NCBI GenBank assembly: GCA_903933715.1
Contig: CAIZLD010000061.1
Location: 1-59,362, forward strand
DNA from: an uncultured Spartobacteria bacterium
Lineage (GTDB): Bacteria; Verrucomicrobiota; Verrucomicrobiia; Chthoniobacterales; Chthoniobacteraceae
Direction of reading: 5' to 3'
Length of the DNA: 59,362 nt
Position numbers and translations under genes: made by a program. Below are positions 1 through 59,362 of this stretch, piece after piece (the stretch's first letter is position 1; the number at the start of each line of letters is the position of its first letter). The notes below the pieces were generated by a model. That model did not search any database. It was not told the origin of the DNA and was given only the letters and a program-made list of their open reading frames with translations.

Positions 1-185
1 ACCACCGGATGAGGCATTGGAAGAATTCACCCCAAAGGGGTGGCAGAAAACGAGGCAATGCTCTCTGCCACCCCTTTGGGGTGAATTCTTTCAAACACCT
101 CATCCGGTGGTGTCGCTAACGCTCAACCACCGGCTATTCGCTGGCAACCCTTCGGGGTGCGGCGGCTTTTGAATGTCGATTCAGC
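1..185. repeat. Palindromic intergenic repeat, family 1, copy A (cut by window edge)
   Basis: Nested inverted repeats. Positions 23-47 and 64-88 are perfect 25-base reverse complements around a 16-base loop. Outside them, 1-14 pairs with 98-111 (the accaccggatgagg arm). The distal part carries the core tgtcgctaacgctcaaccac (111-130). The last 15 bases (171-185, gaatgtcgattcagc) abut the stop codon of the leftward nfeD-like gene. The same architecture and the same 15-mer recur at 43241-43493. No transposase is adjacent. The left end lies outside the window. Confidence 0.85.
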
Positions 186-1562
186 CTACCCCCCCGGCCC
201 CACCACGATCCGAGCCCCTTCGACCGCCACCACGCGCACGGGCGTGCCGGGGTCCACAAATTGTCCCTCGGTAATCACGTCGTAGAGTTCGCCGCCAAAC
301 TCCGCCTTGCCGCTCGGCCGCAGGATGGAACGGGCCACCCCTTGCGCTCCGACTGACAACCGGGTGTATTCGCTCTTGGTTGGTGAAAGCGCCGCCCCCG
401 CCGGATTGCGCGACGACAGGACCAGCGCATGGAAAAAGGAATTCCGGGGCAGATGCCTGGCCAGGAAATAAATTGCAACGGCGGCCAAAAACCCCGCCGA
501 GGCCAATTTCAACAGCGGGACGAGCAGCAGTTCGGAATCCGGGATCAACGGCGTGCCCGGATAACGATCCACCATCGCCCACACAATCGAACCCGCGACC
601 AAGAGCGCCCCGATCAGACCGGGCAAGATCGTGCCGGGGTGAATAAACAGTTCGCTCAAGACCAGCGCCAGACCAATCATGAAAAGCACCGGCGCTTCCC
701 AACCGGCCAGCCCCGCCACGTAATGACCCGTGAAAAAGATGCCAAAGCAGATCGCCGACAGAATGCCGGCAACTCCAAATCCCGGGATTTTCATTTCAAG
801 GTATGCCCCTAAAATCCCGCCCAGCAAAAATAACGGCGCGAGCCTCGTCACCCAAAACGCCAACACTTCAAATCCGGTCGCATGGACCTCGCGAACCAGC
901 CCTTCGAGTTTGGCCTTTTTGATCAGATCGTCCATGGAGGTCGCGATCCCCGCCGCGAGCAACGGCTTGCCGTCGATCAATTTTGTGGCTTCCTGCGCGC
1001 TTAAGGTGAGGACAGACCCTTTTTCATGAATCGTCTTTCCGCCCAGCACGACCGGCTTTTCCTTGTTGATAAACGCCTCCGCAATCTGCGGATCGTGCCC
1101 ATTCTCCTGGGCGACGCTGGCGAAGTAGCTCGAAAGAAACGAGACCTGCTTATCTTTGAGCGTCTGCGCCAAATCCTCGCCGCCCGCCATCACGGGGGCC
1201 GCCGCACCGATCGCGCTGATCGGCGCCATGTAAATCTCCTTGGTCGAAAGCGCAATCAATGCCCCGGCCGACCCGGCATTCGGGTTGATATACGTGAGCG
1301 TGCGGGTTTTAACGCGGGCAAGCGCCTTCTGCATCTGCACGCAGGCGTCCAGCTCGCCGCCGTAGGTGTCCATATCAAGGATCACGGCTTTGGCCTGCTC
1401 CCGTTCGGCCTCTTTGAGAGCCCGCCGCAGAAAAAAGAATTGCGCCTGCGAAACCTGTCCTTTCAAGGGGATTACGATCAGTTCCGAACCCCGGGCCTCC
1501 CCCGGCCCGAATGATCCAAAAATCAAGAGGCCAACCATCATCGCTCGAAGCAAAGCCTTCAT
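186..1562 (-). CDS. NfeD-family membrane-bound serine protease
   Basis: A 458-residue protein with three parts: an N-terminal signal sequence (starting MKALLRAMMVG), a ClpP-class protease domain (roughly residues 30-225), and about five membrane segments (roughly 235-385) followed by a small C-terminal OB-fold NfeD domain. The motif NAGSAGALIAL carries the expected nucleophilic Ser, and a Lys would complete the Ser-Lys dyad. Long NfeD proteins of this class cleave membrane stomatin partners and take part in membrane quality control. No stomatin/SPFH gene is adjacent. The start at 1562 is chosen because it opens directly on the signal peptide; an in-frame ATG at 1595 would add 11 polar residues. 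Family assignment is firm, the substrate unknown. Confidence 0.88.
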   Translation of the reverse strand: MKALLRAMMVGLLIFGSFGPGEARGSELIVIPLKGQVSQAQFFFLRRALKEAEREQAKAVILDMDTYGGELDACVQMQKALARVKTRTLTYINPNAGSAGALIALSTKEIYMAPISAIGAAAPVMAGGEDLAQTLKDKQVSFLSSYFASVAQENGHDPQIAEAFINKEKPVVLGGKTIHEKGSVLTLSAQEATKLIDGKPLLAAGIATSMDDLIKKAKLEGLVREVHATGFEVLAFWVTRLAPLFLLGGILGAYLEMKIPGFGVAGILSAICFGIFFTGHYVAGLAGWEAPVLFMIGLALVLSELFIHPGTILPGLIGALLVAGSIVWAMVDRYPGTPLIPDSELLLVPLLKLASAGFLAAVAIYFLARHLPRNSFFHALVLSSRNPAGAALSPTKSEYTRLSVGAQGVARSILRPSGKAEFGGELYDVITEGQFVDPGTPVRVVAVEGARIVVGPGG

Positions 1563-1711
1563 ATCATCTGAATTTCGGCGTTTTTGCCCAATCACACAAG
1601 CCGATTCGCCATTCGCAGCCCGCGATCGGCGAACAAAATATCAAATAACCCGCATTCTCTTTGAATCTGATCTTGAACTCTTCGGTAAATAGGGGAAAAT
1701 CTTACTCCTCT

Positions 1712-1861
1712 ATGAAACACACATTCCTCGCTCTGGCTTTTGCCGTTGCAACTCTCACCGCCTGCGCCCACAAACCCGCTCCCGTCGTCACCGACTCGAA
1801 GTGCGTCAAGGCTCCGGCCAAGAAGTGCTGCCCCAAAGCCGCTGCCAAGAAAGCTCAATAA
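1712..1861 (+). CDS. Small Lys/Cys-rich lipoprotein
   Basis: A 49-residue peptide opening MKHTFLALAFAVATLTAC, a signal peptide ending in a typical lipobox (LTAC), so it should be lipidated and exported. After processing only about 31 residues remain, with Pro, Lys and three more Cys (KCVKAPAKKCCPKAAAKK). No family is recognised. A strong terminator follows at 1899-1944, supporting a real single-gene transcript. An in-frame upstream ATG at 1661 is less likely because it would bury the signal peptide. The Lys/Ala tail could interact with anionic cell-wall polymers, but that is speculation. Confidence 0.65.
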   Translation: MKHTFLALAFAVATLTACAHKPAPVVTDSKCVKAPAKKCCPKAAAKKAQ

Positions 1862-1898
1862 TTAGTTTGTAAGCCACTTTTAGTGGCAAACCATTCTT

Positions 1899-1944
1899 GA
1901 ACGAGAGTTGAACCCTTCGGGGAATCAGCTCTCGTTCTTTTTTT
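1899..1944 (+). terminator. Rho-independent terminator of the small lipoprotein gene
   Basis: A 9-bp stem (gaacgagag at 1899-1907, ctctcgttc at 929-937 of the second kilobase, i.e. 1929-1937) is followed by seven T on the + strand. It overlaps the 3' end of the convergent regulator gene. A smaller hairpin (gccacttttagtggc, 1873-1887) precedes it. Confidence 0.85.
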
Positions 1945-3118
1945 GTCCCAATTCATGCCGCATGGCGATCAAAGCCACATCGTCATCGCAGGGGCCGTCC
2001 TTGGAAAACGTCCGGGCTTGGGCCAGCACCGCTGCGATCAACTCCTCCGGTTCGCGTGCTTGCGTCCCGCTGAGACTCTGGGCCAGCCGCGCAAATGAAT
2101 ACCGGTTTCCCTCGGGATCGCAGACGCCATAGACCCCGTCGGTGAGCATCAGCAGCGCATCGCCCGGCTCCAGAACCGCCTCCCTCTCCTGAAGGCTGCC
2201 CGGCAATAACAATCCCACCGGCGGCGCGGAGGAAGGCAGCGTCTCCACTGAGCCCCCTTTGCGCACCACGATCACCGGCGGATGCCCGGCCCCGGCGCTG
2301 CGGATGCGCCCCTCGCCCGGATGCAGCACCAGGCAGGCCACCGTGAGAAACGAGTGCCCTTTGAAAATTTCCATAAATTCCCGGTTCACCCGCTCAATGG
2401 CGGCAGCCGGTTGAGCGACCTCTTCGAGCGCGTGCCGAAATAGCAACTTGATCAAGACCGTGACCAGCGCAGCCGAAACCCCGTGCCCTGTCGCATCGGC
2501 GATCCAGATAAGCAGGCCGCCGTCGGGCAAAGTGAGGGCATCGTAGCTGTCGCCGCCCACCTCGATCAAAGGCTCGCAGCGCAGCGCAAATTTCCAACCG
2601 TCAATCTCGGGCAGCTTCCGCGGGATCATCGCCTGCTGCACCAGCCCCGCCGCTTCCATGTCGAATTCCCGGATCATGCGCCACTCCTCCAACTGGCGGT
2701 TTTGGGCCTGCAATTGGGCGCGCATCAACGCCAGCCGCAAGTGAGTCTCTATCCGGGCTTTGAGCACCGGCAGGTTGACCGGTTTGCTCACGAAATCGTC
2801 TGCCCCGGCTTTGAAACATTCCAGCTCCCGCTCTTCCCCGCCAAAAGCGGTGAGCAAAATGATCGGGGTCTGGGCGACTCCGGGATGCTCGTGCGAACGG
2901 ATCTTTTGGCAAACCTCCGCCCCGTTGATCTGTGGCATCGCGTAGTCCAGCACCAGGAGTGCCCCGCCTTCCCGGTTTTCCACTTCGCGGATCGCCCCCT
3001 CGCCGCTGGAACATTGCGTGACGGAGTAGCCAAACCGGGCAAGGGCGCGACCCAGCATCTGTCGCATCACCGGCTCGTCATCCACCACTATGATTTCCAT
3101 CTCCGAGGGCATTCTCAT
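1925..3118 (-). CDS. Response regulator with SpoIIE/RsbU-type PP2C phosphatase output
   Basis: A 397-residue cytoplasmic signalling protein. Residues 7-128 are a receiver domain with the acidic pair D13/D14, phospho-acceptor D58 (VLDYAMP), a Thr in ILLTAF and the Lys of VSKPVN. Residues about 130-165 form a helical linker, and about 180-390 a PPM-type Ser/Thr phosphatase with metal-binding motifs GGDSYD, DATGHGVSAAL, LTDGVYG and CDDDVALI. Such proteins dephosphorylate anti-sigma-factor antagonists in partner-switching pathways once the receiver is phosphorylated. No anti-sigma kinase, STAS antagonist or histidine kinase is next to it. It is divergent from the GH57 gene. Alternative start at 3100. 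Confidence 0.92.
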   Translation of the reverse strand: MRMPSEMEIIVVDDEPVMRQMLGRALARFGYSVTQCSSGEGAIREVENREGGALLVLDYAMPQINGAEVCQKIRSHEHPGVAQTPIILLTAFGGEERELECFKAGADDFVSKPVNLPVLKARIETHLRLALMRAQLQAQNRQLEEWRMIREFDMEAAGLVQQAMIPRKLPEIDGWKFALRCEPLIEVGGDSYDALTLPDGGLLIWIADATGHGVSAALVTVLIKLLFRHALEEVAQPAAAIERVNREFMEIFKGHSFLTVACLVLHPGEGRIRSAGAGHPPVIVVRKGGSVETLPSSAPPVGLLLPGSLQEREAVLEPGDALLMLTDGVYGVCDPEGNRYSFARLAQSLSGTQAREPEELIAAVLAQARTFSKDGPCDDDVALIAMRHELGQKKNES

Positions 3119-3260
3119 TCATATCGCACGCCAAAGAACAAAGGCGGGCAGAAATGGAGACGCCCCCAGGGGGACAATTTTGCCGGACGCGTTCCCCCGG
3201 CGTTCGCTTCAGGGAATTCCGCCGTTGCCGTTCGCGCCGGGTCGTCCTATCAACAAGGGC

Positions 3261-5393
3261 ATGGCGAACGTGGTCTTCCTCTGGCACATGCACCAGCCCT
3301 ATTACGTCAATCCGCTCACCCGAACGGCGATCATGCCTTGGGTGCGGCTCCATTGCGTCAAGGGCTACCTCGATATGATCTCGTTGATTGACGATTTCCC
3401 GGAGGTGCGGCTCAACTTCAATCTCACGCCGGTTTTGTTGCAGCAGATTGAGGAGATCGTGAACGGCGAGGTATCCGATCACTGGCTGGAGCGTTCGCGC
3501 AAACCGGCCGCCCAACTCAATGAAGCCGAGCGATGTGCGCTGCTGGAAGATTTCTTTAAAGTCAATTGGGATAACCTGATCCGGCCCGAGCCTCGTTACG
3601 CGGCCCTGCTCGCTCAGCGCGGCGAAAGGTATCAACGCGGGGATCTCAAGCGAATCGCCCGGCAATTCAGCACCCAGGATTTCCTCGATTTGCAGGTCTG
3701 GTTCAACCTCGCCTGGTGCGGATATACCGCCCGAAGAAAATACCCGGAAATCAAGGCGCTCGGCTTGAAGGGACGGGACTTTACCGAAGCGGAAAAATTG
3801 CGCTTGCTGGACCTGCACCTGGAAATCATGAAATCGGTTCCCCTCGCCTATCGCGCGGCGCAAGAGCGCGGCCAGGTGGAACTGACCACGACCCCCTATT
3901 TTCACCCGATCCTGCCGCTGGTCTACGACAGCGCCTTTGCCGAACGCTCGTTGCCGGGGCGGGAATTTCCCCATCGGTTCCACTGGCCCGAAGATGCGGA
4001 GGCGCAACTCACGCTGGCTATTGAAACTCACGAACGCATTTTTGGACGGAAGCCGCGCGGTCTGTGGCCATCGGAAGGGTCCATCGCGCCCGAGATGATC
4101 CCGCTGATGCAGCGGGCCGGAATCGAATATTTTTGCAGCGATGAGGAGAATCTCTTCAAATCAATTTCACGCGACCCGGCCTATTCCCATAGCAAGATTG
4201 ATCACCTGGAGCTTTTCCAAGGTTGGAACATTCGGTATGACGGGGCGGCGGTCAACGGCGTCTTTCGCGACCGGCCACTCTCGGATTTTATCGGGTTCAG
4301 CGCGGCCCGCAATCAACCCGAAACGGCGGCCCGGGTCTTGATCGGCCACCTGCAACACATCGCCGGGCTGATCCCGTCCGAGCATGGGTTGATTCCGCTG
4401 ATTCTGGACGGTGAAAATGCCTGGGAACATTTTGCGGATGGCGGAGAGGCGTTCCTGCGGGCGCTCTACCGCGGGCTCTCCTCCGATTCGGGGCGGCTGC
4501 GCACTGCGACGCTGGAAACCTATTTTAAAGACCACCAACCGGTGCGCGGGTTGACGACGTTGCACACCGGATCATGGATCAGCAGCAACTTCGATATCTG
4601 GATCGGGGAAGCGGAAGAAAACCGGGCGTGGGAACTGCTCGGCTCCACTCGCGAGTTTCTGCAGAGGGAGATCGATGGAGGGCGGCTCGAACCCGCAAAA
4701 AAAGCGGCGGCTTTACGCGAAATCTATGCTGCCGAAGGAAGCGATTGGTTTTGGTGGTATGGCCCCGATTTTTCATCCGGAAATGATGGCCTTTTTGATG
4801 AATTATTTCGGCAACATCTCAAAAATATTTACCTTCTTTGCGAGATCCCGGCCCCTCCCGAGCTGGACATCCCCATTCTCGGCTACGCGCCGCCCGTGCT
4901 GCGTTCTCCCGCGGGCCATATCAGTCCGAACTGGGCTGAGGTGGACGAGACGGCGGCGCAATGGAGCCGGGCCGGGACTTATATTCCGGGCTCGGAGCAG
5001 GGAGCGATGTGCCGCGCCGAACGCATTGCCAAAAAGTTCTGGTTCGGGTGTGATCCGGCCCGGCTTTATCTGCGGCTCGATTTGAACGAAAATGCGCCCC
5101 CGTTCACCCTGCGCCTTATTGTCTCCCGGCCGGGGCATTCCGATTCCGTAACGGTCCAAACCTCCTCCATCCACAAACCGGGACGCCATACGCTCACGAT
5201 CACGCAAATCCCTGGAAAAACGATGCGCCGTGCCGTTCTGTTGGTCGGCGGCAAGAGTGTCCAATGCGGCTTGTCGCTGCGAGAACTCGGAGTCCCCGAG
5301 GGATCGCGGTTTACCATTCAGCTTTATCTGATGTCCGGCGAGGTCGAACGCGAACGTTACCCGGAACGCAATGCGATTTCCCTTTGCGCGTGA
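3261..5393 (+). CDS. Glycoside hydrolase family 57 (alpha-amylase / 4-alpha-glucanotransferase type)
   Basis: A 710-residue enzyme acting on alpha-glucans. All five GH57 signature regions are visible in order: HMHQPYY near the N terminus, VELTTTPYFHPILPL, GLWPSEGS with the presumed nucleophile E272, ILDGENAWEHF with the presumed acid/base D383, and a final TGSWISSNFDIWIGE block. The C-terminal 200 residues are a beta-rich extension of unknown role. There is no signal peptide, so a cytoplasmic glycogen-type substrate is likely. The start at 3261 (MANVVFLWHM) is chosen because family homology begins there; the frame stays open upstream to 3090 but would overlap the divergent regulator. Exact specificity cannot be read from sequence. 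Confidence 0.92.
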   Translation: MANVVFLWHMHQPYYVNPLTRTAIMPWVRLHCVKGYLDMISLIDDFPEVRLNFNLTPVLLQQIEEIVNGEVSDHWLERSRKPAAQLNEAERCALLEDFFKVNWDNLIRPEPRYAALLAQRGERYQRGDLKRIARQFSTQDFLDLQVWFNLAWCGYTARRKYPEIKALGLKGRDFTEAEKLRLLDLHLEIMKSVPLAYRAAQERGQVELTTTPYFHPILPLVYDSAFAERSLPGREFPHRFHWPEDAEAQLTLAIETHERIFGRKPRGLWPSEGSIAPEMIPLMQRAGIEYFCSDEENLFKSISRDPAYSHSKIDHLELFQGWNIRYDGAAVNGVFRDRPLSDFIGFSAARNQPETAARVLIGHLQHIAGLIPSEHGLIPLILDGENAWEHFADGGEAFLRALYRGLSSDSGRLRTATLETYFKDHQPVRGLTTLHTGSWISSNFDIWIGEAEENRAWELLGSTREFLQREIDGGRLEPAKKAAALREIYAAEGSDWFWWYGPDFSSGNDGLFDELFRQHLKNIYLLCEIPAPPELDIPILGYAPPVLRSPAGHISPNWAEVDETAAQWSRAGTYIPGSEQGAMCRAERIAKKFWFGCDPARLYLRLDLNENAPPFTLRLIVSRPGHSDSVTVQTSSIHKPGRHTLTITQIPGKTMRRAVLLVGGKSVQCGLSLRELGVPEGSRFTIQLYLMSGEVERERYPERNAISLCA

Positions 5394-5414
5394 TCCGGCG
5401 CCGATTTTCTCTGC

Positions 5415-6968
5415 TCACAACCACTCAACGCCGACCAGGCAGACATCGTCGGAGAATTCGCGGTTGGCCGAGAATTGCTGCACTTCCTCGACAATTCCCT
5501 CGCAAAGCTCCTTCATTGGAAGCCCCCGGCGGCATTCAACGGCCCCGAGGAGCCGGGAATAATCGTAAATCTCGTCCTTCGCGCTCTCCACTTCAAACAG
5601 ACCGTCGGTAAAAATCAAAAGTGTGTCACGCGGCGAGAGTTGGCAGACAGAGAGCTCGTAGGTGGCGTCGTCAAATAGTCCGAGCACCGGGCCGCTTTTG
5701 CCTTCCAGCGGCCCCGAGCCGTCGGCCCGGACGTGAATCGGCCGGGGGTGACCGGCATTGGCGAAAACCAGTTCTCCGGTGGAAAGATCCGCAGCCAGGT
5801 AGCTCGCCGTCACAAACAAAGGGGTGCTGTTGTGCCGGAGAATCCTGCGCAAGGCAGAGTTCAAGCCGCCCAAGAGCGCCTCGGGGCTGATTTGCTTGGC
5901 CGTCATTTCATGCACCAGCGCCCTGGCTGTTGCCGCCACCAATGAAGCGCAAACCCCATGCCCCATGACGTCGCAGATAAATACGCCGATGCGATCCGGA
6001 GCAATTTGACAGATATCGAAGAAGTCGCCGCTCACCGCCGCCGAAGGTTGAAAGAAATGATGGAAACGCACCGCCTCCCGTCCATTGCGCAGGAATTTGG
6101 GGAAGCTCTGGGGCAACATGGCGAGCTGCAATTCGCGGGCCATGGCGAGTTCCTCCTCCAGCGCCTCATTTTTGCGCCGAAGCTCTTCGGCAAATGCCGC
6201 GAGTTGTTCTTCAGCTTGTTTTCGCTCGGTGATGTCGCGCGAGAGTCCGAACGTGCCGATGATCCGGCCCCGCTCATCGCGCAAAGCCATCTTGCTGGTG
6301 GAAACGTAGGTGACATGGCCATCGGGCCAGGTTTCCTTTTCCTCCAAGTTAAACATCGGTTCGCCGGTATCGATGATATTGCGCTCATCCTCCATCGCCT
6401 GGATCGCGTGTTCGTCGGTGAACAAATCGAAATCCGTCTTGCCGATCAATGCCTTGGGGCTATTAAGCCCGAACCAGCCGGCGTTGGCCTGGCTGGCCAC
6501 GATGATCCGGCTGTTCATGTCCTTGAAATAGATGCAGTCCGGAAGATTATCCATCAGCGCCGCGAACATGGTCCGCTCCATGCTGGCGGTCAGCCCGGAG
6601 GAAGCCTCGTTTGGCGCGAACCGGCACGTCCCGGTCATTCGCACCGGCCGCCCTTCGTCCCTGTGGACGGTTCCCTCCATCAGCATGCTGTGGAGACTCC
6701 CGTCACAGGCCCAGAGGATCCGGAATTCTCCCTCATAGTGAGTACCGCATTCAATCACCCCCGCCATGGCGTTGGCGACGTGGGCGCGGTCCCCGTCATG
6801 CACCCGGTTCAGAAAATCGTCGGAACTCCCGCCAAAGCTCTCCGGCGACATGCCAAAAAGCATATGCATCTTCTCGTCCCATCCCATCGCGTCTTTCGAA
6901 AAATCCCATTCCCAATTTCCGATAAGGGGCGGTTCTTGAGATGCGGCCTGAAGCGGGTCAAAACTCAT
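5415..6968 (-). CDS. PAS-PAS-PP2C (RsbU-like) phosphatase
   Basis: About 517 residues: PAS domain 1 (roughly 15-115, PAS_3 type, NWEWDFSKDAMGWDEKM), PAS domain 2 (roughly 128-250, ending GRIIGTFGLSRDITERK), a coiled coil, then a SpoIIE-type PPM phosphatase with GDFFDI, CDVMGHGVCASLVA, IFTDGLFEV and FSDDVCLVGVEW. It should sense a small ligand or redox cue through PAS and dephosphorylate an anti-sigma antagonist. It is convergent with the GH57 gene, their stops 21 bases apart, and is the second phosphatase of this output type within 4 kb. The start at 6968 (MSFDPLQ) skips a Cys/Phe-rich open stretch back to 7049; neither start has a clear ribosome binding site. Confidence 0.88.
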   Translation of the reverse strand: MSFDPLQAASQEPPLIGNWEWDFSKDAMGWDEKMHMLFGMSPESFGGSSDDFLNRVHDGDRAHVANAMAGVIECGTHYEGEFRILWACDGSLHSMLMEGTVHRDEGRPVRMTGTCRFAPNEASSGLTASMERTMFAALMDNLPDCIYFKDMNSRIIVASQANAGWFGLNSPKALIGKTDFDLFTDEHAIQAMEDERNIIDTGEPMFNLEEKETWPDGHVTYVSTSKMALRDERGRIIGTFGLSRDITERKQAEEQLAAFAEELRRKNEALEEELAMARELQLAMLPQSFPKFLRNGREAVRFHHFFQPSAAVSGDFFDICQIAPDRIGVFICDVMGHGVCASLVAATARALVHEMTAKQISPEALLGGLNSALRRILRHNSTPLFVTASYLAADLSTGELVFANAGHPRPIHVRADGSGPLEGKSGPVLGLFDDATYELSVCQLSPRDTLLIFTDGLFEVESAKDEIYDYSRLLGAVECRRGLPMKELCEGIVEEVQQFSANREFSDDVCLVGVEWL

Positions 6969-7151
6969 GGAAGATTCTTGGCTGAAGGGGAAATTGAAGC
7001 ACCGCTCACAATGGCATGGCCGTTTAGGAACGCAAAAAAAATCGCGCATTTTTTTAGAGAGGGCCGCACGCGGAGGCTCCCCCCTGTTCCGTTAAGAATA
7101 AGCTGGAAAGCCCGGGCAAGCGCCTTCTATCCTCTCGATTTCTGCTCCAAT

Positions 7152-7817
7152 ATGAAACTCGCTCAATGCTGGGATGACGGGGTCGTCGATGATATCCGTG
7201 TGATCGAAATTCTCCGGCGCCACGGGGCCAAGGCCTCTTTTAATCTGAACCTCGGTTTGCACCTGGAAAATCGTTATGCCGGGTGGAAATATCAGAACAC
7301 CAAGGAGGTCTGGAAGCTCGCCTCGCAGGAGCTCGTCCAGGTCTACGACGGTTTTTTGGTCGCCAACCATTCTCTCAACCACCCCTGCTTGAACAAGATC
7401 CCGGCAGCCGAAGCCGAACGGGAAATCCGTGAGGGCAAGGATGCCCTGGAACAACTCTTTGGGTACGCCGTCAAAGGATTTGCCTACCCGTTTGGAGTCC
7501 ACAACGAAGCTATCGAGGAGATGATCCGGTCCACGGGACACGTTTACGCCCGGACTACCGGAGTTACCGACAAGGTATTCCCTCCGGCGAACCCGATGGC
7601 GTTCCATCCTCATTGCCATTTCCAAGACCCGCTCTTTTGGGAAAAATTCGAGCGCGCCCGGCAGGTGGACGGCGTGTTTTATTTCTGGGGTCACTCCTAC
7701 GAAATCATCACCGAGGAACAATGGCAGGCGTTTGAACAAACCATCGCCCGGCTTTCCGCCCAATCCGCCACCTGGGTCGATCTCCCCGATTTATTTGAAA
7801 AACCCGCGGGCATGTAG
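7152..7817 (+). CDS. NodB-family polysaccharide deacetylase
   Basis: A 221-residue metal-dependent carbohydrate esterase. It opens MKLAQCWDDGVVDD, where the Asp pair supplies base and metal ligand, followed by ASFNLNLGLH and the zinc-binding NHSLNHPCL. The late block FYFWGHSYEI supplies the distal catalytic region. There is no signal peptide, unlike peptidoglycan deacetylases, so the substrate may be a soluble sugar or a cytoplasmic precursor. The start at 7152 is set by homology; the reading frame happens to be open for 398 codons upstream, but that part lies antisense to the PAS phosphatase gene and shows no domain. Confidence 0.85.
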   Translation: MKLAQCWDDGVVDDIRVIEILRRHGAKASFNLNLGLHLENRYAGWKYQNTKEVWKLASQELVQVYDGFLVANHSLNHPCLNKIPAAEAEREIREGKDALEQLFGYAVKGFAYPFGVHNEAIEEMIRSTGHVYARTTGVTDKVFPPANPMAFHPHCHFQDPLFWEKFERARQVDGVFYFWGHSYEIITEEQWQAFEQTIARLSAQSATWVDLPDLFEKPAGM

Positions 7818-7873
7818 TGTGGCAAGCCGGAAAACCCGGTGACAGACCGGGCGGGCTGTGCGAGGGTAAACCA

Positions 7874-7900
7874 TAGGCACCCGTGCCTGCTTTTTTCCGA
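7874..7900 (+). terminator. Possible weak terminator after the deacetylase gene
   Basis: A short stem (aggca / tgcct) with a four-base loop, followed by gctttttt, lies just ahead of the rsmB start. The stem is only 5 bp, so this is a tentative call. Confidence 0.35.
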
Positions 7901-7903
7901 ACC

Positions 7904-9145
7904 ATGTCTTCCTACAACTCACGAGCCGCCTGCGTTGACGCCCTCCAACGCTGGGAAACCAGCCATCTCTTCGCCGATGAAGTGCTCCATGAAGCGTTGG
8001 CATCGAGCCAATTCAACGTTTTCGACCGGGCTTTTCTCACCGAAACTTTTTACGGGATTTTACGTCACCGCAGCGCCTTGGACTTCCTGATCCGGCAATT
8101 GCGGGATACCGATCTCGACCTCAACACCCGGCTAGTCCTCCGGCTCGGTTTTTATCAGCTCTTCCGGATGCGCATCCCCCACCACGCGGCGGTCAATGAG
8201 ACGGTAAACCTGGCCGGACGCGCCCGGGGGCTTGTGAATGCGTTGCTCCGGCGCGCCATTCGGGAAAAGGAATATCTGGAGCGGGATCTCGCCGCCGCCC
8301 CGGCCGAGATTCGTTATTCCCATCCGCAATTCCTTATCGAACGATGGGAGCGGCATTTTACGCCGGAAGACGCCGCCCGGATTTGCGAATGGAATAATTC
8401 CCCGGCCGAGATTTTCGTCCGCGCCAACGGCCTTAAAGTAACTCCGGGCGAACTTCTTCGCAGTTCGAGGGAAGCAGAGGCCCACCCTCTTCACCCCCAA
8501 GCCATCAAGGTACACCATGTCCCGCTCGACTGGATCATCCAGGGGCTCTGTTATGTGCAAGACCCCAGCACGCTCATGGCCGTCGATCTTCTCGATCCCC
8601 AGCCGGGCGAGACCATTCTGGATGCCTGCGCCGCGCCCGGTGGCAAGACGAGTTACCTGGCCGAGTTGATGCGAAACGAAGGCCGGATCGTCGCCTGCGA
8701 TTCCTCCCGGTCGCGGTTGGAGCGGCTCAAAAACAACCTGGCCCGCTTGAGCGTCGCCAACACCGAGACGCGCCGGGTCGATTGGCTTAGCCGGCCGATT
8801 CCTTTCGAGCCGGAGTCGTTCGACCGAATCCTTGTGGACGCCCCGTGCTCCAATACCGGGGTCATCCGCCGTCGCGTCGATGTGCGGTGGCGGCTTACGC
8901 CTGAGGATTTTGAGCAGATGCCCGGGCTTCAGCGCCGCATTCTGGAATCGGTTTTCCCGCTGCTCAAACCGGGCGGCACCCTCGTCTACAGCACCTGTTC
9001 GCTCGAACCCGAGGAAGACGAGCAGATCGCGCAATGGGCGGGCGAAATCCCCGGCATGCGCCTCGTCGAAATGAGCCGCCGCCAACCGCATACCGACGGG
9101 GTGGACGGGGCGTTCGCCGCGAAGCTGGTGAAAGGCAGATCATAG
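7904..9145 (+). CDS. rsmB: 16S rRNA (cytosine-5) methyltransferase, RsmB family
   Basis: About 413 residues. An N-terminal NusB-like helical RNA-binding domain (roughly 1-140) precedes a Rossmann SAM-dependent methyltransferase. SAM-binding motif DACAAPGGKTSYLAEL, then DAPCSNTGV and YSTCSLEPEEDE, the two Cys that act as release and nucleophilic residues in RNA m5C methyltransferases. RsmB methylates C967 of 16S rRNA in E. coli. The ATG at 7904 is preferred; a GTG at 7883 is also in frame. The stop codon sits at the base of a large palindrome (9144-9234), which may act as its terminator. Confidence 0.93.
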   Translation: MSSYNSRAACVDALQRWETSHLFADEVLHEALASSQFNVFDRAFLTETFYGILRHRSALDFLIRQLRDTDLDLNTRLVLRLGFYQLFRMRIPHHAAVNETVNLAGRARGLVNALLRRAIREKEYLERDLAAAPAEIRYSHPQFLIERWERHFTPEDAARICEWNNSPAEIFVRANGLKVTPGELLRSSREAEAHPLHPQAIKVHHVPLDWIIQGLCYVQDPSTLMAVDLLDPQPGETILDACAAPGGKTSYLAELMRNEGRIVACDSSRSRLERLKNNLARLSVANTETRRVDWLSRPIPFEPESFDRILVDAPCSNTGVIRRRVDVRWRLTPEDFEQMPGLQRRILESVFPLLKPGGTLVYSTCSLEPEEDEQIAQWAGEIPGMRLVEMSRRQPHTDGVDGAFAAKLVKGRS

Positions 9146-9234
9146 ACAATAGACTATAGAGGGGGGAGATGATAGAGGAGCGGTCGTTCGCGTTGCCTTT
9201 CCTCTATAATCTCCCCCTCTATAGTCTATTGTCT
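9144..9234. repeat. Long imperfect palindrome between rsmB and the PurC-PurE gene
   Basis: Left arm 9144-9178 and right arm 9201-9234 are near-perfect reverse complements (agacaatagactatagagg against cctctatagtctattgtct at the outer ends), separated by a 22-base GC-rich loop. It starts inside the rsmB stop codon. The sequence differs from the other palindrome families in the window. There is no T-run, so a role as terminator or mRNA stabiliser is possible but unproven. Confidence 0.85.
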
Positions 9235-9243
9235 CCCCCGCCA

Positions 9244-9273
9244 TTGACCTTTTTAGCGGGAATCCCCTATAGT
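9244..9273 (+). promoter_or_regulatory. Sigma-70-type promoter of the PurC-PurE gene, near-leaderless
   Basis: A -35 box ttgacc (9244-9249), an 18-base spacer and a -10 box tatagt (9268-9273). Transcription would start near 9280, only about four bases before the ATG at 9284. No Shine-Dalgarno sequence fits, consistent with a leaderless mRNA. Confidence 0.55.
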
Positions 9274-9283
9274 GCGTTCAGCT

Positions 9284-10564
9284 ATGCAACCTCTCTTTGA
9301 CGGCATCATCCTCGCCGAAGGCAAAACCAAAGTCATCAGACAATCCGCCACCGAACCCAACCAAGTCATTATTGTATCCAAGGATGACATCACCGCCGGG
9401 GACGGAGCCAAGCACGACCAGCTCAGCGGCAAGGCCGCCATGGCAACGCAAACCACCTGCAACAACTTTCGGTTGCTCAAAGCCTGCGGCATCCCGGTAG
9501 GTTTCACCGAACAGCTAACTCCGATCTCCTTCTCGGCTCCGAAATGCGAGATGCTCCCGTATGAAGTGGTGATCCGGCGCGAGGGCCACGGCTCCTATCT
9601 CAAACGCAATCCGGGTCTGAAAAAAGGCCACCTCTTTCCGCGGCTGCTGGTCGAGTTTTATCTCAAGACCAACCATCGCAAATGGAACGCGCATGACCTG
9701 CTCTGTGACGATCCTTACATGAGCTATGACGAAACGGCGGGGGCGATCCAGCTTTTCGAGCCGTCGAAGCCGCTGGCCACCCAAACGCCATTCCTGACGC
9801 TGCCGCAATCCGAAGTTTTCACCCACGAGGGGGAAGCCGGCTTTTTCACTCAAATGAGCGCCCTCGCCCGGCGCGCCTTCCTGGTTCTTGAAAAAGCCTG
9901 GCAGCTCGAAGGCGGCGCACTGGTGGACTGCAAAGTGGAATTTGGCATCACCAACGATGGCCAGCTCTTGCTCGCCGACGTGGTGGATAACGATTCCTGG
10001 CGTGTGCTTGAACACGGCGCTTACCTGGACAAACAGGTCTACCGCGATGGCGGCCAGCTCGATACCGTGGCGGCCAACTACGCCCGTGTCGCGGCGATCA
10101 CCGGCCATTTCCATATCCCGGCCCAGCGGATTGTGATCTGGTCCGGCTCAATCAACGACGACGTGAGCCCGGTGGAAAAAGCGATCCAGAAACTTTCGAA
10201 CAACACCATCCCGACGACCCGCATCGCCTGCTCCGTCCACAAGGAACCGGTTCGCGCCATCGACGAACTCAACCGGCTCGTCCAAGCCACGCCGGATACG
10301 GTCGTCATTGCTTACATCGGGCGTTCCAACGGCGCGGGCCCGACGCTTTCGGCAGGAACCACCGTGCCGGTCATCACCGTTCCCGCGAATTTTGCAGAAT
10401 TCCCCGAAGATGTCTGGTCGTCTTTGCGGACTCCCTCCAACGTGCCGGTGACGACCGTGATTGAGCCGTCCAACGCCGCCCTGGCCGCGCTGGAAATTTT
10501 GGCCCTGCGCAACCCCTGCCTGTATATGCACCTGCGGGGCGCGCTCGAAGACCGGTTCGCGTAG
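9284..10564 (+). CDS. Bifunctional SAICAR synthetase / AIR carboxylase (PurC-PurE fusion, PAICS type)
   Basis: A 426-residue purine-biosynthesis enzyme. Residues 1 to about 255 are SAICAR synthetase (PurC), opening with the ATP-binding GIILAEGKTK and containing FSAPKCEMLPYEVVIRR and LADVVDNDSWR. Residues about 265-426 are a PurE domain with AYIGRSNGAGPTLSAG and FPEDVWSSLRTPS. These match the metazoan class II (CO2-using AIR carboxylase) signature better than the usual bacterial GAGGAAHLPG form. The domain order PurC-PurE is that of animal PAICS. It would carry out two consecutive steps, AIR to CAIR to SAICAR, without needing PurK. A GTG at 9272 overlaps the predicted -10 box, so the ATG at 9284 is chosen. 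Confidence 0.9.
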   Translation: MQPLFDGIILAEGKTKVIRQSATEPNQVIIVSKDDITAGDGAKHDQLSGKAAMATQTTCNNFRLLKACGIPVGFTEQLTPISFSAPKCEMLPYEVVIRREGHGSYLKRNPGLKKGHLFPRLLVEFYLKTNHRKWNAHDLLCDDPYMSYDETAGAIQLFEPSKPLATQTPFLTLPQSEVFTHEGEAGFFTQMSALARRAFLVLEKAWQLEGGALVDCKVEFGITNDGQLLLADVVDNDSWRVLEHGAYLDKQVYRDGGQLDTVAANYARVAAITGHFHIPAQRIVIWSGSINDDVSPVEKAIQKLSNNTIPTTRIACSVHKEPVRAIDELNRLVQATPDTVVIAYIGRSNGAGPTLSAGTTVPVITVPANFAEFPEDVWSSLRTPSNVPVTTVIEPSNAALAALEILALRNPCLYMHLRGALEDRFA

Positions 10565-10584
10565 GATAGCAACCATTCAAGACC

Positions 10585-10619
10585 GTTCCCCGGCACCGGA
10601 AACCACCGGACCGGGGAAC
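10585..10619. terminator. Hairpin between convergent PurC-PurE and porin genes
   Basis: Arms gttccccgg (10585-10593) and ccggggaac (10611-10619) form a 9-bp GC-rich stem. Neither side has a T-run, so it may work as a bidirectional structural barrier rather than a classic terminator. Confidence 0.5.
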
Positions 10620-11845
10620 TAGAAACTGACGTTAAAGCGGAGACCGGCAACCAAAGCGTTGTCTGCTTTTTTGACCGCGCCCGGATTGAAAATATATTGC
10701 ACGTCCGGCTGCAACGTCATCCATTCTGCAACCCGGATTTTATACGTCGCTTCCAAAATCGCCTCGTGATGCCGGTCCAAAGCCGCTCCCACCTCATTCC
10801 GCAGATCGCTGCTTAACTTGTTGTAGCTAAAGCCGATCCCCGCGATATCTGCCTCTCTCCCGGGAAACAGTCCCTTGAAGTTAAAACCGGTGTCGAAATA
10901 GAACGGCACCGCGTTGCGGTTGGAAGGCGCGCCGCCGATCCGCAAGAAAGCGCTCAAGCCTTCATCCTCAGTCCCCGGTTTTCGCCAAAGCGTTTGGTCG
11001 GCAATAAAGTAACCGCCCGCGTTTGCACAACACCCAAGTTCCGGGAAGTCGTCATTCTCGGAAGCACTGTGGTAAAAACCGCCCACTTTATAGACCCCGC
11101 CCAGCCTGCCTTTCCCCCGATCGTAAGTATAGGCGATTTCGGTAAGCGCCAGCACCCCTTCACAACCGTTGAGATGCCAATCGACTCCGTGCCGGTTATC
11201 CTCACTCGCGTCGCCTGGGTCTCCGTCATAAACCCCCGTCTGCACCGAGAACGATTCGTTGAGTTTCCAATGCAGCCGGGCTCCCGGCGCTGGCAACGGA
11301 TAAACCGGTGCAGAAAAGCTATGGCTTACCACCGGGATCGCTCCGAACGCACCATTTACAAAAATCGCCGCATTCTCGGAAATGAAAAACTCGTTATCGG
11401 CCAGCAGTTGTCCAACCCGGAGCGACAATTTTCCATCCGCGAACTCCTGCTGAATCCATACTTCGTAGAGACGCACGGAATCGTACGCGTCGATGTTGCT
11501 CAGGACATTGAAATCATGCACGTATTTGTCCGTCAGGCTCGCCCCATGGGGATAAAGCCCGCTGACGAGGAAACTGCCCCCGCGCCAGCCGGTGAGCTTC
11601 TCCAAATCCCCTTTTACGGCGAGATTGAGAACCCCCTCGCAGATCGCGCCTTGCTTGGCGCCGCCGGAGAGATTGCCTAAAACTTCGCCTGTATAAGAAA
11701 CAGGGAAACTAATCCCCTGGGTCTTTTTTTCAGAATCTTGTTTTTGCTCCGGAGGTTCGCCTCGGGCTGCCGTCGCACTGATCGCGAGCAAAATCAATGA
11801 ACCAAGCAAGTGTTGGATGGTTTTCTTGGTGAACAGGTCGGCCAT
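10619..11845 (-). CDS. OprB-type carbohydrate-selective porin
   Basis: A 408-residue outer-membrane protein. The N terminus (KKTIQHLLGSLILLAISATAARG) is a signal peptide. The mature part reads as alternating beta strands and ends in Phe (RFNVSF), the usual C-terminal signature for BAM-mediated insertion. Family blocks include the LRVGQLLADNEFFIS region, YDGDPGD and GGYFIADQTLWR. OprB porins let sugars cross the outer membrane. It stands alone, convergent with the PurC-PurE gene, with no sugar transporter adjacent. The weak -10-like tatagat upstream has no obvious -35 partner. Confidence 0.88.
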   Translation of the reverse strand: MADLFTKKTIQHLLGSLILLAISATAARGEPPEQKQDSEKKTQGISFPVSYTGEVLGNLSGGAKQGAICEGVLNLAVKGDLEKLTGWRGGSFLVSGLYPHGASLTDKYVHDFNVLSNIDAYDSVRLYEVWIQQEFADGKLSLRVGQLLADNEFFISENAAIFVNGAFGAIPVVSHSFSAPVYPLPAPGARLHWKLNESFSVQTGVYDGDPGDASEDNRHGVDWHLNGCEGVLALTEIAYTYDRGKGRLGGVYKVGGFYHSASENDDFPELGCCANAGGYFIADQTLWRKPGTEDEGLSAFLRIGGAPSNRNAVPFYFDTGFNFKGLFPGREADIAGIGFSYNKLSSDLRNEVGAALDRHHEAILEATYKIRVAEWMTLQPDVQYIFNPGAVKKADNALVAGLRFNVSF

Positions 11846-12008
11846 ACTTCGAAAAACAGGATTTTGCCCTTTCTCATCTATATCGCAGATGAAGGGGATC
11901 GTTACTTTAAGATACCCAGGCGGCCGACATACTTATTGCGACACCGTCTCATTTGCAATCGAAAAGCGTTCTCGCACGACCGATTCCGGTCCATCGCTCC
12001 CCCGGAGA
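11846..12008. other. Non-coding interval upstream of the porin gene
   Basis: This is the first part of the 266-base gap between the porin start and the infA stop. It holds the porin leader, and a tatagat element lies about 45 bases upstream of the porin ATG on the minus strand. No convincing gene or repeat was seen. Confidence 0.5.
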
Positions 12009-12051
12009 AAGCAAAGAACCTGTTGAAGATGAGTCCATCCTCAACAGGTTC
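12009..12051 (-). terminator. Terminator of infA
   Basis: A 15-base arm (12016-12030) pairs with 12037-12051 (gaacctgttgaggat against atcttcaacaggttc on the minus strand, one mismatch) around a six-base loop. It is followed on the minus strand by tttgctttct, a T-rich tail. Confidence 0.8.
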
Positions 12052-12111
12052 GCAAAAGCGTAAGCGGCACCGGGGCTCAAAGCTCCGGCAACCGGAAGTA
12101 TGTGTTCGGAA

Positions 12112-12330
12112 TTACCCGAGGCGGTAGACGATCCGCGCTTTGTCGAGATCGTAGGGAGACATTTCGATTTTTACACGGTCGCCCATGGTCAGACGGATAA
12201 ACCGTTTGCGCATCCGGCCCGAAATGTGGGCCAGTACGAGATGTTTGTTGGCCAGCTCGACCCGGAACATGGTTCCGGCAAGCACGGCGACGATTTTTCC
12301 GTCGGTTTCAATGGCAGTTTCAGCAGGCAT
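12112..12330 (-). CDS. infA: Translation initiation factor IF-1
   Basis: A 72-residue S1-like OB-fold protein of the length normal for IF-1. It shows the conserved core [34 protein letters not shown] and the closing [10 protein letters not shown]-1 binds the 30S A site and supports initiation with IF-2 and IF-3. A strong terminator follows at 12009-12051, so it appears to be transcribed alone or with the RRM gene upstream, although the latter has its own hairpin. Confidence 0.96.
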
Positions 12331-12458
12331 GAATATTTAGTTGGTGGTCACTCTATACGGAACAGGCTCGCCGTTAGGCCGCTTCGGAGTGGGTTGCCTC
12401 ACGAAAAACAGCAGTTTAAATCCCGGTTCCCCTCCCCTGGCGAAAAAGTTTGGGAAAC

Positions 12459-12487
12459 GGGGCGGAATCGCTTGGCGACTCCGCCCC
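12459..12487 (-). terminator. GC-rich hairpin after the RRM protein gene
   Basis: On the minus strand ggggcggagtcgc pairs with gcgattccgcccc (one internal mismatch), followed by gtttcccaaactttttc. The stem is strong and the T-tail interrupted. Confidence 0.6.
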
Positions 12488-12504
12488 AAAGTCAAAAGCA
12501 GGGC

Positions 12505-12816
12505 TTAGTAACGGCCACGGCCTCCGCCGCCGCCAAAGGAACGATTGCCGCCGCCGCCGCCGCGGGGACGATCTTCACGCGGACGGGCTTCGTTGATGGT
12601 CAGCTTGCGTCCGCCGAACTCTTTGCCGTTGAGGCCGTCGATGGCCGCATTGCCTTCTTCGGCGCTGCCCATGGTCACAAATGCAAAACCGCGCGAACGG
12701 CCGGTGGAATGGTCGGTTACCAAAGCCGCTTCAACGACTTTGCCGTATTGCTCGAATAAATCTTGAAGATCGTTTTCGATGGTATCGAAGGAGAGATTTC
12801 CTACGTATAATTTCAT
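12505..12816 (-). CDS. Small RRM RNA-binding protein with Gly-rich tail
   Basis: A 103-residue protein consisting of one RRM (roughly 1-80) with RNP2 (KLYVGNL) and RNP1 (RGFAFVTM), followed by an Arg/Gly-rich tail ([16 protein letters not shown]). It matches the bacterial and cyanobacterial Rbp family, which bind mRNA and are often cold-induced. The roughly 230-base non-coding stretch upstream could be a long regulated leader of the cold-shock type. The exact RNA targets cannot be inferred. Confidence 0.93.
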
Positions 12817-13047
12817 AATGATTTGATTTCTTATAACGAATGCCAGCTACCGAGCCGTTCCCGAGAACCGGGTTTCAAATCACTTCATTGAGGAGTCCCA
12901 ACCTGCGATCTACCGCGCTACGAAACATTAACAATTCGAAGCATCCACTATGAGGCATCCCTCACGGGATGCAAGTGAAAGTTTAACAGTTCGCTGGAAA
13001 GGCCCACTCCTAAAGATGACCGGCTTCCGGGGTGAGAACCCGCGATT
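12817..13047. other. Non-coding leader of the RRM gene
   Basis: It contains a perfect small hairpin, gcatccc / gggatgc (12955-12972), which may terminate the small gene upstream or belong to the RRM leader. No open frame with coding character was seen, and no convincing -35/-10 pair was found on the minus strand. Confidence 0.5.
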
Positions 13048-13245
13048 TTACCGGCGCGACAATTTTTGCAGCAATCCGACCAACGGCTCAATGGAATCCA
13101 GATCCGCGCCGGTAAACGGCCTCTTCCGGGGCGATTTTCGCCGCACGGGGGAGCCAGACGCTTCCTGGTATGCTTCGATTTGCAGGTTAATGAGCCGGGC
13201 CAGGGCAGATGCCTGCGCGCTCGTTATTTCTAAATAATATTTCAT
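13048..13245 (-). CDS. Small unknown protein, 65 aa
   Basis: Begins MKYYLEITSAQASALARLIN, an amphipathic helix-rich N terminus, followed by a basic Pro/Arg/Lys linker (SPVRRKSPRKRPFTG) and a short helical end (LQKLSRR). No family is recognised. It is the last of three small leftward genes (14117-13048) separated by 100-180 bases. The basic middle would suit nucleic-acid or acidic-partner binding, which is inference only. Confidence 0.5.
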   Translation of the reverse strand: MKYYLEITSAQASALARLINLQIEAYQEASGSPVRRKSPRKRPFTGADLDSIEPLVGLLQKLSRR

Positions 13246-13424
13246 AGAGCGGCCATTGATAGCTTCCTTGTCTTGTTAAAGAGCAGGGCTCCCATCCGGG
13301 CATGGAGGTTCGGAACCGATCCAATGCCAACGCCGCGGTTTGCTGGTTTGTCTGATACGATCATCATCACTTCCTTGTTTGATTTATCGAGCAAAACCGG
13401 GTCCTTCCGGTGCTCGCGCGCTTT

Positions 13425-13751
13425 TTACAACGGCTTTGGGTCGCCCGACCCAAGCTGGGAATTTCTGGGGCGTTTTAAGCCGGATTTGGGGAAATTTGAG
13501 TCTTTTTGCGGGTTGACACCCAGCGAACCAGTCCGATGGACGGCGACTTCTCCGCGAGCTTTCATTCCGCGAAGCGTTTTACGGTTGATCCCGCGCAGCA
13601 TGGCTTCCTCCTGCTGCGACAACACAATGTACGGGTTAATCAGTTTGACGAGCAAGAGTCCGATTTGCTCGTCCGATAGGTGGGTGTGGATCACCTCCAG
13701 CACCCGGGGGGTTATGCGTGGAAGGATGATCTTGAACAGTTCCGGAATCAT
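13425..13751 (-). CDS. Small protein with a possible excisionase/MerR-like helix-turn-helix
   Basis: 108 residues. The first 45 (MIPELFKIILPRITPRVLEV) look like a helical domain. The middle segment LSQQEEAMLRGINRKTLRGM with KARGEVAVHRTG after it has the spacing of a short winged-helix DNA-binding element, in which a helix pair is followed by a K.G.(I/V) wing. The C-terminal 25 residues look disordered. If this reading is right it is a small transcription factor or excisionase-like protein. A hydrophobic frame (13636-13854, MSVVSGLAGFPPFLLMALVV) overlaps its 5' end and was not called. Confidence 0.5.
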   Translation of the reverse strand: MIPELFKIILPRITPRVLEVIHTHLSDEQIGLLLVKLINPYIVLSQQEEAMLRGINRKTLRGMKARGEVAVHRTGSLGVNPQKDSNFPKSGLKRPRNSQLGSGDPKPL

Positions 13752-13865
13752 AGGACGCGATTAGCACAACGATCATACCCCGGAGAGCAAAAAAGACCAC
13801 CAGAGCCATCAATAAGAATGGCGGGAATCCGGCCAGTCCGGAAACCACTGACAAGCGGCAGCCGT

Positions 13866-14117
13866 TTATTCCGGCTTTTTTTTGCGGGCAGGGCGCTTGC
13901 GTTGCTCGAAGGCTTGACGGGCCAAGGCATCGAGATCAAGTCCCACGGGATTGCCGGAGGCGTCGAGTTTGAAACCCATTTTATCGGCAAGGGCTTCGAG
14001 AATGTACCGGGTCACGGTGGTATCGCTCACTTTGGTCACGATCCCCAGGGCGGTATAAATATCTTTGTGCATCCAGAAGGAGGCCAGATTTTTGTTGGGA
14101 TCGCGGACGCCGGGCAT
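13866..14117 (-). CDS. Small unknown protein, 83 aa, possibly ribbon-helix-helix
   Basis: Reads NKNLASFWMHKDIYTALGIV then SDTTVTRYILEALADKMGF, resembling a strand followed by two helices, and a very basic C terminus (RKRPARKKKPE). A small dimeric DNA-binding fold is plausible but no specific family is recognised. It heads the row of three small leftward genes and is divergent from the nucleotidyltransferase gene at 14237. Confidence 0.5.
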   Translation of the reverse strand: MPGVRDPNKNLASFWMHKDIYTALGIVTKVSDTTVTRYILEALADKMGFKLDASGNPVGLDLDALARQAFEQRKRPARKKKPE

Positions 14118-14236
14118 GGGAAAAGTAATACACCCGGTAGCGCATCCAGTTCAACCGTAGAATCAGCTACTTCCAAACGACTGCAATTTCTCTTAGCAAT
14201 TGTCGATTTCCTATCTAAACTAGGCGTCTCTTCCTC

Positions 14237-15187
14237 ATGCCGGAGCCTGAAATCCCATCCCGACCCTGCCTTTCCCAAGCCTTTGTGCTGGGGGCCGGGC
14301 TTGGCACACGCCTCAAACAGCTCACCCGCGCCCTTCCGAAACCGCTTATTCCGGTGGCTGGAAAACCGCTCATCACGCGGGCGTTCGACCATCTTCTAAA
14401 CTCGGGAATCAACCGGATTATCGTAAACACCCATCACCAGGCGGATGCTTACCAGCGCGTTTTCCCCGCAAACGCTTATGGCCATGCGACGCTTGCGTTC
14501 CGGCACGAGCCTGATTTGCTGGAGACCGGCGGCGGGATCAAGAATGTGGAAGACCTGCTCGGGGATGCCCCGTTTCTGGTATACAACGGCGATGTTTTGA
14601 CGAACCTCCCGCTGGACCCGGCGATTGCCCGGCATTTCGAGACAGGCAACGAAGTGACGCTCGTTTTGCGCAGTCACGGCGGGCCGCTCCAAGTGGCGTT
14701 CGACCCCGGCTCAGGCCGCGTGCTCGACATCGGCTTCCGGCTCGGACGCGCCCCCGGCACCCACCTTTTTACCGGGATCTACCTGCTCGCTCCCTCATTC
14801 CTGCGCCGCCTCAAACGAGAAAAACGATCCGTTATCCCGACTTTTTTGGAGATGATCGGGCAAAGGGCCGCCTTGGGAGCAATCGAGCTGGATGGAGGCG
14901 ATTGGTGGGATTTGGGCACCCGGGAGCAATACCTGGCTGTCCACCAGACCTTGCGCGAGGCCGATCCGCAAGCCTGCTGGATTGATCCGTCCGCTCAGAT
15001 CGACCCCACCGCGCGGCTCACCGGCGCGACTTACGTCGGACCCGGAGCCCAAATCGGCGCCCACGCGCAACTTCACGACTGCATTTTGTGGGAAGGCACG
15101 CACATTGCTCCAGAAAGTGAGCTAAACCGGTGCATCGTCACCGCCAGCCAGAGTGTCAGCGGCCGCCATCAAGACGCCGATTTTTAA
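14237..15187 (+). CDS. murU: Sugar-1-phosphate nucleotidyltransferase, MurU-like
   Basis: A 316-residue enzyme with the pyrophosphorylase signature FVLGAGLGTRLKQLTRALPK (glycine-rich NTP-binding loop) and PLIPVAGKPLI. Further signs are ETGGGIKNV, VYNGDV and DGGDWWDLGTREQY, and a partial left-handed beta-helix C terminus (QIDPTARLTGATYVGPGAQI). Followed 20 bases later by a kinase, it matches the MurU/AmgK pair that activates recycled N-acetylmuramate to UDP-MurNAc. MurU proteins are usually about 220-240 residues, so the added C-terminal helix is a difference and another sugar-1-phosphate remains possible. The start is set where homology begins. Confidence 0.7.
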   Translation: MPEPEIPSRPCLSQAFVLGAGLGTRLKQLTRALPKPLIPVAGKPLITRAFDHLLNSGINRIIVNTHHQADAYQRVFPANAYGHATLAFRHEPDLLETGGGIKNVEDLLGDAPFLVYNGDVLTNLPLDPAIARHFETGNEVTLVLRSHGGPLQVAFDPGSGRVLDIGFRLGRAPGTHLFTGIYLLAPSFLRRLKREKRSVIPTFLEMIGQRAALGAIELDGGDWWDLGTREQYLAVHQTLREADPQACWIDPSAQIDPTARLTGATYVGPGAQIGAHAQLHDCILWEGTHIAPESELNRCIVTASQSVSGRHQDADF

Positions 15188-15207
15188 CCCCCCACATAAT
15201 TTCCCAG

Positions 15208-16200
15208 ATGATCCCCGAATCCATTCTCGACCAGACCGCCGCCCGTTTTCCCAACTTCTTCCGCGACCGCATCCGGATCGAGCCGCTGGAAAAAGGGGGG
15301 TCGGATCGCAAATATTACCGCATCGAGATGTGCGGCGAGGGGTCGCTGATCCTCGTCAAATACGGTAACCAGCGGGAAGAGAACCGGCATTACTGCGACA
15401 TCGATGCGTTTTTGACCTCGATCGGGGTGCGGGTTCCCGCCATTTTCCACCATGACCACCGCGAAGGGCTCATCTGGATGGAAGACCTGGGCGCGGACGA
15501 CTTGTGGCAATTCCGCAATGAGCCGTGGAGCGCCCGCCAGCCGCTCTATCATAGCGCCCTGGAGGAAATCGTCCGGCTGCATACGCTCGGGCATCTTGTC
15601 ACCGGCCCCTCGCTGCCCCGGTTCCAGATCGCCTTCGACGCCGATCTCTACCGCTGGGAGCAAAATTATTTTTTTGAAAATTGCGCCACCCGTTATTTTG
15701 GGATCGCGCCCGCCGTTCTCGAAGCCGGGATTGGTCGCGACCCGATGAACGCGATTGCCGAACGGTTGGCCGCCCTTCCCCGGGTTCTCGTTCACCGCGA
15801 TTTCCAGTCCCAGAACATCATGATCCTGGAGGGGCGCGCCTGCTTGATTGATTTCCAGGGGATGAGACCCGGTCTGGCGGCTTACGATCTGGCCTCGCTA
15901 CTCTACGACCCGTATGTGACGTTGAGCGCGGGCGAACGGGACGCGCTTTTGGATGACGCCATTTCGTTATATGCGAAAGCCGGGGTGCCGGTTGGCGACG
16001 ATTTCCGGGAGCAGTTCGACCTCTGCGCGATGCAGCGGCTCATGCAAGCGCTCGGGGCTTACGGGTTTCTGGGATTGGTAAAGGAGCATCCCCATTTCCT
16101 CGCCCATATCCCGGCCGCCCTCGGCTCGTTGCGCGAAGTAGTCGCCCGCATTCCCGGGCTCGATTCGTTCCTTCGGCTGCTCGATCGGATGGAAGTTTAA
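15208..16200 (+). CDS. amgK: Sugar kinase of the APH fold, AmgK-like
   Basis: 330 residues with the aminoglycoside-phosphotransferase fold: KGGSDRKYYRI (nucleotide loop), LVHRDFQSQNIMI carrying the catalytic Asp, and CLIDFQGMRPGLAAYDLASL carrying the metal-binding Asp. AmgK phosphorylates the anomeric hydroxyl of MurNAc in peptidoglycan recycling, and the product is the substrate of MurU. The neighbour upstream fits that step. The ATG at 15208 is chosen; the longer open frame from 15130 overlaps the upstream gene and lacks homology. Confidence 0.72.
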   Translation: MIPESILDQTAARFPNFFRDRIRIEPLEKGGSDRKYYRIEMCGEGSLILVKYGNQREENRHYCDIDAFLTSIGVRVPAIFHHDHREGLIWMEDLGADDLWQFRNEPWSARQPLYHSALEEIVRLHTLGHLVTGPSLPRFQIAFDADLYRWEQNYFFENCATRYFGIAPAVLEAGIGRDPMNAIAERLAALPRVLVHRDFQSQNIMILEGRACLIDFQGMRPGLAAYDLASLLYDPYVTLSAGERDALLDDAISLYAKAGVPVGDDFREQFDLCAMQRLMQALGAYGFLGLVKEHPHFLAHIPAALGSLREVVARIPGLDSFLRLLDRMEV

Positions 16201-16244
16201 AATGACTTGATTGGCACTGGGGGGTTCCGTGCAATATCACCCCA

Positions 16245-17888
16245 ATGTCCGGTGAGAACGAAAAAATCGAGATAACGCCCCCGCCCACGGAAACCGGGCT
16301 CCTTTCACGCTCTCAGCAATGGGGCACCTGGGCGATTGTCGGCTTGGCGCTTTTGCTGCGGTTGCTTTGGCTGGGCTCAAAACCGCCCCACTTCGACGAA
16401 GGGGTGAACGGCTGGTTTATCGACCAGATGGCCAAACAAGGGTTCTACCATTACGATCCGGGCAACTATCACGGCCCGTTTCATTTTTACGTCCTGTTCC
16501 TGGCCCAGACGCTCTTGGGCCGCAGCGTCGAAGCGCTCCGGCTGCCGCTGGTGCTCATCAACGCCGCGACGGTCTGGCTGGTACTCCAGTTCCGGCGATT
16601 TCTCCCCTGGCGCGCTTGCGTTTTGGCGGCGCTGGCGTTCGCGGTTTCCCCCGGGATGCTTTTTTACAGCCGGTACGCCATTCATGAAGCATGGATGGTT
16701 TTTGGAATGGTGCTCGCCTTTTGGGGCGCGGCGGAGATGTGGAGCCGCGGAACCTCGCGCGGGCTCTGGGCGGCAACGATGGGGGTCACTTTATTGGTGC
16801 TGACGAAAGAGACTTATGTGATCCACCTCGCCGCGTTTGGGCTGGCGGTCGTCACGCTGCTGGCGCTCGAACGGTTGACCCCGTCGGCTCCCGATTTCCC
16901 CCTGCGCCCCGCCTCGCAACAAGCGGACACCCGGAAGATGACTGATGTTGTTTCCGTCGGAATCTTGCTGATTCTTTTTTTCTATTCCGGCGGCTTCCTT
17001 GATCCGTCCTCGCTGCCGGGATTGATGCGAACTTTCGCCGATTGGTTCCATACCGGCGTGAACAGCGACGCCCATGCCAAACCGCCCTATTATTGGCTTC
17101 TCCTCGTTGGCCGTTACGAATGGCCGGTCCTCATCGGGCTTTGCTGGAGCGTGCGCGCGCTCTGGCCGGGGATGAACCGCTTGGCGCGCTTGCTGGCGAT
17201 CTATGGCTGCGGCGCGTTTGTGGCTTACAGTCTCGTTCCTTACAAAACCCCCTGGTGCATTATCTCGCTGCTCTGGCCGTTCTTTTTCCTTTGGGGGATG
17301 GCGGTCCATTCGCTCAAGCGCGGCGCGGAATGGGTGGGGGCAATTGTCTTGGGTGCGTCTCTGGCCGCCACGGTTCATTTGAACTATTTGCATCCGACCG
17401 AGCCGGGTGAATCGGTCGGACGGATTTCCAAAAACCTCAAGGAATTCCATTTCCCGACGTATGTCTATGTCCAGACGACCAACGATCTGGATAAGCTGAC
17501 GCAACCGTTGGTCCGGCTTACAGCCATCAACCCGGCTGCCCGCCACATGAAAGCTCACATCCTGCTTTCCAGCTATCATCCGCTGCCCTGGGTGTTGGGA
17601 GAATTCACCGCCGTCGGCTATTATGACAAAGGGATGCCGCCCGTGATGGATGCCGGGTTCATCGTGGCCGAGGAGGACCGGATTCCCGCGCTCGAAGCCC
17701 AGCTTGGAGAAAAATATTTCGTCGCGCCATTCCAGCTCCGGGATGGAATGAGCGGCGGAAAACTGTATTTCAACGCCCGCGAATTTGCGGAGGTTTTCCC
17801 CGGCCGCACCCCCGAATTTTCACCCAAAACCGCCGCAACGGGCGAACCGCTCGTCGCGCCTGCAATCCCGACCTCTCCCACCCGATGA
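16245..17888 (+). CDS. Polytopic membrane glycosyltransferase, Agl23 / TIGR03663 type
   Basis: 547 residues, about eleven membrane segments, of the GT-C class. The conserved first-loop acidic pair is present (PPHFDEGVNGWF, D51/E52), followed by NYHGPFHFYV and FYSRYAIHEAWMV, the blocks that mark the TIGR03663 family associated with flippase function. Such enzymes use a lipid-linked sugar on the outer face of the membrane. It overlaps the next gene by ATGA, so the two are translationally coupled. Substrate unknown. A cytoplasmic N terminus of about 25 polar residues precedes the first segment. Confidence 0.82.
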   Translation: MSGENEKIEITPPPTETGLLSRSQQWGTWAIVGLALLLRLLWLGSKPPHFDEGVNGWFIDQMAKQGFYHYDPGNYHGPFHFYVLFLAQTLLGRSVEALRLPLVLINAATVWLVLQFRRFLPWRACVLAALAFAVSPGMLFYSRYAIHEAWMVFGMVLAFWGAAEMWSRGTSRGLWAATMGVTLLVLTKETYVIHLAAFGLAVVTLLALERLTPSAPDFPLRPASQQADTRKMTDVVSVGILLILFFYSGGFLDPSSLPGLMRTFADWFHTGVNSDAHAKPPYYWLLLVGRYEWPVLIGLCWSVRALWPGMNRLARLLAIYGCGAFVAYSLVPYKTPWCIISLLWPFFFLWGMAVHSLKRGAEWVGAIVLGASLAATVHLNYLHPTEPGESVGRISKNLKEFHFPTYVYVQTTNDLDKLTQPLVRLTAINPAARHMKAHILLSSYHPLPWVLGEFTAVGYYDKGMPPVMDAGFIVAEEDRIPALEAQLGEKYFVAPFQLRDGMSGGKLYFNAREFAEVFPGRTPEFSPKTAATGEPLVAPAIPTSPTR

Positions 17889-19630
17889 AAACCGCGATCT
17901 CAGGATTGGTCGCTTTTTGCGTGGCAACCGTGGCCGCCGCCCTGGCCGGGACGCTTGCGGGAGGATTGACTCCCCTGCTTGCCTGGACCTCGCTGGCTTG
18001 GGGCGCGACGGCCGGCTCACTGGCTTGGGGATCGATGCACAAGCCCTTCCCTGGCACCCCGGTCCGGGGCTGGGTGGCATGGAGCCTCATTGCGGTATTC
18101 ACGTTGTTTGCGCTGCGGGCGTTTTGCTGGCTCGTCTTTATTAAAGACGGTGAGATCGCTTTTCTCTCGCCCAACAATTTAGGGGATCTGTCGCTGCACC
18201 TGACGTTCATCCGCAACTTTGCCAATGGAGCGCCGCTTTGGCCGGAAAATCCGATCTTCTCGGCGGCTCCACTCCATTATCCTTTTGGGGTCGATCTCTT
18301 CAACTCGCTTCTGACGCTTGCGGGCCTGGACGAGTTGCGCGGGCTGGTCTGGGTCGGGTTGCTCGGGGCGTTCGCCACGGGGGTGATGCTCTGGCGCTGG
18401 GGGGGTGCTTTTGCGATGGCCGGATTCCTCTTCAACGGCGGCGTGGCCGGGTTCGCCCTTTTCTTCACGGGCAAGCTCGCCGACTACCAGGCGGAACTGG
18501 ACTGGAAAAGCATTCCGCTGGCGCTCTTTGTCACCCAACGGGGGCTGCTCTACGCGTTGCCCGCCGGTCTGGCTTTGCTTTGGAGCTGGCGCGAACGGTT
18601 GCTCGCAGGCAGGCGCGGGTTGCCCGTCTGGATTGAGTGGCTGCTCTACGCGACACTCCCACTGTTCCATCTCCACACGTTCATTTTTCTCTCGCTGATG
18701 TTGGGAATGTGGATGCTCTGGCCAGGCGCAAACCTCCGGGAGATCGTCCGCCTGGGGTTGGCTTCCCTGATTCCCGCCACGGTTTTAATTTGGCAGCTCA
18801 CCGGCGGATTCCATAGCGGAACAGCAATGCATTTAACCCCCGGCTGGATGAGCGAAATCGAAGCGCCATTGTACTTTTGGCTGAACAATTTCGGACTGTT
18901 TCCGGTTGTCGCCGCCGTGACGCTCGGGTGGCTTTGGTATCGACGCCAATGCCGGGAAGCGGCGCTCGAACTTGCGATCGTTCTCCCTGCATTGCTGATT
19001 TTTCGGATGGCTTGCTTTGTCATGTTCGCCGTCTGGGCCTGGGATAACACGAAGATTTTGATCTGGGGTTATCTCTGCGTGCTTCCGGCAACGGGAGCCG
19101 TTTTAATGAAGGCACCCCCCTTGATTCGCACGGCGATTTGCCTTTTGCTCTTCGGCTCGGGGGCGATCTCGCTGGTCGGGGGGCTCGACGCCAGCCATAC
19201 GGGATTCACGCTGGCCCGCTGCGAGGAACTCGATTCCCTGGAACGCCCATTGAAGAAGATTCCCGTCAGCGCGACCTTTGCCGCGATGCCCACTTACAAT
19301 CATCCGTTGCTCCTGCTGGGCCGCAAAGTTGTCGCCGGTTACGAGGGGCACCTCTTCAGCCACGGGATCGACTACAAGCCCCGCTTTGACGCGCTCGAAA
19401 CTCTCTTGCGCGGCAAACCGGGCTGGCAACTCCGAGCCCGTCAACTGGGCGTGGATTATCTTTACTGGGGGCCGCGGGAGCGGGAAAAATACGGCGGCGC
19501 AACTCCGTGGAAAACGGTCGCACCTGTTGTCGCTGAAGGGACGTGGGGGACGATCTACGATCTGCGAAAGCTGGCTATTCCCCAAAACGATGCCGCCACT
19601 GATTCCGGTAATCGCCCATCAGTTCAATAA
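17885..19630 (+). CDS. Polytopic membrane protein, possibly GT-C type
   Basis: 581 residues with about ten hydrophobic segments and a soluble C-terminal region (roughly 445-581). A large loop after the second or third segment contains NNLGDLSLHLTFIRNFANG and PIFSAAPLHYPFGVD, like the acceptor loop of membrane glycosyltransferases or YfhO-type proteins. The C-terminal part contains HPLLLLGRKVVAGYEGH and LGVDYLYWGPREREKY, which resembles the tail of uncharacterised bacterial membrane mannosyltransferases. It is coupled to the Agl23-like gene by a four-base overlap and probably works with it. Its last 56 bases overlap the 3' end of the convergent gene. Confidence 0.7.
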   Translation: MKTAISGLVAFCVATVAAALAGTLAGGLTPLLAWTSLAWGATAGSLAWGSMHKPFPGTPVRGWVAWSLIAVFTLFALRAFCWLVFIKDGEIAFLSPNNLGDLSLHLTFIRNFANGAPLWPENPIFSAAPLHYPFGVDLFNSLLTLAGLDELRGLVWVGLLGAFATGVMLWRWGGAFAMAGFLFNGGVAGFALFFTGKLADYQAELDWKSIPLALFVTQRGLLYALPAGLALLWSWRERLLAGRRGLPVWIEWLLYATLPLFHLHTFIFLSLMLGMWMLWPGANLREIVRLGLASLIPATVLIWQLTGGFHSGTAMHLTPGWMSEIEAPLYFWLNNFGLFPVVAAVTLGWLWYRRQCREAALELAIVLPALLIFRMACFVMFAVWAWDNTKILIWGYLCVLPATGAVLMKAPPLIRTAICLLLFGSGAISLVGGLDASHTGFTLARCEELDSLERPLKKIPVSATFAAMPTYNHPLLLLGRKVVAGYEGHLFSHGIDYKPRFDALETLLRGKPGWQLRARQLGVDYLYWGPREREKYGGATPWKTVAPVVAEGTWGTIYDLRKLAIPQNDAATDSGNRPSVQ

Positions 19631-20225
19631 TCCCGTCGCGCACCTGGAATAATCTGGCGCGGAGCTGGCGGCGGCGATGGGAACTGAGCTGCACCTCCTC
19701 GGCAAAAACGAGACTCGCGTCGATGGCATTGGTGATCGCTTTGAGCCCCCGCTTGAGATAAGCGATCGTCATCCCGATCTCCTCCACGTCGTCATCGCTG
19801 AGGGCCGCGGCCAGTTTGGAGCTCGCCACGGCGCTGTTGGTGGCCAGTTTGACGGCGGCGGGGTGGTTTTGCACCTCTCCGTCCACCTCCTCAAAAAGCT
19901 GATCCAGCCAGACCGTGAGGGCGAAACTGGCTTGGTAAAGAGGATGCAATTCGAAGCTCTCCGGGATTCCCTCGGTCTCTTCCTCCGGCTCTTCTTCCTC
20001 CTCCTCGCTGCCGGCCTCGAACGAAACTTCCGTCCAGTCAAACTCCTCCGCCTCGACCGCATGGGGCCACCCCATCTCACGCGCGATAATCTGGTCGCGA
20101 TCGGGATCGTCGATGTATTTCTCCAGCAATTCCATATACCGCTCGGTTTTGCGGTCTTGCTGTTGGAGAAAACGCTCCCAGTCGTATTCGTCCCACACTG
20201 GTTCGGGCTCGTTGGATTCGGCCAT
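19575..20225 (-). CDS. Acidic protein of unknown function, 216 aa
   Basis: A strongly acidic N-terminal half (EAGSEEEEEEPEEETEGI) joined to a helical C-terminal half (SSKLAAALSDDDVEEIGMTI, YLKRGLKAITNAIDASLVFA, SHRRRQLRARLFQVRDGIIE). No catalytic motif or membrane segment. The helical half could bundle or bind a partner. It runs against the preceding membrane-protein gene with a 56-base overlap of the coding ends. No family name can be given. Confidence 0.65.
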   Translation of the reverse strand: MAESNEPEPVWDEYDWERFLQQQDRKTERYMELLEKYIDDPDRDQIIAREMGWPHAVEAEEFDWTEVSFEAGSEEEEEEPEEETEGIPESFELHPLYQASFALTVWLDQLFEEVDGEVQNHPAAVKLATNSAVASSKLAAALSDDDVEEIGMTIAYLKRGLKAITNAIDASLVFAEEVQLSSHRRRQLRARLFQVRDGIIELMGDYRNQWRHRFGE

Positions 20226-20392
20226 ATAGAATTAGGTAGGTGGGTTTTGCGGTTTGCGCAAAGATTTTATTTTCCGCAAGGAAACATCTTTATCAAATCC
20301 GGTAAAACCGGGGGGAGCCGCCAAGGCAATCCCCGAGTTCAAGCGGTTCCGCTGTTGACTTTCCGCCCGCTTCAGTTGTTGATCTAAGGGCA
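20226..20392 (+). promoter_or_regulatory. Structured leader region of the prepilin peptidase gene
   Basis: A 167-base gap containing ccggtaaaaccgg (20299-20311), then gggg (20311-20314) able to pair with cccc (20331-20334), then agcgg/ccgct near 20342-20352. These stack as three consecutive hairpins just upstream of the GTG start. The first part weakly recalls the 5' half of a c-di-AMP (ydaO) aptamer, but the conserved second half is not visible, so no riboswitch is called. Confidence 0.25.
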
Positions 20393-21532
20393 GTGCACCC
20401 GATCTCACCCCTCACTCTCTTCCAAATCTTCGCCTTCATCCTCGGCGCGGTGGTTGGCTCGTTTCTCAATGTGGTCATTTACCGGCTCCCCCTTGGGTTG
20501 AGCGTCAACGAGCCCAAGCGTTCCTTCTGCCCGCATTGCAAGGCGCGGATTCCGTGGTATGAAAACATCCCTCTGTTCTCCTGGCTTTTGCTGCGCGGCA
20601 AATGCGCCCGGTGCGGCGCACCCATCGCGTTCCGTTATTTCGCGGTGGAGTTGATAACCGCCCTGCTTTTTCTTTGGATCTGGAATCTTTGTGACGCGGC
20701 GGGGGCATGGGGTTTGTTTTTCCCGCTTTGGGTATTGGTGGGCCTTTTAATCGCGGCGACCTTCATTGATTTCGATCACTTCATCATCCCGGATGAAATT
20801 ACTCTGGGAGGGACGGCGGCGGGGTTGATCTTGAGCGCGGTTTTCCCGTCGATGATGGGAGAAACCTCCCATTTGCGGAGCCTCTTTTGGTCGATGGTCG
20901 GAGCCGGGGTCGGCTACCTCCTCCTTTGGGGGGTGGTGGAAGCCGGGAAACTGGTTTTCGGCAAGAAAAAGCGCCGATTTAGTCCGCCCGCCGAATTCCG
21001 CTGGACCCGCCAGGGGGACGACGCCGAATTGGTTATGGGCGAAGAAAAAATGCTCTGGAGCGACATTTTTTCCCGTGAAACCGACCAACTGTTCATGGAA
21101 ACCGAGTCGCCCTGCCTGGACGATCAGCCGCTTGAAGGGGTAGCGGATTCCGAACCAACGACGTTACGCTTCTTCTACAACCGACTGATTTTGCCTGGAA
21201 CCGAAAGGCGCGAGATCGTGCTTGATACCGTGGCAACTCTCTCGGGCAAAGTCCGAAGCCTGGTGATTCCGCGTGAAGCGATGGGCTTTGGAGACGTCAA
21301 ACTGATCGCCTGCATCGGCGCGTTTCTTGGCTGGAAAGCCGTTCTTTTCACCGTTGCGGCCGGTTCAACCATTGGCGCGGTGGTGGGAGTCGCCCTGCTG
21401 CTTGCCGGGCGGCGCGATGCCTCGGGGCGCATCCCGTTTGGCCCGTATCTCGCGCTGGGGGCTCTTCTATGGATCGTCACCGGTCCGGCCTTGATCGATT
21501 GGTATCTGGGCTTGATTACCGTTCCGCGCTAA
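20393..21532 (+). CDS. pilD: Prepilin peptidase / N-methyltransferase (A24 family) with a large insert
   Basis: 379 residues. The N terminus ([16 protein letters not shown]) and the four-Cys zinc motif ([16 protein letters not shown]) mark the methyltransferase half. The aspartyl protease residues are D126 in [11 protein letters not shown] and D301 in AMGFGDVKL. It cleaves and methylates type IV prepilins or type II secretion pseudopilins at the inner membrane. Between the two aspartate motifs lies an unusual acidic, soluble insert (about residues 190-290) where most homologues have a short loop. The start codon is GTG. No pilin genes are in the window. Confidence 0.9.
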
Positions 21533-21569
21533 TATTGGCAAAAAAATGGGCCAGACAGGCAGAAACCGC

Positions 21570-21597
21570 TTGCCAACCCAACAAACTTAACGATACT
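21570..21597 (+). promoter_or_regulatory. Possible promoter of rpsO
   Basis: ttgcca (21570-21575), a 16-base spacer and gatact (21592-21597). The predicted start would give a leader of about 20 bases before the rpsO ATG at 21622. Confidence 0.4.
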
Positions 21598-21621
21598 GAC
21601 CCTTCCTCAAAAAAACGATAT

Positions 21622-21876
21622 ATGGCAACGACGAACGAACTTCAGGGCATCAAGATGCACGACAAAGACACCGGCAGCGCAGACGTGCAAATCGCCCTCC
21701 TTACCGCGCGGATTACGCAGCTCACCGAACATTTGAAAACTCACGCCAAAGACCACGCTTCGCGCCGCGGTCTTCTGATGATGGTAGCCAAGCGCCGCAG
21801 CTTGCTGGATTACCTCAAACGCACCGCGAGCGACCGTTACAAGGTTCTCCTTGAGAAACTGAATCTCCGCAAATAG
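21622..21876 (+). CDS. rpsO: Ribosomal protein S15
   Basis: 84 residues with the classic S15 blocks [36 protein letters not shown] and [10 protein letters not shown]. It binds 16S rRNA helices 20-22 early in 30S assembly. The start at 21622 is fixed by homology and length; the frame is open upstream into the pilD end. It is followed by a terminator and then pnp, the rpsO-pnp order common in bacteria. Confidence 0.97.
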
Positions 21877-21895
21877 TTAACTTTCCGGATCAACT

Positions 21896-21923
21896 CCCGG
21901 ACCGAATCCGGTCCGGGGTTTTT
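21896..21923 (+). terminator. Terminator of rpsO
   Basis: An 8-bp stem, cccggacc (21896-21903) with ggtccggg (21910-21917), a six-base loop, then gttttt. Confidence 0.85.
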
Positions 21924-22043
21924 CCTTTTGGGGTGTGCGATATTTGATCGTCCGCCCCTTTCCCCAAAACCAAAACCCGCGCCGCGTGCTCCAACAGCCC
22001 CGGCGTGGATATCACACCAAAACGCGCAGCGCCCCAGGACGTT

Positions 22044-22146
22044 GCCGGAGAAGTTGAGAAACCAGGAACTATGAATTACGAAGTAAGAGAGCGATTTTCG
22101 TTCCGTACTTCCTACTTCATAAGTCTTTGATTTCTCCTGCTCCGGC
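22044..22146 (+). promoter_or_regulatory. Long imperfect hairpin in the pnp leader
   Basis: The outer arms gccggag (22044-22050) and ctccggc (22140-22146) enclose partly complementary A/T-rich arms (atgaattacgaagtaag against cttcctacttcat). In E. coli the pnp leader forms an RNase III-cleaved stem used for autoregulation, so a similar role here is an inference. The A/T-rich arms also resemble a mobile palindromic repeat. Confidence 0.5.
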
Positions 22147-22178
22147 GATGGTTCGGCGGCGTTGCATTTCTTATTAGT

Positions 22179-24320
22179 ATGCAACATACGATCTCCATTG
22201 AGGTGGGCCCTTCGCCCATCGTTATTGAAACTGGCAAACTTGCCAAACTCGCCGACGGCGCCGTAACGGTCCGCAGCGGCGACACCATTGTCCTCGTCAC
22301 GGCGGTTTCCGCCACCACCCTCAAAGAAGGCCAGGATTGGTTCCCTCTCACGGTCGATTACCGCGAGAAAGCCGCAGCCGTTGGCAAAATCCCCGGCGGC
22401 TACTTCAAACGCGAAGGCCGTCCTTCCGAGAAGGAAATCCTCACCGCCCGCATGACGGACCGCCCGTTGCGCCCGTTGTTCCCGAAAGGGTATTTCTTCG
22501 ACACGCAAATCATCGGCGTTCTCCTGAGCGCTGACGGCGAGAACGATCCCGACGTCCTTTTCATCAACGGCGCTTCCGCCGCCCTGATGGTCTCCGACAT
22601 CCCGTTCGCCGGCCCGATCGGCGCCGTCCGCGTGGCCCGCGTTAATGGCGAATTCGTCATCAACCCGACCCACAGCCAGCGCGCTTCGAGCGACCTGGAC
22701 ATCGTCTACGTCGGCAATGAAAACGACGTCGTCATGATCGAAGGCGCCGCCGACGAAGTCCCCGAAGAGGAATTCATCAAGGCCCTCGAATTTGCCCAGC
22801 CGTTCGTCAAACAAATCGTGCTCGGACAAAAAGAACTCGCCGCCAAAGTCGGTAAGGAAAAGCGCGTCCCCGCCCTGCTCCTGGTCAAAGACGAACTGCT
22901 CGAAATCGCCTACCAAGTGGCTGGCGACCGCATCGAAGCGGCCATCTACACCTCCGGCAAGGTTGCCCGCGCAACGGCCATCGGAGCCCTTAAAACGGAA
23001 GTCAAAGCCGCCATTATCGAGAAATTCCCGGAAGCTACCGGGTTTGAAATCAGCCAGGCGTTTGATTACGTCCAGCAAAAAGCCTTCCGCATCAGCGCCC
23101 TTGACAAGGGGATTCGCGCCGACGGCCGTGGCTACAACGATCTGCGTCCGCTCACCGCCGAAGTCGGCCTGCTCCCGCGTTCGCACGGCAGTTCCCTCTT
23201 CTCGCGCGGCGAAACCCAGGCCGTGGCTCTCGCCACCCTCGCCCCCGCCGACGAAGCCCAGATGCTCGACGCCTACACCGGCGGCGAAAGCGAGAAGCGC
23301 TTCATGCTTCATTACAACTTCCCTCCGTTCTCGGTGGGTGAAACCGGCCGCACCGGCAGCCCCGGCCGCCGCGAAATCGGTCACGGCGCATTGGCCGAAC
23401 GTTCCATCGCCCCGGTGATCCCGGCCGAGCGGGACTTCCCCTACGCCATCCGCATCAGCAGCGAGATCATGGAATCCAACGGTTCCTCGTCCATGGCAAC
23501 GGTTTGCGCTGGCGTTCTCGCCCTCATGGATGCGGGTGTGCCGATCAAGAAACCGGTCGCGGGTATCTCCGTCGGCCTCGTCACCGAGTATGACGGCGAC
23601 AAACTCCTCCGCTACGAGACGATGCTCGACATCATCGGCAGCGAAGATCACTTCGGCGACATGGATTTCAAACTCTGCGGCACCGACGTCGGCGTCACCG
23701 GGTTCCAGCTCGACCTCAAACTGCCCGGCATCAGCCACAAGATCCTTGCTGAAGCGATCCACCAAGCCAAAGCCGCCCGCGCTACCATCCTGGGCGTCAT
23801 GGCCGCCGCGATTGCCGAACCTCGCAAGGAACTGAGCGTCTACGCGCCTCGCATCGAGACCGTCAAAATCCCCGTGGACAAGATCGGCCTCCTCATCGGG
23901 CCTGGCGGCAAGACCATCAAGGGGATCGTGGCCGAGACCGGCGCCGAGATCAACATCGAGGACGACGGCTCCGTGCACATCTACTCCAACAACGGAGAGA
24001 GCCTGCAACGCGCCAAGGATATTATCGCCGGAATGACCAAGGAAATCGAAATCGGCACCACCTACAACGGCACCGTCGTCTCCACCAAGGAGTTCGGCGC
24101 GTTCGTCGAAGTGTTGCCCGGTAAAGAAGGCCTCGTGCACATCTCCGAGCTGGCCGACTTCCGCGTGAACAAGACCGAAGACGTCGTCCGCGTGGGCGAC
24201 GCCATCTGGGTCAAGTGCATCGGCATCGACGACAAAGGCCGCGTGAAACTGAGCCGCCGTGCGGCAATGAAAGAGCGCAACGAAGCCGCCGCCGCCCCCG
24301 AAGGCGAAGCCGCTCAATAA
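22179..24320 (+). CDS. pnp: Polyribonucleotide nucleotidyltransferase (PNPase)
   Basis: 713 residues, the normal length. Two RNase PH-like domains flank an all-helical segment (first with [20 protein letters not shown] and [13 protein letters not shown], second with [20 protein letters not shown] and [17 protein letters not shown]). They are followed by a KH domain ([15 protein letters not shown]) and an S1 domain ([18 protein letters not shown]). It degrades RNA 3' to 5' by phosphorolysis as a trimer. It sits downstream of rpsO with its own leader hairpin and a strong terminator. Confidence 0.97.
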
Positions 24321-24335
24321 GGTTTAATCGAAATT

Positions 24336-24375
24336 AAAAAACGCCTCACTGGGGAAACCTGGTGAGGCGTTTTTG
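24336..24375. terminator. Bidirectional terminator between pnp and ackA
   Basis: aaaaaacgcctcac and gtgaggcgttttt form a 10-bp or longer stem with A and T runs on both sides, suited to terminate pnp rightward. The ackA operon converges on it from the other side. Confidence 0.9.
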
Positions 24376-24409
24376 TTTTCTTTCCGGGGGATCAGCTCCG
24401 GCAACGTTT

Positions 24410-24459
24410 GCGAAGTGCAACTTCGCGGGAAGGGCGTTCCCAAGTGCAACTTGGGAACG
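24410..24459. repeat. Two palindromes sharing aagtgcaactt
   Basis: gcgaagtgcaacttcgc (24410-24426) and a 25-base palindrome of the form cgttcccaag-tgc-aacttgggaacg (24435-24459) lie side by side and share the core aagtgcaactt. The trailing gggaacgaggg is then repeated. They lie between the pnp terminator and the ackA stop. Confidence 0.8.
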
Positions 24460-24494
24460 AGGGGGAACGAGGGGGAAAAACGCAAAAAAGCGAT

Positions 24495-25661
24495 TTAACT
24501 CAAAACCCGTTCCGTCTCGCGGGCAATCATCCACTCTTCGCGGGTGTGCAACACCAGGATGCGTCCGCTCGATTGCACAGTCGCAATGTCGGTGTCGGCT
24601 TGGCAGTCGGCGTTGCGCTCCGGGTCGAGATTCAGTCCCAAACAGCCTAAGCCTTTGCATGCCGCTGCACGGAGAACGGGCGAGCTTTCCCCGATTCGAT
24701 CGGTAAAAATCAACGCGTCCACGCCGCCCATGGTCACCGCCAGCCCGCCGATCGCCGCACGCACCCGGTCGGCAAACAGCTCGAACGCCAACTGCGCACG
24801 CTCATTGCCATTTTGCGCCGCCGCTTCCACCTGGGCCAGGTCCGAAGAAATCCCGGAGACTCCCAGCAATCCCGCATTGCGCGTCAAACCGCGTTCGATT
24901 TCCTCCGCGCTAAAGCCGTGCTCGCGCTGGAGGTGGAGCAGCAATCCCGGGTCCACGGAGCCGGAGCGCGTCCCCATCGGCAAGCCCTCGATGGTGCTAA
25001 ACCCCATCGTGGTCGCGACGGGTGAGCCGCCCACAACCGCGGATGCCGAGCAGCCGCCGCCCAAATGGCAGATGATGAGCCGCAGCTTGGTCGGATCGCC
25101 GCCGAGCAGCTCGTTGGCTCGCCCGGTGCAGTAGGCATTGCTGATCCCGTGAAAGCCGATCTTGCGAACGCCCCATTTCTCAACCCACTCGTAGGGGATG
25201 GCGTAATGCGTGGCGCGAGCTGGCAAACGGGCGAAAAACGAGGTGTCGAACACGGCCACTTGCGGAACCCCGAGCGACTCCCCCGCCTCAATCGCAGCCA
25301 AAGCGGGTGGGTTGTGCAAAGGAGCCAGGGACGACAAATTCGATATCGCCTGCTTCACGCGCTCTTCAATAATCACGCTCCCGTCAAATTGTGTTCCTCC
25401 ATGCACCACGCGATGCCCGATGGCCGTGATGCTGCCGGGTCCGGCTGTTTTGAGAACCGTCTCGATGGCGCATAAGGCAGCTGCCCGGTCGTCAGGAACG
25501 GCGACTTGCGCGCAGACCTCGCCACCAAGACTCAGCTTTGCATGCTGGCGGTCGCCGTCGGCCCAGTCAATCGCGCCGGAAACAAGCGGATCGGCTTTTC
25601 CCGGGGCAAAAAGTCCAAACTTCAAACTGGTCGAACCGGCATTGACGACCAGGATACTCAT
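24495..25661 (-). CDS. ackA: Acetate kinase (divergent) within a glycosyltransferase operon
   Basis: 388 residues of the acetokinase fold. Residues known as catalytic in archaeal AckA are visible: N7, S10, S12 and K14 in VVNAGSTSLK, Arg in GHRVVHGG, His in APLHNP, Asp in FDTSFF, His in GFHGIS, His in CHLGGG, and Arg in MGTRSGSVDP. Usual positions that differ include GTSH (here GISN) and GENS (here GESS). It interconverts acetate and acetyl phosphate with ATP. It is the last gene of a leftward operon and overlaps the WecG-type gene by ATGA. No phosphotransacetylase is nearby, so a related carboxylate substrate cannot be excluded. Confidence 0.85.
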   Translation of the reverse strand: MSILVVNAGSTSLKFGLFAPGKADPLVSGAIDWADGDRQHAKLSLGGEVCAQVAVPDDRAAALCAIETVLKTAGPGSITAIGHRVVHGGTQFDGSVIIEERVKQAISNLSSLAPLHNPPALAAIEAGESLGVPQVAVFDTSFFARLPARATHYAIPYEWVEKWGVRKIGFHGISNAYCTGRANELLGGDPTKLRLIICHLGGGCSASAVVGGSPVATTMGFSTIEGLPMGTRSGSVDPGLLLHLQREHGFSAEEIERGLTRNAGLLGVSGISSDLAQVEAAAQNGNERAQLAFELFADRVRAAIGGLAVTMGGVDALIFTDRIGESSPVLRAAACKGLGCLGLNLDPERNADCQADTDIATVQSSGRILVLHTREEWMIARETERVLS

Positions 25662-26413
25662 AGCCTTGTTTCAGATGCCGGGGAGCGTTCGCCATACTTC
25701 AGCATGAGCGCAACCAGTTTGCGGGCGGCCCAATAACGCGGGATGAACCGGCCCGGGGCTTGCAAGCACCGCATCAGCCAGCCCAGAAAATAACGGTCCG
25801 CCCAATCCGGGATGCGCGCCTGGTCGCCGCTTAAAAAACCGATCGCCGCCCCGGTGCAGTGAATACCGGGCCGGTAATGCGCTCCCTTTTTTAGGTAATG
25901 CGCGAGCTTTTCCTGCACCCCGCCGCCCACGGCCATAATGATGTGCGCCGGTTTGCGAGTATTGATGATTTCGAGCAACGCCGGATCGGCGATCTCACCA
26001 CCGCCATAGAACGGCGCGAGGTAGCAATCTTCGCGGGTGGTCGGGAACCCCTCTTGCCGCAACCAGCAGAGGCTTTTTTCGAGTGTGGCCTCCGAAGGCA
26101 TCACCCAAAAGAGCGCGCCCGGTTCACGCAAACAGTGTTCCTCCAGCAACAGCTTCAGATATTCCAATCCCGAGACCCGCGTCAGCTTTTCGCCGCGCAT
26201 TAAACGCCACAGGAGTACCATCAGGCCGCTGTCGGTGATGGCGAGATCACTGCAAACGAGCGCTGCGGCGGTGGAAGCATCCTCCTTCATCGCCAACAAC
26301 ACGGGCGCGGACGGGACGACCACGAGGCCTCCTTGCAATCCGAGCTCCACGGCTCCTTTTGCGTCACCGACAAAAAAGCGGACGCCCAAAATCTGACGAT
26401 ACGGCTCGTTCAT
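25658..26413 (-). CDS. WecG/TagA/CpsF-family glycosyltransferase
   Basis: 251 residues. The family is recognised by VVPSAPVLLAM, LAITDSGLMVLLW, LTRVSGLEYL, ILGVRFFV and the nucleotide-sugar site IIMAVGGGVQEKLAHYL with CTGAAIGFLSG and PDWADRYFLGWLMR. Members transfer UDP-linked sugars (for example ManNAcA or ManNAc) to a lipid-linked intermediate at the inner face of the membrane. It overlaps both neighbours by ATGA, so it is translationally coupled to the GT2 gene upstream and ackA downstream. Confidence 0.9.
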   Translation of the reverse strand: MNEPYRQILGVRFFVGDAKGAVELGLQGGLVVVPSAPVLLAMKEDASTAAALVCSDLAITDSGLMVLLWRLMRGEKLTRVSGLEYLKLLLEEHCLREPGALFWVMPSEATLEKSLCWLRQEGFPTTREDCYLAPFYGGGEIADPALLEIINTRKPAHIIMAVGGGVQEKLAHYLKKGAHYRPGIHCTGAAIGFLSGDQARIPDWADRYFLGWLMRCLQAPGRFIPRYWAARKLVALMLKYGERSPASETRL

Positions 26414-27294
26414 TTTCCGCGGAGTTCCTCCCGTTTCTTCAATTCGTAAGTTTTGGCCACGCTCAGGAATTCATAAAACCCGTGGAGCCTCGCAAAATAA
26501 TACCCTTCCCGGCCGTCCAGAAACCCGCGCTGCCAAAAATAAACATAGAGGAAGCGGAGCAACCCCCGGCACGGCAGCCGGTGAGAAAGCTGCTTGAGCC
26601 GACGCCGCAGCCCGACATTCCCCTTTTGCAAATGTTGCTCGCTGGCATGCAAATAGCGGTCGAGCGCCACGCGCGATTCCCAATTCGAATAGCGGTTGTG
26701 CTTTTCAACAAAAACATCGACCGACGGGAACGCGAAATGATCCATCTCGCATTTCAGATAGCCGGTTTTGCCCTCCACAACGACGTGCTCGTGGACTTCA
26801 TTATCGCCGCTTTGCGTGTTGACGTGCGTCAGCTTTTCGTAACGTCCCAGCTTGTGCTTGAAGAGGCGCAGATTCCAATTGGGGTAATAAGCGTGCTTGA
26901 GCCATTTGCCCATGAACCTGAAACGCCGGTTGATCCAGTAGCCCTCAAAAGGCGGGTTCGGATTTTCAACAATCGCGCGAAATTCAGCCTCGGTTTCCGG
27001 CGGCAACACCTCGTCGGCATCCAAAATAAAAACCCAGTCGTTGCGGAACGGAAGATTCTCCAAAGCCCAATTCTTTTTCTTGGGCCAGATCCCGTTGAAT
27101 TCGAATTGGACCACCTTCGCCCCGTGCGCCTCGGCGATCTGTTGCGAGCCGTCGCTGCTTGAGGAATCGACGACGAAAATCTCATCGGCCCAGGCGACCG
27201 AGGCAAGGCAGCGGGGCAAATTCGCCGCCTCGTTTTTGATCGGAATGAGAACGCTGACGGGGACGGAACCGGGACGGGAACAAGGGAAAGTCAT
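26410..27294 (-). CDS. GT2 glycosyltransferase, WaaE/KdtX-like
   Basis: 294 residues. SVLIPIKNEAANLPRCLASV opens the GT-A nucleotide-binding fold, FILDADEVLPP is the DxD metal site, and the later NWNLRLFKHKLGRYEKLTHV with a Trp/Arg-rich C terminus resembles LPS-core beta-1,4-glucosyltransferases of the WaaE type. It probably acts early in the leftward operon, transferring a sugar from UDP or ADP donors. The start at 27294 (MTFPCSRPG) is chosen because the 34 upstream residues of the open frame have no homology. Confidence 0.82.
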   Translation of the reverse strand: MTFPCSRPGSVPVSVLIPIKNEAANLPRCLASVAWADEIFVVDSSSSDGSQQIAEAHGAKVVQFEFNGIWPKKKNWALENLPFRNDWVFILDADEVLPPETEAEFRAIVENPNPPFEGYWINRRFRFMGKWLKHAYYPNWNLRLFKHKLGRYEKLTHVNTQSGDNEVHEHVVVEGKTGYLKCEMDHFAFPSVDVFVEKHNRYSNWESRVALDRYLHASEQHLQKGNVGLRRRLKQLSHRLPCRGLLRFLYVYFWQRGFLDGREGYYFARLHGFYEFLSVAKTYELKKREELRGK

Positions 27295-27435
27295 CGGGGT
27301 TGATTGACCAAGATAAGTTGGCCGTATAGTGCGAGGTGAAAACCGGTTCGTCAAGGGCTCCCTGATGTCTTGCAACGGTGCTTCTTGACACTGCATGCAC
27401 TCCCTTATATGGCTGTGTTACAAGTTAATTCCAGC

Positions 27436-28293
27436 ATGCAAAACGAAACTGCGGATTTCGAGATCACCCTCCGTCCCAACACCGGTTGGATGCAGCTCGA
27501 TTTGAAAGAAATCTGGAGCTACCGCGATCTGCTTTTTTTGCTGGTCTGGCGCGATTTTGTCGCCAAATACAAGCAGACCGTTCTGGGCCCGCTCTGGTTT
27601 ATTGTCCAACCTTTGATGATGTCTGTGGTCTTTACGGTCATTTTCGGCAACGTCGCCAAACTGTCCACCGACGGCCTGCCCAAAATGCTGTTCTACCTTT
27701 GCGGACAGCTCGGCTGGACTTATTTCGCGCAAAATTTCAATTCCAATTCCGCCACGCTCGTCAACAACGCCGGGCTCTTTAGCAAAGTCTATTTTCCCCG
27801 CCTGGTGGTGCCGCTTTCCTCGCTCATCTCCAACCTGTTTACTTTTTGCATTCAGGCCGCCACCTTCCTCGCTTTCTTTGCTTATTATAAATACTTCCTG
27901 CACACCGAGGGGCTCCGGATGGACTGGCGCGCCGTCTTTCTCCCGCTGCTGGTATTGCAAAGCGCGGCGTTGAGCCTGGGCCTTGGGCTCTTGATGTCGG
28001 CGCTCACGGCCAAATACCGGGATCTCGTGCATTTGAGCCCGCTGCTCATCCAGCTCTGGATGTATGCCACGCCGGTGATTATTCCGCTCTCCGAGTTTCC
28101 TGAAAAATGGCGCTGGGTCGTCGCGCTCAACCCGATGACTTCCATTGTCGAATCGTTCCGACTGATGCTCCTCGGCGCCGGAACCGTCGAGCCGCTTTAC
28201 CTCGGGCTCTCGGTTATTTTCACCCTGGTCGTCCTGGTCATTGGTGTCCTCCTTTTTGGAAAAGTGGAAAAAACTTTCGTCGATACCGTTTAA
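27436..28293 (+). CDS. wzm: ABC-2 type polysaccharide export permease (Wzm/KpsM-like)
   Basis: About 285 residues. An N-terminal soluble stretch (LKEIWSYRDLLFLLVWRDF) precedes six membrane segments, with the ABC-2 signature LWMYATPVIIPLSEFPEKWR. It forms the inner-membrane channel that flips or exports a lipid-linked polysaccharide with the ATPase encoded 16 bases downstream. It is divergent from the GT2-WecG-AckA operon. Starts at 27409 and 27370 are also possible; none has a ribosome binding site. Confidence 0.9.
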   Translation: MQNETADFEITLRPNTGWMQLDLKEIWSYRDLLFLLVWRDFVAKYKQTVLGPLWFIVQPLMMSVVFTVIFGNVAKLSTDGLPKMLFYLCGQLGWTYFAQNFNSNSATLVNNAGLFSKVYFPRLVVPLSSLISNLFTFCIQAATFLAFFAYYKYFLHTEGLRMDWRAVFLPLLVLQSAALSLGLGLLMSALTAKYRDLVHLSPLLIQLWMYATPVIIPLSEFPEKWRWVVALNPMTSIVESFRLMLLGAGTVEPLYLGLSVIFTLVVLVIGVLLFGKVEKTFVDTV

Positions 28294-28309
28294 AAGCAGC
28301 TACCTCGCC

Positions 28310-29539
28310 ATGTCCCGCCCCGCCATCGAAGTTCGCAACATTTCCAAATCGTATGATCTGGGCTCCATCGGCGCCACTTCGTTAAAGGACGAGCTGGAGC
28401 GCTTATGGAAAAAAGTGCGGGGCCGCGAGGTTTCCGCGCGCAAGGGCCAATTCAAGGCGCTCGACGATATCTCCTTCGATGTGCAACCCGGCCAGATCGT
28501 CGGGATCATCGGGCGCAACGGAGCGGGCAAATCGACCCTGTTGAAGATCCTCTCCCACATCACCGAGCCGACCAGCGGCGAGATCGTCCTGCGGGGCCGG
28601 GTTTCCAGTTTGCTGGAAGTCGGCATGGGGTTCCACCCCGACCTGACGGGGCGCGAAAACATTTTCCTTAATGGCGCGATCCTCGGGATGAAAAAAGCCG
28701 AGATCCGGGAAAAGCTCGATGAGATCATCGCGTTTGCGGAAGTGGAGAAATTCATCGACACCCCGGTCAAGCGTTACTCCAGCGGGATGTATGTGCGCCT
28801 GGCGTTTGCCGTGGCCGCCCACATGGAGCCGGAAATCCTGATCCTCGACGAAGTCCTTGCCGTCGGCGACGCCCGGTTCCAGGAAAAATGCCTCAAAAAA
28901 ATCCGCGCCGTCGCGGGAGGCGGCCGCACCGTCCTGATGGTCAGCCATAACATGTCCGCCGTGCGCTCCTTATGCGATCACGCCTGCGTGCTCCACCAGG
29001 GCCGCTTGATCCAGACAGGCGACCCGGAGGAATGCACGGAAACTTATCTCGGCATCTATCACCCGACCACGGAATCGGGAGTCGTGGATTTCAAAAAACC
29101 GGAAAACGAGACCGCCTGGATGAAACGGGCGCGGCTCTATTGCGACGGACAACTCGGAACGCAGTTGGAAATGGGCAAGCCGCTTTCGGTCGAGATTGAT
29201 TTTGAATCGGAAACGGAGATGGAACCGGGCATTGGCATTGTGATCAACGGGCCCGAAGGGGCCAAAATTTTGCATGCCAGCACACGCAACGCCCCCTCCC
29301 CCAGCTTTCGGCAGCCGGTCAAGGGCGGCACGATCCGGTGCGACTTCGGCGAGATTCCGTTCACCGCCGGACGCTACACCCTTTCGTTCTGGTTTGGGGG
29401 GCTCTCCTACGACACCCATGCCGAGGACCCGTGCTTTTCCTTTGAAGTCATCGAAAGAGACTTGTGGGGATGCGCCCGCCCGTATCAAGCGGCGCACTCC
29501 ATTCTCTGGTGGCCGGCAAAGTTCGAATTGCAAGGCTGA
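28310..29539 (+). CDS. wzt: ABC exporter ATPase with C-terminal carbohydrate-binding domain (Wzt-like)
   Basis: 409 residues. Walker A is GRNGAGKSTLLKIL, the signature YSSGMYVRLAFAVA, Walker B LILDEVLAVGD and the H-loop MVSHNM. The extra 130 residues at the C terminus (about 275-409, beta-rich, ending AHSILWWPAKFELQ) are the O-antigen-binding domain found in Wzt proteins that recognise a capped glycan end before export. Its TGA overlaps the ATG of the next gene by one base. Confidence 0.92.
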   Translation: MSRPAIEVRNISKSYDLGSIGATSLKDELERLWKKVRGREVSARKGQFKALDDISFDVQPGQIVGIIGRNGAGKSTLLKILSHITEPTSGEIVLRGRVSSLLEVGMGFHPDLTGRENIFLNGAILGMKKAEIREKLDEIIAFAEVEKFIDTPVKRYSSGMYVRLAFAVAAHMEPEILILDEVLAVGDARFQEKCLKKIRAVAGGGRTVLMVSHNMSAVRSLCDHACVLHQGRLIQTGDPEECTETYLGIYHPTTESGVVDFKKPENETAWMKRARLYCDGQLGTQLEMGKPLSVEIDFESETEMEPGIGIVINGPEGAKILHASTRNAPSPSFRQPVKGGTIRCDFGEIPFTAGRYTLSFWFGGLSYDTHAEDPCFSFEVIERDLWGCARPYQAAHSILWWPAKFELQG

Positions 29540-30465
29540 TGCTTTTTTCCATCGTCATTCCCACGTATAACCGGGCCGACTTGCTCCCACGGGCCATTCA
29601 AAGCGTCTTGGGGCAAACGTTGGGCGATTGGGAATTGATCGTCATTGACGACGCCTCAACGGATGAGACCCCGGCGGTTTTGGCCGGGTTTTGCGATCCC
29701 CGGCTGCGCGTTTTCCGCAACCAGCCGAACCGGGAACGCAGCGCCTCGCGCAATCGCGGGATCGAAGCCGCCCGGGGCGATTACATCTGCTTCCTCGACA
29801 GCGACGACCTTTATCTGCCCCACCACCTCGAAACGCTGGCCCAAGCCATTGCGAGCGCCCAGGTCAAGGAAGCGATGTTTTTCACCCATTTCCTCCGCAA
29901 GCACCCGGACCGGGATGAACCGGTGGACTACCCACCGGTGGGCGGGAACCGGGTCGAATACGTGATCCGGCATCAAGTCGCCACGCCGACGACCTGCTTT
30001 CACCGCAGCCTGTTGGCAAACGAGCGGTTCGACACCCGCCTGAAAATTAACGAAGACGTGGAACTCTTCGCCCGCGTGGTTGCAAAAGCCCCGCTCGTGC
30101 GCCTGACGGAAGTCACGGTGCACACCTTTTTCCACCCCACCAACACCATGGCGACCGTCGCGGATGCGATTTCCCCGCAGATTGTGGCGATGAAAAAAAT
30201 CTTCGCCCATCCCGTGACCGGGCGCTGCCTCGCCCCGGAGTTCAAGCGGGAAATCATGATCGGTCTGCGCCATCAACTCATCCCAGTCGCGTGGAAACGG
30301 GGACGCTGGGCGGCATTCCAGGCGTTGATCTCCTTCCTGGTTCATTATCCGTTGGACCCGCTCAACCGCGCAAAGTGCATCCTGCTTCTCGGGACCACTC
30401 CCCTCGCCCGGCTCATTCCGTCAATTGGGCGAGCCTCGGCCACCATTATCGACCGGTATTATTGA
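29539..30465 (+). CDS. GT2 glycosyltransferase
   Basis: 308 residues. FSIVIPTYNRADLLPRAIQS and the DxD-type CFLDSDDLYL mark a GT-A inverting enzyme. A helical, Arg-rich C terminus follows. Coupled by TGATG overlap to wzt and separated by two bases from the next GT2. Sugar and linkage cannot be inferred. Confidence 0.9.
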   Translation: MLFSIVIPTYNRADLLPRAIQSVLGQTLGDWELIVIDDASTDETPAVLAGFCDPRLRVFRNQPNRERSASRNRGIEAARGDYICFLDSDDLYLPHHLETLAQAIASAQVKEAMFFTHFLRKHPDRDEPVDYPPVGGNRVEYVIRHQVATPTTCFHRSLLANERFDTRLKINEDVELFARVVAKAPLVRLTEVTVHTFFHPTNTMATVADAISPQIVAMKKIFAHPVTGRCLAPEFKREIMIGLRHQLIPVAWKRGRWAAFQALISFLVHYPLDPLNRAKCILLLGTTPLARLIPSIGRASATIIDRYY

Positions 30466-30467
30466 GC

Positions 30468-31391
30468 ATGAACTCCCCACAAATCAGCGTTTTAATGCCG
30501 GTCTACAATGCGGCGCGTTACCTTGCGCCAGCGGTGGAGAGCATCCAGGCGCAGAGCTTTGGCGATTTCGAGTTCATCATCATCGACGACGGCTCGACCG
30601 ACCGCTCGCTGGAAATCCTCAACCGGTTTGCCAAAGAGGATGCCCGCATCAAAATCGTGAGCCGCCCGAACACCGGGCTCGTCGGCGCTTTGAATGACGG
30701 CCTCGCCGTGGCCCAAGGCGAATACCTCGCCCGGATGGACGCCGACGACTGCTCCACCCCCGGGCGGCTCGAACAGCAGCTTGCCCGGATGGAAAGCGAG
30801 CCGGATTGCGTCGCCCTCGGCGGCGCGGCTATGTTCACCGACCCGGAGGGGCGTCCCCTCAAGATTTACGCCCCCCACCCGGACCACTCCTCGATTGAAA
30901 ACGAGCTGGTGGCGGGCAACGGCGGCGCGCTCATCCATGCCAGCGTTCTCTTCCGCCGTGAAGCCCTCATCCGGTGCGGCGGCTACCGGGAAAATTATAA
31001 TTACCTCGAAGACCTGGACCTCTTTATCCGGCTGCTCGACTTCGGACGTTTGGCCAATCTCCCGGACGTTTTGTATCACTACCGCCAACATCCGCTGAGC
31101 ATCAATCACGTCCAGGGAAACCGGGATTTGCAAGCGGCGGAAATCGTCGCCCCGCTGCGCCAGCGAAAAGGGTTGCCGCGGTGGATTCCGAAGCCCGATC
31201 CCGCATCCCAATCAGCCAGCGTCGCGGACTTTCGCCGGAAGTGGGCCTTTGACGCCGCGGAAAATGGCCATTACGATTCAGCCTGGGCGAACGCGCTCCA
31301 GGCGGTCCGGCTAGCTCCTTTCCAAAAAATCAACTGGTCGTGCCTTCGCTACATTTATCGTTTGCGAGGCGCTCAAAAAAAACCGGCATGA
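30468..31391 (+). CDS. GT2 glycosyltransferase
   Basis: 307 residues. ISVLMPVYNAARYLAPAVES, LARMDADDCSTPGR (DxD) and LEDLDLFIRLLDFG are family 2 hallmarks. The C-terminal 60 residues form a helical tail. It overlaps the next gene by ATGA. The start at 30468 is chosen because the 59 upstream codons of the open frame lie inside the preceding gene. Confidence 0.9.
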   Translation: MNSPQISVLMPVYNAARYLAPAVESIQAQSFGDFEFIIIDDGSTDRSLEILNRFAKEDARIKIVSRPNTGLVGALNDGLAVAQGEYLARMDADDCSTPGRLEQQLARMESEPDCVALGGAAMFTDPEGRPLKIYAPHPDHSSIENELVAGNGGALIHASVLFRREALIRCGGYRENYNYLEDLDLFIRLLDFGRLANLPDVLYHYRQHPLSINHVQGNRDLQAAEIVAPLRQRKGLPRWIPKPDPASQSASVADFRRKWAFDAAENGHYDSAWANALQAVRLAPFQKINWSCLRYIYRLRGAQKKPA

Positions 31392-32350
31392 GCCTTCAAA
31401 CCCCCGTCGTTTTCATGGTGTTCAACCGGCCGGAAACCACGGCCCGCGTTTTTGAGAGCATCCGGCAGGCGCGGCCTTCCCGGCTGCTGGTCATCTGCGA
31501 CGGCCCCCGATCCCATGTTCCCGCAGACGCCGGAAACGTCGCCCAAGTCAGGGAAATCATTGACCGGGGCGTGGACTGGGCTTGCGAAGTTCTCACGAAT
31601 TACGCCCCGCAAAATATGGGGTGCCGCGACCGGGTGGCCTCTGGGCTGAACTGGGCTTTTTCGGTGGTGGAGGAAGCAATCATTCTCGAAGACGACTGCC
31701 TTCCGGACCCGAGCTTCTTTCCGTATTGCGAGGAACTCCTCGAACGTTACCGGGAGGACGAACGCGTGATGCACATCGGCTCCAATAACTTCCAGGGATG
31801 GAGGCGGCGAACGAAAGACAGTTACTATTTCAGCAAATACAATCACATCTGGGGATGGGCGACTTGGCGGCGCGCCTGGCAAAAATACGATGCCACCGTG
31901 GCGAGCTGGACTCAGCCGGGCATCCGCGAACGGATCATCCGGTCGTTCGATTCCGATGCCGAAGCAGAATATTGGCTCGATAAGTTCGATTGGATCTCGG
32001 GGCGGTTCGAGGAAGTGACCACCTGGGATTATCAATGGACTTATAGCTGCTGGCTCAATGAAGCGCTTTCCATCAGCCCCGCCCGGAATCTTGTCACCAA
32101 TATCGGGATCGGAAACGAGAGCACCCACAGCGGGGAATACGCAAAGAAAATGCAAATTCCAGCCCGGCATCTGGGCAAGCTGCGCCACCCGGTGAGCCTT
32201 GAACGGAACGTGGCCGCCGACCGCTTCACCTTCGAATTTGTCTACACCTACCAGGACCCCAACCCGTGGCTGCGCAATTACTACCGCGCCAAAATCGCGC
32301 TCGGGAGTGCTAAAAATAAACTGCTCGCCGCGCTGTTCCCTCGCAAATAA
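31388..32350 (+). CDS. GT2-like glycosyltransferase (HlpA/hemolytic-type family)
   Basis: 320 residues. TPVVFMVFNRPETTARVFES opens like GT2 enzymes that recognise nucleotide sugars, with AIILEDDCLPDPSFF acting as the acidic metal site. Conserved blocks YFSKYNHIWGWATWRRAW and TWDYQWTYSCWLNEA mark the family often found in surface-glycan loci as uncharacterised glycosyltransferases. Coupled to the preceding gene by ATGA; a GT4 gene follows after 17 bases. Confidence 0.85.
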   Translation: MSLQTPVVFMVFNRPETTARVFESIRQARPSRLLVICDGPRSHVPADAGNVAQVREIIDRGVDWACEVLTNYAPQNMGCRDRVASGLNWAFSVVEEAIILEDDCLPDPSFFPYCEELLERYREDERVMHIGSNNFQGWRRRTKDSYYFSKYNHIWGWATWRRAWQKYDATVASWTQPGIRERIIRSFDSDAEAEYWLDKFDWISGRFEEVTTWDYQWTYSCWLNEALSISPARNLVTNIGIGNESTHSGEYAKKMQIPARHLGKLRHPVSLERNVAADRFTFEFVYTYQDPNPWLRNYYRAKIALGSAKNKLLAALFPRK

Positions 32351-32367
32351 TGTGATCTTCTCACGCC

Positions 32368-33453
32368 ATGAGAATCCTCTACGACGGACAGATTTTTAGA
32401 TTGCAGCCCGCGGGAGGGATCAACCGTTACTTTGCCAGCCTTATTTCACGGCTGCCCCAAGACGACATTCCCACCATTGCCGGGGCAGGTCGGCGACCGG
32501 TTAATTTCCCAACGCATCCCAACCTCCGCCTCAACCGCCTGCTCCCGGTCCTGCCGGGACGTTTCTCGGGCGCTTACCTCCGGCACGCGCGCCCCCCCTT
32601 CCCCACTTGGGATGTTGCGCATCCGACCTATTATCAGCTCACGCGAGAGACCCGGTATTCCGATTACAAAATGCCGGTCGTCGTGACCGCCCACGACTTC
32701 ATCCACGCCCTCTATCCGGATTTGATGATCGAGAGCAAAGCCGTCGCCGCCCAGCAAACCGAGGCATTTGAAGCAGCCGCCGCGATCATCTGCGTTTCCC
32801 AAAACACCCGCAACGACCTGCTCTCGTTTTTCCCTCATCTGGAAAACAAAACGACGGTGATTTATCACGGCATCGAAGTCAGCGGCGATCTCCCCGCCGC
32901 GTCCGAATCGGTGCCGGAAGAGCCTTACTTTCTTTATGTGGGAAGCCGCTCCAGCTACAAAAACTTCAACCGTCTGCTGGTTTCCTTCGCCAAGGCATGC
33001 AATTCGGACCCCACCCTGCGGCTTTGTGTGGCCGGACCCGATTTTTCTGAAAGCGAACGCTGGCTCATTTTCGATCTCGGATTGAAGGAGCGCATCCTTT
33101 CCGTCCGGCATCCCAGCGACGCCCATTTGACCGCTCTTTACCGTCACAGTCTCGCGCTTTTATACCCTTCGCGCTACGAAGGGTTTGGGATTCCCCCGCT
33201 CGAAGCGATGGCTTGCGGAACGGTCGCCGTCACCTCCAACACCTCCAGCCTCCCCGAGGTCGTCGGCGACGCGGGAATCACGCTCGACCCGATGAACCCC
33301 GACGACTGGACCGATATCATCCTCCACTTGGCGCGGTCCCCGGAAATCCGGCAACCGTTCATCGAAAAAGGGAAACTCCAATCTGCCAAATTCACCTGGG
33401 AAGAGACGGCCCGCCAAACCGTTGCGGTCTATCAAAAAGTCCAAAATCTGTGA
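32368..33453 (+). CDS. GT4 retaining glycosyltransferase
   Basis: 361 residues, GT-B fold. The N-terminal Rossmann half opens MRILYDGQIFRLQPAGGINR, and the donor-binding half has the FLYVGSRSSYKNFNRLL region and the E-x7-E motif EGFGIPPLEAMACGTVAVTS. It probably transfers a nucleotide-activated hexose. Its TGA overlaps the GTG of the acetyltransferase gene. Confidence 0.92.
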   Translation: MRILYDGQIFRLQPAGGINRYFASLISRLPQDDIPTIAGAGRRPVNFPTHPNLRLNRLLPVLPGRFSGAYLRHARPPFPTWDVAHPTYYQLTRETRYSDYKMPVVVTAHDFIHALYPDLMIESKAVAAQQTEAFEAAAAIICVSQNTRNDLLSFFPHLENKTTVIYHGIEVSGDLPAASESVPEEPYFLYVGSRSSYKNFNRLLVSFAKACNSDPTLRLCVAGPDFSESERWLIFDLGLKERILSVRHPSDAHLTALYRHSLALLYPSRYEGFGIPPLEAMACGTVAVTSNTSSLPEVVGDAGITLDPMNPDDWTDIILHLARSPEIRQPFIEKGKLQSAKFTWEETARQTVAVYQKVQNL

Positions 33454-33998
33454 AAACCTTCCAACAAGCCTCCGCATACGCTTCTCCGTGGTCGATCAAG
33501 CAACGAGCCGGGATGTTGCTCTGGGACGCATGCTGGGCTCTCTTTTGCGCCTGGACCCCCAAGCCGCTCAACCGGTGGCGGCTCTTTTGGCTGCGAATTT
33601 TCGGGGCCAAGCTCGAAGGAACGCCGTTTGTCCACCAACGCGCCCGAATCCAGATCCCGTGGAACCTGACGCTCCACGATCGCTCCTGCCTGGGAGACCG
33701 GGCCAATGCTTATACGCTGGGGGAAATCGAAATCGGCCCGCGCACGGTGATTGCGCAGGAAGCGTATCTTTGCACCGGCACGCACGATTTGAATGACCCC
33801 AACTGGCCCCTCCAGGTCGCCAAGATCAGCATTGGAGCCGACGTTTTCGTCGGAGCGCGGGCATTCATCATGCCTGGAATCACCATCGGTGAACGCGCCG
33901 TGGTGGGAGCCTGCTCGGTCGTCACCAAGGACGTGGAACCGCGGACCGTTGTCGTGGGCAATCCGGCAAAACCGCAAAAACGAGATTCAACCCGTTGA
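33450..33998 (+). CDS. Left-handed beta-helix O-acetyltransferase, WcaF-like
   Basis: 182 residues. The start codon is GTG (GTGA overlap with the GT4 stop). N-terminal WSIKQRAGMLLWDACWALFC is typical of WcaF/NodL-like colanic-acid acetyltransferases. Hexapeptide repeats follow (IEIGPRTVIAQEAYLCTGTH, ISIGADVFVGARAFIMPGIT, IGERAVVGACSVVTKDV), with the catalytic His in CTGTHDL. It would acetylate a sugar of the glycan. It is the last gene of the rightward operon. Confidence 0.88.
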   Translation: MKTFQQASAYASPWSIKQRAGMLLWDACWALFCAWTPKPLNRWRLFWLRIFGAKLEGTPFVHQRARIQIPWNLTLHDRSCLGDRANAYTLGEIEIGPRTVIAQEAYLCTGTHDLNDPNWPLQVAKISIGADVFVGARAFIMPGITIGERAVVGACSVVTKDVEPRTVVVGNPAKPQKRDSTR

Positions 33999-34008
33999 GT
34001 GGCTCTGA

Positions 34009-34036
34009 GTTCCTGTTTAGCGCGCTAAACAGGAAC
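34009..34036. repeat. Perfect 28-base palindrome
   Basis: gttcctgtttagcg followed directly by its reverse complement cgctaaacaggaac, ten bases after the acetyltransferase stop. No T-run follows. Confidence 0.9.
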
Positions 34037-34054
34037 GAATCCAAAAGGATTCAA

Positions 34055-34215
34055 AGCCAACAGCCGGTGGTTGAGCGTCAGCGACACCACCGGATATCCA
34101 AGCAAAGACGCCTCACCCCAACGGGGTGATCCGTATTATGCCAATAAGAGTCCGGTGGTGTCGGCGCGTGATCGCGCCTCAACCACTGGCTATCGGCTTG
34201 AAACCCTCCGGGTTT
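34055..34215. repeat. Palindromic intergenic repeat, family 1, copy B
   Basis: Two inverted core units, cagccggtggttgagcgtca at 34061-34080 and tccggtggtg...accactggct at 34151-34190, around a small palindrome tcaccccaacggggtga (34113-34129). The cores match those in copies A and C, but the shared 15-base end is absent. Confidence 0.75.
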
Positions 34216-34288
34216 CTTTTTCCTCGACCGATCCAAGGGCTTCTTCCATAGGGCTTCTCTTTTTCTGAAGAGCTAAACCAAGCAAACC

Positions 34289-34316
34289 TTGACAATCGTA
34301 AGCCTCCTGATAATTA
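34289..34316 (+). promoter_or_regulatory. Possible promoter and operator of the RND gene
   Basis: ttgaca (34289-34294), a 16-base spacer and taatta (34311-34316). Immediately downstream the sequence has two similar elements, cctgataattagga and attagcctcctaat, both containing inverted cctaat/attagg-type arms. They are placed where a repressor could act. Tentative. Confidence 0.4.
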
Positions 34317-34394
34317 GGACAGCAGATTATTAGCCTCCTAATCAACGGGCTTTTCATCGAACGCCGGATTTCCAGAGATCGGGCGAATTTTTTT

Positions 34395-37300
34395 ATGAAC
34401 CTGACCGACCTTTTTATCCGTCGCCCGGTGGTTTCCACCGTGATCAGCCTGCTTATTTTGCTCGCGGGGTTACAAGCGGCCCGCATTCTGAATATTCGCC
34501 AATATCCCCGCAGCGATATCGCCGTGGTCTCCGTCATGACGACTTACGTGGGGGCCAATGCCGACCTCGTTCGCGGCTTTATTACCACGCCGCTGGAGCG
34601 GGTCATCGCCAGTGCCGACGGGATCGATTACATCGAGTCCACCAGCGCCCAAAACCTGAGCACCATCCTCGTCCACCTCAAGCTCAACTACGATACCAAC
34701 GCCGCGCTCACACAAATCCAGGCCAAGGTCGCCCAAGTCCGCAACGATCTCCCGGTGGACGCTCAAGCACCGGTCATTGATCTCCAAACGAGCGACGACC
34801 GGTTCGCCTCCATGTACCTGGCGTTCACCTCCAAGGATCTCGACCAGAATCAGATTACCGATTACCTCACCCGCGTTGTCCAGCCCAAGCTGACCGCCGT
34901 GAGCGGCGTGCAGCGGGCCGACATCCTGGGGGCGCGCACCTTCGCAATGCGAATCTGGCTCAAGCCGGACCGGATGGCCGCCTTCAACGTCTCCCCCACC
35001 GAGGCGCGCACCGCCCTGGCTGCGAACAATTACTTATCTGCGCTCGGAGCCACCAAAGGATCGATGATCACGGTGAACCTGGTGGCCAATACCAGTCTCA
35101 AAACCGCCGAGGAATTCAGCCAACTCGTCATCAAGGAACAGAACGGAACCATCGTCCGCCTCAAAGATATCGCCGACGTCACCCTGGGAGCGGAAAGTTA
35201 CGATACCGACGTCCGGTTCGATGGAAAATCGGCCACTTTCATGGGGATCTGGGTACTCCCCACGGCCAACTCGCTCGACGTGATCAAAGCGGTTCGCGCC
35301 GAACTTCCCGCCATCCGAAGCCAGCTCCCGGCCGGGATGGAGGCCAGTATTCCCCACGATGCGACCGAATACATTCAAGACTCCATCCATGAAGTCTGGA
35401 AAACACTGGGCGAAACGTTGCTGCTGGTCGTTCTGATTATTTACCTGTTCCTGGGGACCGTCCGCTCGGTGTTGATCCCGATTGTCGCCATCCCGATTTC
35501 GCTGATCGGCGCGGCGTTCCTGATGTTGCTCTTCGGGTTCACCATCAATCTTTTGACGTTGCTGGCCATTGTGCTTTCGGTCGGCCTCGTGGTGGACGAC
35601 GCGATTGTCGTTGTCGAAAACGTGGAGCGCCATTTACAGGAAGGCAGAACGGCTTTCAACGCCGCGATTTTGGGTGCGCGCGAACTGCTCGGGCCGATCA
35701 TTGCCATGTCGATCACGCTGGCGGCGGTCTATGCTCCCATCGGGATTCAAGGCGGGCTGACCGGCGCGCTGTTTCGCGAATTTGCCTTTACGCTGGCGGG
35801 GGCGGTCGTGGTCTCGGGGCTGGTCGCCATCACCCTCTCGCCGATGATGTCCTCAAAGCTGCTGCGGGCGGGCGATTCGCACCGGGGTTACGCCGGGTGG
35901 ATCAACCATCGCTTCGAAGGGCTGCGCGAGATTTACCGGCGCACCTTGGCCAATACCCTGAACTGGCGGCCCGTCACCCTCACACTATATGTTTTAATCA
36001 TCCTTCCGTTGCCGTTGCTCTGGATGCTATCGCCCAAAGAACTCGCACCGAAGGAAGACCAGGGGATTATTTTGGGGATCATCCAGGCGGCTCCCAACTC
36101 CACCATCGAGCAAACCGGCCTCTTCACCAAGCAAGCCTACGAGGTGTTCAAGTCGTTCCCGGAAGCCGACCACATATTCCAGATCACGATGCCAACCGGC
36201 GGCTTTGCGGGGATGGTCACCAAGCCGTGGAGCCAGCGCAAGCGCACCACCCAGGGGATGGAACGGGAAGTGGGCGCAAAAGCATCCACTGTTGCCGGAA
36301 TCAATTTCATTACCACCACCCCGGCCCCGCTCCCCGGCGCAAGCAACTTCCCGGTGGAAATCGTCATCTCCTCCACGGCGGAACCCAAACAACTCCTGGA
36401 GTTCGCGCAAAAGCTGGTGGCCAAAGCGATGGAGAGCAAAATTTTCTTCTTTGCCGATACCGATCTGAAATACGACCAGCCGCAAGCCGAAGTCGTCTTC
36501 GACCGGGATAAAGTCGCCTCGCTCGGGTTGAACCTGTCGCAAGTGGGGGCAGATTTGGGAACGCTCCTGGGCGGCAACTACGTCAACCGGTTCAGTATTC
36601 AAGGGCGCAGCTACAAAGTCATCCCGCAGATCAAACGGGTCGAGCGCCTCACCACCGATCAACTCAAAGATGTTTACGTCACTGGGCCCAATGGCAAACT
36701 CGTCCAGCTTTCGACGTTTGCCAATATCAAGCTGACTACCGAGCCGCGCACGCTCAACCGGTTCCAGCAGCTCAATTCGGCCCGCATCCAGGGGGTCATC
36801 CCTTATGGTTACCCACTCGATCGGGCACTCAAAATTTTGGAGGATGAAGGGGCCAAAATTCTCCCCAAGGGATTCACCATCGACTACGCGGGCGAGGCCC
36901 GGCAACTCCGGCTTGAAGGGGATAAATTGATGGTCACGATGGCCCTCTCCATTATCCTGATCTTCCTCGTGCTGGCCGCGCAATTCGAAAGCTTTCGCGA
37001 TCCGCTCATCATCCTGCTCGGTTCGGTGCCGCTGGCGCTGTCCGGCTCGCTGATCTTCACCCTGCTCGGGTTCACCACGCTCAACATCTACAGCCAGATC
37101 GGCTTGATCACGCTGATCGGGTTGATCGCCAAAAACGGAATTTTGATCGTGGAATTTGCGAACACCCTGCAAGAGCAAGGCCGAGACAAACTCCAAGCCA
37201 TCATTGAAGGAGCGGCCACCCGGTTGCGGCCGATCCTGATGACCACCACGGCCACGGTTGTCGGCCATTTGCCGCTGGTGTTCGCCAAAGGGCCGGGAGC

Positions 37301-37475
37301 CGGTTGCCGCAACAGCATCGGGATTGTGCTTATTACCGGCATGATCATCGGGACAATCTTCACGTTATTTGTGGTCCCGTCGATCTACATGCTCCTGGCC
37401 AAAGATCGCCATGGAAAATCGGCGGAAGCCGTGGACGAGGACGTGCAGCCGGAAGGGGTTTTGGCAGAAGTTTAA
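34395..37475 (+). CDS. RND-family multidrug efflux permease (AcrB/MexB-like)
   Basis: 1026 residues, twelve membrane segments with two large periplasmic loops, the usual RND length. MNLTDLFIRRPVVSTVISLL opens the first segment; TM4 keeps the proton-relay Asp pair (GLVVDDAIVVVENVERHL, near residue 400). The family blocks TPLERVIASADGIDYI and GLITLIGLIAKNGILIVEFA are intact. It would export toxic compounds with a periplasmic adaptor and TolC partner, but neither is adjacent, which is unusual for this class. Confidence 0.93.
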   Translation: MNLTDLFIRRPVVSTVISLLILLAGLQAARILNIRQYPRSDIAVVSVMTTYVGANADLVRGFITTPLERVIASADGIDYIESTSAQNLSTILVHLKLNYDTNAALTQIQAKVAQVRNDLPVDAQAPVIDLQTSDDRFASMYLAFTSKDLDQNQITDYLTRVVQPKLTAVSGVQRADILGARTFAMRIWLKPDRMAAFNVSPTEARTALAANNYLSALGATKGSMITVNLVANTSLKTAEEFSQLVIKEQNGTIVRLKDIADVTLGAESYDTDVRFDGKSATFMGIWVLPTANSLDVIKAVRAELPAIRSQLPAGMEASIPHDATEYIQDSIHEVWKTLGETLLLVVLIIYLFLGTVRSVLIPIVAIPISLIGAAFLMLLFGFTINLLTLLAIVLSVGLVVDDAIVVVENVERHLQEGRTAFNAAILGARELLGPIIAMSITLAAVYAPIGIQGGLTGALFREFAFTLAGAVVVSGLVAITLSPMMSSKLLRAGDSHRGYAGWINHRFEGLREIYRRTLANTLNWRPVTLTLYVLIILPLPLLWMLSPKELAPKEDQGIILGIIQAAPNSTIEQTGLFTKQAYEVFKSFPEADHIFQITMPTGGFAGMVTKPWSQRKRTTQGMEREVGAKASTVAGINFITTTPAPLPGASNFPVEIVISSTAEPKQLLEFAQKLVAKAMESKIFFFADTDLKYDQPQAEVVFDRDKVASLGLNLSQVGADLGTLLGGNYVNRFSIQGRSYKVIPQIKRVERLTTDQLKDVYVTGPNGKLVQLSTFANIKLTTEPRTLNRFQQLNSARIQGVIPYGYPLDRALKILEDEGAKILPKGFTIDYAGEARQLRLEGDKLMVTMALSIILIFLVLAAQFESFRDPLIILLGSVPLALSGSLIFTLLGFTTLNIYSQIGLITLIGLIAKNGILIVEFANTLQEQGRDKLQAIIEGAATRLRPILMTTTATVVGHLPLVFAKGPGAGCRNSIGIVLITGMIIGTIFTLFVVPSIYMLLAKDRHGKSAEAVDEDVQPEGVLAEV

Positions 37476-37510
37476 GAGAAGAGCGAATCTTGCTTGGGTC
37501 ATCGCGATTA

Positions 37511-37600
37511 GGTGGATCGCGTCCGGGCGCGATCGGGAGCGCGCGCTATTTTTCCAACCCACGCGCCACCCCAATCGCCTGCGGAGCGGTCGATCCACCG
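37511..37600. repeat. Palindromic intergenic repeat, family 2, copy 1
   Basis: Outer arms ggtggatcg (37511-37519) and cgatccacc (37591-37599) enclose GC-rich half-sites (cgtccgggcgcgat). A second copy lies at 46115-46207. The family is unrelated to family 1. It is in frame-open sequence upstream of the helicase, which falsely extends that reading frame. Confidence 0.75.
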
Positions 37601-37677
37601 GCACATTGAGCTTTGTTTATGTCCGCGTCGTAAGAGATATTGCTCGCTTCCAAGCCCAACCCGGCTTACAAGCCCGG

Positions 37678-39441
<1,764 letters not shown>

Positions 39442-39449
39442 GAACACCC

Positions 39450-40016
39450 ATGGATCGCTTCGAACTGCGCACGCTGCTGGCCGGAATGGACCTCCCGAAA
39501 GGGAGTGCGGAGGCACCGTTCGCACGGCAAATGCTGGACCTCCTCGACGCCACGCCGGACTGTTTTGCGCGCACCGATTTCCCCGCTCACTTCACCGGCA
39601 GCGCGCTGGTGGTCAGCGCCGATTGCCAACAAGTACTCCTGCATCATCACCGCAAACTGAACCGCTGGATGCAGTTTGGCGGCCATTGCGAACGGGACGC
39701 CAACATCCTGGAAGTGGCCCACCGGGAAGCGCTGGAAGAAAGCGGCATCAAAGGTCTGCGGGAAACCAGCGGTTCCCCGTTCGATCTCGATATTCATGAA
39801 ATCCCGGCGCGCCCCGAAACCGGCGAGCCGGCGCATTTCCATTACGATGTGCGATTCCTGTTCCTTGCCCCGGAAGCGGCACGCTTCACGACCAGCGACG
39901 AAAGCCTTCAGTTGCGCTGGTTTACCGCGGCAGAATGGCCCGCCCTGGCCCTAAGCAGCGGGTTGCGACGGATTCTGGAAAAATGGGAAAATTTGAGAGC
40001 GTCAGCTCGTTGTTGA
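39450..40016 (+). CDS. NUDIX hydrolase
   Basis: 188 residues. The Nudix box is GGHCERDANILEVAHREALE followed by ESG, which keeps the metal-binding REALEES core, while the conserved upstream Glu is Ala. A preceding FTGSALVVSADCQQVLLHHH strand is typical. It cleaves a nucleoside diphosphate linked to another group; the substrate is unknown. A good ribosome binding site (agga about five bases before ATG) is present, one of the few in the window. Confidence 0.88.
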   Translation: MDRFELRTLLAGMDLPKGSAEAPFARQMLDLLDATPDCFARTDFPAHFTGSALVVSADCQQVLLHHHRKLNRWMQFGGHCERDANILEVAHREALEESGIKGLRETSGSPFDLDIHEIPARPETGEPAHFHYDVRFLFLAPEAARFTTSDESLQLRWFTAAEWPALALSSGLRRILEKWENLRASARC

Positions 40017-40086
40017 AACGCTGGACTTGCCAAACCAAAACAGCTATTGGATGATCGTTTACCCCCTTTAGCTTTGCTTCCCTTTC

Positions 40087-40524
40087 ATGCCTCCTCTTCC
40101 CAAAAAAACCGTTGATACACGGCCACGGACCCGGGCCAACCGCACGGTTGGAAAGATTTGGCTGGGAGTTTTGTTTGTTTTTCTTGGTTTTATGAATGTG
40201 GCCAACAGCACAATCGAACCGATGCTCGGCTCCCAAGCGCAGCTACTACAGGCCGCCCTGGTGGTTTCCAGCGTCTGGAACGGGATATTGCTGGCCTCCA
40301 TTGGATTCGGGCACGGCTGGGCTCGCTATACCCTGGTCGGTTTTCTTTTCAGCTTCGTCATCGGGCAAATCCTTTTTGTGGTCAACACGTCCGCCCAAAA
40401 TCCCAATTTGAACGGCGAGCCGATCCGGTTGCTGGCGATCCTCTTTGCCGCTAATATTTTCGCGGGGATTTTCCTGCTCTACTCAGCCGATATCCGGCAA
40501 CTCGCGCACCACGTCATTGACTAA
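40087..40524 (+). CDS. Small integral membrane protein, 145 aa
   Basis: Four predicted membrane segments (about 22-38, 55-75, 82-100, 112-130), a basic N-terminal tail, and SFVIGQILFVVNTSAQN. No family motif. It lies between the NUDIX and carboxypeptidase genes and may be independent. Function unknown. Confidence 0.6.
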   Translation: MPPLPKKTVDTRPRTRANRTVGKIWLGVLFVFLGFMNVANSTIEPMLGSQAQLLQAALVVSSVWNGILLASIGFGHGWARYTLVGFLFSFVIGQILFVVNTSAQNPNLNGEPIRLLAILFAANIFAGIFLLYSADIRQLAHHVID

Positions 40525-40649
40525 AAAATTAGCCCGGCCACCTTCCGCGCCAGCCCCGAATTGAAGATAGCCGAAATCGGGCCGATTTTTGCCAATTCAG
40601 GCATTGCCTTATTCCCAAGCCTTGTTCATCTTTGAAGGCTTAACTTGGA

Positions 40650-41579
40650 ATGAAAAACCGTTTCATCGCACTTACCATCTTCGTCTGCCTTTGGCCGTTG
40701 CTTTCCCCTCGCCTTCAAGCCCAAGACGCCGCCGCCTATGTTGTCGCTGACGCGACGAGCGGCCATATTCTCCTTTCCCATCGTCCCAACAAAAAACTTC
40801 AAATCGCCAGTCTCACCAAAATCGCCACCGCGATGGTCGTGCTCGACTGGCTCGACTTGAGCAAGCAAGATCAAGGGGCGCTCGCCACCGTGCCCCCCGG
40901 GGTGAATCTCATTAGCCCAAACAACCCGATTGGCTTGCAGCCCGGGGATCAGGTTTCCGTGCGCGACCTGCTCTACGCGATGCTCATCCAAAGCGATAAC
41001 ATCGCCGCCTACACCTTGGCAGACCATGTGGGCCGCGACCTCCAGCGCAATACTCAAAGCGCCGGCAAACCGGTCGATCTTTTTGTGGCCCAAATGAACG
41101 CGCTGGCCCGCAAACTCGGGATGGAACACACGAAATTCCTCAATCCGACCGGCAGGGATGCCCAAGAAACGCCGTATTCCACCGCCAGCGACCTTGTAAA
41201 ACTCTCCGCCGCGGCAATGCAGCGCTCTTCGTTCCGTTTTTACGTTTCACAAAAGGAGCGGCAAATCACACATCGCCTCGCCAGCGGCAGCACAGCCCAA
41301 TACAAACTGGCCAATACCAATGAATTACTCGGCGTCAACGCAATCGACGGAGTCAAAACCGGCACCAGCGAACGCGCGGGCGAGTGTGTCGTCATTTCGG
41401 CGGCCCGCACCCCCGAGTCGGTCCAAAACCCGGACGGCTCGTTCACCATCACCCCTCGTCGGCTGATTGTTGTTGTACTCGGCTCCCGGAGCCGTTTCAA
41501 CGACGCCAGCGGCCTTCTGAGCGAAGGATGGAATCTCTACGACCAATGGGCGGCCCAGGGACGTCCTTTAGAAAAATAA
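40650..41579 (+). CDS. D-alanyl-D-alanine carboxypeptidase (DacA/PBP5-like, S11)
   Basis: 309 residues with an N-terminal signal peptide (RFIALTIFVCLWPLLSPRLQA). The active-site motifs are S54-L-T-K57 (SxxK), SDN in QSDNIAAYT (SxN), and KTG in GVKTGTSERAGE. It trims the terminal D-Ala from peptidoglycan pentapeptides in the periplasm. The phosphofructokinase gene starts two bases after its stop. Confidence 0.93.
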   Translation: MKNRFIALTIFVCLWPLLSPRLQAQDAAAYVVADATSGHILLSHRPNKKLQIASLTKIATAMVVLDWLDLSKQDQGALATVPPGVNLISPNNPIGLQPGDQVSVRDLLYAMLIQSDNIAAYTLADHVGRDLQRNTQSAGKPVDLFVAQMNALARKLGMEHTKFLNPTGRDAQETPYSTASDLVKLSAAAMQRSSFRFYVSQKERQITHRLASGSTAQYKLANTNELLGVNAIDGVKTGTSERAGECVVISAARTPESVQNPDGSFTITPRRLIVVVLGSRSRFNDASGLLSEGWNLYDQWAAQGRPLEK

Positions 41580-41581
41580 AC

Positions 41582-42655
41582 ATGAAACGCATCGGTATTC
41601 TGACAAGTGGCGGCGACTGCCCCGGACTCAACGCAGTCTTGCGGGGAGCCGTAAGAGCAGCTTCAAGCCTTGGCTGGGAAGTCATCGGCTTTAAGGACGG
41701 TTATGAAGGTCTCCTCAATGGGGGCGATTACATGGTCCTGGACCGCAAAATAACCACCGGGATCATGGCCCTCGGCGGCACCATCCTCGGCACCACCAAC
41801 AAAGGCCATTTCGTGGCAAAAGTGGGCGCGGGCGACAAGATGGCCGTCCCGCAAGCCGTTATTGAGGAATCCCGTGCAACCCTGGCCCGGATCGGCGTCG
41901 AGGGGCTCATCTGCATTGGTGGCGACGGTTCTCTGACCACGGCGCTGCAACTTTGCGAGGCCGGGTTCAAAACCATCGGTGTTCCCAAATCCATCGATAA
42001 TGATCTCGAAGCAACGGCCACGACCTTCGGGTTCGACTCCGCGGTTGCCTGCGTCTCCGACTGCCTTGACCGCCTGCATACCACCGCCCAAAGCCATAAG
42101 CGCGTCATGGTCAGCGAAGTCATGGGCCGCCACGCCGGATGGATCGCCCTGCACGGCGGCCTCGCCGGTGGAGCCAGTGTCATCCTCATTCCGGAAATCC
42201 CGTTCGACCTCGACAAAGTGGCCGAGTCCATCATGCGGCGCGAAGCCGCCGGGCTCACCAGCACCCAGGTTGTCGTCGCGGAAGGAGCCCGCCCCAAGGA
42301 CGGCCGCCAGATGCTTCACATCACCGGTTCCGGTGAATACAAACTAGGTGGAATGGGCGAGCAAGTCGCCCGCGAAATCGCCAAACGCACCGGCAAGGAA
42401 ACCCGCACCTGCGTTTTGGGACACATCCAACGCGGCGGCGCTCCCACGGTGAAAGACCGTATTCTCGGCACCCAGTTCGGCGTCAAAGCCGTCGAATTGA
42501 TCCAGCAAGGGAAATTCGGCCACATGGTCAGCTACCAAAACTTTGAAGTCACCGAAGTCTCCATCGCGGAAGCCGTCCACCGGCTCCGGTTGGTAAAGCC
42601 TGACAGCCAAATGGTCAAAATGGCCCGGGCGGTTGGGATTTCCTTCGGTGATTAA
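41582..42655 (+). CDS. 6-phosphofructokinase, group III (likely ATP-dependent)
   Basis: 357 residues. ILTSGGDCPGLNAVLRG (nucleotide site), GGDGSLTTA, PKSIDNDLEATATTFGFDSA and MVSEVMGRHAGWIA are classic. The GGDGS Gly suggests ATP use, while the Lys in PKSIDND is the residue seen in PPi-dependent enzymes. This combination occurs in actinobacterial ATP-PFKs of the mixed group III. It commits fructose-6-phosphate to glycolysis. It is two bases after the carboxypeptidase gene. Confidence 0.9.
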   Translation: MKRIGILTSGGDCPGLNAVLRGAVRAASSLGWEVIGFKDGYEGLLNGGDYMVLDRKITTGIMALGGTILGTTNKGHFVAKVGAGDKMAVPQAVIEESRATLARIGVEGLICIGGDGSLTTALQLCEAGFKTIGVPKSIDNDLEATATTFGFDSAVACVSDCLDRLHTTAQSHKRVMVSEVMGRHAGWIALHGGLAGGASVILIPEIPFDLDKVAESIMRREAAGLTSTQVVVAEGARPKDGRQMLHITGSGEYKLGGMGEQVAREIAKRTGKETRTCVLGHIQRGGAPTVKDRILGTQFGVKAVELIQQGKFGHMVSYQNFEVTEVSIAEAVHRLRLVKPDSQMVKMARAVGISFGD

Positions 42656-42743
42656 ACCAATGTCGGAAGGCGCGGCAGATGCCGCTCCCCCACCCCCAAG
42701 CGAAACAGAACCGCGCCTTCCGTCCCTTTTCCGAATATAAAAC

Positions 42744-43223
42744 ATGGAACGTCTGCTCGAACTTCTCAAATCCAATGGCCGCGCCTCCAACGAGGATTTG
42801 GCCAAAGCCCTCAATCTGACGGCGGCCGAAGTCGCGGCGCGCATCAGCGCCCTTGAGCGTGACGGCACCATCGTCGGCTACCAGACCCTGTTCGATCCAG
42901 ACAAGACCGGCAATGGCTGTGTGGAAGCGGTGATCGAAGTAAAGATCACGCCCGAACGCGGCGGCGGCTTCAACCGGCTCGCCAGCCGGATTTCGAAATT
43001 CGAGGAAGTTCAAAGCTGTTACCTGATGAGCGGCGGCTACGATTTGCTGGTCATCGTCCAAGGCAAAAATTTGCAGTCGATCGCCCAGTTCATAGCCCAA
43101 CGTTTGAGCACCATCAAAGGGGTCATCTCCACCGCGACCCATTTCCGGCTCAAAGCTTACAAAGACAACGGCGTGCTGCTCCACCGGGAGAGCAAGCCCG
43201 AACGGCTCGCCGTCTCTCCCTAG
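42744..43223 (+). CDS. Lrp/AsnC-family transcriptional regulator
   Basis: 159 residues. An N-terminal winged helix-turn-helix (NGRASNEDLAKALNLTAAEV), then an RAM/ACT-like domain (VEAVIEVKITPERGGGFNRL and VQSCYLMSGGYDLLVIVQG) that binds an amino acid or related metabolite and multimerises. Targets unknown; cysK lies on the other side of a repeat, convergent. A short hairpin and T-run overlap its stop. Confidence 0.92.
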   Translation: MERLLELLKSNGRASNEDLAKALNLTAAEVAARISALERDGTIVGYQTLFDPDKTGNGCVEAVIEVKITPERGGGFNRLASRISKFEEVQSCYLMSGGYDLLVIVQGKNLQSIAQFIAQRLSTIKGVISTATHFRLKAYKDNGVLLHRESKPERLAVSP

Positions 43224-43259
43224 CGAGAGAACTCTTTTTCGCGGCTTTTCAAAAGCCGC
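43213..43259 (+). terminator. Terminator at the end of the Lrp-type gene
   Basis: tctctc (43213-43218) and gagaga (43225-43230) flank the stop codon, followed by actcttttt. A second hairpin (gcggctttt / aaaagccgc, 43241-43259) follows. Confidence 0.6.
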
Positions 43260-43493
43260 CGCAACCCGGAGGGTTGCCAGCGAATAGCCGGTGGTTGAGC
43301 GTTAGCGACACCACCGGATGAGGCATTGGGAGAATTCACCCCAAAGGGGTGGCAGAAAACGAGGCAATACTCTCTGCCACCCCTTTGGGGTGAGGCGCGG
43401 TTTTTGCATTGAACCGGTGGTATCGCTTCGCTCAACCACCGGCTATGGGCTTCAAACCCTTTGGGTTTGGCTCGATCCGAATGTCGATTCAGC
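43241..43493. repeat. Palindromic intergenic repeat, family 1, copy C
   Basis: Contains agccggtggttgagcgttag (43287-43306), caccccaaaggggtggcaga (43337-43356) with its inverted partner after a 16-base loop, and a second core ending caaccaccggcta (43433-43445). The 15 bases 43479-43493 (gaatgtcgattcagc) are identical to 171-185 and abut the cysK stop codon. Copy A is arranged in the same orientation relative to its leftward gene. Confidence 0.9.
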
Positions 43494-44468
43494 TTAGGCC
43501 GGGATCAAGTCGTCGATATTATCACTTTCAGCCACGATATCGGCGAAGAGCCACGAGGAGAGATAGCGTTCCGTTGAGGACGGAACAATCGCTACGATCT
43601 GTTTGCCCGCGTTTTCAGGACGCTTGGCGAGCTGGAGCGCGGCCCAGATCGCGGCTCCGCTCGAAATCCCCACCGGGATGCCGTCGAGTTGATTAACCTC
43701 CTTCGAGATCGGGCCGGAATCTTCTTCCAGCACCGGGACGATCTCGTCGATGATCTTGGTATTAAGCACCGCCGGGACGAATCCCGCCCCGATTCCCTGG
43801 AGCTTGTGGGGCGCGGGCTGTCCGCCGGAAAGAACCGGCGAGCGCGAAGGCTCCACGGCGATCGCTTTGAAACCCGGCTTGCGCGGCTTGATCACCTCGG
43901 CAATGCCGGTGATGGTGCCCCCGGTGCCGATGCCAGCCACGACAAAATCAACTTTGCCGTCGGTGTCGCGCCAGATTTCCTCGGCGGTGGTGCGGCGGTG
44001 GATCTCCGGGTTGGCCGGATTGGCAAACTGCTGAAGAATGATGCTGTTGGGGATCTTTTCGTGAAGCTCCTCCGCCTTGGCAATCGCCCCCTTCATCCCT
44101 TTTGGCCCTTCGGTAAGCACCAACCGCGCCCCCAGGATTTTGAGCAATTTGCGCCGTTCCGTGGACATCGTCTCGGGCATCGTGAGAATCAGCTTGAGCC
44201 CGCGCGCCGCCGCGATGAACGCGAGTGCTATCCCCGTGTTGCCGCTGGTCGGTTCAATTAAGACCGTATCGGGCTTGATCAGTCCTTTTGCCACGGCGTC
44301 GTCGATCATGGCGACCCCGATCCGGTCTTTGACGCTCGAAAGCGGGTTGAAAAATTCGAGCTTAAGCAACACGTCGGCTACGGCTCCGTGTTTTTTGGCA
44401 GTGCGGTTGAGGCGGACCAAGGGGGTATTCCCAATGGTTTCACTGATGTCGTTGAAAATGCGAGGCAT
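43494..44468 (-). CDS. cysK: Cysteine synthase A (O-acetylserine sulfhydrylase)
   Basis: 324 residues, fold-type II PLP enzyme. The PLP Lys is K47 in [11 protein letters not shown], the phosphate loop is [12 protein letters not shown], and the cofactor-end block is [10 protein letters not shown]. It makes cysteine from O-acetylserine and sulfide. Start at 44468 (MPRIFND) fits the usual N terminus and a strong promoter about 40 bases upstream. A family 1 repeat begins directly at its stop codon. Confidence 0.96.
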
Positions 44469-44506
44469 AGTTTTTAGTTGTTTTGAAATGTGGTCGAACG
44501 ACACCC

Positions 44507-44534
44507 AAAATACCCCATAACTACATGTTGTCAA
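44507..44534 (-). promoter_or_regulatory. Promoter of cysK
   Basis: On the minus strand a consensus ttgaca (44534-44529), a 16-base spacer containing acatgt and tattttg-like -10 (tatttt, 44512-44507). Predicted start near 44500, giving a leader of about 32 bases. Confidence 0.6.
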
Positions 44535-44678
44535 TCGGGATTATGTATTTGGCTTATTTTATTTGAATTTCTTCTGAAAAATGCACTCACGCCTTCTTGC
44601 AAAAATCGGAAAGCGAGGCATGAAGGCGGTTCGGCGGGCGACCCGAAGAGTGCGAGGCAGCATCAACGTTCAACTCCC

Positions 44679-46037
44679 CTACCGCCCCGGCAGTGAAATC
44701 CCGCGCAGCTTGCGGTACAGGCCGACGGCATAGGAATCGGTCATGCCGGAAACATAGTCGGTCATCCGCAAAAGCCGCGTGTAGACGTCGGATGCGGGGG
44801 TGCGATTGGGTCCGATGCTTGGTTCAGGCGCGAGCTGAAGCAGGTTGCGCCAGCGCGGAGCCACTGATTTGCCATCCCGCGCCAACGCCTCCACCGCTTC
44901 CACAAACAAGTCGAGCAACCCGCCGATCACCTCAAAACCGGCCGCTTCGATCTCCAGCCCGCGCGGATTGCCATAGAGTCTTTTGCGGGAGCGGGCCACG
45001 ATCGATTCCAGCGGCTCGGCAACCTTGGTGCATTGGATGAGCGGCTGCTCGAATTTGCCCGCGAGGATTGCCGGTTCGTTTTCCACAAAAACTTGCGTCA
45101 CCTGCTCCAGTGCCTTGCCGACGGCGACCGCCCGCAGGAACTCAATCCCCGCCTCGTTGCCGCGCATCCGGGCGGCGATGTCGAGGAATTTCGGATCGCC
45201 GATCACCTCGGCAAACGCAAGGCTGGCTTCCTCGTAAGGAAGCAGCCCGAGCCGCACGCCATCCTCGAAATCGACGAGCCGGTAACAAATGTCGTCTGCC
45301 GCTTCCACCACCAATGCGAGCGGGTGACGACACCACCCGCAGTCGCGCTCCAAAAGCCCGGTATGTTGAGCCACTTCCGCAAAAAGGTCTGCCTCGGAAT
45401 CGAAAAACGAGAATTTCTTGGTGCTCGCCCGGCGATCCTTGGGATCGCGCGGCGGATGGGATGGCCGGGGATATTTCGCAAACGCCCCGAGCGTTGCGCA
45501 CGTCAGCTGTAACCCGCCCCGGTTATCAGGCATTTGGAGCCGTGTAAGAATGCGCATCCCTTGGGCATTGCCTTCAAAACGCTCGAAATCGCTGAACTTC
45601 GCGGGAATCCGCTTCAGTTCTTCATGCAATTTCCGCGCGACCGGCGAAGTGACAAACCAGTGGCGGATGGCGTCCTCGCCGGAGTGTCCAAAAGGAGGGT
45701 TGCCGATGTCGTGAGCCAGGCAGGCCGCCGCGACGACATCGCCGATGTCGGACGGATGGATGTTTGCCGGGCGATGCTTCTCGACAATGTGCGCGCCGAC
45801 GGCGGTGCCGAGCGAGCGCCCCACGCAACCGGCTTCGAGGCTGTGGGTGAGCCGGGTCCGCACGTAATCGCTTTCCGCCAGCGGAAACACTTGCGTTTTG
45901 TCCTGCAAGCGCCGGAACGCAGAAGAAAAAACGATCCGGTCGTAATCGCGCTGGAACGGGGAACGGAGCGCCTGGAGCGGCTCCGCATGGCGTTTGCCCA
46001 GGCGCGCGGGCGAAAGTAACCTCTCCCATTGCATCAT
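44679..46037 (-). CDS. dgt: dGTP triphosphohydrolase (HD domain)
   Basis: 452 residues. The metal-binding HD motif is present (LTHSLE H65, AHD H109-D110, PPFGHSGEDA) with the flanking VFSSAFRRLQDKTQVFPL and FEGNAQGMRILTRLQ blocks of the dGTPase family. It removes triphosphate from dNTPs and helps control their pools. The open frame extends to 46277 but the additional 80 codons are family 2 repeat sequence, so the start at 46037 (MMQWERLLSP) is chosen. Confidence 0.93.
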   Translation of the reverse strand: MMQWERLLSPARLGKRHAEPLQALRSPFQRDYDRIVFSSAFRRLQDKTQVFPLAESDYVRTRLTHSLEAGCVGRSLGTAVGAHIVEKHRPANIHPSDIGDVVAAACLAHDIGNPPFGHSGEDAIRHWFVTSPVARKLHEELKRIPAKFSDFERFEGNAQGMRILTRLQMPDNRGGLQLTCATLGAFAKYPRPSHPPRDPKDRRASTKKFSFFDSEADLFAEVAQHTGLLERDCGWCRHPLALVVEAADDICYRLVDFEDGVRLGLLPYEEASLAFAEVIGDPKFLDIAARMRGNEAGIEFLRAVAVGKALEQVTQVFVENEPAILAGKFEQPLIQCTKVAEPLESIVARSRKRLYGNPRGLEIEAAGFEVIGGLLDLFVEAVEALARDGKSVAPRWRNLLQLAPEPSIGPNRTPASDVYTRLLRMTDYVSGMTDSYAVGLYRKLRGISLPGR

Positions 46038-46114
46038 GCGCCTACCTCTAGCACTGGAGCGGCGGGGGGAGAAGAAGATTAGCCGCAAAAGGGTGCAAAA
46101 AGAACGGGAGGGCA

Positions 46115-46207
46115 GGTGGGTCGCGATTCCGGGCGCGATGGGAATGCGCCTGCCATTTTGCCCGGCGACCGTCGTCCGCAGATCGCCCTCGGAGAGGTCG
46201 ATCCACC
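46115..46207. repeat. Palindromic intergenic repeat, family 2, copy 2
   Basis: Arms aggtgggtcgcg (46115-46126) and cgatccacct (46199-46208), with the same inner pattern ccgggcgcgat as the copy at 37511-37600. Confidence 0.75.
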
Positions 46208-46225
46208 TACGCTTCATGCTCCAGT

Positions 46226-46837
46226 TTAAAAAAGCCGGTGCAGCCAATCGAACCCGGCTTTGCCCAGCAATAGCCATGCTCCGAAGTAAATCCAGCCGGC
46301 GATTCCAAAAAAATAGCCGGCCAGAATCAGCGCACCGTCGCTTTCCATCAATCCGGCGGTCAAAAGCAGGATGGAGAGGCTCGGCAGCGTGTTCATCACC
46401 GGGACCATGATCGGCAGAAAGAGAAATATTCCCCCGGAGGCAATTGCCGCGCCAATGAGGGAGGTCATTGCGGGGCCGCGCTGCATGAATACGAACCGGG
46501 GCTTGGCCAGACGCTCCATCCGCTGCACCACTTTGATCAACGCGCCGAGAATTTTACGCAGCGTTTCGGGCGAAAGCTCCCGGCGCAAAACAAACGCAGG
46601 CAGCCACGGTTTGCGGCCGCAGGCCAACTGCCCGCCCATCAAGATCAGCGCCGCACCAAATGGAGTGGAGAGCCCCGGGACGCTCGGAATCACAAACGGG
46701 GCGGCCAGGAGCATCATTAAAAGCGCGAACCCACGTTCCGCAAGCCGGGTCTCGATCTCACCAATGCTCAGGGAACGGTTCTCGGTTTGGGCCTGGAGAC
46801 GTTGGAGCTCTTCGGAAAGGCGGGACGGTTCGGTCAT
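46226..46837 (-). CDS. ExoD-family exopolysaccharide synthesis protein
   Basis: 203 residues, four or five hydrophobic segments, with the ExoD block PFVIPSVPGLSTPFGAALIL and LPIMVPVMNTLPSLSILLLT. The family is linked to exopolysaccharide production, though the biochemical role is unknown. Start at 46837 (MTEPSRLS) is preferred over 46903 because the family begins there. The ORF is 188 bases upstream of the dGTPase gene on the same strand. Confidence 0.85.
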   Translation of the reverse strand: MTEPSRLSEELQRLQAQTENRSLSIGEIETRLAERGFALLMMLLAAPFVIPSVPGLSTPFGAALILMGGQLACGRKPWLPAFVLRRELSPETLRKILGALIKVVQRMERLAKPRFVFMQRGPAMTSLIGAAIASGGIFLFLPIMVPVMNTLPSLSILLLTAGLMESDGALILAGYFFGIAGWIYFGAWLLLGKAGFDWLHRLF

Positions 46838-47230
46838 GGATCTTAATGAGGATTGCGGGGCAGTCAAAACGGAGATCGCCCCGGAATCAAGCCCTGAGGC
46901 CATGAATAACCCGTGAAAAAAGTCGGGAACGCAGGGCTTCAGCCAGCGTTTTTCTTTTTACAAGAGAAGCCCGGCTGAAGCCGGCTGGGGCATCGGGGTG
47001 AATCCCAACCACCGGCTGAAGCCGGTGGCAAAGCGGATTTGCCGGCTAAAGACCGGCATGAGAAAACTTTTTCATAGGCTTTGAGCCAAACGCCCATGCA
47101 CCCCCGGAAAAAACTGTCCCAGTAGCCAACGGGCAGACCGCCGATGACAAACGCTCATGCACCCCCGGAAAAAACAAACTTCAATTTTCGTTAGCCAAGC
47201 GGCTGCCGGTTCCCTATGTTAATAAATCCT
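46838..47230. other. Repeat-rich intergenic region before the GreA-type gene
   Basis: 393 bases without a gene. It contains multiple GCCGGY-type palindromes, such as ccaccggc-tgaa-gccggtgg (47009-47028), and a 27-base direct repeat pair (below). Promoter elements for the downstream gene were not identified with confidence. Confidence 0.7.
47088..47175. repeat. 27-base direct repeat pair
   Basis: aaacgcccatgcacccccgg (then aaaaaac) at 47088-47114 and aaacgctcatgcacccccgg (then aaaaaac) at 47149-47175, one mismatch, spaced 34 bases. Located 55 bases before the GreA-type gene start. Confidence 0.85.
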
Positions 47231-49069
47231 ATGCAAGCCGAGATAGAAAAAGCCGTTCAAGCGGGCAAAATCACCCCTCACGTCGCCTCCAACCTCGAAA
47301 AGCTCCCCACGGGCGCTTACTGTTTGCACAAAAGCTGGGGATTCGGACGGATTGCCGAGGTCAATTTTCTCCTCAATCAAGCGACCATCGATTTTAAAGC
47401 CAAGAAGGGCCACACCATGCAGCTGCAATATGCGGCTGAATCGCTGACCCCTTTGCCCGATAATCATATTCTCGTCCGCAAAGTCACCGAAGCCGACGTG
47501 ATCAAAATGCTGGCCAAGGAAGACGCTCTCGCGCTTGTCCGCGCCATTTTGAGCAACTACGGCGGCAAAGCGACGCAGGATCAAATTGCCCAGGCGCTTT
47601 CGGGCGAAATTTTCAATGAGGCGGAATTCAAACGCTGGTGGGACAGCACCAAAAAGCTCCTTAAAAAGGACGGCCTGATCGCTCTCCCGACCAAAAAATC
47701 GGACCCGATCGTTCTGCGCGAAAAATCGATCTCCCATACCGACGAACTTCTTGCCGCGTTTACCTCAGCCCGCCAGACCAAGGCGCAAATCGCCGCGCTC
47801 GACCAGATTCTCAAAAATGCCGATGAATTCAAAGGTCACGGGCAGCTCCCGGCCATCATTGCCGCTGTGGAGGACGCCGCTCAAAAAAGCCGCCGCCTGA
47901 ACACAGCGCAGGCGCTGGAGCTGATCCTTGTCCGGGACGAATTATGCGACATCACAGGCATTGCCCGTGGCGAAGGGGCGATCACGCTGGGCGATATTCT
48001 CCGCGAAGAGGAACGCCGTTTGCACGAAATTCTAAACGACGTACCCGCCGCCAAACAACGGCGCGTTCTGGCCGCTTTCGCCGGAGCGTTTGACGAAGAA
48101 AAATGGGTGGAAAAAATCCTGTCTCTTATGAGCAAGGGGAGCATCCGCATCGTCACCGAGATCGGGCGGGTTCTCGTGGAGATGGGCAAGAAAGAGGAAC
48201 TCCACCGGGAACTCGACCGGTGGCTGGGAGATCACACCATCTCCGCCGAAGTCCTTACCTGGCTTTGCAAGGAACGCGGCGGCCCGTTCGCCGCGATGGT
48301 CGATGCCCGGGTGTTGAGCGCCATTCTTTCCGCACTGGAGCGCGATCAGTTCAACGAGATCAAGCGCGGCAGCAAGCTCCATGATCTCATTCTCGAAGAT
48401 CGGGAATTGATTCCGGACATGCTCGCCGGGTCCGAGCCGGAAACCGTGCGCGACACCATCCGCAAGGTGATGCTCTCGGGCGTGTTCGAGGAACTCAATA
48501 AACGCTCCATCCTGGGCCGGATCATCCGCATTTATCCTGAAATGGAATCGATGCTGACCGGCGACACCCCGTCCGAAAAACAGGAAGCGTTGATCGTTTC
48601 CTGGGAAAGCCTTGAAAAGCGCAAAGCTGAACTGGACGATCTGGTGAAGCGGAAAATCCCGGAGAACATCAAAGAAATCTCGATCGCCCGTTCCTACGGC
48701 GATTTGCGCGAGAACTTTGAGTTCAAGGCCGCCAAGGAAATGCAACGTGTTCTATCCCGCCGCCGGGCGGAAACCGAGCGCGATCTCGGGCTCGCACGCG
48801 GAACCGATTTCGCCAATCCCGATACTTCCGTCGTTTCCATTGGAACGACCGTGACGCTGAAGGAGACCGGCGACGGACGCACGGACATCTACACCATCCT
48901 GGGGGCATGGGATAGCGACCCGAAAGCGGGCATCATCTCCTACAAAGCCGGAATATCGCAGGCGCTGCTGGGTCACAAGGTGGGCGAGAAACTCGATCTC
49001 CCGACCGAACACGGCGACCGCATCGCGGAAATCGTCAGCATTGAACCGTGGCGTAAACCGGCGCAATAG
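47231..49069 (+). CDS. Large protein with C-terminal GreA/GreB transcript-cleavage domain
   Basis: 612 residues. The last 165 residues are a GreA-type domain: a coiled coil with the tip motif ISIARSYGDLRENFEFKAAK, where D491 and E494 match the catalytic acids of GreA, followed by the FKBP-like half (SVVSIGTTVTLKETGDGRTD, GHKVGEKLDL). The preceding 440 residues have no recognised domain; they are helical, with a KOW/Tudor-like start (PTGAYCLHKSWGFGRIAEVN) and HEAT-like helices. Ordinary GreA is about 158 residues. It likely acts on paused RNA polymerase; the function of the N-terminal part is unknown. Start at 47231 is chosen; 47216 is possible. Confidence 0.87.
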   Translation: MQAEIEKAVQAGKITPHVASNLEKLPTGAYCLHKSWGFGRIAEVNFLLNQATIDFKAKKGHTMQLQYAAESLTPLPDNHILVRKVTEADVIKMLAKEDALALVRAILSNYGGKATQDQIAQALSGEIFNEAEFKRWWDSTKKLLKKDGLIALPTKKSDPIVLREKSISHTDELLAAFTSARQTKAQIAALDQILKNADEFKGHGQLPAIIAAVEDAAQKSRRLNTAQALELILVRDELCDITGIARGEGAITLGDILREEERRLHEILNDVPAAKQRRVLAAFAGAFDEEKWVEKILSLMSKGSIRIVTEIGRVLVEMGKKEELHRELDRWLGDHTISAEVLTWLCKERGGPFAAMVDARVLSAILSALERDQFNEIKRGSKLHDLILEDRELIPDMLAGSEPETVRDTIRKVMLSGVFEELNKRSILGRIIRIYPEMESMLTGDTPSEKQEALIVSWESLEKRKAELDDLVKRKIPENIKEISIARSYGDLRENFEFKAAKEMQRVLSRRRAETERDLGLARGTDFANPDTSVVSIGTTVTLKETGDGRTDIYTILGAWDSDPKAGIISYKAGISQALLGHKVGEKLDLPTEHGDRIAEIVSIEPWRKPAQ

Positions 49070-49088
49070 CGCGGGTCTTACGGTCGAT

Positions 49089-49550
49089 TTAAATTTGCAT
49101 TTCCAATGCGCAGAGGCGCTCCAGGAGTTCCTGGGGCGTTGAAGCGCCGAGCAGGGCGGCTTCCCCTTTTTCGGTTCGAAAAATGCGCGCCAGCGCCCCG
49201 ATGATCCGCAAATAGTCCGAGGCGAGCGCCAGCGGCACACCGATCACAACAATCAAATGGATGCGCACGCCGGACTCTTCAAAGAGGATGCCGCCGGGCG
49301 ACTGCGCAACGGCCATGACCATTTCATGCACTGCCTTGGAGCGGACGTGGGCGATGCAGATGCCGGCCCCAAAGTCGTTGGTGATGCATGCCGCGCCCGC
49401 CATGATCCCGTTGTAGAATTGATCCCAATCGGTCAACCGCTCGTCCCGTTCCAGCAGGTCGGCGACTTTGGAAAGGGCGCGGGCGCGCGTCTCGGCCTTC
49501 AAACCGACGAGGATGTGTTTGGGGCTGAGAATGTCGGCGATGGTGATCAT
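49089..49550 (-). CDS. PTS EIIA-type (PtsN-like) phosphocarrier protein
   Basis: 153 residues. Structure of a fructose/nitrogen PTS EIIA domain: MITIADILSP, LTDWDQFYNGIMAGAA and the phosphorylatable H68 in GAGICIAHVRSKAVHEMVM. Such proteins take phosphate from HPr or NPr and regulate metabolism. It overlaps the NAD kinase stop by ATGA at 49547-49550 and closes the leftward operon. No EI or HPr in the window. Confidence 0.85.
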   Translation of the reverse strand: MITIADILSPKHILVGLKAETRARALSKVADLLERDERLTDWDQFYNGIMAGAACITNDFGAGICIAHVRSKAVHEMVMAVAQSPGGILFEESGVRIHLIVVIGVPLALASDYLRIIGALARIFRTEKGEAALLGASTPQELLERLCALEMQI

Positions 49551-50431
49551 ACGGCGCTGCCGCTCCATTTGAGCTTCTCGCGCAAAACTTCACAAAACGA
49601 AAATTCAGGCACCATGGCCAGCGAAAGTTCCATGGAGCTTTTTCGGATTTGGACCACATCCCCATCGCGCACTTTCATAGGCCCATGTCCATCAACGGTG
49701 AGGATCACATCGCTCTGGCCCGCCACGGGGCTTACGGTGATTGTCGATCGATCGGCGATCACGAGACTGCGATTGGCCAAGACGTGCGGGCAGACGGGGG
49801 TCACAACGAGCACCCCGGCATCCGGGGCGATCACGGGACCGCCTGCGGAAAGCGAATATGCGGTGGACCCTGTGGGGGTAGCGACGATCAAGCCGTCTGC
49901 GTTGTATTGCGTCAAGTTCACCCCGTCAACCCAAGTATCGAGCTTGATGAGCCGGGAGAGCGCGCCCCGGCTGATGACCGCCTCGTTGAGCCCGATGCGC
50001 CGGGAAAGCAGCTTGCCTTCGCGTTCGAGCGTCACGACCAAAAGCGCCCGCTGGCTCAACCGATATTTTCCCGAGCAGACGGCGTCCACGGCCTGATGGG
50101 CATGACTGGAGCTCACGCACGTCAGGAACCCGAGCGAGCCCAGGTTGATCCCAAAGACCGGGCAGAGATTTTCGCCCATCTCGTGAACGACTCTCAAAAT
50201 CGTGCCGTCTCCGCCCAATACCAGCAGCATCGTGCATTTCTCCCCCAGTTCGGCCACGGAAACCCCGCCCGGTTCACCGATGAGAGCGGCGCTCTCGGTT
50301 TCGAGGAGGACGGTCTTGCCGCAGGCGCGCAACTCGCCCGTCAATAAACGAAGCAAATCGGCGGCATTGGGTTTTTGGGCGTGGGCGACGAGACCCACCG
50401 GCCCGGTTGCACCTTGATTTGGAGGAGGCAT
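49547..50431 (-). CDS. nadK: NAD kinase
   Basis: 294 residues. Motifs LVLGGDGTILRVV (ATP/NAD binding), NADGLIVATPTGSTAYSLSA and GHGPMKVRDGDVV are diagnostic. It phosphorylates NAD to NADP. Start: ATG at 50431 is chosen; a TTG at 50449 would overlap the tlyA stop by four bases, the pattern seen elsewhere in the operon, and cannot be excluded. Confidence 0.94.
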   Translation of the reverse strand: MPPPNQGATGPVGLVAHAQKPNAADLLRLLTGELRACGKTVLLETESAALIGEPGGVSVAELGEKCTMLLVLGGDGTILRVVHEMGENLCPVFGINLGSLGFLTCVSSSHAHQAVDAVCSGKYRLSQRALLVVTLEREGKLLSRRIGLNEAVISRGALSRLIKLDTWVDGVNLTQYNADGLIVATPTGSTAYSLSAGGPVIAPDAGVLVVTPVCPHVLANRSLVIADRSTITVSPVAGQSDVILTVDGHGPMKVRDGDVVQIRKSSMELSLAMVPEFSFCEVLREKLKWSGSAV

Positions 50432-50445
50432 GCGCAGTTCTTTAA

Positions 50446-51189
50446 TCAAATTTTACGCAAACATGCCAGAAATTCCCGGTTCCCCTCACCACCCAGAATC
50501 GGGGACTCGATCACTCCGCTCCACATCAGGCCATCGGTTTGGGCAACGAATTGCTCGATTTTATCGACGGCGCGCTGATGGGCAGCGGGATCGCGGACGA
50601 CGCCATGCCCGGCATCGACCTCCTCTTTGCCCAGCTCAAACTGCGGCTTGATCAACGCCAGAACGACCCCGCCCGGAGCGAGCAGCGGGAAGGCGGCGGG
50701 CAGAATCAAGGTGAGCGAGATGAATGAAACGTCAATGACGCACACGTCGATGGGATCGGGAATATCATCGCGGGTGAGATAGCGGGCGTTGAGCTTCTCC
50801 CGGACCACCACGCGCGGGTCGCTGCGGATTTTCCAATCGAGCTGGCTATGACCGACGTCGATCGCGTGGACCTTGGCCGCGCCGTGTTGAAGCAGGCAAT
50901 CGGTGAAACCGCCGGTGGAAGCGCCGACGTCAAGGCAGACGCGCCCGGTCGGATCGACGCCAAAATGCTTCAGCGCCGCTTCCATTTTCAGCCCACCGCG
51001 ACCGACATAGCGGCATTCCTGTTTGACGGAAATCTCGGCGTCTTCGGGGATGCGGGTTCCCGGTTTATCGGCCAGCGCCTCCCCCACCCTAACCAGGCCC
51101 GCCATGATGGCGCGCTGGGCTTTTTCGCGGCTTTGGAAGAGACCGCGCTCCACGAGCAAAAGATCGAGGCGCTGTTTTTGCGGTTTCAT
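50446..51189 (-). CDS. tlyA: TlyA-family rRNA methyltransferase / hemolysin-like
   Basis: 247 residues. N-terminal S4 RNA-binding domain (QRLDLLLVERGLFQSREKAQ), then a SAM-dependent FtsJ-like methyltransferase (VCLDVGASTGGFTDCLL, VIDVSFISL, LIKPQFELGKEEV). TlyA proteins 2'-O-methylate 16S and 23S rRNA. ATGA overlap with the M16 peptidase fixes the start at 51189. Confidence 0.93.
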   Translation of the reverse strand: MKPQKQRLDLLLVERGLFQSREKAQRAIMAGLVRVGEALADKPGTRIPEDAEISVKQECRYVGRGGLKMEAALKHFGVDPTGRVCLDVGASTGGFTDCLLQHGAAKVHAIDVGHSQLDWKIRSDPRVVVREKLNARYLTRDDIPDPIDVCVIDVSFISLTLILPAAFPLLAPGGVVLALIKPQFELGKEEVDAGHGVVRDPAAHQRAVDKIEQFVAQTDGLMWSGVIESPILGGEGNREFLACLRKI

Positions 51190-52454
51190 TGAGCAAGCCA
51201 CGATTGGATTTTTTCCTCAGCAAGGGCGGGCCCGGCGACCGCAACCCCAAGCCGCGAGCGCAAGAGGCAGGTCTCGGCGACGGCTCGAATTTCCTCCGGG
51301 GTCACGGCCAGGAGGCGCTCTTCAACTTCCTGCGGCGGGATGACTCTGCCAAACGACAAGAGCGATTCACCCATCCACGTCATCTGGCCGGAGGTGCTCT
51401 CCAACCCCATCAAAGTCTGGCCCAGCGTGTAATCGCGGGCTTTGCGCAGCTCGCCCGCGCGGGGCGGTTGCGAGGCGATGCGGTCCAGTTCGTCCATGAT
51501 CAGCCGCAACGATTTCTCCACCTTTGCGGGCTCGATGGCGGCAAAAAACGTCAACGCGCCGGTGTCCTCCAAGGCCACGATGCTGCTCTGGATCGAGTAA
51601 CAAAATCCGTAACGCTCGCGCAGTTTTTGGAAAAGCCGTGAACTCATGTTCTCGCCCAAAATAACGCTCAAGAGCTTCAACGCAAAGCGCCGCTCGTCGA
51701 GCCGTCCGAAGGCTTGAAAGCCGAGCGCGAGATGCGTCTGCTCAATCTCTTCCTTCACTGTCTTGACCCACGGGCGCTTTACGCCGCCTTCGGGGCTGGA
51801 TTTTTCAAAACGCGGCAGGCGGCCCTTGGGAAGCGAGCCCATCGTGGGCCCCATCAACTCCATCACGCGCTCGTGCGCGGCGGCTCCGGCCACGGTAACC
51901 AAAATCGTTTTTCCGTTGTAATGCGATTCTTTGAAAGCGAGAAATTTCTCCCGATCCAGCCCGGCAATGCTTTCAACTGTTCCGGTGAGCGGTCGCCCGA
52001 GCGGGTGACCGGGCCAGAGGACTTCGGAGAGCAGTTCCTCGATGTATTGGCCCGGATTGTCATGGACCATGAGGATCTCCTCGCGGATCACGTCCCGTTC
52101 CCGCTCGATCTCAGCGGGAGCAAATTGGGAATGGAGGATCATATCGCCGAGCACATCGCAAAGCACCGGCAGATGCCGCGCCCCCGCCTTCGCGTAATAG
52201 CAAGTGTGATCCTCGGTGGTGAACGCGTTTAAATAGCCGCCCACCCCTTCGACCGCCTCGGTGATTTTCCGGGCGTTGCGGCGCTCGGTCCCTTTGAACA
52301 TGAGGTGTTCGAGAAAATGGGAAATCCCGCAGAGAGTCGGCGGTTCATGGCGTCCGCCAACGGCTGCCCAGATGCCGACACTGACCGTTTTCATGTGCGG
52401 CATCTCGACCGACGCGATCCGGACGCCGTTGGGGAGCGTGGTTAAGCGGGTCAT
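51186..52454 (-). CDS. M16 family zinc peptidase
   Basis: 422 residues. The inverted zinc motif HFLEH (HxxEH) with the distal Glu in REEILMVHDNPGQY, and the C-terminal domain with ERYGFCYSIQSS. It cleaves small or misfolded peptides; the processing-peptidase PqqL/YmxG type is likely. No second inactive M16 subunit is adjacent. Coupled to tlyA and ispD by ATGA overlaps. Confidence 0.92.
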   Translation of the reverse strand: MTRLTTLPNGVRIASVEMPHMKTVSVGIWAAVGGRHEPPTLCGISHFLEHLMFKGTERRNARKITEAVEGVGGYLNAFTTEDHTCYYAKAGARHLPVLCDVLGDMILHSQFAPAEIERERDVIREEILMVHDNPGQYIEELLSEVLWPGHPLGRPLTGTVESIAGLDREKFLAFKESHYNGKTILVTVAGAAAHERVMELMGPTMGSLPKGRLPRFEKSSPEGGVKRPWVKTVKEEIEQTHLALGFQAFGRLDERRFALKLLSVILGENMSSRLFQKLRERYGFCYSIQSSIVALEDTGALTFFAAIEPAKVEKSLRLIMDELDRIASQPPRAGELRKARDYTLGQTLMGLESTSGQMTWMGESLLSFGRVIPPQEVEERLLAVTPEEIRAVAETCLLRSRLGVAVAGPALAEEKIQSWLAQ

Positions 52455-53134
52455 TGAGGGGTGCGGCTCTCCAGAATCAGTTGAGCCAGGGCGAGATCGC
52501 CGGGAAGGGTGATTTTGAAATTTGGTGCGTCGATGCGGGTTAAAAACACCGAGACGCCGAGACGTTGGACGGCGGAAACTTCATCAGTGACCGCCTCGTT
52601 GCTGCGAAGCACCTGTTGGTAGGCCCGTTCCAGCAAGGCGGCCAAAAAGATCTGCGGGGTCTGCATCGCCCAAAGGTTATCCCGGTCCACACCGCCCATC
52701 ACCGCGCCGTCGGCATTGGCCCGTTTCAGCGTGTCCGAGATCGGCATGGCACAGGCGGATGCGCCGTGATGCCGAGCCTTGTCGTAACACGCCTGGATCG
52801 CGCCGGGCGTGATAAGCGGGCGCGCGGCGTCGTGGACGGCCACGTAATCGCCCGAATGCGCCCGGGCCGCTTGCAAGCCGTTCCAGACGGAAAGATGGCG
52901 CTCGCCCCCCCCGGCCACGACGCGCGCCAGTTTGGTAATCCCGTGGTCACGGCAAAGCTCCTCAAATTCCGCCACCCGGTCCTCCCGCGTGACCAGCACG
53001 ATGCGCTCCACGATTGGAGTGGCTTCAAACGCCAACAGGGAATGGGCGGCGACCGGCTTCCCGGCAAGATTCGCCGTCAGCTTGTCAAATCCCATGCGCC
53101 GGCTGCTCCCGGCGGCCACCATGATTGCGATCAT
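52451..53134 (-). CDS. ispD: 2-C-methyl-D-erythritol 4-phosphate cytidylyltransferase
   Basis: 227 residues. IMVAAGSSRRMGFDKLTANL (CTP loop), YVAVHDAARPLITPGAI and ALLERAYQ are IspD hallmarks. Third step of the MEP isoprenoid pathway. Nine bases after yqeY and overlapping the M16 gene by ATGA. Confidence 0.94.
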   Translation of the reverse strand: MIAIMVAAGSSRRMGFDKLTANLAGKPVAAHSLLAFEATPIVERIVLVTREDRVAEFEELCRDHGITKLARVVAGGGERHLSVWNGLQAARAHSGDYVAVHDAARPLITPGAIQACYDKARHHGASACAMPISDTLKRANADGAVMGGVDRDNLWAMQTPQIFLAALLERAYQQVLRSNEAVTDEVSAVQRLGVSVFLTRIDAPNFKITLPGDLALAQLILESRTPQ

Positions 53135-53143
53135 GAATAAAGC

Positions 53144-53596
53144 CTACGCCAACTGCCTGGCAACTTCCATACTCAATGCCTTGCCATCGGCACGTCCGGC
53201 CGCTTTTACCGAGGCAATCTTCATCACCGCCCCCATTTGCGCTTTGGAGGAAGCTCCGGCTTCTTCGATGGCCGATTTGACCAGCGCGGAAAGCTCCTCC
53301 GGGGTCATTGCCTTGGGAAGGTATTCCCGGAGAATCGCCATCTCGGCTTCTTCCTTGGCGGCGAGCTCGGGGCGTCCTCCCTTGGTGAAGCTCTCGATCG
53401 AGTCCTGGCGCTGTTTGACCTGCTTGCGGATGACGGCGGAAACATCGGCATCCTCCAAAACCACAGCGGGGCCGCCTTTCTCGATGGCCAGGTTCTTCAA
53501 CGCGGCTTTCAACATCCGAAGCACCCCAAGCCGCTCGGCCTGTTTGGCCTTCATGGCGTCCTTCAAGTCATTATCGATTTGTTGCTGTAAGCTCAT
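53144..53596 (-). CDS. GatB/YqeY domain protein
   Basis: 150 residues. MSLQQQIDNDLKDAMKAKQA and EILR...EEEAEMAILREYLPKAMT with the C-terminal ASVKAAGRADGKALSMEVAR are typical of YqeY, a tRNA-amidotransferase-like protein of unclear role. It heads the leftward operon (yqeY, ispD, M16, tlyA, nadK, EIIA). The 19 upstream residues of the open frame are excluded. Confidence 0.9.
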   Translation of the reverse strand: MSLQQQIDNDLKDAMKAKQAERLGVLRMLKAALKNLAIEKGGPAVVLEDADVSAVIRKQVKQRQDSIESFTKGGRPELAAKEEAEMAILREYLPKAMTPEELSALVKSAIEEAGASSKAQMGAVMKIASVKAAGRADGKALSMEVARQLA

Positions 53597-53697
53597 GCAG
53601 AATAAGATGAAACGAAACCGGCTCGGGAAAAAGAAGAATCTCGCGCAACCCAAGGCTTGCGCCGGGAGCCCAAGACCGCGAAACTCCCCGGCTCTTC

Positions 53698-55629
53698 ATG
53701 CTAACGATTTCCCAACTCAGTAAAAGTTTTGGCGGCCGCGTCCTTTTTGAGAACGCCTCGCTTCAGGTCAACCGTGGCGACCGGGTGGGGCTGGTCGGTG
53801 CCAACGGCGCGGGCAAATCGACCCTCTTTTCGCTGATCCTCGGCGAGGCTTCCCCGGATGAGGGGCAGGTCTGTCTCGAACGCTCTGCCTCCATTGGCTA
53901 CCTGCCGCAGGAAAGCGCCCCGGCGGGCGACGAGACCGTGCTGGAGCTGGCTTGTTCCATTTCGCCGGAATTGGCCCGGGCCCAGCGGATCATGAAAACG
54001 ACGCCGGAAGATTCGCCCGAACACCACGATGCGTTGGCCGTTTTCGACGAACACAACGGCTGGCAGCTTGAGCCCAAGGCCAAGCGCATTCTCGCCGGGC
54101 TGGCGTTCCGCACGTCCGATTTCGAGCGTCCCGCCAAGGCGCTCAGCGGTGGCTGGGTGATGCGCGCCCACCTGGCGCGGCTGCTCGTGATGGAGCCCGA
54201 TCTGCTTCTCTTGGACGAGCCGACCAATCACCTCGATTTGGAATCGCTCGTCTGGTTCCAGGAATACCTGGTCAACTATCCCGGCGCGATTTTGATGATT
54301 TCGCACGACCGTGAATTCCTCAACGCGCTCGTCGGCTCGATTGTCGAAATCAGCCAGCGGCGGCTCTCCCGTTACCGGGGCAACTGGGACAAATACGTCA
54401 CCGAAAAGGCGGCCCGCGAAGAACAGCAGCTCGCGGCATATAAAAATCAGCAGCGGGAGATCGACGCTCTCCAGACTTTCGCCGACCGGTTCCGGGCCAA
54501 GGCCAGCAAGGCTTCGCAGGCGCAGAGCAAGCTCAAGCAGATCGAGCGGATGGAGAAAATTGAAGCGCCCACTTCGAGCCAAAAAACGGTCCATTTCCGC
54601 TTCCCCCAGCCGCCCCGCAGCGGCGTTCGCGCGGTTACGCTCAAAAATGTCGATCACGCGTATGGCGATCTCGTCGTCTATCGGGGGCTCGATTTCCAGG
54701 CGGAACGCGGCCAGCGGACGGTGCTCGTCGGCCCCAACGGCGCGGGCAAATCGACGTTGATCAAGCTCCTCGCCGGGGTGCTCCCGCTCCAAAAAGGGGA
54801 ACTCACGCTGGGCCACAATGTCAAAGTTGGCTACTTTTCCCAATACCGGGTCGAGATGCTTGACCCCCGGCATACCGTTTTGGAAAGCGTGCAGGAGATG
54901 GAGAATCCTCCTTCCGAACAGGAAGCGCGGACGGTACTCGGCTCGTTCCTTTTCACCGGCGACGATGCATTCAAGCCTGTAGCCGTCCTGAGTGGCGGGG
55001 AAAAAACACGGCTCGCGCTCGTCAAGCTGCTCCTCAACCCGCCCAATCTGCTGCTGATGGACGAACCGACCACGCACTTGGATGTCGGCTCCATCGACGC
55101 CCTCATCGGCGCGCTCAAACAGTATGAAGGGACGCTCATTTTCATCAGCCACGACGTCCATTTCATCAAGGCCATTGCGACCTCCGTCCTGCACATCAGC
55201 GCGGGAAAATTGACCCCCTACCCCGGCGGCTACGATTATTATTTGGACAAAAGCCGCGCCCTCTCCGCGCGTTCGGCGCTCACCGCCGGGGAAAAACTGC
55301 AAAACGCCCAGCCCGTTCAAGCCGCAACCGCAGCCACATCAAACGGAGTCGGGATGCGCGAACAGCGCGAGCAAAAGCGGGCCGAGGCCGAGGCACGCAA
55401 AGCGGTCGCGGCCGCCCGCCGGGAATTGGAGAAAAAAGTGCAGGCGCTCGAAATGCGCATTCTTCATCTCGAAGGTCGCCAAAAGGAGCTCACCGAGGAG
55501 CTCGAAAAGCCGGAGAGCTACGCCCCAGGAGGGAACGCCATGCAGCTCAACCGCGATTTGATGGCGATTTCCGACGATTTAACCAAAGTCACCGCCGAGT
55601 GGGAAAAACTCGCGGCGCAGATGGGATAA
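53698..55629 (+). CDS. ABC-F family ATPase (Uup/EttA-like)
   Basis: 643 residues with two ABC domains and no membrane segment. Walker A: GANGAGKST and GPNGAGKST; signatures LSGGWVMRAHL and LSGGEKTRLALV; Walker B LLLLDEPTNHLD and LLLMDEPTTHLD. A basic linker separates the domains (RAKASKASQAQSKLKQIERM), and residues about 550-643 form a coiled coil of the Uup type. ABC-F proteins bind the ribosomal E site or resolve stalled ribosomes. It is divergent from yqeY. Confidence 0.94.
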   Translation: MLTISQLSKSFGGRVLFENASLQVNRGDRVGLVGANGAGKSTLFSLILGEASPDEGQVCLERSASIGYLPQESAPAGDETVLELACSISPELARAQRIMKTTPEDSPEHHDALAVFDEHNGWQLEPKAKRILAGLAFRTSDFERPAKALSGGWVMRAHLARLLVMEPDLLLLDEPTNHLDLESLVWFQEYLVNYPGAILMISHDREFLNALVGSIVEISQRRLSRYRGNWDKYVTEKAAREEQQLAAYKNQQREIDALQTFADRFRAKASKASQAQSKLKQIERMEKIEAPTSSQKTVHFRFPQPPRSGVRAVTLKNVDHAYGDLVVYRGLDFQAERGQRTVLVGPNGAGKSTLIKLLAGVLPLQKGELTLGHNVKVGYFSQYRVEMLDPRHTVLESVQEMENPPSEQEARTVLGSFLFTGDDAFKPVAVLSGGEKTRLALVKLLLNPPNLLLMDEPTTHLDVGSIDALIGALKQYEGTLIFISHDVHFIKAIATSVLHISAGKLTPYPGGYDYYLDKSRALSARSALTAGEKLQNAQPVQAATAATSNGVGMREQREQKRAEAEARKAVAAARRELEKKVQALEMRILHLEGRQKELTEELEKPESYAPGGNAMQLNRDLMAISDDLTKVTAEWEKLAAQMG

Positions 55630-55640
55630 AAGGCCACCCC

Positions 55641-57023
55641 TCACCGGGAAATCGTCACCAGCGTCCCGACATCCACCTCGCGATAGAGTTGCTCCGCCGA
55701 ACCCCAGGGCAGCCGAACACAGCCGTGCGAGGCCGGGTAGCCGGGCAGATCCCCCGCGTGCAGGCCAAAATCGCGGCAGCTCATTCGCAAAAAATAAGGC
55801 ATGTAGGCGGGGTAAAGCGTGGAGCGGTGCATCCGATCCTTGTCGGTCACAACGAATTGCCCGGTGGGGGTCGGGAATCCAGGTCGCCCCGTGGATATCG
55901 GCGTGACCAGCGCCACCTGCCCGTCCTTGTAAAACACCGCCCGCTGATCACCGATGGAAATGTCGATCCGCATCCGCTGGTCCTCCGGACGCGGGCTTTT
56001 ACCCAATAACACTTGCAACATTTCCGGGCGGGCGTCCCGGCGGGCCGCCAAGTCGATGGCGGTCATTTTATAACGCCGCGATGTCATGCCGCGCTTGGCC
56101 CCATATTGCAGGAGCAACTGTACAAAATCGACCCGGCCCATTCCCGCAGCCAGCATCAACGGCGTCATGCCCGGCTCGGTTTCCAGATATTCGCGCAGCG
56201 ATCGGTCGTCGATATAGCGGGAAAATCTTCGATCCACCGGGCTCATCAGCCCAGAGTTGGGGTCGGCCCCGCATTCCAAAAGTGTCTCCAGCAATTCTTC
56301 GTCTCCCCAGACAATCGCGTATCCCAAAAGAGGTTGCCGCGAATCCTCGAGCGTGGGCGGCGCGCAATGCCCCGCCAGGAGCGCCCGAACGAACCGCTTG
56401 TCTCCCATGCGCAATGCCCGGAAAAGCGTTTCCCGCGCCGGAGCACACCATTGAGGGCGGCGGTCCGATCGCAACAACGGCTCAATCACGGCAAAATCGC
56501 CGGTATCCAGCGCGTGCAAAAAGGGCGAATGGGCGCCGTCGCAGCAAATCCCGTCCGGCTCCACTCCATGCGCAATCAACCAATTCACCGCCGGACCCGA
56601 TTTCGCCCGGATGGCATAGTAGAGCGCCGTATGCGCCCAGCGGTCCATCTGATTGACCTGCACGCCTTGACGATAAAACTGCTCCATCCCGTTCACGTCG
56701 CCTTTCCCCGCCGCTTGCATGAACGGGGTCACGCCATCGGCGTCAATCGCGTTCGGGTCAGTCGGCGGATGTCTTACCTGAAACGGGCCGGGCTCATTTT
56801 TGATCGGGCGCAACGGGAGCCGGATTTCGTTCCGGTTCGGCGTGGCAGACGGAGCAGGCGTAGGCTCCAAATTTGGCGCCGGTTGTGGAAGCAGTTTTTG
56901 GCCGACGGGGGGCGGAGAGGACGGCGGCATTTGCCCCACCGCCCCCTCCTTCATCACCCATAGCGCCAGCAATCCTCCAATCACTCCTCCTGCGACCCAC
57001 ATCGAAAATCTCGCTCCTGACAT
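55641..57023 (-). CDS. Ankyrin-repeat protein fused to an L,D-transpeptidase
   Basis: 460 residues. An N-terminal signal anchor (FSMWVAGGVIGGLLALWVM), a Pro-rich linker (about 35-65), then five or six ankyrin repeats (for example DADGVTPFMQAAGKGDVNGM, EPGMTPLMLAAGMGRVDFVQ). The C terminus is a YkuD domain with HAGDLPGYPASHGCVRLPWG, Cys435 being the nucleophile. It would make 3-3 peptidoglycan links or attach proteins, with the repeats binding a partner in the periplasm. Start: ATG at 57023; a GTG at 57029 is in frame. Confidence 0.9.
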   Translation of the reverse strand: MSGARFSMWVAGGVIGGLLALWVMKEGAVGQMPPSSPPPVGQKLLPQPAPNLEPTPAPSATPNRNEIRLPLRPIKNEPGPFQVRHPPTDPNAIDADGVTPFMQAAGKGDVNGMEQFYRQGVQVNQMDRWAHTALYYAIRAKSGPAVNWLIAHGVEPDGICCDGAHSPFLHALDTGDFAVIEPLLRSDRRPQWCAPARETLFRALRMGDKRFVRALLAGHCAPPTLEDSRQPLLGYAIVWGDEELLETLLECGADPNSGLMSPVDRRFSRYIDDRSLREYLETEPGMTPLMLAAGMGRVDFVQLLLQYGAKRGMTSRRYKMTAIDLAARRDARPEMLQVLLGKSPRPEDQRMRIDISIGDQRAVFYKDGQVALVTPISTGRPGFPTPTGQFVVTDKDRMHRSTLYPAYMPYFLRMSCRDFGLHAGDLPGYPASHGCVRLPWGSAEQLYREVDVGTLVTISR

Positions 57024-57070
57024 TCCCACGCCGAGGTTTCGGAAAACGCGGCAAAATTGGACTTAGCCCG

Positions 57071-58864
57071 CTATCGATGCAGCGGTTTCCATTTATGAAA
57101 ATCGGCGGGAACCGGCGCGTGATGCGGCTTGGGAGCCCGGTAGGGCGTGGCCAATCCAAGATGATGCACCGCCATGGCCAGCGCCATCACATCATCATCG
57201 TGCTTGCCCGCGAGCGCCGCCTCGCTCCCGTCTTCGTGAATCACAAAGTTCCCCAACTCATCAATGGCGTGCGGATCGAAAAGCTCCACCAGAGGGTCGC
57301 CGTCGAGGGCGCGGCTCAGCGAACCGATGACCAGCGGTTTCGTGGCCGAGTTGCTTTGGAATCCGAGCTTTTCCACCGGGGCCGCCGGACCGCCGGAGCG
57401 CCTCTTGAAAAGCGGCAGCCCGAGCCGGCGCAACCCTTCCAGTAACGTGAGCCCCATCGGCACCTCAACGCCGATGAGGCACCGCCCGAAATAGAGACAC
57501 AGCGCCGCCACTTTTTCCTCCAGCACATGCCAGTCGTCAAAGCACGGCGGCCTCAAGCGAGCCACCAGCATCGCATGGCCATGCTCGCCCGAGGGAGTGG
57601 CATACGCCTGGCGCAAAACCAGGATCGAGTGGCGATCCGGGTTGCGGCTGTCCTTGGTTTGCTCGCGCCCGGTTGCCGTGTCGCACCAGAGCAGATAACG
57701 CCGGTCTTCCTGCGGTTCCTCCCAAATCTGGGCCCATCCCGATGGGTGCGGCTCAAAAACGATTCCCTCGGGGCGTTGTCGCAAAAATCCGCTTCGCGGC
57801 GGTCGTGAATTTTGCGCGGCCCGCAACCGGGTCATTGCAGCCATTGAAAAACGCGGTCTGCCGCTCGTGAGAAACGCCGTTTGTTCGTCTTCCGGGTATT
57901 CCTGATCAAAAAAATCGTCCCGACCGGCGCACTTCTGGGCAAGGGTCCAGCGCCGCCAGGCCACTTGGCGCGAGTCCCATCCAAAAAGGGTGACGCCGCG
58001 CTGCTCCCGCTCGGTGAGCGTCGCCCAGTCGAGAACTCCTTCGCGACGGCTATCCTCAAAGGCAAACCATGGCGCGAACACCTTGATCCAGCCGTTGCCT
58101 GGTCGCCCTGCAAACGCCTCGTCGAGCGTCACCGCCTCCTGCCAATGCTCATAAAACCAGCCCGCCGCGCCATTCGCGGTCGTCTCGACGATGGCGACGC
58201 TGCTCTCCACGTCGGCGAGCGAATTCAAGAGCGAGAGCATTGTTTTATCCGCTCCTTTTTCCCCGTCATTGGGAAAATGCGCCGCCTCGGAAACGTGCAG
58301 CACTTGCAGAGTTCCCGAGCGGCCCGCGCGCGGATTTTCCGCCGTATCCCGATCGATCCGGCTCCACGGCTCGCCATCGCGGGTGACGATCGCCGAGGTC
58401 GCCGTTGCCTGCCATTGGTTAAGCCACGGGAAGTCGTCGTAATCGGCATACCGGCAGGTCATCGCAAAGAGATTGTCGGAATTCTTGTATCGGTCGGCGA
58501 TCTGCACCGCCCGCGAACGGAATCTGCGGCAATGGTGGTATACCACCGCCGCGCTTACCGTCGAACTCCCTTTCTGCCTCGGCTTGAGGGCCAGAATCCG
58601 GCACGGCTTCCCGTGAGCCATGCACCACTCGTACACTGTAAGAATACCAAGTTGGTAGAGATTAGGATCCGGTGTGACCAGGCGCTGATCCTTATTCAGT
58701 ATCTTGGCGCAGGTGGCAAACCAAAGCGAGGAGCTGGTCGCAATGGATGCCAGAGCCTCGTCGTTTCGTTTCTTTTTTTTCTTCCGAGGGGGACAAAGAC
58801 GGCTTTGAGCGCCGTTTTTTAAATCGCTATCCATGCGGCCCAGCGTAATCGCCGACCCGGGCAT
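57071..58864 (-). CDS. Phage-type terminase large subunit (solitary)
   Basis: 597 residues. ATPase: Walker A-like ALKPRQKGSST (residues about 92-101), Walker B VLHVSEAAH with E193, and coupling motif VETTANGA (226-233). Nuclease (RNase H-like): D395 in LLWCDTATG, E467 in LIGVEVPMG and D556-558 in GKHDDDVMALAM. EYPEDEQTAFLTSG is a common TerL signature. TerL packages and cuts phage DNA. No portal, small terminase, capsid or integrase gene is in the window, so it is an isolated prophage remnant or a recruited gene. Start at 58864; 58834 possible. Confidence 0.88.
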   Translation of the reverse strand: MPGSAITLGRMDSDLKNGAQSRLCPPRKKKKKRNDEALASIATSSSLWFATCAKILNKDQRLVTPDPNLYQLGILTVYEWCMAHGKPCRILALKPRQKGSSTVSAAVVYHHCRRFRSRAVQIADRYKNSDNLFAMTCRYADYDDFPWLNQWQATATSAIVTRDGEPWSRIDRDTAENPRAGRSGTLQVLHVSEAAHFPNDGEKGADKTMLSLLNSLADVESSVAIVETTANGAAGWFYEHWQEAVTLDEAFAGRPGNGWIKVFAPWFAFEDSRREGVLDWATLTEREQRGVTLFGWDSRQVAWRRWTLAQKCAGRDDFFDQEYPEDEQTAFLTSGRPRFSMAAMTRLRAAQNSRPPRSGFLRQRPEGIVFEPHPSGWAQIWEEPQEDRRYLLWCDTATGREQTKDSRNPDRHSILVLRQAYATPSGEHGHAMLVARLRPPCFDDWHVLEEKVAALCLYFGRCLIGVEVPMGLTLLEGLRRLGLPLFKRRSGGPAAPVEKLGFQSNSATKPLVIGSLSRALDGDPLVELFDPHAIDELGNFVIHEDGSEAALAGKHDDDVMALAMAVHHLGLATPYRAPKPHHAPVPADFHKWKPLHR

Positions 58865-58932
58865 GGCGACCGCAAGCCGGGCAAGGGGCGTCAGAAAACG
58901 TTACGCGCGCGCCTAACAGCCGGCTAGGAGCT

Positions 58933-59131
58933 GTTCACGAATCACGGCAGCATCCGTATTTTTTAATCTCACGCAAAGACGCAAAGACGCAAAGGAAAGG
59001 CAAAGACAACAAGGCACACCTCTTCTTTGCGCCTTTGCGTCTTTGCGAGAAATAAATTCTCTTCCTTGCGGCCTTCGCGTGCCATTCTTTGAACTTAATT
59101 CGTGAACATGCCCTAGGTAGTGTTCACGAAT
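58933..59131. repeat. Inverted repeat element with ttcacgaat ends
   Basis: Ends tgttcacgaat (58933-58943) and attcgtgaaca (59098-59108) are inverted, with a further direct copy tgttcacgaat at 59121-59131. Inside, cgcaaagacgcaaagacgca (58972-58991) faces ctttgcgtctttgcg near 59033-59047. Elements of the cgcaaagacgc type are widely seen as intergenic palindromes. Confidence 0.75.
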
Positions 59132-59165
59132 TTTAATGAGGAAGCCCAGATGAGCTTGGATCAAA

Positions 59166-59362
59166 AAACTCCGTGCCTCTGTGCCTCCGTGTGAAAAAGG
59201 CAAAGGAAGGCAGCAAGAGAGGGGTGGAGATTCAGAAAACGGGGTCTTTTCCCGTTAGCTGAGGGGAGAATACGCGCAAAGAAAAGACCACGCCGCCGGG
59301 AGTTTCGAAGCTCGATGGTATTTAACACCGAGGCACGGAGGCACAGAGGCACGGAAAAAGGC
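59166..59362. repeat. Inverted repeat of ccgtgcctctgtgcctccgtg type
   Basis: The 21 bases at 59171-59191 are the exact reverse complement of 59334-59354. Both arms are followed by aaaaaggc. About 140 bases without a gene lie between them. The window ends within or just after the right arm. Confidence 0.8.

Follow-up and report, generated by a model that had tools for sequence, protein, structure and literature searches.

A 15-bp repeat abutting stop codons in a Spartobacteria genome is probably the end of an IS5-type miniature transposon

We suggest that the 15-mer GAATGTCGATTCAGC, which abuts the stop codons of two genes in the window (the whole 59,362-nucleotide stretch of DNA analysed here, contig C61 of its genome from base 1), is the end of a non-autonomous miniature transposon of IS5 type (presumably IS427-like) that inserts at YTAR (C/T-T-A-A/G), and that its contact with stop codons comes about through this target motif together with purifying selection. 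We put the probability of this reading at roughly 0.85. It builds on direct observations, namely the copies of the element, their ends, the target motif, the element-free gene ends of relatives and the presence of the same ends on IS5-type elements elsewhere. An IS5-type DDE transposase would recognise the terminal repeat and insert the element at YTAR, mostly at CTAG, CTAA or TTAG; at a stop codon the TAG or TAA would stay on the gene side and leave the gene unharmed, while insertions near gene starts would be lost, so that the remaining copies would be biased towards gene 3' ends. That the 15-mer meets stop codons is no artefact: the coincidence recurs and is informative, though its cause is an ordinary one.

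The repeat and the element that it bounds

The sequence-only reading had placed an identical 15-mer against two stop codons, and the match is indeed exact at 171-185, beside the TAG of an NfeD-like gene, and at 43479-43493, beside the TAA of cysK, these being the two exact matches in the window (Table 1). The source genome (G000; 2.80 Mb in 77 contigs) holds 91 exact 15-mers, 50 forward and 41 reverse, against 0 for a control pattern read backwards. For the 19-mer made of the 15-mer plus YTAR, 143 matches with up to 3 mismatches were counted in the same genome, the control again giving 0. Inverted pairs account for 24 copies, of which 22 measure 254-262 bp and two are shorter (191 and 98 bp); another 43 ends are unpaired, and for 19 of these a contig end lies less than 300 bp away on the inner side. 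When aligned, the two-ended copies resolve into one element of ~258 bp with two distinguishable ends, almost wholly palindromic and bounded by the 15-mer as its terminal inverted repeat; the consensus folds on itself nearly from end to end (-194 kcal/mol). The aligned copies and inverted pairs bear out the earlier proposal that the 15-mer is the fixed boundary of a mobile palindrome.

The first copy in the window is incomplete because the window begins at the first base of its contig. The second has lost its left terminal repeat, the place of which is occupied by a terminator-like stem on the stop codon of an Lrp/AsnC gene (42744-43223). Conservation beyond the 15-mer is only partial because the two ends of the element differ, and positions 171 and 43479 show opposite types. 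The inner arms of the aligned two-ended copies are mosaic: measured against the ends, the central stretch points one way in some copies and the other way in others, as though recombination between the arms had flipped it. A second repeat, CTAG followed by TGGGCTGTCACACGTTAAGC, adjoins the element directly or nearly so (for example at C13:7892 and C12:17356). The exact 16-mer TGGGCTGTCACACGTT occurs five times in the window and the stretches around copies, every time after CTAG or TTAG. An Rfam scan of the window gave no match, and no tRNA association was seen within it.

Table 1. Features of the window that bear on the element and its neighbouring genes
Positions	Strand	Feature	Basis or remark
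1-185	+	Incomplete palindromic element copy, cut by contig end	Direct repeat of 43310-43393, 98%; fold -113.7 kcal/mol
104-133	.	Hairpin core CCGGTGGT...ACCACCGG	Sequence, motif positions
171-185	+	15-mer terminal inverted repeat	Sequence, genome-wide copies
186-188	-	TAG stop of NfeD gene (CTA on forward strand), abuts element	Outer flank CTAC, imperfect YTAR
186-1595	-	NfeD-like gene	NfeD1b_N, NfeD_membrane, NfeD domains
34036-34214	.	Related hairpin unit, uncapped core without 15-bp terminal repeats	Inverted-repeat matches, sequence
43213-43230	+	Terminator-like stem with T-run on Lrp/AsnC stop codon	Terminator scan
43220-43223	.	CTAG left of second element copy	Includes TAG stop of Lrp/AsnC gene
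43251-43493	+	Second element copy; left terminal repeat lost, right intact	43224-43493 folds to -161.2 kcal/mol
43288-43317	.	First hairpin core, second copy	Sequence, motif positions
43414-43442	.	Second hairpin core, second copy	Sequence, motif positions
43479-43493	+	15-mer terminal inverted repeat	Sequence, genome-wide copies
43494-43497	.	TTAG flank = YTAR target	Its TTA (43494-43496) = TAA stop of cysK
43494-44534	-	cysK, PALP family / cysteine-synthase type, full length	

Target motif and contact with stop codons

Immediately outside the 15-mer, the tetranucleotide is CTAA at 28 ends, CTAG at 23, TTAG at 18 and TTAA at 3, so that YTAR flanks 72 of the 91; the remaining 19, among them the NfeD end, have another flank. 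According to the available part of one report, IS5 duplicates PyTAPu, in most cases CTAG (PMC5493358). In our set of 32 pairs, 8 of them with imperfect 15-mers, identical 4-mers stood on both sides in 9, against a shuffle mean of 5.8 (P 0.09); a 4-bp target duplication is thus a candidate, and one of TA alone would also fit these flanks. Because YTAR includes TAG and TAA, a stop codon survives the insertion and the gene stays intact.

Genes were called with our own codon-usage caller (49 in the window), and the control consisted of all unoccupied YTAR sites, non-coding or at a stop, in the window and the stretches around copies (678 sides). A called stop codon is contacted by 20 of the 91 ends (22 with looser cut-offs), compared with 55 of the 678 control sides (P 0.0002), and a gene start within 50 bp is found for none of the 91 ends, compared with 80 of the 678 (P 3e-5). 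Ends inside called genes numbered 0 at the two stricter cut-offs and 1 at the loosest. The element, therefore, favours gene 3' ends or survives there. At distances of up to 25 bp from a gene stop, however, exact contact is no more frequent for the element (20/34) than for the control (55/90; Fisher P 0.84), and the same holds within 200 bp (20/54 vs 55/179, P 0.41), while among stop-facing ends at any distance the enrichment persists (20/61 vs 55/301, P 0.015). From this comparison we infer that stop contact is the product of the target motif and purifying selection, with no targeting of stop codons as such: contact is exact because the stop codon itself provides the target. The genome-wide tabulation of 15-mers against stops that had been proposed from the sequence did reveal a stop preference, yet one that the motif and the bias towards gene 3' ends explain, and the idea of placement targeted at gene ends gives way to a target that is YTAR. 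Literature searches on element insertion at stop codons found no paper, and those linking the IS5 family, YTAR and stop codons returned nothing apparently relevant.

The same counts bear on a role in terminating transcription from both directions or in stabilising 3' ends, for which positive selection would have kept the element at gene ends. The fold is highly stable and the excess at gene ends is moderate; of the two-ended copies, 24 in all, 11 have converging genes on either side, 5 are bordered by one gene end and one gene start, 1 by two gene starts, and 7 have a single side assigned. Against such a role, exact stop contact does not exceed what YTAR placement near gene ends gives, orthologous genes do without the element, and the terminator scan on the cysK side yielded one weak site within the element besides the stem on the Lrp stop codon, which probably belongs to the Lrp/AsnC gene and not to the element. 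We regard selection for this function as quite unlikely.

The C-termini of the 22 touched genes were compared, on the gene side, with four congeners (G001-G004), taking as orthologues proteins of at least 50% identity. Orthologues were found for 18 of the 22, giving 61 comparisons, and in 42 of these the proteins were of equal length; 13 of the 18 genes had at least one equal-length orthologue and 5 had none of exactly equal length. The 15-mer was absent within 60 bases past the stops of the equal-length orthologues in all four congeners, which thus carry element-free versions of these gene ends. RpoD is of equal length in all four, with a CTAG end in each, and the orthologues of a protein that we take from its C-terminus to be adenosylhomocysteinase end at the same residue in all four; for CysK this is so in three of four (G001, G002 and G004), again with no element there. 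These data speak against the earlier suggestion that the element replaced native 3' ends, and also against the possibility that it truncates genes, its own ends creating the stop codons. A TAG or TAA can form in frame beside the element end, NfeD is shorter than its four orthologues by 1-4 residues, and for a further four genes every orthologue differs in length; but the native stop position is kept in the majority of comparisons and ends practically never fall inside called genes, and we consider truncation as a general cause very improbable indeed. For NfeD by itself it is possible, and on sequence comparison a small alteration of that gene end may have occurred.

Few relatives carry the repeat at all. 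The 15-mer is present in 3 of 28, namely G000 itself and two genomes with a single copy each, and the 19-mer in 1 of 387 genomes of the phylum, which is G000. The single 15-mer of G002 abuts an in-frame TAG; that of G012 has an outward flank other than YTAR and may be a chance match.

IS5-type ends and a Y1-related core

Beyond the phylum, a scan of a contig collection with the 19-mer including YTAR returned at least 96 stretches, against ~7 expected by chance from simple base counting; among the matches listed, most were from Alphaproteobacteria, with others from Burkholderiales and some from Verrucomicrobia. Ten of the 80 loci examined from these matches are insertion sequences of 839-866 bp with the same ends and two-frame ORFs, and every one of the 10 has CTAG on either side. 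A Pfam scan of one of them (L158) matched its two frames to DUF4096 (IS4/5 transposase) and DDE_Tnp_1, and we take the group to be IS427-like. The element shares with these IS5-type insertion sequences of Alphaproteobacteria and Burkholderiales the core of the terminal repeat and the CTAG flanks; they encode a transposase in two frames, and it encodes none. In its short length, multiple copies and terminal inverted repeats (24 pairs, 91 ends) it also resembles MITEs derived from insertion sequences. An autonomous partner was not found in G000: the search for DUF4096 gave one match, without the repeat, and none of the transposase genes seen in the assembly has these ends. This is weak evidence because the assembly is in 77 contigs, and the partner may have been lost or collapsed in assembly.

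The interior of the element has other affinities. Hairpin cores number 151 in G000, and 36 of 38 sampled have a 15-mer end (up to 3 mismatches) no more than 230 bp away, and therefore the amplified unit is the form with 15-bp ends. The genome also contains three Y1_Tnp genes, each within flanking inverted repeats of 87-98 bp in TIRtron-like fashion (L073, 1516-1611/2089-2184; L032, 1393-1479/1943-2028; L033, 1329-1424/1873-1968). The inner part of the element (positions 28-232) is 77-83% identical, over 97-100 bp, to both inverted flanks of the Y1_Tnp gene on contig C67, and these flanks are long inverted repeats around a Y1 gene, as in TIRYT systems. Similar units occur without the 15-mer in G001 and G002 as well. 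A search of the 61 orthologue loci for core-like units found them in 7, an uncontrolled count from which we conclude nothing about conserved hairpins at these gene ends. The core looks older than its 15-bp ends.

Could the whole element, then, be a palindrome of REP/TIRYT type that depends for its movement on the Y1 tyrosine transposases encoded in this genome, with the 15-mer as a component of that system? The three flanked genes and the C67 match speak for it, and Y1 genes flanked by terminal inverted repeats ('TIRtrons') and repeat families derived from them are described in the accessible text of one paper (PMC3733652). Yet the C67 repeats have neither the 15-mer nor its YTAR flank, it is the 15-mer that marks out the unit that was amplified, and the same ends occur on DDE-type insertion sequences in other bacteria, which makes this an unlikely account. 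The suggestion of a REP type made in the sequence-only reading therefore holds for the core, which is REP-like in its match to the C67 flank, and fails for the ends, which are IS5-type with a YTAR flank; the GTAG tag was not found at the hairpin base, where by our own reading of the sequence the consensus is AATAGCCGGTGGT.

Returning to the IS5-type reading, the core probably derives from Y1 tyrosine-transposase (REP/TIRYT) repeats that were later enclosed by IS5-type ends, to judge from these alignments. A bolder version, which we advance tentatively and which may well prove wrong, is that of a hybrid: a Y1 (HUH) hairpin dimer set in IS5-type DDE ends and amplified into most of the cores, on which two unrelated types of transposase could act, the YTAR specificity turning TAG and TAA stops into reusable landing sites. 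The idea of reuse has its basis in a different element found at the NfeD and C18 stops in the sister species G002. Such a hybrid would be a variation on kinds already known, since TIRYT-type repeats and QMITE2 have been described, as far as the available parts of these reports go (PMC3733652, PMC5896051, PMC10969869). In our view the more interesting parts would be this hybrid make-up of the core and the way in which different elements use the same stop codons again.

The uncapped hairpin unit in the window (Table 1) is adjoined at ~34010-34037 by a 28-base palindrome, GTTCCTGTTTAGCGCGCTAAACAGGAAC, and outer sequence resembling that of this unit lies beside a core at C1:56577 (L287).

Known systems and a rule for stop contact

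With its ends in common with IS5-type elements (10 full-length) and its YTAR/CTAG target, the element has close counterparts among the IS5-family MITEs. One of these, MITEPsy1 of Pseudomonas syringae, is likewise small and non-coding with IS5-type inverted repeats; its insertion sites are CTAG or YTAA, with a repeat of 4 nt, and a related insertion sequence is believed to mobilise it in trans, according to the portion of the report available (PMC3189936). By the same source MITEPsy1 is 100 nt long with 18-nt repeats and has few copies, whereas the element described here is a near-perfect palindrome of ~258 bp with 91 exact ends and no partner insertion sequence seen in the assembly. In its core hairpins it resembles the long inverted repeats around a Y1 gene known from REP/RAYT and TIRYT systems, as these are presented in the accessible passages (PMC3733652, PMC2817692). 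The former passages also state that GTAG REP termini often supply a TAG stop to neighbouring ORFs (PMC3733652); unlike these, our element lacks GTAG at the hairpin base and has IS5-type ends and a YTAR flank. In Coxiella burnetii, QMITE2 is a MITE with a REP inside, found chiefly in gene 3' regions and with some copies on stops; in contrast to the element here, its direct repeats are of 7-11 nt and variable sequence, and the available parts of the two papers mention no IS5-type ends (PMC5896051, PMC10969869).

These results suggest a simple and testable rule, namely that a target motif containing TAR, acting together with selection that removes insertions elsewhere, brings small mobile elements into exact contact with stop codons. 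Such a rule makes a mechanism that seeks out stop codons unnecessary, and the same outcome is expected for any element targeting CTAG or YTAR. Two further data sets agree with it. The first comes from the same-ended elements in other organisms, where the longest ORF (at least 150 codons, with ORF length alone as the criterion) ends at the element's TAR in 20 of 77 usable ends, compared with 2 for each of the two remaining inward frames. The second is provided by an unrelated repeat, CTAG followed by TGTCCTGTCAG, that is frequent in G002 (36 matches over both strands) and has 0 matches in G000. It measures ~166 bp including the outer CTAGs (for example at L304, L307 and L320), and 10 of its 29 distinct ends are on a called stop codon; two of its copies abut the stop codons of the NfeD and C18 orthologues, the very positions taken by the element in G000. 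IS5-type ends around a Y1-associated core may offer REP-like repeats a possible route to a second means of spread.

Two other repeats in the window were noted. An imperfect inverted repeat at 58963-59056, with 38-base arms of 84% identity, is rich in CGCAAAGACGCAAAGG, and words similar to CGCAAAGACGCAAAGG come after some congener gene ends. At 47087-47175 there is a pair of 28-base direct repeats, 96% identical, with starts 61 bases apart.

Follow-up and report, generated by a model that had tools for sequence, protein, structure and literature searches.

A long GreA-type protein of Verrucomicrobiota with conserved catalytic residues and a predicted Tudor-like barrel in its front part

Why would a transcript cleavage factor of the GreA type stand at the end of a protein of 612 residues, and what might the long front part do? 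This question is raised by a gene of an uncultured Spartobacteria bacterium, located in a 59,362-nucleotide stretch of contig CAIZLD010000061.1 (the window). An earlier note, based on the letters alone, had described a GreA-type factor with a kept catalytic tip behind some 440 helical residues of unknown nature and had suggested that this part might tether the factor to the polymerase, the ribosome or another machine, which would make the whole a new type of transcription factor. The open frame extends from an ATG at 47231 to a stop codon ending at 49069. An alternative ATG upstream at 47216 would give a product of 617 aa; since the alignment of same-genus homologues begins at the 47231 Met and one homologue (L007) lacks any start codon further upstream, 47231 is the likelier start.

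The C-terminal end of the protein (residues ca. 452–606) is a complete GreA module with a coiled coil, a tip and a C-terminal domain. Both Gre domains scored well over their Pfam cut-offs: GreA_GreB_N (PF03449) at residues 456–522 with 58.4 bits against 24.5 (E = 8e-16) and GreA_GreB (PF01272) at residues 532–605 with 68.9 bits against 26.9 (E = 3.7e-19). The NCBI greA model TIGR01462 matched residues 458–605 with an E value of 1.4e-34, whereas the greB model reached only 2e-15; judged by these profiles, the module is GreA-like rather than GreB-like. The Gre coiled coil, whose absence from a predicted structure had been named beforehand as fatal to the GreA assignment, is present in the model as helices 458–488 and 496–521 with the tip at 489–495. 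The modelled module matched Escherichia coli GreA (1grj) with a Z score of 15.7 (2.7 Å over 150 residues), within a range of 15.7 to 16.9 for GreA. The FKBP-like C-terminal domain by itself matched that of Gfh1 (2eul) with a Z score of 13.0 (1.3 Å over 75 residues). The coiled coil, the acidic tip and the C-terminal domain are thus shared with E. coli GreA, and in the alignment with 1grj, D491 and E494 correspond to the tip residues D41 and E44. Both the identification of a GreA-type factor on this long protein and the retention of its catalytic tip were therefore borne out.

Oversized GreA proteins were found to be already on record. Two NCBI models cover them: NF011309 (PRK14720, “transcription elongation factor GreA”, 906 positions), which we take to be the spirochaete type, and NF004969 (PRK06330, “transcript cleavage factor/unknown domain fusion protein”, 718 positions), presumably the Chlamydia type. 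Residues 26–606 of the host's protein aligned to positions 307–902 of the former and residues 22–604 to positions 134–715 of the latter, these types having about 300 and about 130 more residues in front, respectively. The N-terminal 450 residues alone matched both models (NF011309: E = 5e-32, NF004969: E = 8e-28), and the front part is therefore homologous too. The scores of the long GreA did not reach the curated cut-offs (NF011309: 245 against 714 bits, NF004969: 192 against 697 bits), indicating a homologue and not the same equivalog.

Each of the 28 close relatives has the long GreA, with 40%–83% identity over nearly the full length, as do 189 of the 194 genomes across Verrucomicrobiota. 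A search with GreA_GreB_N only also hit 189 of these 194, with a single match in nearly every genome; nearly all of the matches listed sit in frames of > 600 residues, and a second or short copy occurred in few genomes. Nearly every named public relative bears the label Verrucomicrobiota, and Chthoniobacterales/Spartobacteria come closest. The host genome contains exactly one GreA_GreB_N domain, and the family search found no second complete GreA in it. The earlier question of whether a normal greA exists elsewhere in this genome is thus answered in the negative, with a small chance of a missed copy at the estimated completeness of 97%. With no GreA of normal, short size found there and a long form nearly always the only one per genome, the long form is the usual GreA of Verrucomicrobiota.

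The idea of a new type of transcription factor is consequently not supported in that form, because models of oversized GreA with the same front region have already been curated, a Chlamydia protein of this kind has been described in print and the long form is standard in the phylum. A 2024 review gives 715 residues for Chlamydia trachomatis GreA against 158 in E. coli (PMC10995303). Within the literature searched, the coverage of which was incomplete, neither a domain description of the front part nor a link between GreA and Tudor domains was found, and a single table entry was all that mentioned long GreA loci by name. The long GreA itself is thus known, but little studied; what appears new against this literature is the domain reading of its front part.

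The AlphaFold2 model built with 57 sequences had a mean pLDDT of 93.5 and a pTM of 0.66, and residues 1–168 modelled alone had a pLDDT of 93.8. The predicted domains are listed in Table 1. E. coli GreA, with its 158 residues, has no Tudor domain, winged helix or solenoid, unlike the long GreA as modelled. The earlier description of the front part as helical applies to most of its length, whereas the first ca. 165 residues are predicted to form a beta barrel and a winged helix. The pTM together with the low-confidence linker between solenoid and Gre module suggests that module and front part have no fixed arrangement to each other.

Table 1. Position and basis of the features assigned to the long GreA gene and its product.
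Feature	Residues	Position in window	Strand	Basis
Long GreA-type protein	612 aa	47231..49069 (stop included)	+	ORF, Pfam, NCBI models
Two short helices before barrel	~3-23	47237..47299	+	model
Tudor-like barrel, UvrD/PcrA-CarD type, H33xxW36GxG39	~25-75	47303..47455	+	Pfam, model, Foldseek, VIA-align
Winged-helix domain (fold only)	~86-165	47486..47725	+	model, VIA-align
Alpha-helical HEAT-like solenoid	~168-445	47732..48565	+	model
Low-confidence linker, pLDDT < 50	447-450	48569..48580	+	model
GreA_GreB_N coiled coil, tip D491/E494 in GDLREN	456-522	48596..48796	+	Pfam, 1grj alignment, model
GreA_GreB C-terminal domain	532-605	48824..49045	+	Pfam, structure match

The five-strand barrel of the front part is of the Tudor type according to the model, Foldseek and VIA-align. 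The best Foldseek matches of residues 1–168 were the C-terminal Tudor domains of UvrD/PcrA (7egt_B, 9dqs, 5dma and 7egs), that of 7egt_B with a probability of 1.00 and 1.6 Å, and CarD/CdnL were also among the matches; this Tudor likeness is modest, with a Foldseek E value of 0.014 at best and Z scores below 8. In VIA-align, Thermus UvrD (7egt_B) gave a Z score of 6.7 (1.3 Å over 47 residues) and CarD (4kbm) a Z score of 5.9 (2.1 Å over 52 residues). The predicted barrel fold is thus shared both with the UvrD/PcrA Tudor domain (5dma, 7egs and 7egt) and with the CarD/CdnL/Mfd interaction domain (PF02559), and the former also shares an HxxWGxG motif with the long GreA. H33, W36, G37, G39 and F55 were invariant in the 57 sequences; phylum-wide, the position of W36 was Trp in 20 of 23 sequences and that of H33 was His in 15 of 23, with Asp or Asn in the other eight. 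The motif coincides with H681-x-x-W684-G-x-G of PcrA (5dma sequence), so that H33 and W36 correspond to H681 and W684. Alanine mutants of this PcrA domain (H681A, W684A, K712A and L714A) bind RNA polymerase poorly (PMC5397179). In a by-eye alignment, K712 and L714 fall on the variable positions 62 and 64, so that these two residues have no clear counterpart and are not evidently kept in the long GreA. The UvrD/PcrA domain differs in its location at the helicase C-terminus.

Profile comparisons pointed in the same direction. Against the profile of the long GreA, the PcrA Tudor reached 11.9 bits, whereas the best of 2000 shuffled versions of it reached 7.1, and the long GreA of one relative passed the Pfam gathering cut-off of CarD_TRCF_RID (PF02559; 23.6 against 23 bits). 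Recurrent weak Pfam matches in the 57 homologues included PcrA_UvrD_tudor, CarD_TRCF_RID and DUF3553, the last of which we take, from motif resemblance, to be the same Tudor type. The window protein passed neither of the Pfam Tudor cut-offs (PF21196 and PF02559), and Mfd interaction domains from the same order matched weakly in a profile–profile comparison (probability 19%–33%). Each of these sequence tests is weak, but together they are consistent with the Tudor assignment. The Pfam model PcrA_UvrD_tudor matched 8 of 14 control genomes but none of the 23 genomes searched from the order; therefore, the Tudor domain of UvrD may be absent, altered or no longer recognisable in this order.

A possible partner site was found in RNA polymerase. 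In RpoB, the site bound by the PcrA Tudor is a beta-hairpin that carries the motif [VIL]DxxTGE[VIL][VILT] (PMC8318588). The host RpoB reads ADVRDGEI at residues ca. 249–256 of its open frame (locus L170), and 11 of 13 genomes of relatives share the pattern DxxDGE[ILV]. Compared with the PcrA-bound motif, Asp replaces Thr and the first position mostly differs. The site is no more than a suggestive candidate dock for the Tudor-like domain.

Taken together, we consider it probable, with considerable reserve, that the host's only complete GreA is a cleavage-competent factor that its Tudor-like domain holds on the beta subunit of the polymerase. The Gre module would enter the secondary channel of a backtracked RNA polymerase, where the acidic tip D491/E494 would stimulate cleavage of the RNA 3′ end. 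The Tudor-like domain would dock on an exposed site of the beta subunit, either as in UvrD/PcrA (hairpin, beta lobe insertion) or as in CarD/Mfd (beta1), while the winged helix and the solenoid would bridge the dock and the secondary channel, contacting DNA or protein. The long GreA would then stay on the elongation complex, at hand when the polymerase backtracks. UvrD, Mfd, CarD and RapA reach the polymerase via a Tudor domain; if the docked reading is true, Gre factors would join these Tudor-mediated polymerase binders. A wider version, rather doubtful at present, is that a docked factor has replaced the free cleavage factor in Verrucomicrobiota and, by homology, in further lineages that have an oversized GreA, such as Chlamydia. 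This version would include a UvrD-type Tudor dock, a winged helix touching DNA, backtrack rescue fixed in the elongation complex and a docked long GreA that rivals UvrD/Mfd docking or takes its place.

The partners of Tudor barrels are diverse, and the front part could instead link an unchanged GreA activity to a partner other than the polymerase, such as the ribosome, a repair factor (UvrB), DNA or RNA, with the Tudor-like domain and the winged helix serving as generic adaptors. We regard this as unlikely but as the alternative that must be taken most seriously. The closest Tudor structure, 7egt_B, is bound to UvrB and not to polymerase. Winged helices often bind DNA, and the matches here include DNA-binding domains and the linker histone domain (VIA-align Z score of 7.4). 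The winged-helix fold also occurs in the RNA polymerase delta subunit (N-terminal domain, 2krc; HARE-HTH), which matched with a Z score of 6.7 (3.0 Å over 78 residues), and other winged helices score alike. An assignment to HARE-HTH was rejected as a fold likeness only, since Pfam PF05066 had no match in the window gene and none recognisable in the long GreA frames of 79 genomes. The solenoid resembles importins, ribosome-biogenesis HEAT proteins and transport proteins, some of which would suit a ribosomal partner; however, Z scores of 7–9 are background for such folds, and no function was therefore drawn from it. In contrast, RNA polymerase is a partner of several Tudor domains (UvrD, PcrA, CarD and CdnL) among the solved structures closest to this one. 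Because of this and because the cargo is itself a polymerase factor, docking on polymerase is the simpler reading. Of the three targets named in the tether proposal, RNA polymerase is thus the best supported, through the UvrD/PcrA/CarD-type fold from which we infer the binding.

The docked reading further requires that the Gre module still cleaves. It could alternatively have become a structural or anti-cleavage secondary-channel factor similar to Gfh1, or taken another role; on grounds of size, C. trachomatis GreA with its 715 aa has been suggested to be possibly not functionally comparable to E. coli GreA (PMC10995303). However, the module matched GreA more strongly than Gfh1. Moreover, D491 and E494 were invariant in the 23 phylum-wide and 57 class-level sequences, as was most of the GDLREN tip in all 23, and the search of the genome turned up no other complete GreA to provide the cleavage activity. 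A loss of cleavage is accordingly improbable. The retained cleavage residues and the lack of another GreA in most genomes of the phylum bear directly on the doubt about functional comparability. As the function of the oversized Chlamydia GreA has been left open in print, the domain reading offers a concrete test by point mutants. A chance open frame or a gene pair mis-joined in assembly can be dismissed almost entirely, because, against a single in-frame TAA in the copy of one relative (G008:C61:4584-6410), the full-length frame is kept in 28 of 28 relatives, across the phylum and in named public genomes, that is, in independent assemblies, and both NCBI models align across the junction of the front part and the Gre module. 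The TAA-containing copy of G008 is a pseudogene or reflects a sequencing error.

The long greA lies alone on the + strand amid genes on the − strand, its neighbours being ExoD (46226–46903, −) and a lone PTS EIIA-2 domain protein (49089–49568, −). Eight neighbouring genes were checked in 80 named relatives and were absent beside the long greA, except for exoD in two, and synteny therefore gave no functional clue. A promoter scan remained at chance level, an Rfam search of the window detected no RNA family, no relatives of the long GreA were found in viral contigs, and a PHROGs search gave nothing significant. Two further matches were set aside as chance, namely a TilS-like match at residues 268–305 (E = 0.0034, in 1 of 57 members) and a ribosomal S7 match to the N-terminal profile (E = 0.45).

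A second host protein (L002:1498-2037, −; contig G000:C31 near 54148) contains a partial GreA_GreB C-terminal domain (27.2 bits against the cut-off of 26.9), preceded by a helical part reading SKAENKYDTRG. It is encoded between leuA-like and uvrB-like genes on contig 31 and is a Gre-like paralogue without the GDLREN tip. The class of the host has a shorter form of the long GreA than other Verrucomicrobiota classes, in which the N-terminus is longer by ca. 100 or more residues (e.g., L052 in G163, L045 in G201 and L054 in G108), giving open frames of 700–780 aa, similar in length to the Chlamydia protein. Six metagenome-assembled public records (L063, L064, L098, L101, L123 and L127) are labelled Akkermansia muciniphila, Proteobacteria or Klebsiella pneumoniae and contain a long GreA close to that of other Verrucomicrobiota; these labels are probably wrong.
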